Shown here in pieces: positions 1 through 32,456 of a stretch of 32,456 nt of DNA. The first letter of the stretch is position 1. Every line of letters begins with the position of its first letter. Made by a program: the position numbers and the translations under genes. The DNA comes from Paracoccaceae bacterium (GTDB taxonomy: Bacteria > Pseudomonadota > Alphaproteobacteria > Rhodobacterales > Rhodobacteraceae): assembly GCA_030065075.1 (NCBI GenBank), contig JASJDQ010000024.1, forward strand, positions 1 through 32,456, read 5' to 3'. The notes beneath the pieces were generated by a model, which saw only the letters and a program-made list of their open reading frames with translations, was not told the origin of the DNA and ran no database searches.

Positions 1-2
1 GG

Positions 3-557
3 CGTTTCAAGGACATTTTCGAAGAGGTTTTTGAGGCCGAGTTCAAGGAGCGCTTCGAAGAGGCCAAGATCTGGTACGAGCACCGGCTGATCGACGACAT
101 GGTCGCCTCGTCGCTCAAGTGGTCCGGCGGCTACGTCTGGGCGTGCAAGAACTATGATGGCGACGTACAGTCGGATACGGTGGCGCAAGGGTTCGGCTCG
201 CTGGGATTGATGACCTCGATCCTGATGACACCCGATGGAAAGATCGTGGAATCCGAGGCGGCGCACGGCACGGTCACGCGCCACTATCGACAGCACCAGA
301 AGGGCGAAGCAACCTCGACCAACTCAACGGCATCCATTTTTGCTTGGGCAGGCGGGCTCAAGCATCGCGCCAAGCTTGATGAAAACGCGGCGCTCAAGGG
401 CTTTGCCGAAACGCTGGAGAAGGTTGTCGTCGACACCATCGAAAGCGGTCACATGACAAAGGACCTTGCCTTGCTGGTCGGCCCCGATCAGGGGTGGCAT
501 ACGACGACGAGCTTCCTCGACAAGATCGACGAGAACCTGGCCAAGGCTTTGGGATGA
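3..557 (+). CDS. icd: NADP-dependent isocitrate dehydrogenase, 3' end (5' part outside window)
   Basis: This is the C-terminal part (about 184 residues) of a dimeric NADP-type isocitrate dehydrogenase, the TCA-cycle enzyme converting isocitrate to 2-oxoglutarate and CO2. The frame is open from the first bases of the window, so the start lies to the left. Family signatures are plain: [18 protein letters not shown], where the Asp residues belong to the metal/substrate region, and then [12 protein letters not shown], the cofactor-binding loop. The His and Arg in that loop fit NADP rather than NAD use. The resemblance is to the eukaryotic-like IDH subfamily common in alphaproteobacteria. The gene ends in TGA at 555-557, and no convincing terminator hairpin was seen before the next gene 100 bp on. 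Confidence 0.95.
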
Positions 558-659
558 GACCGCGCGGCCGCCAAACGTAGTACCGTTGATCCCTGTCAAC
601 TTGGCTCCAACGCGCTTCGGCTAAACTCTCCGGGATACCTGGAAAGAGGAAGCAAACCG

Positions 660-1106
660 ATGAAAATGTACAGTGTCCGCCATTTGGTGGAGGACTTCAC
701 GGCCTGTTTCCGGTTCTATCAGAAAGACCTTGGCATGGAGCCTGTTTGGGGAGACGAAAATGGTCCCTATGCTGACCTCAGGGCAGGAAGTGACGTGACC
801 TTGGCTCTATTCAAGAAGGACTTGATGGCCGAAGCTGTTGGGACGAAAGGGTTACCCAAGAGTGCGCTTTCGCAGGACAAATCGCTGGTTTCTCTCCAAG
901 TCGACAATCTGGACGAGACCTATGATCGACTGACGAAAGCAGGTGTGGGCTTCGTGAATGAACCCAAGGACTATCCCGGATGGACGATAAGAGCGGTTCA
1001 CCTGCGCGACCCCGATGGCAACCTGGTGGAGTTGTTTTCGCCGCTTTCGCGTGAGCAATGGACGGAGGAAGCCCAAGCGAAAGACGACTCGACATCCGTG
1101 AGTTGA
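660..1106 (+). CDS. VOC-family (glyoxalase/bleomycin-resistance fold) protein
   Basis: A 148-residue single-domain protein of the vicinal oxygen chelate superfamily. The N-terminus has the usual strand-helix pattern (VRHLVEDFTACFRFYQKDLG). The second half carries the typical end motif 'HLRDPDGNLVELFSPL', where the Glu is a common metal ligand. The family includes metal-dependent isomerases, dioxygenases and antibiotic-binding proteins, and the substrate cannot be told from sequence. The start is supported by a purine-rich ribosome site (AGAGGA) about 8 bases upstream. It stands alone between icd and the large protease-nuclease gene. The last ~17 residues are polar and probably disordered. Confidence 0.85.
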   Translation: MKMYSVRHLVEDFTACFRFYQKDLGMEPVWGDENGPYADLRAGSDVTLALFKKDLMAEAVGTKGLPKSALSQDKSLVSLQVDNLDETYDRLTKAGVGFVNEPKDYPGWTIRAVHLRDPDGNLVELFSPLSREQWTEEAQAKDDSTSVS

Positions 1107-1201
1107 ACTGAGATTCCCTGTAAAGAGTGGTTCTCTCCAACGTGCCGAGGAGGCTTTTATCCAGATGGCGCGTCAAGGTTGAATGACGCTACATTCACGG
1201 T

Positions 1202-1244
1202 TTGACGCCATCCCTTGATGCGCGGCACATAGAGCCTCCATACT
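1202..1244 (+). promoter_or_regulatory. Possible sigma-70-type promoter for the protease-nuclease gene
   Basis: TTGACG at 1202-1207 with CACATA at 1226-1231 (18-bp spacer), or TTGATG at 1215-1220 with CATACT at 1239-1244 (18-bp spacer), could serve as -35/-10 pairs. Neither is strong. The 199-bp gap also holds a TGACGC inverted repeat (1170-1175 and 1184-1189), with a third copy overlapping the first -35. Confidence 0.25.
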
Positions 1245-1305
1245 CTCTTTATTGATTTAGGGTGCCCGTCCGCGAGTTGGGCAATTCGCTTTATTTGGAG
1301 AGGTC

Positions 1306-3777
1306 ATGTCAAACGCAGCTCTCGACGAAATCGTTCTTCGCCGCATTCGGGAAAGTCAGACCGACATCGAACACGCGCTTCGCAAGATCGACAACCACAA
1401 TCCCTATGCCGCAGAACAGAACATCGAACGACGAACGCGCCGTCTGCAGCGAAAGCTGAACATTGCGCCCCGCGAGGCCGAGGCGTTGAGTGCCGCCGTC
1501 CAGCAAAGAGCGGTTGACGTCTCCGCCGAGGAGGCCGTGCAGTTCGAAACGCACAGTGCGCGCGGTGGACCGGAAGCGATCTGGGGTGATACCATCGACT
1601 TTGTCGCCGTCGCTTTCCTGGAGAAAGGGGCGGCCATTGCAAGATCCGTCGGACGGGTCGCCTTTTTGAACGGTACCGGCCAAGGCACAGGCGTGCTGAT
1701 CGGCGAGAATCTGTTTCTGACAAACAACCACGTAATCGGCGGGTCAGAGCAGACGGATCAGTTCGTGCTGGAGTTCGATTATGAGCGCGACCTGAACGGC
1801 GCATTACGCAGCCAGACGCGGTTTTTGATCGATGGAACGTTCTTCATAACGGACCCGGTGAACGGGCTGGATTTCTCGCTCTTTTCGGTTGGGCAGAAGC
1901 TGAGTGGGCCGGGGTCCTTGGCCGAGTTCGGTCGGACCGTACTGTCAGATGCCTCGGACAAGCATATGGTGGGCGAGTTCGCCAATATCGTGCAGCACCC
2001 CCGGGGTCGGTTTAAGGAAGTTGTTCTGAGAGAGAACCGTCTGGTCAACCGGTTCGACGACGCCCTGCATTACGTGGCCGATACCGAGCCCGGCTCGTCC
2101 GGCTCTCCGGTGTACAACAGCGAATGGCAGATGATTGCCCTGCACCACTGGGGCGGGCCTTGGATCGATCAGGCGCCCGGAGCATCTTTCGAGATCAACG
2201 AAGGCATCCGGACCAGTTCCATCGTGCGAAAGCTGAAGGATCGGATGCCATCCTTGCCCGCAACGCAACGCGAACGTCTGTTGCGCGCGCTTGCCCTACC
2301 CGAGATGGCTCCGGCGCGCGCTGCGGCCGCTGACGAGGGCGGCAAACAGGTGGAATCGGGTGTGCATGTAGCAGAAGACGGTACGGCGACCTGGACATTG
2401 CCTGTCGAATTGAGCGTGCGCATTCCCGCCTTGGCGAAGGACAAGGTTACCGAAACGGCTGTGGTGCAACCGTCGATTCCGGCTGCGGCCGAGGCCGAGG
2501 ACGACTTCAGCGATCGTAGCGGCTATCTGCCTGATTTCCTGCCCGGATTTCATATCCCCCTGCCCGCGCTTGGGCCGGCAATTCGAGATGATGCGGCCCG
2601 CCTGATCGACCCAGAACCTGGCGCGAACCCGTTCGAACTGAAGTATCATCATTTCAGTGTTGTTTTGAACGCGCGGCGGCGGCTGGCGTTCTTCACGGCC
2701 TGCATGATCGACGGCGCAACAGCGAAATCCATCAACCGCAAAACTGGCGCCGTCTCGCTGCTTAGCCCCTTTGATCCGGGTCTGGAGGAATCGCTCGACG
2801 ATGCCGAGGGCGATAGCTGGCGCACCGATCCTCGGGTCGAGCGCGACACTTACTCGGGCGGTGAAGTTTACAAGGGCCAAGTCGTGCCGGGCTTTCCAAG
2901 CCCTCAATCCAGTGGACGGATCGCGCGCATGTTCCAAAGGGGCCATCTGGTGCGGCGGATTGATCCGGCTTGGGGTAGTGATGCGCGGGCGCTTGCGGCG
3001 GAGCGGGATACGTTTCACTGGACGAATGCTGCCCCACAGGTGGGCTTTTTCAATCAGGGCACCGCGGACGAGGACGATCCGGGCACAGGCAACGGCAACT
3101 TGTGGCGCGCGGCGGAGAACTATGTACTGCGGAACGCGGTGGCCGAAGATCAGCGCGTCGTATCGTTCACAGGACCTGTCTTCCGCAACAACGACCGCCC
3201 GTTCCGGCACATCAAGATACCGCAGGACTTCTTCAAGGTGACCGTCTGGGTAGAGAATGGTACGCTGCAGGCGCTGGCCCTTTTGGTCAACCAGAGCCAG
3301 GTCTTCGATGCCTGGCCGGAAGCCTTGGGAACGCCCGAGTTCCTTGCCTCTGCGGAGGCAGCCGAGGCGTTTCTGGATGACGACGAACTGGACCGAGTGA
3401 CCGATTTTCTGTCGACAGTTCAAGAGATTGAGGATCTGACCGGCATCAATTTCGGGGACGACGTGCGCGCCGCCGACGTGCGCGAAGGCCAGGGCACAGT
3501 GCCCGTCAGCGACGATAATTTGCCGATCGACGGCGGTTCCGGCATCGCGGTTCCGGGCGCCCTCGATGCCCCCGATGGAGCGCCTGATGATCTGAAGCGC
3601 ATCAGCGGCATTGGCCCTGCGCTGCAACGGCTTTTGAACGACAACGGCATCTTCCACTTCCATCAGATCGCGGCCTGGGGGCCCGCCGAGATTGCGGTTG
3701 TGGACACACTTTTGCAGTTCAGCGGACGTATCGAACGCGACGACTGGGTTGCGCAGGCGCAGGATCTGATGGCCTGA
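1306..3777 (+). CDS. Trypsin-like protease / DNA-RNA non-specific endonuclease / helix-hairpin-helix-like tail fusion
   Basis: An 823-residue multidomain protein. Residues 1-70 are charged and helical. Residues ~115-290 form a trypsin-like protease with His142 (NNHVIGG), an Asp in 'GLDFSLF' and Ser265 (PGSSGSPVY). Residues ~420-680 form a DNA/RNA non-specific endonuclease (NUC1, beta-beta-alpha-Me type). It has the catalytic His547 in QRGHLVRR, Asn574 in TNAAPQ, and Asn583 in FFNQG before LWRAAENYV. The family's DRGH motif is QRGH here, but Arg-Gly-His is kept. Residues ~763-823 (LKRISGIGPALQRLL and following) are a helix-hairpin-helix-like module. No signal peptide or membrane segment is visible, so the protein is probably cytoplasmic. 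That is unusual for both enzyme classes and suggests a regulated toxic effector or a repair/turnover factor. The gene stands alone. Domain calls are secure; the role is unknown. Confidence 0.88.
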   Translation: MSNAALDEIVLRRIRESQTDIEHALRKIDNHNPYAAEQNIERRTRRLQRKLNIAPREAEALSAAVQQRAVDVSAEEAVQFETHSARGGPEAIWGDTIDFVAVAFLEKGAAIARSVGRVAFLNGTGQGTGVLIGENLFLTNNHVIGGSEQTDQFVLEFDYERDLNGALRSQTRFLIDGTFFITDPVNGLDFSLFSVGQKLSGPGSLAEFGRTVLSDASDKHMVGEFANIVQHPRGRFKEVVLRENRLVNRFDDALHYVADTEPGSSGSPVYNSEWQMIALHHWGGPWIDQAPGASFEINEGIRTSSIVRKLKDRMPSLPATQRERLLRALALPEMAPARAAAADEGGKQVESGVHVAEDGTATWTLPVELSVRIPALAKDKVTETAVVQPSIPAAAEAEDDFSDRSGYLPDFLPGFHIPLPALGPAIRDDAARLIDPEPGANPFELKYHHFSVVLNARRRLAFFTACMIDGATAKSINRKTGAVSLLSPFDPGLEESLDDAEGDSWRTDPRVERDTYSGGEVYKGQVVPGFPSPQSSGRIARMFQRGHLVRRIDPAWGSDARALAAERDTFHWTNAAPQVGFFNQGTADEDDPGTGNGNLWRAAENYVLRNAVAEDQRVVSFTGPVFRNNDRPFRHIKIPQDFFKVTVWVENGTLQALALLVNQSQVFDAWPEALGTPEFLASAEAAEAFLDDDELDRVTDFLSTVQEIEDLTGINFGDDVRAADVREGQGTVPVSDDNLPIDGGSGIAVPGALDAPDGAPDDLKRISGIGPALQRLLNDNGIFHFHQIAAWGPAEIAVVDTLLQFSGRIERDDWVAQAQDLMA

Positions 3778-4062
3778 GACCGGCCCGAACGGTCGGGTTA
3801 CACGCTGTCAGGCTTTCTGAAGGAACGCTTTCGCGTACGTTCGCCAAAACGCGGGTGCGTGACGATTTGTACAGACTTCAGGGGTGCCAAATTCACTTTT
3901 GTACAGAAGAGCGCCCGGTCGCGTTAACGGATGATGACCGGGAAGGGCGCGAAGTCTCGGCCATGCGCCGTCGTCACAATTGGCAAGTTTGCGTGACCAG
4001 CGCGTGACATCCCTTGTCTTGCAGACGATGCATGGCAATCTGCTGCTCGAAAGGAATCCCTG
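3778..4062. other. 285-bp intergenic region with two weak inverted repeats
   Basis: No gene is apparent here. Just after the stop of the upstream gene is a 5-bp GC stem with a 4-base loop (3784-3797), followed only by TTAC, so it is a poor intrinsic terminator. Further on, CCCGGTC (3914-3920) and GACCGGG (3934-3940) form a 7-bp inverted repeat around a loop containing GTTAAC. It could be a regulatory site for the downstream hydrolase-deoC operon, but nothing identifies it. Confidence 0.3.
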
Positions 4063-5277
4063 ATGACGATCGAGCGGTTTACATTTCCCGGTCACGCGGG
4101 CGACGCCCTTGCGGCCCGGTTGGACATGCCCGAAGGCCCGCATCTGGCGACGGCGCTTTTTGCCCACTGCTTCACCTGCGGCAAGGACATCACGGCGGCG
4201 CGGCGCATCGCGGGCCGGCTGTCGGCCATGGGCATTGCCGTGCTCCGCTTTGACTTCACCGGGCTTGGCCATTCGGGCGGGGAGTTTGCCAACACGACGT
4301 TCTCGTCGAACGTCGATGATCTGGTGAACGCGGCAAGCCATCTGTCCGAACGCGGCATGGCGCCTAGCCTTTTGATCGGACATTCGCTGGGCGGCGCGGC
4401 GGTTTTGAAGGCTGCGACCCAGATCGACAGCATCAAGGCCGTTGCGACCATTGGAGCGCCCTTCGACCCCGAACATGTGACACATAACTTCGGCGATGCG
4501 CTGGACAGGATTGCGACAGACGGCGAGGCCGAGGTGAATTTGGCTGGTCGTCCGTTCCGGATCGGGAAGGGCTTCGTTCAGGATGTCGAGGGGGCTGCGC
4601 TGGAACCCTCGATCGGGAAGCTTGGGAAGGCGCTTTTGGTCCTACACGCGCCCCTGGATGCGACAGTTGGCATCGAGAATGCCACGCGCATTTTCATGGC
4701 TGCGAAGCATCCCAAAAGCTTTGTGACGCTGGACAACGCCGATCATCTGATCTCGCGCCCCGAAGATGCCGAATACGCCGCCGAGGTGATTGCTGCCTGG
4801 GCTGGGCGTTATCTGGACCTGCGGCCACCCGCCCCGCCACCTGGTGCTCCGGAAGGGATCGTGCGCGTCAGCGAGGCCGATCCGAACGGGTTCTTGCAGG
4901 ATGTGAATGCAGGCCCCCTGCACCACACGGTGGCGGACGAGCCGCTAGCCTATGGCGGGACCAATCAGGGCATGACGCCCTATGGGTTTCTATCCGCGGG
5001 CCTTGGGGCCTGCACTTCGATGACAATCCGCATGTATGCGCGTCGCAAGGGCTGGCCGCTGGCCCATGTTTCGGTCGATATCAGCCACGACAAGGTGCAT
5101 GCGCAGGACGCCGAAACCTCGAAAGAGGTGCGGATCGACCATTTCCGGCGCGAGATACGGCTGGAGGGCGAGCTGGACCACGACCAGCGTCAGCGCCTGT
5201 TGGAGATCGCCGACAAGTGTCCCGTCCATCGGACATTGGAGGCCGGGGCCAAGGTGGAAACCATACTGGTGGATTGA
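4063..5277 (+). CDS. Bifunctional alpha/beta hydrolase / OsmC-family protein
   Basis: A 404-residue fusion. Residues 1-250 are an alpha/beta hydrolase with the nucleophile elbow GHSLGG (Ser108), an oxyanion-side 'FAHCFTCGKD' segment and the late His of 'NADHLIS'. Residues ~265-404 are an OsmC/Ohr-type domain with the two redox cysteines, Cys317 (GLGACTSM) and Cys386 (DKCPVHR). OsmC proteins reduce organic peroxides through this cysteine pair. Such two-domain proteins are a known family, but the hydrolase substrate is not. The start is an ATG after GGAAT; there is no signal peptide. deoC follows within about 33 bp and the aldehyde dehydrogenase after it, so the three are likely one operon. A role in dealing with reactive carbonyl or peroxide by-products is inference. 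Confidence 0.9.
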   Translation: MTIERFTFPGHAGDALAARLDMPEGPHLATALFAHCFTCGKDITAARRIAGRLSAMGIAVLRFDFTGLGHSGGEFANTTFSSNVDDLVNAASHLSERGMAPSLLIGHSLGGAAVLKAATQIDSIKAVATIGAPFDPEHVTHNFGDALDRIATDGEAEVNLAGRPFRIGKGFVQDVEGAALEPSIGKLGKALLVLHAPLDATVGIENATRIFMAAKHPKSFVTLDNADHLISRPEDAEYAAEVIAAWAGRYLDLRPPAPPPGAPEGIVRVSEADPNGFLQDVNAGPLHHTVADEPLAYGGTNQGMTPYGFLSAGLGACTSMTIRMYARRKGWPLAHVSVDISHDKVHAQDAETSKEVRIDHFRREIRLEGELDHDQRQRLLEIADKCPVHRTLEAGAKVETILVD

Positions 5278-5309
5278 AGTGGCTGACATCCCGTGCGACC
5301 TTGCAGGGG

Positions 5310-6302
5310 ATGGAGAAGACAGCCTCAATCCTCAAGTCCGCGCAACTTCCGCAGGTGCAAGAGCCCCGTAACGAGGGGATGTCGCTGGACCTCGACCTGA
5401 TCCGGGGCCTGCAGGCGAACACCAGCGCGATCGAGCGCCGCGCGGCGACCCTGCCCGGGCGGCGGTCGGTGAAGAAGGCGTATCAGGCGGCGTGGCTGGC
5501 ACGCGCAATCACGATGATCGATCTGACGACGCTGTCGGGCGATGATACGGCGGGCCGCGTGCGGCGGCTTTGCGCCAAGGCGCGCCAACCGGTGCGGCAG
5601 GACATGCTGGACGCGCTCGGTCTGCCCGGCCTGACAGTTGGCGCGGTCTGCGTTTATCACGACATGATCGAAACGGCCGTCGATGCTTTGGCAGGCAGCG
5701 GCATTCCGGTTGCCGCTGTTTCGACCGGGTTTCCGGCAGGGCTTTCGCCCTTCAAACTGCGGGTGGCCGAGATCCGCGAGAGCGTGAAGGCGGGCGCAGA
5801 AGAGATCGACATCGTGATCTCGCGCCGGCACGTACTGACGGGGAACTGGCAGGCGCTTTATGACGAGATGCGCGCCTTTCGCGAGGCTTGCGGCGATGCG
5901 CATGTGAAGGCCATTCTGGCAACCGGTGAATTGGGCACGCTTCGGAACGTCGCGCGCGCAAGTTGGGTCTGCATGATGGCGGGCGCGGATTTCATCAAGA
6001 CATCCACGGGCAAGGAACCGGTGAATGCGACGTTGCCTGTATCGCTCGTCATGATGCGGGCCATCCGGGGCTATCATGAACTGACCGGGGTCCGTGTGGG
6101 CTACAAACCGGCGGGCGGCATCTCGAAGGCGAAAGATGCGGTGACATACCTGACGCTGGTGAAGGACGAGTTGGGCGACCGCTGGCTTCGGAACGATCTG
6201 TTCCGGTTTGGGGCGTCGTCGCTTTTGGGCGATATCGAGCGACAGCTGGAGCACCATCTGACGGGGCATTATTCAGCGGGCTATCGGCATGGGATGGGAT
6301 AA
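5310..6302 (+). CDS. deoC: Deoxyribose-phosphate aldolase
   Basis: A class I aldolase of about 330 residues (the longer DeoC type) that splits 2-deoxy-D-ribose 5-phosphate into glyceraldehyde 3-phosphate and acetaldehyde. The Schiff-base lysine is in 'DFIKTSTGK', the second proton-relay lysine in 'GYKPAGGISKAKDA', and an active-site Asp in 'EEIDIVI'. The frame is open further upstream to 5217. The ATG at 5310 was chosen because it follows AGGGG and does not overlap the preceding gene; an ATG at 5379 after GAGGGG is also possible. The stop is 2 bases before the start of the aldehyde dehydrogenase, so the two are probably co-translated. The pairing makes sense: acetaldehyde made here can be oxidised by the next enzyme. 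Confidence 0.93.
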   Translation: MEKTASILKSAQLPQVQEPRNEGMSLDLDLIRGLQANTSAIERRAATLPGRRSVKKAYQAAWLARAITMIDLTTLSGDDTAGRVRRLCAKARQPVRQDMLDALGLPGLTVGAVCVYHDMIETAVDALAGSGIPVAAVSTGFPAGLSPFKLRVAEIRESVKAGAEEIDIVISRRHVLTGNWQALYDEMRAFREACGDAHVKAILATGELGTLRNVARASWVCMMAGADFIKTSTGKEPVNATLPVSLVMMRAIRGYHELTGVRVGYKPAGGISKAKDAVTYLTLVKDELGDRWLRNDLFRFGASSLLGDIERQLEHHLTGHYSAGYRHGMG

Positions 6303-6304
6303 GC

Positions 6305-8638
6305 ATGAACGTCCAGGACATCTTTGAAACCATGGACTATGGACCCGCGCCCGAGGATGCGGGCGAGGCGATGGCGTGGCTGGCTAGGCACAAGAGCTTT
6401 GGTCAGTTCATCAATGGAGCGTTCACCAAGCCCGGCAAGACGTTTGCATCAAAGAACCCGGCGACCGGCAAGGCGTTGGCCAAAGTGCCTCAGGCGACGG
6501 GACGAGATGTGAATGCCGCCGTGCGGGCGGCACGCGCCGCGCAGCCGGGTTGGGCGAAGAATGCGAAGGCGCGGGCGCGGGTGCTTTATGCGCTGGCGCG
6601 GTTGGTTCAGAAGCAGTCGCGTCTGTTCGCGGTTCTGGAGACGCTCGACAACGGCAAGCCCATTCGCGAGAGCCGGGACATCGATGTGCCCCTTGTTGCG
6701 CGACATTTCTATTATCACGCCGGGATGGCGCAGCTTATGGACAATGAGCTGCCGGGGCGCGAGGCGTTGGGCGTTTGCGGGCAGATCATTCCGTGGAACT
6801 TTCCGCTTCTGATGCTGGCATGGAAGATCGCGCCGGCACTCGCCATGGGCAACACGGTGGTGCTGAAACCGGCGGAGTATACCTCGCTGACGGCGCTCTT
6901 GTTTGCGGACCTCAGCCGCGAGGCAGGCGTGCCGCCGGGCGTGCTGAACATTGTGACCGGCGACGGCGCGGTCGGCGAGATGATCGTGGGTCACAAGGAT
7001 ATCGACAAGATCGCCTTTACCGGCTCGACCGAGGTGGGCCGGATCATCCGGCGCGCCACGGCGGGCACGGGCAAGAGCCTGACGTTGGAGCTTGGCGGCA
7101 AGTCCCCCTACATCGTGTTTGACGACGCTGATATCGACAGCGCAATTGAGGGGCTGGTCGATGCGATCTGGTTCAACCAAGGGCAGGTCTGCTGTGCCGG
7201 GTCGAGGCTGTTGCTGCAGGAGGGGATTGCCGAGGACTTCACACGGCGGCTGAAGGCACGGATGGACAAGCTGCGCATGGGCGACCCGCTGGATAAATGC
7301 ATCGACGTCGGTGCGGTGGTCGATCCGGTGCAATTGAAGACGATCAAGGGGCTGGTCGAAGGCGCGAACGGCGAGGTCTATCATGCGGCCGGCGAGGTAC
7401 CGGGCAAGGGGTGTTTCTATCCGCCGACGTTGATCTCGGGCCTCGCCGCGGCGGACCCGTTGATGCAGGAGGAAATTTTCGGACCGGTCCTGGTTTCGAC
7501 CACCTTCCGCACACCGGGAGAAGCCGCCGAGCTTGCGAACAACACCCGCTATGGGCTGGCCGCGACGGTCTGGACCGAGAACGTGAACCTGGCGCTCGAC
7601 ATCGCGCCCAAGCTGGCGGCGGGCGTCGTCTGGGTGAACGCCACGAACCTGTTCGATGCGGCAGCGGGGTTTGGTGGGGTTCGGGAAAGCGGCTTTGGTC
7701 GTGAAGGCGGATGGGAGGGGCTGAGGGCCTATACCAAGCCGGTCGACGTACGTCCTGCACTGAAACCGGTCGCTACGGTCAAGCCACCCAAGGCCGCGGA
7801 ATCCGATGGGATGGACCGGACCGCAAAGCTCTATGTCGGCGGCAAACAGGCGCGGCCCGATGGCGGGTATTCGCGCGCCGTCTGGTCGCCGAAGGGCGCG
7901 CTTCTTGGCCATGCGGGGCTTGCGAACCGCAAGGACCTGCGGAACGCGGTCGAGGCGATGAACGCTGTGGAGGGCTGGACCAAGACGACGGGGCATCTGC
8001 GCGCGCAGATTCTCTATTACATGGCCGAGAACCTGTCGGCGCGGGCGGGTGAATTCGCGGCACGGTTGAATGACATGACCGGTCAGAAGACCGGTGCGAA
8101 GGAAGTGGAGCAATCCATCGACCGACTGTTCACATGGGCCGCTTGGGCGGACAAATACGACGGAAGCGCAAAGGGCGTACCGATCCGCGGCATCGCGCTG
8201 GCCATGCATGAACCTGTCGGCAAAATCGTGGCGTTCGCTCCGGACGAGGCACCTTTGCTGGGCTTGGTGTCGGTCATCGGTCCGGCCATGGCGATGGGGA
8301 ACCGAGTCACGGCCATTGCATCAGAACCCTTTCCGCTGGCGGCCACCGATTTCTATCAGGTGCTGGACACCTCGGATGTGCCGGGCGGTGTCGTCAACAT
8401 CCTGACGGGCGACCATGGTGAGCTTGCCGCCCATGCGGCTGGTCATCTGGATGTCGATGCGGTTTGGAGCTTTTCGTCGAGCGACCTGTCAAAGACGATC
8501 GAGCTTGAGGCGGCGGGAAATTTGAAGCGCACCTGGGTCAACAACCGGACAAGCCACGATTGGCAGGATGCGCAAACGGAGGCCTTCCTGGAGGCCAGCA
8601 CCGAGGTAAAGACCATTTGGGTGCCTTACGGCGAGTGA
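6305..8638 (+). CDS. Aldehyde dehydrogenase, tandem two-domain form
   Basis: A 777-residue protein, far longer than the usual ~480-500 of the family. Residues ~25-490 are a complete NAD(P)-dependent aldehyde dehydrogenase: 'IIPWNFPLLM', 'FTGSTEVG', the general base Glu262 in LELGGKSP, and the nucleophile Cys296 in NQGQVCCAG. The 34-residue spacing equals that of classical enzymes. After a linker (~490-510), residues ~510-777 resemble the NAD-binding half of a second copy ('EPVGKIVAFAPDEAPLL', 'GPAMAMGNRV', 'DVPGGVVNILTGD'). This half lacks a recognisable catalytic Cys segment and is likely structural. It lies 2 bp behind deoC, which suggests that acetaldehyde from deoxyribose phosphate is a substrate. 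The 3' end overlaps the convergent gene by 13 bp. Confidence 0.93.
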   Translation: MNVQDIFETMDYGPAPEDAGEAMAWLARHKSFGQFINGAFTKPGKTFASKNPATGKALAKVPQATGRDVNAAVRAARAAQPGWAKNAKARARVLYALARLVQKQSRLFAVLETLDNGKPIRESRDIDVPLVARHFYYHAGMAQLMDNELPGREALGVCGQIIPWNFPLLMLAWKIAPALAMGNTVVLKPAEYTSLTALLFADLSREAGVPPGVLNIVTGDGAVGEMIVGHKDIDKIAFTGSTEVGRIIRRATAGTGKSLTLELGGKSPYIVFDDADIDSAIEGLVDAIWFNQGQVCCAGSRLLLQEGIAEDFTRRLKARMDKLRMGDPLDKCIDVGAVVDPVQLKTIKGLVEGANGEVYHAAGEVPGKGCFYPPTLISGLAAADPLMQEEIFGPVLVSTTFRTPGEAAELANNTRYGLAATVWTENVNLALDIAPKLAAGVVWVNATNLFDAAAGFGGVRESGFGREGGWEGLRAYTKPVDVRPALKPVATVKPPKAAESDGMDRTAKLYVGGKQARPDGGYSRAVWSPKGALLGHAGLANRKDLRNAVEAMNAVEGWTKTTGHLRAQILYYMAENLSARAGEFAARLNDMTGQKTGAKEVEQSIDRLFTWAAWADKYDGSAKGVPIRGIALAMHEPVGKIVAFAPDEAPLLGLVSVIGPAMAMGNRVTAIASEPFPLAATDFYQVLDTSDVPGGVVNILTGDHGELAAHAAGHLDVDAVWSFSSSDLSKTIELEAAGNLKRTWVNNRTSHDWQDAQTEAFLEASTEVKTIWVPYGE

Positions 8639-9093
8639 AGCTCTTCTTCGCGTGAGAACCAGCCCTTCGCCGTGTCCCACCAGCCGCTTGCTGTCTCTTT
8701 CGTCGCCTCGACAGAGGCGCTGGCCGCGCCGCCGACCTTCTCTGCCAAGGTTGGCTCGGCCGCTTCGAGCCGCATATCGGCGGTGGCGACCCATCCCAGC
8801 GCGATGGTCACGCTGGCAATGATCGCAATTCCAAGGCCCAAGCGGGCGACGACGTGCCAACGGCCCCAGATGTGCGTTGTTATGTGGGCGGTCAAAGGCC
8901 CGGTCTGATCCTGGCCCGAGATCCAGTTTTTCAGGACGAACAAGAGGCTTGGCAGCACGAGGAGCAAGGCGCCGTAAATCGGGTTCCACAGGAATGCACC
9001 GGCGGCGGCGCTGTAGTACGCAGCCCAGCCAATGGCGCGCATCTGCAAACCGGTGGGCAGAGCTGACCAGAAACCATTTTCCATCTGGTCCAT
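8626..9093 (-). CDS. Small membrane protein of unknown function
   Basis: A 155-residue protein whose family I do not recognise. It shows a hydrophobic segment at ~22-55 (GWAAYYSAAAGAFLWNPIYG, then a Leu-rich run) and a second at ~85-105 (LGLGIAIIASVTIALGW), so two or three membrane helices are likely. The C-terminal ~45 residues are soluble and Ala/Glu/Lys-rich, ending in an aromatic GWWDTAKGWFSREE segment that could be an amphipathic helix. It follows hsp20 on the same strand but is separated from it by a terminator. Its 3' end overlaps the convergent aldehyde dehydrogenase gene. Protein-like composition and coherent hydrophobic segments support a real gene. Confidence 0.7.
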   Translation of the reverse strand: MDQMENGFWSALPTGLQMRAIGWAAYYSAAAGAFLWNPIYGALLLVLPSLLFVLKNWISGQDQTGPLTAHITTHIWGRWHVVARLGLGIAIIASVTIALGWVATADMRLEAAEPTLAEKVGGAASASVEATKETASGWWDTAKGWFSREEELHSP

Positions 9094-9096
9094 GTT

Positions 9097-9130
9097 AAAA
9101 CGCCCCCCTCCGGTCTGCCAGAGAGGGGCG
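9097..9130 (-). terminator. Intrinsic terminator of hsp20
   Basis: On the minus strand CGCCCCTCTC and GAGGGGGGCG form a stem of 9 pairs out of 10 around a 10-base loop (9101-9130). It is followed by TTTT and then AAC. It lies 23 bp after the hsp20 stop codon and ends just before the next leftward gene. Confidence 0.7.
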
Positions 9131-9152
9131 CGAACGAATTGTCCAAGTGGAG

Positions 9153-9611
9153 TTACTTGGCCTCAACGGCTTTCGCTTCGACGGTATCACCGTTGGTGAT
9201 TTCGATCCGGCGCGGTTTCAGTGCCTCGGGCACCTCGCGCACAAGATCGATGTTCAGCATGCCGTTCACATGGCTGGCGCCTGCGACGCGCACGTGATCG
9301 GCAAGCGTGAACCGGCGTTCAAACGCACGGTTGGCGATGCCGCGGTGCAGATAGGTGCGATCTTCGTCTTCGTCGGCTTTCTTTGCCGAGACGATCAGTG
9401 CGTCTTCGCGGACTTCCACGTTCAGATCGCTTTCGGCAAATCCGGCAACAGCGATCGAAATGCGCCACGCATCTTCTGCCGTTTTTTCAATGTTGTAAGG
9501 GGGGTAAGACGGGTTCTGGGCCGTGTCGGCCAAAATCCGGTCCATCATGTCGGCAACCTGATCGAAACCAACGGTTGCACGATAAAGTGGTGCAAGATCA
9601 AACCTACGCAT
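9153..9611 (-). CDS. Hsp20-family small heat shock protein (IbpA-like)
   Basis: A 152-residue alpha-crystallin-domain chaperone that binds unfolding proteins in the cytoplasm and holds them for refolding. The start (FDLAPLYRATVGFDQVADM) and 'YPPYNIEKT' match the bacterial class A IbpA group. The crystallin domain spans ~35-125, with 'YLHRGIANRAFERRFTLAD' as the characteristic core and 'GMLNIDLVREVPEALKPRRIEI' as the family end, with an I-x-I-like anchor. An AAAGGAGG ribosome site lies 9 bases before ATG. The leader has a heat-shock-type promoter match (9705-9736) and two hairpins, one enclosing the ribosome site, so regulation by RpoH and by RNA folding is likely. A terminator follows at 9097-9130. 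Confidence 0.96.
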   Translation of the reverse strand: MRRFDLAPLYRATVGFDQVADMMDRILADTAQNPSYPPYNIEKTAEDAWRISIAVAGFAESDLNVEVREDALIVSAKKADEDEDRTYLHRGIANRAFERRFTLADHVRVAGASHVNGMLNIDLVREVPEALKPRRIEITNGDTVEAKAVEAK

Positions 9612-9613
9612 TA

Positions 9614-9637
9614 GGTCATCCTCCTTTGAGCGATACC
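9614..9637 (-). promoter_or_regulatory. Hairpin enclosing the hsp20 Shine-Dalgarno site (candidate RNA thermometer)
   Basis: In the mRNA, GGUAUCGCUC can pair with GAGGAUGACC around an AAAG loop. This gives nine pairs broken by one single-base bulge on each arm. The ribosome site AAAGGAGG lies in the loop and upper stem, and the start codon comes two bases after the hairpin. Such weak bulged hairpins around the ribosome site are the hallmark of ROSE and similar thermometers on small heat shock genes. Function is inferred; the pairing is read directly. Confidence 0.45.
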
Positions 9638-9675
9638 AAGACGCCTTCCCATTCGGGCAAGGCAGATTTTCAGGC

Positions 9676-9700
9676 GTCAGACCCGTGCTCGGCGTCTGAC
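9676..9700 (-). promoter_or_regulatory. GC-rich hairpin at the expected 5' end of hsp20 mRNA
   Basis: GTCAGAC-G-CCG-AGCA-CGG-GTCTGAC forms ten pairs with one bulged G and a 4-base loop. It begins close to where transcription from the 9705-9736 promoter would start, so it may shield the 5' end of the mRNA. It could instead be the terminator of the upstream protease gene, but no T-run follows. Confidence 0.4.
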
Positions 9701-9704
9701 CAGC

Positions 9705-9736
9705 CTTAGGTAGGAACGGGAAAACCCCTGTTCAAG
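9705..9736 (-). promoter_or_regulatory. RpoH (heat-shock sigma factor) type promoter of hsp20
   Basis: On the minus strand, CTTG (9736-9733) is followed after exactly 18 bases by CCTACCTAAG (9714-9705). The published alphaproteobacterial heat-shock consensus is CTTG-N17/18-CYTATNTNNG, so only one fixed position differs. The site overlaps the stop of the upstream protease gene and would give a leader of roughly 85-90 bases. Confidence 0.55.
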
Positions 9737-10385
9737 GCTTTTCGAGTGCGTCGAGCAAAGGAGGCAGCCGGAGGTAAACGTCCGAGGCATTCGCGATAGG
9801 TTGGGTCAAAAGTGTCGACCTGCTGCTGATGATGGCAACCAGCACACGTTCGCCATCGACCAGACGGAAAAGCGGAGAGCCGCTTTCGCCGCCGCGAACC
9901 TCGCACCCAAGGGTGACGAGGCCGCTTTGGTTCGTGATGACCGGGCAGCTGCGCTGCCTTGGGCGGGAGCGCCCGTCGTTGCGCCAGCTGACCAGGAAGA
10001 GGTCTTCGCCCACGACTGCCTCGGTCCCGAAGTCAAAGGGTGATGCGCGATCGCTGTCGATGGGTTCGGCAAGTTTGCCGACGGCTAGATCGAAGCGAAG
10101 ACGCCAGACGACACGGTCATGCGTCGGCTCGTAAAGTGGATACCTTATGAAGCGTGTCACGCTGACGGGGTCTGACGGCACACCGCTTCCAAGGCGAAAA
10201 ACGTGGCGGTCGCTTGGGCCATCCGCGACGCAATGCGCGGCGGTCATGATGACATCCGGCCGGATCAGGACTGCAGTGCAGGTGCCGCTGGTGCTTTGAT
10301 CTTCAATGCGACCGACACCGGCAACGCCCGCGGCAGACGCATGTGTCGCACAGGTGATCAGCGCGAGTAGGATGAACCGAAACAT
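9732..10385 (-). CDS. Exported trypsin-like serine protease (small)
   Basis: A 217-residue chymotrypsin-fold serine protease. An N-terminal signal peptide (FRFILLALITCATHASA, cleavage about residue 18-19) points to export to the periplasm or outside. The catalytic triad is visible: His51 in TAAHC, Asp99 in RFDLAVG and Ser168 in GGESGSPLF. Cys36 and Cys52, and Cys147 and Cys161, probably form the conserved disulphides. The substrate is unknown. It follows a second protease gene of the same family (10422-11237) on the same strand after a 36-bp gap, so they may share a transcript. The hsp20 promoter overlaps its stop codon. Confidence 0.92.
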   Translation of the reverse strand: MFRFILLALITCATHASAAGVAGVGRIEDQSTSGTCTAVLIRPDVIMTAAHCVADGPSDRHVFRLGSGVPSDPVSVTRFIRYPLYEPTHDRVVWRLRFDLAVGKLAEPIDSDRASPFDFGTEAVVGEDLFLVSWRNDGRSRPRQRSCPVITNQSGLVTLGCEVRGGESGSPLFRLVDGERVLVAIISSRSTLLTQPIANASDVYLRLPPLLDALEKP

Positions 10386-10421
10386 GCCGCCAAGATGCAG
10401 CAGAGCCCGCTTTCGTCAAGT

Positions 10422-11237
10422 TCAGGGGCGCACGAACTTGGCGCCATCACGGCCTGACAATTGGCGTGTCTGGTTGGGCCGGATGATATTGACCCCGGGC
10501 GACGGGGCCGGACCGAGATCGCTGTTCAAGAGAACCATCAATTCAGACAACGGCTTTTCAAGGTTGGTTCCAAGCGCCACCTTGCGGCCCCGCACCTCTG
10601 CTTTGGCGGAGACGACAGAGACGATGCGCGGCTGGCCATCGACTTCGGTGAAGATGGGGGCGCCGGAAGAGCCGAAATCGACGTCGCATGACAAGACCAG
10701 GGCACCGCGCTGCCGGGCCAGGACATGGCAGGACCTTTCCAGCGATGGTGTGTCTGCCCGATCGTGGGCATAGGACACGACCCCCACCTGCTGGCCTTTA
10801 CGGGGCCGTCCTGCTGTCTGGAACGGATCGACGTTTGACAGGCGGATATCACTGGCCAGTTGGAAAAGGGCCAGATCGTTCGCAACCGTCGCGTTTCCCT
10901 GCCGACCGCTGAAGACATAGTCGGGGTGTGTCACGATTCGGGTGACGCGGCGGGAGGCCGTGGCATGACCGTTTCGGAAACCTGCGTGAAAGACGACGTC
11001 CGAGGGATTCACCAGGGCACCGCTCGTGGCGCTGTAGGCACAATGTGCGGCTGTCAGAACGATGCGGGGCGCAATCAGTGCGCCCGTGCACATGCCACCC
11101 CATCCGATGTTCAGCCTGCCAACAGCTTCCCACCCGTTTGCGTCGTAGGCTGTGCGCAGCTTGGTAAGCTCGCTGTCTTGAGCGTTTGCTGAGAGTGAGA
11201 AAACGGCCGCACTGATGGCGGCAAACAAAACACGCAT
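10422..11237 (-). CDS. Exported trypsin-like serine protease (large)
   Basis: A 271-residue trypsin-like protease with a signal peptide (MRVLFAAISAAVFSLSANA, cleavage about residue 19-20). The triad residues are His65 (TAAHC), Asp121 (NDLALFQL) and Ser191 (FGSSGAPIF). The C-terminal ~50 residues after the catalytic core are an extension ending in 'RDGAKFVRP'. It is upstream of, and paralogous to, the shorter protease 9732-10385, sharing the overall plan GxCTGxLIxP...TAAHC. The ATG follows GGAAAGGAACGGC, which holds the ribosome site. Target proteins cannot be inferred. Confidence 0.92.
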   Translation of the reverse strand: MRVLFAAISAAVFSLSANAQDSELTKLRTAYDANGWEAVGRLNIGWGGMCTGALIAPRIVLTAAHCAYSATSGALVNPSDVVFHAGFRNGHATASRRVTRIVTHPDYVFSGRQGNATVANDLALFQLASDIRLSNVDPFQTAGRPRKGQQVGVVSYAHDRADTPSLERSCHVLARQRGALVLSCDVDFGSSGAPIFTEVDGQPRIVSVVSAKAEVRGRKVALGTNLEKPLSELMVLLNSDLGPAPSPGVNIIRPNQTRQLSGRDGAKFVRP

Positions 11238-11415
11238 GCCGTTCCTTTCCCGATCTGCTTCGGGAGTTACTTCAACCTTAGGGCAACATTATGTCGCAGG
11301 ACGACTTTCCGCCAAGTGGTGGAGTGAATTTCGCGTGCAAGAATTCATCGTTAAAGCGATGGTGATGATCCTGCCAAGAGGGGCGGATTGTCCGCAATCT
11401 CGCAACAATCAGCCG

Positions 11416-12687
11416 TCAGCGCAAAGCCAGTGGACGAGGGCCACCGGTGGCCCAATCCAGAAGCTCGACGGTGTGGACAACCGGAACATCGGTTCCTGAT
11501 CCGATCTGCATCATGCACCCGATGTTGCCGGCCGCGATCACGTCTGGCGCCTTGTCCTCCAAGGTCTTTACCTTTCGGGATTTGAGCTCAGACGAGATCT
11601 CGGGCTGCATCAGGTTGTAGGTACCGGCAGACCCGCAGCAGAGATGCGAGTCCTTGGGCTCCACCACCTCGAACCCCGCTGACTTCAAGAGTGTCTTCGG
11701 CGCGGCTTTGATCTGTTGCCCGTGCTGCAAGGAACACGCGGCGTGATAGGCGATCCGCAGCTTTTCGGGCGCTTCTGCTTTCGGTTCGAGCTTTGCCAGC
11801 AGTTCGGTGATGTCCATCGCCTTGGCACTGATCGCGGCAGCGTCTTCTGCCATGGGCGCATTACGGAACATGTGGCCGTAATCCTTGACGGTCGTGCCGC
11901 AACCACTGGTGTTGATGACGATGGCATCGACGTCCGCCGCCGTCCACGCCTGGATGTTGGCCGAGGCGAAGTGATGGCTTTCCTCTTCGCGCCCCATGTG
12001 GTGAACCAGCGCGCCGCAGCACCCTGCCCCATCGGCGACGACGACCTCGCAGCCAAGACGCGTCAGAAGTCGGATCGTTGCGTCGTTGATATCGGTGTTA
12101 AGCGCCTTCTGCGCGCAACCGGTCATCAGGGCGACGCGCATCTTCTTTTCACTGGCCGGCGTGAAGGTCTGCGGGTCATCGTTGCGGCTGACCGGTGGAA
12201 TGGTCTTTGGCGCCATGTCCAGCATGGCGCGCAAACGGGCGTCCGGCACCAACGCCCTGAACGGTCGGGCGATCTTGGCGCCAAGGAGCGCCAGGCGGAA
12301 CCGACCGGGATAGGGAAGGATGCGCGCCAGCGTATTGCGTAGGATACGCTCGAAGAGAGGGCGCTTGTAGGTCGCCTCGATATGCGCGCGGGCATGATCG
12401 ACGAGGTGCATGTAATGCACGCCGGAGGGACACGTCGTCATGCAGGCGAGGCACGAAAGGCAGCGGTCGATATGCTTGACCGTTTTCGCATCCGCCGGAC
12501 GGTCGTTTTCCAGCATGTCCTTGATCAGGTAGATGCGGCCGCGCGGGCTGTCGAGTTCGTCGCCCAGCACCTGATAGGTCGGGCAGGTCGCGGTGCAGAA
12601 ACCACAGTGAACGCAGGAACGCAGGATTTCGTTCGAGCGTTGAAGTGCGGGGATCTTAAGTTGGTCTTCCGTGAAATTCGTTTGCAT
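11416..12687 (-). CDS. glcF: Glycolate oxidase iron-sulfur subunit
   Basis: A 423-residue subunit of the GlcDEF glycolate oxidase, which oxidises glycolate to glyoxylate and passes electrons to the quinone pool. Two 4Fe-4S binding motifs are clear: CVHCGFCTATCP near residues 25-36 and CLSCLACMTTCP near 73-84. The C-terminal half has the two cysteine-rich CCG-type motifs, 'GAGCCGALVHH' and 'HLCCGSAGTYN'. The frame is open further upstream, but the ATG at 12687 fits best: the protein then begins MQTNFTEDQL and overlaps the glcE stop codon by a single base (TGATG), which implies translational coupling. It is the last gene of the operon; downstream, only a weak 5-bp stem (11383-11395) could act as terminator. 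Confidence 0.96.
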   Translation of the reverse strand: MQTNFTEDQLKIPALQRSNEILRSCVHCGFCTATCPTYQVLGDELDSPRGRIYLIKDMLENDRPADAKTVKHIDRCLSCLACMTTCPSGVHYMHLVDHARAHIEATYKRPLFERILRNTLARILPYPGRFRLALLGAKIARPFRALVPDARLRAMLDMAPKTIPPVSRNDDPQTFTPASEKKMRVALMTGCAQKALNTDINDATIRLLTRLGCEVVVADGAGCCGALVHHMGREEESHHFASANIQAWTAADVDAIVINTSGCGTTVKDYGHMFRNAPMAEDAAAISAKAMDITELLAKLEPKAEAPEKLRIAYHAACSLQHGQQIKAAPKTLLKSAGFEVVEPKDSHLCCGSAGTYNLMQPEISSELKSRKVKTLEDKAPDVIAAGNIGCMMQIGSGTDVPVVHTVELLDWATGGPRPLALR

Positions 12688-13886
12688 CAGCGCATGAGCC
12701 CCGGATTGAAAAGACCCTTGGGGTCGAACTTGCGCCGCAGGTCGACGGCCATTCTGGCAAGCTCGGTTCTTTCGGGTTGGAAAACGCACGCGCTTGCTGT
12801 CACGCGCGGGCTTGCCTTGACGATCGTGCTGTGACCGCCTTCGAACGCCAGTTCTTCGCGGACGAGGCCGACGATCATGGAAGCTCCTTCGTCCGGATCG
12901 CCCGCGCGGTCGTCTTCGAGGGTGTCAGAGGCGGTTTTCAAAACGTCCGTTGTCACAGAGGTCCAGACGCGGCCACCGCCCCAGTCGAGGTAGTCGTCTG
13001 TTGCAAACACGCGGCGATCTAGGGCATTTGCGATCCGGCTGGAGGAAATTGCGCTGCGCATCACCAAAGCGTTCGCGGTTAAGAACCTGAGATGGCGGAT
13101 ATCGTCCCAGATCGCTTTCGATCGGTCGGCTGTTTCAACGGACATCTCTGACGTGAATTCCGACAACGCGTCGTTCAGCTTGTCGATCCGGTATGTGACC
13201 GAGGCTTCGGGGCCTTCGATCCGGATATGCGCCTGTGGATTCTGATTGGCGTTGCACGGCCCATAAAACGCGCCCGTCACATCATAAGGCGTGGTGAGCG
13301 CCGCCGACATTGCGGCGACGGCGCGGTCGGGCGGAAGCTGCGAGAGTGTCAGGGTGGCTTCTGTTTCGGGCCTTGGAAGGACTTTCAGGCAGACCTCGGT
13401 CAGGACGCCAAGCGTTCCATGGGCCCCGCACATGAGACGTGCCAGATCGTAGCCGGTGACGTTCTTCATGACGCGGCCACCGCTTTTGATGATTTCGCCG
13501 GTGCCGTCGACAAAGCGCGCGCCAAGAAGGAAGTCGCGGCAGGCTCCGGCCTGTACGCGGCGGGCGCCAGAAGCGTTCGTCGCGACCACGCCGCCGATCG
13601 TCGGTGCGCCGTCGGTGTCCAGAACGCTGCGATAGTCAGGAGGCTCGAAGGCGAGCATCTGGTTCTCGGCGGCAAGTGCGGCTTCGATTTCGGCAAGCGG
13701 CGTGCCGGATTTGGCGACGATCGTGAGCGCGCCCGGTTCGTAGAGCGTGATGCCGCTGAGCCCTTGGGTGGAAAGCGGCGCGCCTTGAAGCGGCAGGCCC
13801 CGCGTGCCGCCGCCGGTTATGGCGAAGGGCTCGGTTGCCGCGGCAAGGACTTCGGCCAGGTCTTCTTCGGTGGCGGGCTTTAGCAT
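12687..13886 (-). CDS. glcE: Glycolate oxidase FAD-binding subunit
   Basis: A 399-residue FAD-linked oxidase-type protein, the second subunit of glycolate oxidase. The PP-loop region of the FAD-binding domain is seen as 'FAITGGGTRGLPLQ' at ~22-35. It is followed by 'APTIGGVVATNASGARR' and 'GGRVMKNVTGYDLARLMCGAHGTLGVLTEVCLKVLPRPE', typical of GlcD/GlcE. The end 'FDPKGLFNPGLM' is also a family ending. It lies between glcD (82-bp gap) and glcF (1-base overlap). At ~400 residues it is somewhat longer than E. coli GlcE. GlcE is needed for activity of the complex, although GlcD carries the main catalytic flavin site. Confidence 0.95.
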   Translation of the reverse strand: MLKPATEEDLAEVLAAATEPFAITGGGTRGLPLQGAPLSTQGLSGITLYEPGALTIVAKSGTPLAEIEAALAAENQMLAFEPPDYRSVLDTDGAPTIGGVVATNASGARRVQAGACRDFLLGARFVDGTGEIIKSGGRVMKNVTGYDLARLMCGAHGTLGVLTEVCLKVLPRPETEATLTLSQLPPDRAVAAMSAALTTPYDVTGAFYGPCNANQNPQAHIRIEGPEASVTYRIDKLNDALSEFTSEMSVETADRSKAIWDDIRHLRFLTANALVMRSAISSSRIANALDRRVFATDDYLDWGGGRVWTSVTTDVLKTASDTLEDDRAGDPDEGASMIVGLVREELAFEGGHSTIVKASPRVTASACVFQPERTELARMAVDLRRKFDPKGLFNPGLMR

Positions 13887-13968
13887 GAGCGGTCTGAAGC
13901 GAGGGGCCAGCCACTCGCGCTCCCCGGGATATTGGTCCCAAGAAGAAGGACGATTTTATTCAAATTGT

Positions 13969-15414
13969 TCATGCAGCGTCTTTCGCGGTCCGGCGGGTTT
14001 CCGAGGCATCAAGCGGAAAGACCTTGGCCGGGTTCAGGAGCCAGGCGGGGTCGAAGACATCCTTGACGCGCATCTGCGCTTCCATGTCGGCGGCAGAGAA
14101 TTGGACGCCCATCAAGTCGCGCTTTTCGATGCCGACGCCGTGTTCGCCCGTCAGGCAGCCACCGACCTCGACGCAGAGCTTGAGGATCTCTGCCCCTAGC
14201 GCCTCGCAGGTTTCAAGATCGCCCGGCTTGTTGGCATCGAAGAGGATGAGGGGGTGCATATTGCCGTCGCCCGCGTGGAAGACGTTGCCGACGGCGAGGC
14301 CGAATTCTTCGGAAAGTTCCCCGGTGCGCTTCAGAACGTACGGCAGTTCGGACACCGGCACCGTGCCGTCGAGGCACATGTAATCGTTGATCTGTCCCAT
14401 TGCGCCGAAGGCCGATTTGCGGCCAAGCCAAATGCGCGCGGCTTCGTCGGCATCGCCCGCGTCGCGCACTTCGACCGGGTCGTGTTTGCGTGCGATCTGT
14501 TTGATGACGCCAAGCTGATCATCGATTTCTTCAGGGGAGCCTTCGACCTCGACGATCAGAAGCGCCTCGCAATCGGGATAGCCCGCGTTCGCGTGCTTCT
14601 CGACAACCTCGATGACCTTCCGGTCCATGTATTCGATGGCCACCGGCAGAACACCAGCGCGGATGATGTCGCTGACGCAGGCGCCCGCGACCTCGGCCGA
14701 CTTGTAACCGATCAGAACGGGGCGCGCGCCTTCTGGCTTCGGAAGGATGCGGAGCGTGGCTTCGGTGACGATGCCAAGCTGCCCTTCCGATCCGCAGATG
14801 ACGCTGAGCCAATCGTATTGCCCGGCGTCCATATGCGCGCCGCCGATATCGAGGATGGTGCCGTCCATCCGGACCAGTTTGACGCCCAACAGGTTGTTCG
14901 TGGTCACCCCATACTTCAGGCAATGCGCGCCACCCGAGTTCATGGCGATGTTACCCGCAATCGCGCAGGCCAGTTGCGAGGATGGATCGGGCGCATAGAA
15001 GAAGCCGTCGTCTTCGATGGCGCCGGTGACCGACAGGTTGGTGCGACCGGTTTGGACGCGCATGGTGCGGTTGGGATAGTCGACCTCCAGCACGTCATTC
15101 ATACGGGCGACGCCGATGATGACGGAATCCGCAGTCGGCAATGCGCCACCGGAGAGCGATGTTCCCGATCCCCGGGGCACGACCGGTACGCCTTCGGCGT
15201 GACAGATCTTCAAGGCGGCCGCGACCTCGTCCGTCGTCGATGGCAGAACGACGCAAAGGGGCGGGCAGGTGTAGGCCGTGAGTGCGTCGCACTCATAGGC
15301 GCGGGTTTCCTCGACGTCCGAGATGACGGCCTCCGCGCCCAGAGCCTCTTCCAGGCGGGCAACGATTCTGGACTTCTTGGCCACGATTTCGGGCGAGGGG
15401 CTTGGCATCTGCAT
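13969..15414 (-). CDS. glcD: Glycolate oxidase catalytic flavoprotein subunit
   Basis: A 481-residue FAD-linked oxidase, the main subunit of glycolate oxidase. The FAD loop reads 'VVPRGSGTSLSGGALP', then 'GNIAMNSGGAHCLKYGVT' and 'GSEGQLGIVTEATLRILPKPE'. The C-terminal domain has the metal/substrate histidines in 'VFHAGDGNMHPLI' and the strongly conserved 'GGCLTGEHGVGIEKR'. The ATG at 15414 was preferred to the upstream ATG at 15456. It has a GGAG ribosome site, and the longer version would place a perfect inverted repeat (15429-15451) and the likely promoter inside the coding region. An ATG two codons later is also possible. It is the first gene of glcDEF. Confidence 0.96.
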   Translation of the reverse strand: MQMPSPSPEIVAKKSRIVARLEEALGAEAVISDVEETRAYECDALTAYTCPPLCVVLPSTTDEVAAALKICHAEGVPVVPRGSGTSLSGGALPTADSVIIGVARMNDVLEVDYPNRTMRVQTGRTNLSVTGAIEDDGFFYAPDPSSQLACAIAGNIAMNSGGAHCLKYGVTTNNLLGVKLVRMDGTILDIGGAHMDAGQYDWLSVICGSEGQLGIVTEATLRILPKPEGARPVLIGYKSAEVAGACVSDIIRAGVLPVAIEYMDRKVIEVVEKHANAGYPDCEALLIVEVEGSPEEIDDQLGVIKQIARKHDPVEVRDAGDADEAARIWLGRKSAFGAMGQINDYMCLDGTVPVSELPYVLKRTGELSEEFGLAVGNVFHAGDGNMHPLILFDANKPGDLETCEALGAEILKLCVEVGGCLTGEHGVGIEKRDLMGVQFSAADMEAQMRVKDVFDPAWLLNPAKVFPLDASETRRTAKDAA

Positions 15415-15428
15415 CGGCGCTACTCCAT

Positions 15429-15451
15429 ATTGGTAAAGTAATATTACCAAT
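15429..15451. promoter_or_regulatory. Perfect inverted repeat, probable operator of glcDEF
   Basis: ATTGGTAA and TTACCAAT flank AGTAATA, and inside lies a second perfect palindrome GTAATATTAC (15438-15447). The half-site ATTGGT...ACCAAT recalls operators of the FadR branch of GntR regulators (GlcC, PdhR, LldR), but those have a 3-base spacer between the halves, not 11. The site lies 15 bp upstream of the glcD start and near the likely transcription start, a place suited to repression. Which regulator binds is unknown. Confidence 0.6.
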
Positions 15452-15469
15452 TTCAACGATTGGCAACGA

Positions 15470-16090
15470 TCACGTGAATGGAATGGCCAACCCTACCAAG
15501 ATGAGTAGCACACCCGCTGTCAAATTCATCCTTTGAAGCGCGGTTGGCGAATTCACCAGCCTGCGCGCACGGTCGATGAAGACTGAGAGGATCAGGTTGC
15601 CAATGAGCGGCACGATCATGGACAGAATGCAGATGACGGCGATATCGGACCACGTCAGCCGGGTCAGATCGAAGAAACCCGGGAGCACGCCCATGTAGAA
15701 GAGGATGGCTTTCGGGTTGCCCAGAATGACGGCCAGCCCGGCAAGGAACCCGGCCCACATGCCGGGGCGCGTCAACCGGCTGTCGGACGCGATAGTCTTG
15801 TCGCGGTTCCTGATGATGACCCAGCCCATAAAAAGAAACGTCAGACATGCCACCAAGCGCAGCACGGTCATGAAATCCGCGAAGACCGACACGATCCATG
15901 TGACGCCGAGGATCGCCAGAAGCGGCCAAAGCACATCGCCCACGACAACCCCCAGCGCCAGTGGCCAGGCAGCGTGAAAGCCCCCCGCCATGGCGCGCGC
16001 GATGAGCGCAACCCAGACCGGGCCAGGCGTAAGGAACAGAATGAAAAGCGCACCGGCGTAGAGCGCGGCTTCGCTCATCGAAATTGTCAT
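15470..16090 (-). CDS. LysE/RhtB-family amino-acid exporter
   Basis: A 206-residue inner membrane protein with about six hydrophobic segments. Family marks are 'FILFLTPGPVWVALIARAMAGG' near the N-terminus and 'GNPKAILFYMGVLPGF' in the middle. Members export amino acids or homoserine lactone-like compounds; the substrate here is unknown. The frame extends to 16189, but the ATG at 16090 starts the protein at a normal family N-terminus (MTISMSEAALYAG) and comes four bases after the recF stop, so it is probably translated from the dnaN-recF transcript. The glcD promoter region begins within about 20 bp of its stop. Confidence 0.88.
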   Translation of the reverse strand: MTISMSEAALYAGALFILFLTPGPVWVALIARAMAGGFHAAWPLALGVVVGDVLWPLLAILGVTWIVSVFADFMTVLRLVACLTFLFMGWVIIRNRDKTIASDSRLTRPGMWAGFLAGLAVILGNPKAILFYMGVLPGFFDLTRLTWSDIAVICILSMIVPLIGNLILSVFIDRARRLVNSPTALQRMNLTAGVLLILVGLAIPFT

Positions 16091-16094
16091 GGCA

Positions 16095-17198
16095 TCACGG
16101 TCCCAGGACTGTCGCGGTGCTTTCGCCGTTTTCCTCGGTAACTTCAACCATCTGCGCGAGGTCTTCCAGTTCTTCGAAAAGTTCGGCACCGGTTCCCGTC
16201 ATCCACGCCTGTGCACCGAGGGCGATGATTTCATCATAAAGCGCGGCGCGGCGGCCCGCGTCCAGGTGGGCCGCGACTTCGTCGAGCAGGATGATCGGCG
16301 GCGCGCCTGCGTCTTCGGCCAAAGCACGCGCGTTGGTCAGGACGAGCGAGATCAAAAGCGCCTTTTGTTCGCCGGTCGAGCACTGGGCGGCGGGCACGCC
16401 CTTGTCGACATAGGTTGCCGTCAGATCGATGCGGTGCGGTCCCAGAAGGGTGCGGCCCGCGCGCAGGTCCTGTGGCCGGTTCGACGCGAGTGCCTCGGCC
16501 AGGTCTTCGGCTGAAGTAGGCAGGTCCCGGTCTGGGTGTGTCAGGGCGAGGTCTGCCGCCGGAAAGGATGTCTCGGCCCCGGTTTGTGCAGCGCGAAGAC
16601 GTGCGATGGCGGCCTGCCGATTCTGCATCACCCCGATGCCGGTATCGGCCATCTGGCGTTCCAATGCGACATACCAGTGATCGTCGCGCACCATGTCCTT
16701 CAATAGACGGTTCCTTTCGCGCATGGCTTTTTCATAAGTCAGCACGGCCTGAGCATGGCTTGGCTCGAAACTCATGGCGATGCGGTCCAGGAACCGCCGC
16801 CGCCCGTCGGCACCCTCGATCCAGAGCCGGTCCATGGCAGGTACCAGCCAGACGATGCGCGCGATTTGCCCCAGCGCGACCTGCGGTGCGGATTTCCCAT
16901 CGATCCGAACCGCGCGCGGTTGGCCAGGTTCCGCCTGTGTTTCGACTTCGTGCGATTCTGTCCCGTTCTGCAAAACAGCCGAGACCTTCCAGCCAAGCGC
17001 CTCGGGTCGGCGAATGAGTTCCTCGGCGCTGGCGCGGCGGAGGCCGCGGCCGGGGGACAACAAAGACACCGCTTCAAGGATGTTGGTTTTGCCCGCGCCG
17101 TTCGGCCCAAAGATCGCGACCGGGCGCGCATCCAGCTGCAGCACCGTCCGTCGGTGCGACCTGAGATGCGACAGTTTCAGTTCGGCGACAGTTGTCAC
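16095..17198 (-). CDS. recF: DNA replication and repair protein RecF
   Basis: A 367-residue SMC-like ATPase that binds gapped DNA and helps load RecA through RecFOR. Walker A is GPNGAGKT at residues 31-38, the ABC signature is 'STGEQKALLISL', and Walker B is 'PIILLDEVAAHLD'. The start codon is GTG (17198-17196), which overlaps the dnaN stop (GTGA). This gives translational coupling, usual for this pair. Length matches the family. Downstream, the LysE-type gene follows after four bases, where gyrB would be expected in many other bacteria. Confidence 0.97.
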   Translation of the reverse strand: MTTVAELKLSHLRSHRRTVLQLDARPVAIFGPNGAGKTNILEAVSLLSPGRGLRRASAEELIRRPEALGWKVSAVLQNGTESHEVETQAEPGQPRAVRIDGKSAPQVALGQIARIVWLVPAMDRLWIEGADGRRRFLDRIAMSFEPSHAQAVLTYEKAMRERNRLLKDMVRDDHWYVALERQMADTGIGVMQNRQAAIARLRAAQTGAETSFPAADLALTHPDRDLPTSAEDLAEALASNRPQDLRAGRTLLGPHRIDLTATYVDKGVPAAQCSTGEQKALLISLVLTNARALAEDAGAPPIILLDEVAAHLDAGRRAALYDEIIALGAQAWMTGTGAELFEELEDLAQMVEVTEENGESTATVLGP

Positions 17199-18313
17199 AC
17201 CCGCATCGGCATCACGACGTAAACCGCCGTGTCATCATCGCCTTCGCGCATCAGCGTAGGATCGCCGCTGGAGTTGAACAGGAACACCGCGTTTTCGCGA
17301 TCCACCTGGCTGGCGATTTCCAACAGGTACTTGGCGTTGAAACCGATCTCCAGCGGGTCGGAGCCATAGGCGACGCCCAGCTCTTCTTCGGCAGCACCGC
17401 TGTCGGGTGCATTGACCGACAGCACCAGACGGTCTTCGTCGAGCGCCAGTTTCACGGCGCGCGAGCGTTCGCTGCTGACGGTCGCAACCCGGTCGACAGC
17501 CTGGGCGAAGTCAGAGGCATCTACTTCCATCCGGCGTGTGTTGCCTGCAGGAATGACGCGGGTGTAGTCCGGGAAGGTCCCGTCGATGACCTTCGACGTC
17601 AGCGTGATCCCGGGCGTTGCAAAGCGCACCTTGGTTTCCGAGACGCTGACGGCAATCTGGGCGTCGTCGTCTTCGAGAAGCTTGCGCAACTCGCCCACGG
17701 TTTTGCGAGGCACGATCACGCCCGGCATGCTGCCTGCGCCATCTGGCAGGTCGGCGTCGATCCGGGCGAGGCGGTGCCCGTCGGTGGCGACGCAGCGCAG
17801 CACCTGTTTGCCCTCGGAGTCGGCCACATGCATGTAGACACCGTTCAGGTAGTAGCGCGTTTCTTCGGTCGAGATGGCGAACTTCGACTTGTCGAAGAGC
17901 CGCCGCAGGACCGGGGCGGAGGCGGCGAAGTTCGCTTCGTACTCGGACGACGCCATGACCGGAAAGTCTTCCTTCGGCAGCGTCGCCAGAGAGAAGTTGG
18001 ACCGGCCCGCTTCCACCGACATCCGGCCAGAAGCACCGTCGTCGACGATGGTCACCAAGGCTCCATCAGGCAGCTTGCGAACAATCTCGTGAAAGGTAAC
18101 TGCGTTAACCGTAGTGGCCCCTGCGCGCGTCACCTTGGCGGCTGCCTGATCGACAACCTCGATGTCCAGATCGGTCGCCCGGAAACTGACGTTGTCGCCT
18201 TCGGCTTCGATCAGCACATTGGCGAGGATCGGGATGGTGTTCCGGCGTTCGACAACCGATTGCGCCTGTGCGACCGCTTTCAAAAGGGCTGCCCGCTCGA
18301 TCGAGAATTCCAT
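17195..18313 (-). CDS. dnaN: DNA polymerase III beta subunit (sliding clamp)
   Basis: A 372-residue processivity clamp that forms a ring around DNA and holds polymerase III and many partners. The three clamp domains are continuous. The N-terminus MEFSIERAALLKAVAQAQ with 'ERRNTIPILANVL' is characteristic, and the protein ends in 'DDTAVYVVMPMRV', the conserved C-terminal part of the partner-binding cleft. The frame is open to 18370, but the ATG at 18313 gives the standard N-terminus and follows a GGAG site. The TGA overlaps the recF GTG start. A plausible promoter lies at 18343-18370. Here dnaN is separated from dnaA by a photolyase gene and a DM13 gene. Confidence 0.97.
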   Translation of the reverse strand: MEFSIERAALLKAVAQAQSVVERRNTIPILANVLIEAEGDNVSFRATDLDIEVVDQAAAKVTRAGATTVNAVTFHEIVRKLPDGALVTIVDDGASGRMSVEAGRSNFSLATLPKEDFPVMASSEYEANFAASAPVLRRLFDKSKFAISTEETRYYLNGVYMHVADSEGKQVLRCVATDGHRLARIDADLPDGAGSMPGVIVPRKTVGELRKLLEDDDAQIAVSVSETKVRFATPGITLTSKVIDGTFPDYTRVIPAGNTRRMEVDASDFAQAVDRVATVSSERSRAVKLALDEDRLVLSVNAPDSGAAEEELGVAYGSDPLEIGFNAKYLLEIASQVDRENAVFLFNSSGDPTLMREGDDDTAVYVVMPMRV

Positions 18314-18342
18314 CTGCTCGCTCCGTCTGTCCCGGGGCGTTG

Positions 18343-18370
18343 AAATTACCGGTTTTTCGCCCCCTTGCAA
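18343..18370 (-). promoter_or_regulatory. Candidate promoter of dnaN-recF
   Basis: On the minus strand TTGCAA (18370-18365) and TAATTT (18348-18343) are separated by 16 bases, giving a start of transcription about 25 bases before the dnaN ATG. The match to sigma-70 consensus is partial. Confidence 0.4.
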
Positions 18371-18479
18371 TGCTTTTGAGACTTTCTTTCGCGAAGCCGG
18401 TCAGCGGTCAAGGGCGCGGGGTCTGGACCTTCGCTTTTGAACGCTAATTCAGACGAAGTGATTATGAGAGAGGCATCTT

Positions 18480-19943
18480 GTGACAGAGCTTCAGGTCGTC
18501 TGGTTCAAAAGGGATTTTCGCCTGACCGATCATGCGCCTTTGACCGAGGCTGCGCGGCGCGGTCCGGTGCTGCCGCTTTTCGTCTATGAACCCGGTCTTT
18601 GGGCGGGGCCCGACCGCAGCGGGCGGCAGGATCAGTTCATGCGCGGCGCGCTGGCGAGCCTTGCGCGCGACATCGCGCGGAGGGGCGGGATGTTGTGCCA
18701 GCGTGTGGGCGAAGTGACGGACGTGCTGCGGTCTTTGCGCGAGGCGCACGGTTCGTTCCGGCTTTATGCACATGAGGAAACCGGTGATCTTTGGAGCTTT
18801 GTGCGCGACAACGCCGTGCGCTCCTGGTGTCGGGCCGAGGGCGTTCGCTTTGACGAGTACCGCCAGTTCGGGATCGAACGGGGCGGTGACACCAAGCGGA
18901 ACGGCTGGGCCAAGCGCTGGGATACGATGATGGAGGCTCCTGCCCTGCCGGAACCGCCAGCCATCGAATGGGCGAGCGCGCCGTCGGACAACCTGCCAGC
19001 GCCGGAAGCGGACCCATCGCTTGCCTGGCTACAATGTGCCGGGCGGCGGGCTGCTGAAGAGACGCTTCAAAGCTTCCTCCATGAGCGCGGCGAGTTCTAT
19101 CAAAAGAACATGTCGACCCCGGTCGAGGGCGAAGCGGGATGCTCTCGCATTTCGCCACATCTCGTCTGGGGGTCGATGTCGATGCGCGAGATGCATCAGG
19201 CGACCGTTGCGCGGCAGGAAGAACTGCGGGCCGCCCCGGCCGAGGAGCGAGGCTTCTGGCTGAAGTCGCTGAACAGCTTTGTCGGGCGGCTGCACTGGCA
19301 TTGCCACTTCAGCCAGAAACTGGAGGATCAGCCGGACCTGGAAAACCGCTCGATGATCCCGGCCTATGACGCGTTGCGTGAAAGCGATGCCGAGCTGCTG
19401 GAACGCTATGCCGCCGGGCAGACCGGCTTTCCTTTCGTGGACGCCTGTATGCGGTATCTGGAAGCGAACGGTTGGATCAACTTTCGCATGCGCGCAATGC
19501 TGGTGTCCTTTGCCTCTTATGATCTGTGGTTGCCGTGGCAGGAGAGCGGCAAGGTGCTGGCCCGGCTTTTCACAGACTATGATGCGGGCATTCACTGGCC
19601 GCAGGTGCAGATGCAGTCGGGCGTGACGGGCATCAATACCGTGCGTGTCTACTCGCCCATCAAGCAAGGACTTGATCAGGACCCGACGGGAGATTTCACG
19701 CGGCGCTGGGTGCCCGAACTGGCGCATATTCCAGGTAAGGCAGTGCACGAACTGACAACGGTCGAGGCGATGGTGGCAGGCTACCCCGCGCCAATTGTCG
19801 ATCACAAGACCGCAACAGCCTTTGCCAAAGATCAGATATTTGCACTGCGTCGCGACCCAGCCCTGAAGGCGCAGGCCGCCCAGATCATGGAGAAGCACGG
19901 AAGCCGAAAGCGGCAACCACGGCGGCGGAAACGATCGGCCTAG
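18480..19943 (+). CDS. Photolyase/cryptochrome-family flavoprotein
   Basis: A 487-residue protein of the DNA photolyase/cryptochrome family. The antenna-binding domain occupies ~1-130 (WFKRDFRLTDHAPL at the start) and the FAD-binding helical domain ~200-460. Recognisable FAD-domain parts are 'FPFVDACMRYLEANGWINFRMR', 'LFTDYDAGIHWPQVQMQSG' and 'VYSPIKQGLDQDPTGDFTRRWVPEL'. In classical photolyases the third segment reads like NNGGWQW. Here it is GIHWPQVQM, so the flavin-facing Asn appears replaced (His372 by eye). The four-cysteine iron-sulfur signature of CryB/PhrB was not seen. The start is a GTG after GAGAGAGG. It is divergent from dnaN, and its stop overlaps the DM13 gene by four bases. It could repair UV damage or be a light sensor. 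Confidence 0.88.
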   Translation: MTELQVVWFKRDFRLTDHAPLTEAARRGPVLPLFVYEPGLWAGPDRSGRQDQFMRGALASLARDIARRGGMLCQRVGEVTDVLRSLREAHGSFRLYAHEETGDLWSFVRDNAVRSWCRAEGVRFDEYRQFGIERGGDTKRNGWAKRWDTMMEAPALPEPPAIEWASAPSDNLPAPEADPSLAWLQCAGRRAAEETLQSFLHERGEFYQKNMSTPVEGEAGCSRISPHLVWGSMSMREMHQATVARQEELRAAPAEERGFWLKSLNSFVGRLHWHCHFSQKLEDQPDLENRSMIPAYDALRESDAELLERYAAGQTGFPFVDACMRYLEANGWINFRMRAMLVSFASYDLWLPWQESGKVLARLFTDYDAGIHWPQVQMQSGVTGINTVRVYSPIKQGLDQDPTGDFTRRWVPELAHIPGKAVHELTTVEAMVAGYPAPIVDHKTATAFAKDQIFALRRDPALKAQAAQIMEKHGSRKRQPRRRKRSA

Positions 19944-20404
19944 TTATAGGTGGCTGCCGTGATGAACTCGCTAAAGGCTTCGCACCAGATCAGCACGCTA
20001 TCATAGGCGTTGACGTCGATGCCGTCCGGCACCTCCAGTATGAACCCGGCGAATGACTTCACGTCGCCCACACGAACTGCGCTGGCGCGGTCGAAGCTGT
20101 CTTCGTGATCGACGAGACCCTTGGTCAGGTAGAGCTTGTAGTCCGGACCAGGTGCAAGCTTGCCCTGATGAGTGATTTCGCTGGCTGAGAGGCTGATAGT
20201 GCCTTCGCCCCAATGCGCGAAGTCGCTGCCACGCAGGTCACGCGTGAATTCGGCCGAATAGAGCGCCTGCCCCGCCATTTCTTCCAGCTTGGCGGCGTCC
20301 GGCGGCGGCGGCGCGGTGAGAATGGGCAAGAAATAGACGCCCAGCCCGAAGCCAATGGCCACGGCAATACCGTGGGTGATGATCCAACGAATGAGGCGAC
20401 CCAT
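19940..20404 (-). CDS. DM13-domain membrane-anchored protein
   Basis: A 154-residue protein with one N-terminal membrane helix (WIITHGIAVAIGFGLGVYFL) and a DM13 domain at ~45-154. The domain pattern is visible: 'LRGSDFAHWGEGTISL', 'PGPDYKLYLTKG', and 'YDSVLIWCEAFSEFITAATY' with the single conserved Cys. DM13 is thought from family analyses to be a redox or electron-transfer module; its partner is unknown. The globular part is probably periplasmic. The start is ATG at 20404 after GGAGCGCCAT. It is convergent with the photolyase gene and lies downstream of dnaA after a 187-bp gap. Confidence 0.85.
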   Translation of the reverse strand: MGRLIRWIITHGIAVAIGFGLGVYFLPILTAPPPPDAAKLEEMAGQALYSAEFTRDLRGSDFAHWGEGTISLSASEITHQGKLAPGPDYKLYLTKGLVDHEDSFDRASAVRVGDVKSFAGFILEVPDGIDVNAYDSVLIWCEAFSEFITAATYN

Positions 20405-20535
20405 ATGGCGCTCCTTTTCCAGTCAAGCCGCAAGGGCAGTTTTGGTCAGAAGGATAACCGACAGGGACAGCAAAAGCACCTCTATCACACGCATGTAAAT
20501 CCTGTCCGCCATCCGCTTGATGAGCCACAGTCCTT

Positions 20536-20570
20536 GGCGGCGCCGAACCAGCGCCGCCGTGACGCGTCAC
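20536..20570. repeat. 8-bp hairpin followed by a perfect 12-bp palindrome, downstream of dnaA
   Basis: GGCGGCGC (20536-20543) and GCGCCGCC (20551-20558) form a perfect stem around CGAACCA. Immediately after comes GTGACGCGTCAC (20559-20570), a perfect palindrome. The pair lies 21 bp past the dnaA stop. The stem could end dnaA transcription, but there is no T-run. The 12-mer may be a protein-binding site. DnaA boxes of the TTATCCACA type were not seen nearby. Confidence 0.55.
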
Positions 20571-20591
20571 GAAATATGGTCGATAAGAGGC

Positions 20592-21950
20592 TCAGGCCTC
20601 CAGCGCGCGACGCAGCATTTCGAGATCGTCGGCGATCTGGCTGTCTTGCTGCATCAACTCTTCGATCTTGCGAACGCCATGCATGACGGTCGTATGATCG
20701 CGCCCGCCAAAACGCCGCCCGATCTCGGGCAGGGACCGCGAGGTCAACTGCTTCGAAAGATACATCGCCACCTGGCGCGGTCGCGCGAAGGTGCGCACGC
20801 GCTTCGGGCCGATCAGGTCCGACAGGCGGATGTTGTAGTGATCGCTGACCTTGCGCTGGATTTCCTCGACCGTGATCTTGCGGTCGCTGGCGCGAATGAC
20901 ATCAGCCAGGCAATCCTGCGTCAGTTCCATCGTGATCTCGCGCCCGACAAGCGAGCCGAAAGCGAAGAGGCGCATCAGCGCCCCTTCGAGAACGCGCACG
21001 TTGGTCGAGATGCGGTGGGCCAGAAACTCAAGTACACCATCCTGAATTTCAAGGTTCGGGAACTGGGCCGAGAACTGCTCGACCTTCTGCTGAAGGATGC
21101 CCAACCGCAGCTCGTAGTTTGTCGGGTGCAGATCGACGACCAGCCCGGACTGTAGGCGGCTGACGATCCGGTCTTCGATCCCGGCAATCTCGGTCGGCGC
21201 GCGGTCGGACGACACGATAATCTGCTTGTTCTGGTCCACGAGCGCGTTGAACGTGTGAAAGAACTCTTCCTGCGTCGCGTCCTTGCCGGCGATGAACTGA
21301 ACGTCGTCGATCATCAAAACATCGACCGAGCGGAAGAGTTGCTTGAAGGCGATCATGTCCTTGTCGCGCAGCGCCTGCACGAAGCGGTACATGAACTGCT
21401 CGGCCGAAAGATACACGACACGCAGGTCGCTTTGCCGCTTGCGCAGTTCCCAGGCGATGGCGTGCATCAGGTGCGTCTTACCCAGACCGACACCGCCATA
21501 AAGAAACAGCGGGTTGAAGGTCACCGGCCCGCCCTCGGCCACACGGCGCGCGGCAGCGTGCGCCAGTTCGTTCGGCTTGCCGACGACGAAGGTGTCGAAG
21601 TTGAAACGGCTGTCTAGTGGCGCGCCGGGCAGATCATCGTCTGTTGTCATAGCAAGGGCGTCGTTCTTTGGCTTTTCTTTCGAAGGGACCATCGCCGCCG
21701 CCTTTGGTTGATTTGGGACTGAGAATTCGACACGGGAGACGGTCTCTCCCGCGTTCGTCAGCACCTTTTGGATCATATCCCCAAAATTGCGCGACACCCA
21801 GTTGCCCATGAAATTGGTCGGGACGAGGAAGGTTGCGACTCCCCCGTCAAGACCCGCGAGCTCCAATGGCTCGATCCAGTTTACGTAGTTGTTCTTCCCG
21901 ACTGCAGACAAGAGATTCTCGCGAATCTCACCCCAAGTTTCATTTGTCAT
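20592..21950 (-). CDS. dnaA: Chromosomal replication initiator protein DnaA
   Basis: A 452-residue AAA+ initiator that binds and opens the replication origin. Domain I is at the start (ETWGEIRENLLSAVGKNNYVNWI). Domain III has Walker A in 'GGVGLGKTH' near residues 150-160 and Walker B 'VLMIDDVQF'. Domain IV ends with the DNA-binding signature 'FGGRDHTTVMHGVRKIEEL'. The frame continues upstream, but the ATG at 21950 gives the standard N-terminus. The rhodanese gene stops 28 bp upstream, so the two may share a transcript from beyond 22428. No cluster of DnaA boxes was recognised in the flanks, so the origin may lie elsewhere. Confidence 0.97.
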   Translation of the reverse strand: MTNETWGEIRENLLSAVGKNNYVNWIEPLELAGLDGGVATFLVPTNFMGNWVSRNFGDMIQKVLTNAGETVSRVEFSVPNQPKAAAMVPSKEKPKNDALAMTTDDDLPGAPLDSRFNFDTFVVGKPNELAHAAARRVAEGGPVTFNPLFLYGGVGLGKTHLMHAIAWELRKRQSDLRVVYLSAEQFMYRFVQALRDKDMIAFKQLFRSVDVLMIDDVQFIAGKDATQEEFFHTFNALVDQNKQIIVSSDRAPTEIAGIEDRIVSRLQSGLVVDLHPTNYELRLGILQQKVEQFSAQFPNLEIQDGVLEFLAHRISTNVRVLEGALMRLFAFGSLVGREITMELTQDCLADVIRASDRKITVEEIQRKVSDHYNIRLSDLIGPKRVRTFARPRQVAMYLSKQLTSRSLPEIGRRFGGRDHTTVMHGVRKIEELMQQDSQIADDLEMLRRALEA

Positions 21951-21978
21951 TCTTTGGCCCGTTACTTCTTTTTTATGC

Positions 21979-22428
21979 TCACGACTGGCGCCAAGCCAGC
22001 CCCCGGGCCTTCCATCCATTATGGCTGCCCCGGTGTCCCAGTGCATCCACATCGCCTTCGAAGCCCTCTGCTACGTTCAGACAGTCAACGCTTACACCTT
22101 TCATGGCGTAATGCGCCGAAACTGCACGAGCAGCCTGCATCGATCTTGCGCCCGATCGGCAAATGAAAAGAAGTGGTCCCGGCGGTGCCGAACCCAATGC
22201 CCCTTCCACATCCGACGCAAACGCCGGGTTAACGGACATGTCGGGATAGGAAGACCACTCGACAAAGAGCGTTTGGCTTCCAGTCTCCGCGACGTCAGGA
22301 ACACCAACGAAACCCCATTCGGCTCGTGTTCTGACATCAATGAGTCGGGCGTTGGACTCGGAACTCAATATGCGCCACGCTTCTGTCGGATCAACCTCTC
22401 CGACATGCGGGCTGTCGCCCATCCCCAT
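21979..22428 (-). CDS. Rhodanese-like domain protein
   Basis: A 149-residue single-domain rhodanese (sulfurtransferase fold). The N-terminal part has 'LIDVRTRAEWGFVGVPD'. The active loop is 'FICRSGARSMQAA', where the Cys is the sulfur-carrying residue and the CRSGAR loop is typical of active enzymes. It would move sulfane sulfur or bind related anions in the cytoplasm; the partner is unknown. The ATG at 22428 is preferred. A TTG one codon earlier and an ATG two codons later also fit, and a G-rich stretch at 22434-22440 may serve as ribosome site. It lies between rpsT (which has its own terminator) and dnaA, 28 bp before the dnaA start. Confidence 0.85.
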   Translation of the reverse strand: MGMGDSPHVGEVDPTEAWRILSSESNARLIDVRTRAEWGFVGVPDVAETGSQTLFVEWSSYPDMSVNPAFASDVEGALGSAPPGPLLFICRSGARSMQAARAVSAHYAMKGVSVDCLNVAEGFEGDVDALGHRGSHNGWKARGLAWRQS

Positions 22429-22585
22429 CAATTATGTCCCCCCAGGACGAAGTGAATCGCAGACCCAAGATGTCCAAAGTCACTTGGCCTCGCAACAACC
22501 CTTTGCGCTTGACAGAGGATGGCTGTCGAACGAATCCGGTCCGCTTCGGAAATTGCTCAGACAACTCAATAGAGATAGCCCGCGC

Positions 22586-22613
22586 AAAAAAAATTGCGCC
22601 CCGAAGGACGCAA
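22586..22613 (-). terminator. Intrinsic terminator of rpsT
   Basis: The minus strand reads TTGCGTCC-TTCG-GGGCGCAA followed by a run of eight T. All eight stem positions pair (one G-U) around a UUCG tetraloop. It begins 19 bases after the rpsT stop. It separates rpsT from the rhodanese-dnaA unit. Confidence 0.92.
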
Positions 22614-22632
22614 CAAAGCTTGACGGCAAATC

Positions 22633-22896
22633 TTAGCCGATCGCCTTCACGCGGGCTGCGAGTCGCGACATTTTCCGAGCGGCAGTGTTCTTGTGATAGA
22701 CGCCTTTTGTCACGCCGCGCATCAGTTCCGGCTGTGCCTGCTTCAGCGCCTGAGCGGCGGCATCCTTGTCGCCCGAAGCAATGGCTTCTTCGACTTTGCG
22801 GAGATACGTGCGGATGCGCGACCGGCGCGCTTTGTTGACTTCAAGACGGCGCGCATTCTGGCGCGCGCGTTTCTTGGCTTGGGGCGAATTCGCCAT
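22633..22896 (-). CDS. rpsT: 30S ribosomal protein S20
   Basis: An 87-residue, very basic helical protein of the small ribosomal subunit. The N-terminus [17 protein letters not shown] and '[23 protein letters not shown]' at the end are diagnostic of S20. The ATG follows an AAGGAC ribosome site. A strong intrinsic terminator follows. The gene lies between a crotonase gene and the rhodanese-dnaA unit. Its promoter should be within the 173 bp upstream, but I could not pick it out. Confidence 0.98.
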
Positions 22897-23069
22897 GGAG
22901 GTGTCCTTTTTTATTGCGGGTCCAAATCAAAAGTCGCACGATCTTCCCGCTGCCGGTCTGGTGACCGACGGACACATAGCCTAAGACATTCCTTGGAATG
23001 CGAAGCGGGCTCCACGCGCATGTACGGCGCGGCACTTACGACATTCGATCCCGTTTGGGAAGCCCTAAT

Positions 23070-23846
23070 TCACTTGTCGCGAAACTGCGCTTCGCGCTTT
23101 TCCAGGAAGGCCGCCATGCCTTCCTTCTGATCCTCGGTCGCAAAGAGCGAATGAAAGAGGCGTCGTTCGAACAGCAGGCCTTCGCGCAGCGAGGTTTCTT
23201 CGGCGCGCTTCACCGCTTCCTTGACGGCCATGGCTGTCAGAAGCGACTTCTCTGAGATCTTCTGGGCCGCTGCGGTTGCCTCTTCCATCAGCTTCTTGGC
23301 GGGCACCACACGGCTGACAAGACCAGAGCGTTCAGCTTCCTCGGCATCCATGAACCGGCCCGTCAGATGCATGTCCATGGATTTGGATTGCCCGACCAGG
23401 CGCGTCAGGCGTTGCGTTCCACCCAGGCCTGCGACGGTGCCCAGATTGATCTCGGGCTGGCCGAACTTTGCGGTATCTGCTGCGATGATGAAATCGCAGA
23501 TCATGGCCAGTTCACAGCCGCCGCCCAGCGCATAGCCCGCGACAGCGGCGATGATGGGTTTGCGGCATCTCAGGATACGCTCGGAGTCGTCGGTGAAAAG
23601 ATCCTCGCCGAAGGCATCCACAAAGGTCTTGTCCGACATCTCGCCAATATCGGCTCCGGCGGCAAAGGCTTTTTCCGACCCGGTGATGATGATGCATCGG
23701 ACCTTATCGTTGTCCGAGGCCTCGCCCACCGCCTGCGCCAGCTCGGCTAGCATCTGTGTATTGATGGCGTTCATCGCGTCGGGGCGATTCAGCCGAATGG
23801 TCGTCACATGCTCTTCCGTTTCGACGACGATCGTCTCAAAAGCCAT
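23070..23846 (-). CDS. Enoyl-CoA hydratase/isomerase (crotonase) family protein
   Basis: A 258-residue crotonase that most likely adds water to trans-2-enoyl-CoA in fatty acid breakdown. Key parts are '[10 protein letters not shown]' (oxyanion hole region), '[14 protein letters not shown]' with the first catalytic Glu, and '[20 protein letters not shown]' with the second catalytic Glu. Having both matches true short-chain enoyl-CoA hydratases. The C-terminal '[31 protein letters not shown]' is also typical. It lies between mutM and rpsT on the same strand. Confidence 0.95.
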
Positions 23847-23909
23847 GTATCCCGCCTTTGGTTGTTGCCATCAGAGCACAGGCTTAGCAGTCCGGGCCGC
23901 GGGATCAAG

Positions 23910-24761
23910 CTATCTTTGGCATAGGGCGCAGAAGAAACTGGAGCGTCCGGATTGCACGATACGCCTGATTTTGCCCGTGCATTCGGGTGTCTGACAGGCC
24001 GCTCCTTCGCGATCGTAGACAGCAAAGGTGTGCTGGAAGTAGCCAAGCTCGCCATCCGCCTGCCGATAGTCGCGCAAGGACGATCCGCCTGCGGCGATGG
24101 CATCGCGCAATACCTCTCTGATGTGGGGAACAAGTCCGGCGACGCGACCCTTTGAGATACGATCGGCACGCCGCGTCGGTCGAATGCCTGCCCGCCAGAG
24201 CGCTTCACACACGTATATATTGCCAAGTCCCGCCACCAATTTCTGGTCCAAGAGCGCCGATTTGATCGGCGTCTTCCGTGTCTTCAGCGCGTCAGCCAAG
24301 TAGCGTTCATCAAAGCTGTTTCCCAAAGGCTCGGGTCCCAGAGTTTTGAGCATCTTGTGCGCGTTGATCTGGTCGGTCGGCGCGAGGTCCATTGCGCCGA
24401 ACCGCCTGGGATCGTTGAACGTGATGCGCGACCCGTTCTCCATGTTAAAGACGACGTGGTCGTGTCTGTCGGGCGCGGGGTGGTCGTGGTGGAATTGCCC
24501 AAGCGGGTTGCCCGAGATCAGGATGCGACCTGACATGCCCAAGTGAACGATCAGCGTCTCGCCGCTGGAGAGATCCGCCAGTATGTACTTCGACCGGCGC
24601 CTGAGGGCTTGCACACGAACCTTCGACAAACGTTCGCCCATGTTTTCAGGAAACGGCCAGCGCAGATCGGGCCGGTTGACCTCCGTACGCGCAATCACCT
24701 GCCCTTCCATAGCCGGAAGCAGTCCAATTCGGACAGTTTCCACTTCAGGCAGTTCTGGCAC
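23910..24761 (-). CDS. mutM: Formamidopyrimidine-DNA glycosylase
   Basis: A 283-residue base-excision repair enzyme that removes 8-oxoguanine and formamidopyrimidines and nicks the strand. It starts with the invariant [10 protein letters not shown], where Pro after Met removal is the nucleophile and Glu the acid. It also carries 'IVHLGMSGR' with 'FNDPRRFG', the helix-two-turn-helix part '[20 protein letters not shown]', and a C-terminal zinc finger whose four cysteines are in 'CQTPEC' and 'FCALCQR'. The start codon is GTG, decided by the fixed N-terminus and by AGGAGGGG four bases upstream. It is divergent from ubiE over 139 bp. Confidence 0.97.
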
Positions 24762-24845
24762 GGGTCCCCTCCTGCGGCGAATGCGCCCGATTGGGTGTCA
24801 ACGGGACGCACCTGGATTAAGACTCTCGCGAGCCAGTCAAATGGG

Positions 24846-24874
24846 CTGGCTCCGAACGGTCGCCCGGGTATAAG
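24846..24874 (+). promoter_or_regulatory. Candidate promoter of ubiE-ubiB with adjoining inverted repeat
   Basis: TATAAG (24869-24874) lies 17 bp after CTGGCT (24846-24851), a weak -35. The -35 falls in the right arm of a 7-bp inverted repeat, GAGCCAG (24830-24836) and CTGGCTC (24846-24852), which could be an operator. Transcription would start about 20 bases before the ubiE ATG. Confidence 0.3.
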
Positions 24875-24900
24875 AAAGCCCGCCACAAGAAGTAAAGCCG

Positions 24901-25653
24901 ATGCCTGAGACAGACGAAAAGACCACCCACTTCGGGGAGCGGGTTGTGCCCGAGGACGAAAAGGCCGGCCTTGTCCATGGCGTCTTTTCCAGCGTAGCGT
25001 CCAAGTACGACATTATGAACGATGTCATGTCCGTCGGCATCCACCGTCTGTGGAAAGACGCCATGATGGATTGGCTGGCGCCCCGCGACGGTCAGCGCCT
25101 GCTGGACGTGGCCGGTGGGACGGGCGACATCGCCTTCCGGTTCCTGCGGCGCGCGCCGGGGGCGGAGGCTGTCGTCACAGACATGACCGAAGCCATGCTG
25201 GTGGAAGGCCGCAAGCGGGCCGAGGCCGAAGCTTTCACCGACCGGCTGGATTGGGTGACGGGCGACGCGATGGCCTTGCCGTTCGAAGACGCCTCTTTCG
25301 ACGTCTATACGATCTCTTTCGGCATTCGGAACGTGACGCGGATCGAAGACGCGTTGTCCGAGGCCTATCGCGTCTTGAAGCCCGGGGGTCGGTTGATGGT
25401 CCTGGAATTCTCGCAACTTCCCAATGCCGGGCTGCAAAAGCTATACGACATGTATTCCTATAACGTCATTCCGCGCATGGGCCAGGCCATCGCGGGGGAC
25501 CGTGACAGCTATCAGTATCTGGTCGAGTCCATTCGCCGGTTTCCCGATCAGGAGACCTTCGCCGCCATGATCCGCGCGGCCGGTTTCGATCAGGTCAAAT
25601 ACCGCAACCTGTCGATGGGGATCGCGGCCTTGCATTCGGGCTGGAAACTCTAG
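24901..25653 (+). CDS. ubiE: Ubiquinone/menaquinone biosynthesis C-methyltransferase
   Basis: A 250-residue class I S-adenosylmethionine methyltransferase that methylates the ring carbon of the ubiquinone precursor. Family marks are '[25 protein letters not shown]' near the start, the SAM loop '[14 protein letters not shown]', '[14 protein letters not shown]', '[14 protein letters not shown]' and the closing '[12 protein letters not shown]'. It is divergent from mutM and followed four bases later by ubiB, so the pair forms one operon. Given the alphaproteobacterial setting, ubiquinone-10 is the likely product line. Confidence 0.97.
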
Positions 25654-25657
25654 GCGC

Positions 25658-27178
25658 ATGCGCGGGCCGCACAATATATTCCGCCTGATCCGGACAGGCG
25701 CGACGTTCGAGCGGACGGGCGCGATGCGGCAGGTGCTGGAGGCGATGGACGCGCCAGCCTCGCTGCGTGTTGCGGCCCGCGTTCTGGGTTGGCCTTTCGC
25801 CTGGCTGGGCATCCGGGGCGACCCGGCGCAGCCTCCGGTCACCCGCGCTCTGACCGCGTTGGGTCCGGCTTACATCAAGTTCGGCCAGATCCTCTCGACC
25901 CGTCCCGATGTCGTGGGAACAGAACTGGCCGAGCAGCTTCGGGTCTTGCAGGACAAATTGCCGGCGTTCGACACCGACATAGCGAAAGAAACCGTGGCAA
26001 CGGAACTTGGCCAACCCGTTGGTGCGATCTTCTCCGAGTTTTCCGATCCGGTCGCCGCGGCCTCGATCGCCCAGGTGCATCGCGCGAAGCTCGCCGACAC
26101 GGGCGAAGCCGTCGCCGTCAAAGTGCTCCGGCCGAAGATCGAGCAGGCGTTTCAGCGCGACATCGACGCCTTCTACTTCGCAGCTCGTGTGATCGAGATA
26201 CTCTCGCCAGGGTCGCGCCGGTTGCGCCCCATGGACGTGATCGAACACTTCGAAGGCGTCGTGATGGGAGAGCTCGACCTGCGGCTGGAAACCGCCAGCG
26301 CGTCGGAGTTCGCCACCAATACGGCGACGGACGAAAGGTTCCGCGTGCCGGATGTCAAATGGGCCTTGTCGTCCCGGCGAGTGATGACGCTGGAATGGGT
26401 CGAAGGTCTGCCACTTGGCGATGTCGATGCGGTGCGTGCTGCCGGGCACGATACGACGCGCCTGGGCGAGAAGGTGTTGACCACGTTCCTGAGCCACGCT
26501 TTGCGCGACGGCTACTTTCACGCCGACATGCATCAGGGCAACCTGAAGGTGGCAGCAGATGGTACGCTTGTTGCCCTGGACTTCGGAATCATGGGCCGGA
26601 TCGACGCCTATACGCGGCGCGTTTATGCCGAGATACTGATTGGTTTCATTCGCCGGGACTATCATCGCGTGGCCGAGGTTCATTTCGAAGCGGGTTACGT
26701 GCCACCGGACCGTGATGTCGATGAGTTCGCCCGCGCGCTGCGGGCCGTCGGCGAGCCGATCTTCGGGATGGATGCCAGCCGCATCTCGATGGCGCGATTG
26801 CTGGCCTATCTCTTCGAGGTGACGGAACGCTTCGGGATGGAGACCCGGACCGAGCTGATCCTGCTGCAAAGAACGATGGTGGTGGTCGAAGGCGTCGCGC
26901 GCTCTCTGGACCCGCATATCAACATCTGGAACGTCGCGCGGCCTGTTGTCGAGGGTTACATCGCCGAGAACATCGGGCCAAAGGCGCTGATCCGCGACCT
27001 GGTCAGCACGGCCCGCGTGGTTGCGCGCTTCGGGCCCCGCCTTCCGAAACTGGCCGAGGCCGCTTTGGTCGCGCAAGCTGATCGGCAGGAGCGGGAGAAC
27101 TCACCGAGCCGATGGCCCAGCGCCGCCCTGTTGGGTGCCGTTGGCCTTCTGGCGTTTTTGATCGGGCTGCTGGCTTAG
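25658..27178 (+). CDS. ubiB: Ubiquinone biosynthesis accessory kinase-like protein UbiB
   Basis: A 506-residue atypical kinase-like (ABC1/ADCK/UbiB) membrane protein required for ubiquinone biosynthesis. The invariant KxGQ motif is in 'YIKFGQILSTRPD', followed by the Ala-rich nucleotide loop in 'AAASIAQVHRAKL', 'VAVKVLRP', 'GYFHADMHQGNL' (catalytic-type Asp) and 'LDFGIMGRI'. The C-terminus ends in a hydrophobic segment (ALLGAVGLLAFLIGLLA) that likely anchors it in the inner membrane. The start at ATG 25658, four bases after the ubiE stop, gives a normal N-terminus. It is convergent with flgD, only 8 bp apart, with no room for a separate terminator. Confidence 0.96.
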   Translation: MRGPHNIFRLIRTGATFERTGAMRQVLEAMDAPASLRVAARVLGWPFAWLGIRGDPAQPPVTRALTALGPAYIKFGQILSTRPDVVGTELAEQLRVLQDKLPAFDTDIAKETVATELGQPVGAIFSEFSDPVAAASIAQVHRAKLADTGEAVAVKVLRPKIEQAFQRDIDAFYFAARVIEILSPGSRRLRPMDVIEHFEGVVMGELDLRLETASASEFATNTATDERFRVPDVKWALSSRRVMTLEWVEGLPLGDVDAVRAAGHDTTRLGEKVLTTFLSHALRDGYFHADMHQGNLKVAADGTLVALDFGIMGRIDAYTRRVYAEILIGFIRRDYHRVAEVHFEAGYVPPDRDVDEFARALRAVGEPIFGMDASRISMARLLAYLFEVTERFGMETRTELILLQRTMVVVEGVARSLDPHINIWNVARPVVEGYIAENIGPKALIRDLVSTARVVARFGPRLPKLAEAALVAQADRQERENSPSRWPSAALLGAVGLLAFLIGLLA

Positions 27179-27186
27179 CGCCCGGG

Positions 27187-27876
27187 TCATGGGTCGCGGA
27201 GCGCCGTGACGTCGTTCGACGCAACCACGGCACCGCCACTGATGACCAACTCGATCCCATCGGTGCCCTGCCGCGCTTCTTCGATGCGCGCGTAATGGGA
27301 CACAGGACGTGTGCTAGTCACCTCACCCTGATTGAGACTTGCCAGTTCCAGCATGTAGTTCCCGGTTGGCAACGGATCCCCAGTTGAAGAGGTACCCGCC
27401 CAGGCGACGATATCATTGCCGAGCGGCACCTGCTGACGCGAGACTTCGCGGCCAAAGCTGTCGCGCACGATCAATTCCGCGGCATCGGATCCCGGGTCGG
27501 GCGCCAGCGCGATGTCGACCGGCGTGCCATCGAAGGCTACGGGGGCGGACACGCGCCCCTCCATGCCGACCCAGCCCGCAAGTTGGGCCAGTCCCGACGC
27601 GCCAAGACCGTTCGTCACGTCCCGCAAGAGATCGTTCGTCAGGACCTGCTGTTCCACGCCCGAGAAAGTCGCCAGTTGCACCGCGAAATCCTGGCTTTCA
27701 ATCGGGTTCAATGGGTCCTGATTTTCAAGCTGCGTGGTCAGCATCAAAAGAAACGTCTCGAAATCTGAACTTAGGGCAGAGGTGGAGTCGTTGGTTTGCG
27801 TGGCAGCTGCTGCGGCGGAGGAAGTCGTTTGATTGACGGCAGGCGCGGTCGCCACTTGTTGAACGGGATCCGGCAT
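27187..27876 (-). CDS. flgD: Flagellar hook-capping protein FlgD
   Basis: A 229-residue scaffold for hook assembly, capping the growing hook outside the cell. The N-terminal signature is 'FLLMLTTQLENQDPLNPIESQDFAVQLATFSGVEQQ'. The C-terminal half has the FlgD Ig/tudor-like region ('AELIVRDSFGREVSRQQVPLG', 'PTGNYMLELAS'). The first ~35 residues are Ala/Thr/Gln-rich and probably act as the flagellar export signal. It follows fliK with a 3-base gap, so the two are one transcript. It is convergent with ubiB. Confidence 0.95.
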   Translation of the reverse strand: MPDPVQQVATAPAVNQTTSSAAAAATQTNDSTSALSSDFETFLLMLTTQLENQDPLNPIESQDFAVQLATFSGVEQQVLTNDLLRDVTNGLGASGLAQLAGWVGMEGRVSAPVAFDGTPVDIALAPDPGSDAAELIVRDSFGREVSRQQVPLGNDIVAWAGTSSTGDPLPTGNYMLELASLNQGEVTSTRPVSHYARIEEARQGTDGIELVISGGAVVASNDVTALRDP

Positions 27877-27879
27877 CGC

Positions 27880-29397
27880 TTACAACCTTATGTCTATCCG
27901 GCCTTCGACGCCGGGTGAGTGATTTTGAACAACATCGATACGCTCGCCTGGACCGTCACGCCCATATCCGTCTTCAGACGGAACGCGTTCGCTGCCAGCG
28001 TGCTGGCCTTGCTGTTCGGTTTCCTGTTCGAACGAAAAACTGAGATCGCTGAACCCACGGTCAGCCAGCTCGGCTTCAAGCATGTCGATGTTCCGGCGCA
28101 TCAGATCGAGCGTTTCGGGCCGCTCGGCCGAAATCTGGACGACCATGCCCAAATCCGATTGCAGCATTGTCATGCGCACGCGCCCGAGTTCTTCAGGTTG
28201 CAACCGAAGTTCGACCATGCCTTCGGCGGTGACTTTGGTGATTGTGTTCACCACCTGGGTCACGACCGATCGAATCGTCGGTTCCACGCGAGGCGCTTCC
28301 CTTGACAGAGGGCGTTCCGCTTCGATCTTGTCGGCCTGCAACAAGGCGTCCAGCGTGGTTTCGCTTGTTTGCAGGGGCTGGTCTTTTATGAGTGCCACGT
28401 CAGGCTTGGCTTGCAGCAATTGAGATTGCGGCGATGGCGACACATGAGACGCGGTCCCCATCGTCGGCAGACTTCGCTCTGTCACGGTCAACGCAACAGT
28501 GGCTCGGATGTCCCCATCCTTGCCCCGCGTGCGTCGAGGCTTCTCATCTGTGGAAATCGCGGGGTCGGCGGCAAGTTGAACTGAGGCAGGCATCGCCTCG
28601 GTAGCCCGCGTCGCCGGTGCGGAAACCGGGCTGCCGATGTCCAGCACCGTCTGATCGGGGCCACTCGCTGGCAGGGTTGGCGCGGTGTCCTTCAACGAAG
28701 TCACCTGTGCCTTCGCGCCGACCGCAATGTGCGCGCGGGGGGCCTGAAGAATTGGCTGCGCACCAGCGCGCTCATTTTCGAGCTTGGGCAAAGGATCGCG
28801 CGCCGCTGCAACCGGCTGCTCTGGCTCCCGCGGCAATGAATTCGGTGCCTCACGCGGCTCTTCAACTGCCGCCGATCGCTGCACCAATGCCTCGCGTACG
28901 GAAACAGTGCTCTCCGAAGCTGCCTTGGACACCACCGCTTTGGCCACCGCCCCCTCCGGCGTCGGCTTCGGCATGTCAGGGGGCAACTCAGGGTCGATAG
29001 ACTTAGGCGCAGCAAGACTATCGCTGACCGGCTTTGCTGTGATTTCGTCATTCGCCAACTCCGACCGTAACGGCGTCTTTTCAGTCGACTGTGTCGGGTC
29101 ACGCTCTGCAAGTCTCGGGGCGATTGAGGCAATCGGCGCGACGACCGGCTCAGCGACGTCAATGGCTGGTTGTGCAGGTTCCGCCGGCGAGGTCGAAACG
29201 TCTTCAGAAAGGAATTTTTCTTCCGGCGTGACGTTCGGCAGATCTGTCGTGTCCAATTCTAACGAAACCTCCGGCGCATCCTCCGCAAAGAGCACCGCGA
29301 AGTCCGAAGCATCTTCGACATCGCCAACCATTTCGGGAAATGGCGTCTTTCCCTGTTTTGGTGTTTCGACCTGTAGGGCCTGTAGCAATACTTGCAT
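27880..29397 (-). CDS. fliK: Flagellar hook-length control protein FliK
   Basis: A 505-residue protein with a long, low-complexity first part (~1-390, rich in Ala, Pro, Glu and Ser) and a compact C-terminal hook-length control domain at ~395-480. The domain core reads 'EGMVELRLQPEELGRVRMTM' and continues 'MVVQISAERPETLDLMRRNIDMLEAELADRGF'. FliK measures the hook during export and triggers the switch to filament export through FlhB. Sequence outside the C-terminal domain is poorly conserved in the family, so that domain decides the call. The ATG at 29397 follows GGAGGTTC. It is divergent from the rod-binding protein gene over 115 bp. Confidence 0.92.
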   Translation of the reverse strand: MQVLLQALQVETPKQGKTPFPEMVGDVEDASDFAVLFAEDAPEVSLELDTTDLPNVTPEEKFLSEDVSTSPAEPAQPAIDVAEPVVAPIASIAPRLAERDPTQSTEKTPLRSELANDEITAKPVSDSLAAPKSIDPELPPDMPKPTPEGAVAKAVVSKAASESTVSVREALVQRSAAVEEPREAPNSLPREPEQPVAAARDPLPKLENERAGAQPILQAPRAHIAVGAKAQVTSLKDTAPTLPASGPDQTVLDIGSPVSAPATRATEAMPASVQLAADPAISTDEKPRRTRGKDGDIRATVALTVTERSLPTMGTASHVSPSPQSQLLQAKPDVALIKDQPLQTSETTLDALLQADKIEAERPLSREAPRVEPTIRSVVTQVVNTITKVTAEGMVELRLQPEELGRVRMTMLQSDLGMVVQISAERPETLDLMRRNIDMLEAELADRGFSDLSFSFEQETEQQGQHAGSERVPSEDGYGRDGPGERIDVVQNHSPGVEGRIDIRL

Positions 29398-29512
29398 CCT
29401 GAACCTCCGGACGTCCTGTCCTTTGCGACGTCGATACCGTCGGGAAGTTACCAGTCCTTTACCTGTCCAGTGGATAGTGCGGAAAATTCTTCCGATTCAG
29501 AAGGATCGAAAC

Positions 29513-29788
29513 ATGACCCAGATTTCACCTGTTGCGCTGCAACTGCCGCGGCCCGAGAAACCCGAATACAAGGCGATCGCCGACGAGCTTGAAATCCAGT
29601 TCCTGTCAGAAATGCTGAAGAACGCGGGCGTCGGCAAACCGCGCGACACGTTTGGCGGCGGTGCGGGCGAAGATCAGTTCGCGGGCTTCCTGACAGCAGA
29701 ATACGCGCGCGCAACAGTGAACGCGGGCGGCATAGGACTGTCGGAAGCCATTTATCAAGCGCTGGTCCGCAATGAGGTGTCGAAATGA
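29513..29788 (+). CDS. Rod-binding protein, FlgJ N-terminal type (no muramidase domain)
   Basis: A 91-residue protein matching only the N-terminal rod-binding domain of FlgJ, as seen in 'ADELEIQFLSEMLKNAGVGKP' and 'GAGEDQFAGFLTAEYARATVNAGGIGLSEAIY'. It would cap or support assembly of the flagellar rod in the periplasm. The peptidoglycan hydrolase half of enterobacterial FlgJ is absent, which is common in alphaproteobacteria, so another enzyme must open the wall. The frame is open for a long way upstream, antisense to fliK. The ATG at 29513 after AAGGATCG is the sensible start. The stop overlaps the flgN start (ATGA). Confidence 0.88.
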   Translation: MTQISPVALQLPRPEKPEYKAIADELEIQFLSEMLKNAGVGKPRDTFGGGAGEDQFAGFLTAEYARATVNAGGIGLSEAIYQALVRNEVSK

Positions 29789-30123
29789 ATATCGTGACTG
29801 AATTGGAAGACGTGCTGAAGCGGGAACAGGAATCGCTTCTCAAAGGCGATTTCGCAGCTTTGGGAAAACTCGTCGAACGCAAGGCCGCACTTGCCAAAAG
29901 GCTTTCGAGCAATCGACCGGATTTGCCCGAGGACGTTTATCGGAGTTTGGTGGATCAGGCGAGCAAGAACGAGGCCTTGCTCAATTCCGCCCAACGCGGC
30001 CTGCAAGCGGCAATGTCGCAACTCCGGCACGCGGCGCAGTCAGTTGAACAAACCACCTACGGACAAAATGGCGAGCGTCAGACCCTGTCGCGAAAACCGT
30101 CTTCGGTGACACAAAAAGTTTGA
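29785..30123 (+). CDS. flgN: FlgN-type flagellar export chaperone
   Basis: A 112-residue, mostly helical protein with heptad-like patterning ('ELEDVLKREQESLLKGDFAALGKLVERKAAL') that resembles FlgN, the chaperone for hook-filament junction proteins. The family is weakly conserved, so the call rests on length, helical character and position: it overlaps the rod-binding gene by four bases (ATGA) and precedes flagellin. A hairpin with a short T-rich tail follows at 30152-30180. Confidence 0.72.
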   Translation: MNIVTELEDVLKREQESLLKGDFAALGKLVERKAALAKRLSSNRPDLPEDVYRSLVDQASKNEALLNSAQRGLQAAMSQLRHAAQSVEQTTYGQNGERQTLSRKPSSVTQKV

Positions 30124-30151
30124 AAATTTTATATTAAATTCAAACGATTGC

Positions 30152-30180
30152 AGCAGCCGCCATCGTGCGGCTGTTTAGCA
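30152..30180 (+). terminator. Intrinsic terminator of the rod-binding/flgN unit
   Basis: CAGCCGC (30154-30160) pairs with GCGGCTG (30167-30173) around CATCGT, with a G-U and an A-U pair extending the base. TTTAGCATTTCTT follows. The T-run is broken, so termination may be partial. It separates flgN from the flagellin leader. Confidence 0.6.
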
Positions 30181-30301
30181 TTTCTTAAACCCTTCACGAT
30201 GAACTGCACGAGCACCGGGAAGTGGTGGCGCGCGAGGGGTGGATGCCCTGCACGCAAGTTCAGAATGGCTGGCTCGTCTGAAAGACGTTTCCGAAACCCA
30301 A

Positions 30302-30328
30302 GGCGAATAATCGCCGCAATTATTGGAG
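30302..30328 (+). promoter_or_regulatory. Flagellin leader with two mutually exclusive hairpins beside the ribosome site
   Basis: Hairpin A is GGCGA-AUAA-UCGCC (30302-30315). Hairpin B pairs AAUAAU (30306-30311) with AUUAUU (30319-30324) around CGCCGCA, and ends directly against the GGAG ribosome site (30325-30328). They share bases, so only one can form at a time. In Caulobacter, FlbT acts on the flagellin mRNA leader, and flbT is encoded 2 kb downstream here. That link is inference. Confidence 0.45.
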
Positions 30329-30336
30329 AACGCCAG

Positions 30337-31890
30337 ATGGCAAGTATTCTCACCAACACCAGCGCCATGGTTGCGCTGCAAAACCTTCGCACCATTAACT
30401 CCGGCCTTGAAGACACCCAAAGGATGATCTCGACGGGTAAGGCCATTTCCAGTGCACGCGACAACGCGGCGGTTTGGGCCATTTCGAAAGTGATGGAATC
30501 CGACGCGATGAGCTTCAAGGCGATCAACGATAGCCTCAACCTGGGACAGTCGACGGTTACGGTGGCTCGCCAAGCCTCTGAAACGGTCACCGACCTTCTG
30601 ACGCAAATGAAAGAGAAGATCGTTGCCGCCCAGGAAGAAAACGTCGACCGGACCACAATTCAGGATGATGTCAACGCCCTATCCGACCAGATCCGTTCGG
30701 TCGTCGGGGCTGCCCAGTTCAATGGTCTGAACCTAGTTCAAGGCACGGATGACGTGAACATTCTGTCGTCGCTCGACCGCGCGCCCGACGGAACTGTAAC
30801 GGCTGCGGACATCACCGTTGCGCGTCAGGACCTCAGCTTCGATGCTGGCGTCATGGGCACCGGCGCGACTTTGGGCGCGAACATTACTGCTGCCGATGGC
30901 TCGAACAGCCTCGCCGGCGCTGCCGGTAACCAGTTCTCGAACGCGGCAAACACGCAGACCATCCAGCTGTCGAACATCACAGCCGGCGCCTCGAACACCT
31001 ATAACCTGCAGGTGGCCGGGGAAACCGTGACCTTCACATCGGACGCCACGGGCAACACCGCAGCAACCGTTGCAGCTGGAATCACGGCGGCTCTGAACGC
31101 GGCGGGGATTGAAGACATCTCAGCAACTGTCGCAACAGACACCATTACCATCTCGTCGACCACAAAATTCGACGATGTCGAAGTGAACCTGTCGACCACG
31201 GACGCTACATCGCAATACGCCGTAAACGGCGGCACCGCGACGGCCGCGGGCGCTGGCTTCACCGGCGAAACGATTGCGGCGCGCGCATCGACGGTCACGT
31301 TCTCTACCACTGCCGGTGTTGTCGAAGGTGACGGGTATCGCGTTTCGATCGGCGGCGTGAACTATGACTATGTCGCTGGCCGTGGTGAAACCTTCGAGGA
31401 TGTTGCGCGCGGTCTCAAAGTGGCGATTGATGGGGCGGCAGTCGCCAACATCTCCACCAATGTCACTCAGGACGCCACCACAGGCGCTTGGATACTGCAG
31501 ATTGACAACGACAGCGCAACTGACCTGGCGCTGACGGATGACGGCAATGCCGGTGGTACGGCCACAGGCGGTCTGGCGGGTGTCGAAAACATCGACGTCA
31601 CGACAGACGAAGGTGTGGATGCGGCACTTACCAACATTGAAACCTTCATCGCGACATCCATCGAAGCTGCTGCCGACTTCGGCTCGGCCCAAGGGCGGAT
31701 CGATACCCAGAACACGTTCATCAGCAACCTCACCGACTCGCTCAAAGCAGGCATCGGTGCGCTGGTTGACGCAGATCTGGAAGCTGCGTCGGCTCGTCTG
31801 CAGGCTCTTCAGGTGCAGCAGCAGCTGGGTATCCAGTCGCTGTCGATCGCCAACCAGGCGCCCCAGTCGATCCTGTCGCTCTTCCGTTAA
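30337..31890 (+). CDS. fliC: Flagellin
   Basis: A 517-residue filament subunit. The conserved N-terminal D0/D1 region (~1-150: SILTNTSAMVALQNLRTIN, 'QRMISTGKAISSARDNAAVWAIS') and C-terminal region (~430-517, ending QSLSIANQAPQSILSLFR) form the coiled-coil core. The middle (~170-420) is a Thr/Ala-rich exposed region with two similar segments near residues 210-290 and 317-405, which makes the protein long for this group. The frame extends upstream, but the ATG at 30337 after TTGGAGAAC gives the true N-terminus. Promoter elements could not be identified with confidence. A GC-rich hairpin follows, then flaF and flbT, two post-transcriptional regulators of flagellin. Confidence 0.96.
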   Translation: MASILTNTSAMVALQNLRTINSGLEDTQRMISTGKAISSARDNAAVWAISKVMESDAMSFKAINDSLNLGQSTVTVARQASETVTDLLTQMKEKIVAAQEENVDRTTIQDDVNALSDQIRSVVGAAQFNGLNLVQGTDDVNILSSLDRAPDGTVTAADITVARQDLSFDAGVMGTGATLGANITAADGSNSLAGAAGNQFSNAANTQTIQLSNITAGASNTYNLQVAGETVTFTSDATGNTAATVAAGITAALNAAGIEDISATVATDTITISSTTKFDDVEVNLSTTDATSQYAVNGGTATAAGAGFTGETIAARASTVTFSTTAGVVEGDGYRVSIGGVNYDYVAGRGETFEDVARGLKVAIDGAAVANISTNVTQDATTGAWILQIDNDSATDLALTDDGNAGGTATGGLAGVENIDVTTDEGVDAALTNIETFIATSIEAAADFGSAQGRIDTQNTFISNLTDSLKAGIGALVDADLEAASARLQALQVQQQLGIQSLSIANQAPQSILSLFR

Positions 31891-31900
31891 GCGATCACTC

Positions 31901-31920
31901 GGGTGGCCTTCGGGCCACCC
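31901..31920 (+). terminator. GC-rich UUCG hairpin after flagellin
   Basis: GGGTGGCC and GGCCACCC form a perfect 8-bp stem around TTCG, 10 bp after the flagellin stop. No T-run follows (AACCCC), so it may stabilise the flagellin mRNA 3' end or attenuate readthrough into flaF-flbT rather than fully terminate. Confidence 0.65.
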
Positions 31921-31967
31921 AACCCCATTCCGGTTCCGAATGAACCGAACTTCAGGAGAAGCCCGCC

Positions 31968-32345
31968 GTGAATGTCGTCGAACGCGCACGCGATGGTTAC
32001 AGCCAAACCGCCGTCCATATGAAAACTCCGCGCGATACGGAGTACGAAGTCATCGCCCGTATCTCGCACAGACTTCGATCTGCCGCACAAAACCGCAACT
32101 CCGATTTCCCGGCCTATGTCAGCGCCCTGCATGACAACAACAAGCTCTGGACGACACTTGCGGTGAACGTCGCTCAGCCCGACAACACATTGCCAAAGGA
32201 ACTGCGCGCGCGGCTTTTCTGGCTCGCCGAATTCACCAGTCAGGAGACGCGAAAACTCCTCCGAAACGACGGCGACGTGGGCGCTCTGATCGAAATCAAC
32301 GCCGCTGTCCTGCAAGGCCTCCGCAATCAGGAACAGAACCTATGA
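31968..32345 (+). CDS. flaF: Flagellar biosynthesis regulator FlaF
   Basis: A 125-residue helical protein of the FlaF family, found in alphaproteobacteria. Recognisable parts are 'ARDGYSQTAVHMKTPRDTEYEVIARI' near the start and 'LWTTLAVNVAQPDNTLPKELRARLFWLAEFT' in the middle. In Caulobacter, FlaF is needed for flagellin translation or secretion and opposes FlbT. The start used here is GTG at 31968 (GTGAATGTCGTCGAACGC) after CAGGAGAAG. The stop overlaps the flbT ATG (ATGA). Confidence 0.93.
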   Translation: MNVVERARDGYSQTAVHMKTPRDTEYEVIARISHRLRSAAQNRNSDFPAYVSALHDNNKLWTTLAVNVAQPDNTLPKELRARLFWLAEFTSQETRKLLRNDGDVGALIEINAAVLQGLRNQEQNL

Positions 32346-32456
32346 GCGGCCTTGTCCTCAAACTTGCTCCGAAAGAGCGTGTGCTGATCAATGGCGCCGT
32401 CATTGAAAACGGCGACCGGCGCACACGCATGTCAATATTGACACCGAACGCCAATA
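32342..32456 (+). CDS. flbT: Flagellar biosynthesis repressor FlbT, 5' end (cut by window)
   Basis: The first ~38 codons of flbT, beginning MSGLVLKLAPKERVLINGAV and continuing with 'IENGDRRTRMSILTPNA'. This is the typical FlbT N-terminus with its short beta-strand pattern. FlbT is a post-transcriptional repressor that in Caulobacter binds the leader of flagellin mRNA and promotes its decay when the hook is not finished. Translation is probably coupled to flaF by the 4-base overlap. The rest lies to the right of the window. Confidence 0.9.
   Translation, partial: MSGLVLKLAPKERVLINGAVIENGDRRTRMSILTPNAN

What the first reader, a model, noticed from the sequence alone, without database searches (positions are those of the whole stretch)
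9614..9637. Candidate RNA thermometer over the hsp20 ribosome site
The mRNA can fold GGUAUCGCUC against GAGGAUGACC with an AAAG loop. The whole Shine-Dalgarno sequence is in the loop and upper stem, and bulges make it unstable. Small heat shock genes in other bacteria are known to use such elements (ROSE, fourU), but this one does not show the usual ROSE or UUUU pattern, so it may be a new variant.
Basis: partly seen in the sequence, partly recalled or inferred. Interest (0 to 1): 0.52.

Follow-up and report, generated by a model that had tools for sequence, protein, structure and literature searches.

The report
ROSE-type RNA thermometer on heat-shock gene

Summary
The hairpin is real: minus strand, 9637-9614, closing the Shine-Dalgarno sequence of an ibpA-type hsp20 gene (9611-9153). 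It is the last of three hairpins in a leader of about 95 nt behind a heat-shock-type promoter. There is: UCGCU (9633-9629) is the published ROSE motif U(U/C)GCU, pairing with GAGGA and leaving one bulged G. All three Rfam ROSE models match, below their curated cut-offs. Of 113 same-family ibpA leaders, 112 have the motif within 45 nt of the ATG, against about 5% by shuffling. The stems covary. A model built only from these leaders finds the E. coli ibpA leader, a described ROSE thermometer, at 31.9 bits. ROSE-like thermometers on ibpA and hspD are already in print for a Roseobacter (PMC3230580). So this is a new member of a known kind. Modestly new: a family-wide ROSE form that Rfam's cut-offs miss at this gene, and a shorter ROSE-like leader on a second hsp20 gene. 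Temperature sensing was not shown: computed opening energies fall only slightly more with heat than shuffled controls.

The parts
9153..9611 (-). hsp20 / ibpA-type small heat-shock gene, 152 aa
   Evidence: Pfam HSP20 PF00011, E 1.4e-19; 72 of 137 aligned residues identical to E. coli IbpA
9731..9736 (-). CTTGAA, -35 element of a heat-shock sigma (RpoH) type promoter; overlaps the TGA stop (9734-9732) of the upstream trypsin-like ORF
   Evidence: script with a recalled consensus: window scores 10 of 13; 107 of 113 leaders score 10 or more
9708..9714 (-). CCTACCT, -10 element of the same promoter, 16 nt from the -35
   Evidence: the family's majority form in this place is TTCCCANAT
9676..9700 (-). 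ROSE hairpin I, bulged G9693
   Evidence: fold of the isolated hairpin -17.6 kcal/mol at 30 C; own arms pair better than swapped arms over 113 leaders, 0 of 10,000 permutations as good
9643..9663 (-). ROSE hairpin II, bulged G9658
   Evidence: RNAalifold finds it without being told, all 7 pairs with two-sided changes
9614..9637 (-).
   Evidence: RNAalifold finds its upper part, pairs 9634-9618 to 9628-9623; 6 pairs, 98.8% of cells paired
9629..9633 (-). UCGCU = ROSE motif U(U/C)GCU (anti-Shine-Dalgarno)
   Evidence: 112 of 113 orthologous leaders carry T[TC]GCT within 45 nt of the ATG
9619..9626 (-). Shine-Dalgarno region AAGGAGGA
   Evidence: sequence
9097..9131 (-). likely intrinsic terminator of hsp20: 14-bp stem then a U run
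   Evidence: -29.5 kcal/mol, z -5.08, 0 of 200 shuffles as good; the simple pattern scan had reported none

Best explanation
The leader is a ROSE-type RNA thermometer. A heat-shock (RpoH-type) promoter starts an mRNA whose first ~95 nt fold into three hairpins. Hairpins I and II are stable scaffolds. Hairpin III pairs UCGCU(C), with one bulged G, against the Shine-Dalgarno sequence and blocks ribosome entry at growth temperature. The bulged G keeps that stem weak, so warming opens it and IbpA is translated. Heat thus acts twice, on transcription and on translation. Shown here: the anatomy, its conservation and covariation, and homology to the E. coli ibpA leader. Inferred: the melting and the repression, from experiments on relatives.
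For: All three Rfam ROSE models match the leader along their full length: RF00435 29.3 bits, RF01832 25.2, RF02523 15.6. The ROSE motif is in 112 of 113 orthologous leaders. Covariation: 10 of 13 tested pairs have two-sided changes, covariation score 0.238 against 0.144 +/- 0.005 shuffled, 0 of 500 shuffles as high; arm-swap test for each of three hairpins, 0 of 10,000 permutations as good. A single-nucleotide 5'-arm bulge that is a G appears in 89, 105 and 107 of 113 isolated hairpins I, II and III. Model R1, built only from same-family leaders, finds the E. coli K-12 ibpA leader at 31.9 bits, E 2.5e-6, and the ibpB leader at 17.9 bits. In a sample of 289 genomes of the class (window's own included), 117 have an R1 match at E <= 0.1; of the 30 loci returned, all 30 precede IbpA-like ORFs and 29 carry T[TC]GCT. 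Pseudomonas ibpA thermometers with this motif work in reporters and probing, and single-base deletions that stabilise the SD hairpin lock them (PMC3669281, passages).
Against: None of the three Rfam models reaches its curated cut-off here (45, 65, 43 bits). Computed thermodynamics do not show a thermometer: median opening energy of the pairing strand falls 1.67 kcal/mol from 20 to 42 C in the 113 leaders, against 1.43 with shuffled upstream sequence, and on average 36% of shuffles are at least as closed (for the window itself 0 of 10 shuffles). The same kind of computation also shows no melting for the E. coli ibpA leader, so it cannot decide. Within hairpin III the SD side hardly varies, so its covariation rests mainly on one pair (C-G 91, U-G 13, U-A 8); the tree-aware sign test had no power.
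Confidence: 0.92

Rival explanations
1. The structured leader is mainly the binding site through which IbpA protein represses its own translation; aggregates that draw IbpA away, rather than melting, relieve it. It may work together with the thermometer.
For: E. coli IbpA and other gamma-proteobacterial IbpAs bind their own 5' UTRs and repress translation; R93 and Y34 are needed, and the authors propose that alpha-proteobacterial IbpAs do the same (PMC10474464: passages; discussion section). The window protein has both residues (R95, Y36). The cap of hairpin I (GCC..GG) is nearly invariant in sequence although the arms as a whole covary, which pairing alone does not require.
Against: No binding data for any alpha-proteobacterial IbpA were seen here. 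The strongest conservation lies on the anti-SD/SD pairing, as a thermometer needs. R93/Y34 may also be kept for other reasons.
Confidence: 0.3
2. The hairpin is a plain constitutive brake on translation (low basal expression), with regulation coming only from the heat-shock promoter.
For: Promoter-type sequence present in front; predicted stability changes little more with temperature than shuffled controls.
Against: A constitutive brake would not need the same U(U/C)GCU core with a bulged G from Rhodobacteraceae to E. coli, where homologous elements are reported as thermometers.
Confidence: 0.06
3. Chance hairpin around an SD sequence.
For: A GGAGG sequence pairs easily; the single-sequence z-score is only -2.05.
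Against: 112 of 113 leaders with the motif, covariation in three hairpins, detection of E. coli ibpA by the derived model.
Confidence: 0.01
4. A new thermometer class, different from ROSE and fourU.
For: Sub-threshold scores with every Rfam ROSE model.
Against: The diagnostic ROSE motif, bulged G, hairpin architecture and gene context are all present; full-length alignments to RF00435 and RF01832.
Confidence: 0.02

Closest known systems
ROSE element of rhizobia (Rfam RF00435; Bradyrhizobium hspA)
   Same: U(U/C)GCU motif with one bulged G against the SD; several hairpins; hairpin I with a bulged G before a CC/GG cap; sHsp gene; full-length model alignment
   Different: 29.3 bits, below the 45-bit cut-off; three hairpins here, four in Bradyrhizobium ROSE1 (PMC3669281 passage)
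ROSE_2 / E. coli ibpA thermometer (RF01832)
   Same: CCUGUCC..GGAAGG type hairpin II with a bulged G; UCGCU; AUGCGUA start region; homologous protein (72 of 137 identical); found by model R1
   Different: 25.2 bits, below the 65-bit cut-off; SD GAGGAU here, CAGGAG in E. coli
ROSE-like elements on ibpA and hspD of Nautella sp. R11 (Roseobacter clade; PMC3230580)
   Same: same clade and same kind of gene; reported as typical ROSE-like motifs (passage)
   Different: sequence not given in the passage read; no experiment reported there
Short ROSE-like ibpA thermometers of Pseudomonas (PMC3669281)
   Same: same motif/SD core; shown to melt and regulate (passages)
   Different: two hairpins only
fourU thermometers
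   Same: SD-closing hairpin
   Different: no UUUU here

Membership tests
ROSE-like RNA thermometers (definition in PMC3669281 and PMC11342760) | lies in the 5' UTR, directly before the start codon of a small heat-shock gene | tested here: met
ROSE-like RNA thermometers (definition in PMC3669281 and PMC11342760) | U(U/C)GCU motif imperfectly paired with the SD, leaving a bulged G | tested here: met
   window UCGCU 9633-9629, G9631 bulged; 112 of 113 relatives have the motif
ROSE-like RNA thermometers (definition in PMC3669281 and PMC11342760) | two to four hairpins, SD in the 3'-most one | tested here: met
   three hairpins, each supported by arm covariation
ROSE-like RNA thermometers (definition in PMC3669281 and PMC11342760) | SD opens and translation rises with temperature | not testable with these tools
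   folding energies inconclusive
Rfam RF00435 ROSE (curated score) | score at or above 45 bits | tested here: not met
   29.3 bits, full length; 1 of 120 family genomes has a hit over the cut-off, at another sHsp gene
Rfam RF01832 ROSE_2 (curated score) | score at or above 65 bits | tested here: not met
   25.2 bits; 0 of 120 genomes over the cut-off
Rfam RF02523 ROSE_3 (curated score) | score at or above 43 bits | tested here: not met
   15.6 bits; 0 of 120 genomes over the cut-off
fourU thermometer | UUUU paired with the SD (recalled definition) | tested here: not met
   no UUUU in hairpin III
IbpA self-repression system | IbpA with the essential Arg (E. coli R93) and aromatic residue (Y34) | tested here: met
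   R95 and Y36
IbpA self-repression system | IbpA binds its own 5' UTR and represses translation | not testable with these tools
   needs binding and reporter assays

The most novel reading that the evidence does not exclude
In Rhodobacteraceae the leader is a two-input device: hairpin III is the ROSE thermometer, while the sequence-conserved, bulged-G caps of hairpins I and II are recognised by IbpA itself, so that free chaperone represses and heat or aggregates derepress. Both ROSE-bearing sHsp genes of the genome would share this logic, in a clade-specific ROSE subfamily that Rfam's cut-offs miss.
Probability: 0.2. Interest if true: 0.42.

Novelty: new member of a known kind. Interest (0 to 1): 0.17.

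Why it matters
It places a ROSE element before ibpA across an abundant, largely marine family (112 of 113 leaders from 120 sampled genomes have the motif) in which Rfam's curated cut-offs annotate none at this gene, and gives an alignment from which a better model could be made. It also shows a second, shorter ROSE-like leader on another sHsp gene in the same genomes. For the central question (is it a new thermometer class?) the answer is no.

Tried and rejected
New thermometer class: rejected, because the ROSE motif and architecture are present. FourU: rejected, no UUUU.

Rfam at curated cut-offs found nothing in the window; only the E-value mode showed ROSE.

Plus-strand fold of the same place was looked at first; the gene and leader are on the minus strand. 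The plus strand gave z -1.66.

First covariation count by regular expression gave a non-significant Fisher p of 0.11, because it took the first AGGA (often the one in AAAGGAGGA) as the pairing strand. The column-based counts replace it. Both are told here.

Temperature folding: not decisive, and little support for special thermosensing beyond shuffled controls. The E. coli control also stays flat.

Tree-aware pair test (70 of the 113 leaders): U-A at the loop-closing pair arises in 8 places on the best tree, but only 2 pairs lie on well-supported branches, so there is no test. Pair 9634-9618 (columns 147/168) showed no two-sided change among those 70.

In model R1, hairpin I is built in a majority register of the MAFFT alignment; several of its pairs there are poorly aligned (0.49-0.66 paired), so hairpin I covariation is claimed only from the arm-swap test.

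Of the extra R1 hits in the family, I looked at 20: 12 precede HSP20-like ORFs with the motif; 8 look like chance or gave only short or unrelated ORFs.

The E. coli control covers one genome's ibpA and ibpB leaders. Papers not held: the ROSE NMR paper. The 2005 paper on RNA thermometers in alpha- and gamma-proteobacteria was seen only as a citation in PMC3230580; it may already list relatives.

Full report
On the minus strand the window reads GGUAUCGCUC-AAAG-GAGGAUGACC at 9637-9614, followed by UA and AUG (start codon 9611-9609). The gene is an HSP20 protein of 152 aa (PF00011, E 1.4e-19), 72 of 137 aligned residues identical to E. coli IbpA (IbpA from NC_000913).

What it is. UCGCU (9633-9629) is the published ROSE motif U(U/C)GCU, which pairs imperfectly with the Shine-Dalgarno sequence leaving a bulged G (PMC3669281 and PMC11342760, passages read). 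The hairpin in question is the last of three: hairpin I 9700-9676 (bulged G9693), hairpin II 9663-9643 (bulged G9658), hairpin III 9637-9614 (bulged G9631). A promoter of heat-shock sigma type, CTTGAA-16-CCTACCT, lies at 9736-9708 (10 of 13 positions of a recalled consensus; 107 of 113 leaders score 10 or more), and a strong terminator-like hairpin follows the gene at 9131-9097 (the simple scan reported none). The gene is thus likely its own transcription unit with a leader of about 95 nt.

Relatives. The protein was searched in 120 genomes of the same family; 119 have a match at E <= 1e-20. I took the ibpA-type leader from 113 of the 120 (30 returned loci, and 83 fetched stretches). The other seven have, judged by score, only another HSP20 type (six) or no match (one). 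T[TC]GCT lies in the last 45 nt before the ATG in 112 of 113; mononucleotide shuffles give 4.5%, and the stretch -190..-145 of the same leaders has it in 5. The exception is L096. A MAFFT alignment (A1), made without structure, gives an RNAalifold consensus with hairpins II and III, each with its bulged G. Of its 13 pairs, 10 have two-sided changes; 96.0% of cells are paired; covariation score 0.238 against 0.144 +/- 0.005 in shuffles (0 of 500 as high), and sliding the partners by 1-3 columns drops pairing to 51-63%. In hairpin III the loop-closing pair is C-G in 91, U-G in 13, U-A in 8, one gap. In an arm-swap test, which needs no alignment of the stems beyond an anchor, each leader's own arms pair better than arms of other leaders: hairpin I -15.6 against -10.3 kcal/mol, II -14.4 against -11.3, III -6.5 against -5.4; 0 of 10,000 permutations as good in each. 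The flanks of hairpin III alone are weaker (75 of 10,000). These permutations ignore kinship; on a quick protein tree of 70 of the 113, the U-A state arises in 8 places, but the tree is weakly supported and the sign test has no power.

The bulged G recurs. Folding each hairpin alone at 30 C, a single-nucleotide 5'-arm bulge that is a G is found in 89, 105 and 107 of 113 for hairpins I, II and III. In ensemble folds of the whole leader the mean pairing probability of these columns is 0.11, 0.21 and 0.30; of the other stem columns checked none is below 0.70. The Rfam consensus structures show the same bulges in part, so this is a shared ROSE feature, not a new one.

Link to a described thermometer. 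A covariance model built only from the 113 leaders (R1) finds the E. coli ibpA leader at 31.9 bits, E 2.5e-6, and the ibpB leader at 17.9 bits, E 0.0084. In the class, 117 of 289 sampled genomes have a match at E <= 0.1. Of the 30 loci returned, all 30 precede IbpA-like ORFs, 29 with T[TC]GCT; 4 of the 30 are of the window's own family, the window included. R1 also contains promoter and start-codon columns, so part of its score is not structure.

Annotation gap. In the same 120 genomes RF00435 has matches at E <= 1 in 36 and over its cut-off in 1, and that one lies before another HSP20 gene (G101, L197). RF01832: 27 at E <= 1, 0 over the cut-off. RF02523: 12 at E <= 0.1, 0 over the cut-off. 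Not all of these sub-threshold matches lie at ibpA. These runs used stricter filters and lose weak matches. R1 itself matches 116 of 120 at E <= 1, by construction for 113.

A second sHsp leader. I fetched 17 leaders of the other HSP20 type (a choice from the listed matches) and read the one in the window's own genome (L033, contig C215). All 18 have TCGCT before the SD, typically GUCGCUU..AAGGAC, with one upstream hairpin whose cap again has CC..GG. Against ibpA leaders (AUCGCU..AGGAU) the pair next to the motif is mostly G-C instead of A-U, a compensatory difference. The third HSP20 gene of the genome (L032, contig C261) shows no such motif before its start.

Mechanism. Most likely: RpoH-type transcription plus ROSE melting. 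Shown: anatomy, conservation, covariation, homology. Inferred from relatives: repression at low temperature and opening on heating (Pseudomonas ibpA: reporters and probing, PMC3669281, passages). Not shown: thermosensing of this sequence. Computed SD opening energies fall from 6.8 to 4.3 kcal/mol between 20 and 42 C for the window, while the E. coli control stays near 4.0. Over 113 leaders the median fall is 1.67 against 1.43 for shuffled upstream sequence, and 36% of shuffles are at least as closed on average, 0 of 10 for the window. Such computations do not decide the matter. A second layer is possible: gamma-proteobacterial IbpAs bind their own 5' UTRs and repress translation, needing R93 and Y34, and the authors suggest the same for alpha-proteobacteria (PMC10474464, passages and discussion). 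The window protein keeps both (R95, Y36).

Is it new? Not as a kind. A 2011 genome paper on Nautella sp. R11, a Roseobacter, states that ibpA and hspD carry typical ROSE-like thermometer motifs upstream (PMC3230580, passage read). My searches for thermometers in Rhodobacter/Roseobacter showed in their listings no experimental study of such an element in this family; most subscription papers are not in that library, so this says little. The clade is Rhodobacteraceae: the nearest named records are Silicimonas MAGs and uncultured Rhodobacteraceae.

Verdict. Real, well conserved, ordinary in kind: a ROSE-type RNA thermometer. Interest low.

Noticed in passing
G000:C215 (locus L033, about 1317-1395): A second HSP20 gene of the same genome has a shorter ROSE-like leader (GTCGCTT..GAGGAC), as do 17 of 17 fetched relatives; model R1 scores it 24.8 bits.
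   Followed up: partly
G000:C261 (locus L032): The third HSP20 gene of the genome has no U(U/C)GCU motif before its start codon.
   Followed up: no
window 9691-9693 and 9683-9684 (minus); columns 47-49 and 61-62 of A1: The cap of hairpin I (bulged G, CC, then GG) is nearly invariant in sequence (112, 111, 109 of 113 for G, C, C) although the arms covary, and it recurs in the second sHsp leader: looks like more than pairing is conserved.
   Followed up: partly
window 9732-10385 and 10422-11237 (minus): Two tandem trypsin-like ORFs lie just upstream of hsp20 on the same strand (PF00089); the TGA stop of the nearer one lies inside the -35 element of the hsp20 promoter.
   Followed up: no
window 9097-9131 (minus): Strong terminator-like hairpin after hsp20 (-29.5 kcal/mol) that the pattern scan did not list.
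   Followed up: yes
locus L197 (G101:C1:527303-527418): A different HSP20 gene (N-terminus MRTSSDITLY) carries the only ROSE hit over Rfam's cut-off among 120 family genomes (53.3 bits).
   Followed up: partly
L179 and L180 (class-level relatives): Their SD side is GGAGAGUAAG instead of GAGGAU, with UUGCU opposite: a different SD-side solution in one alphaproteobacterial family.
   Followed up: no
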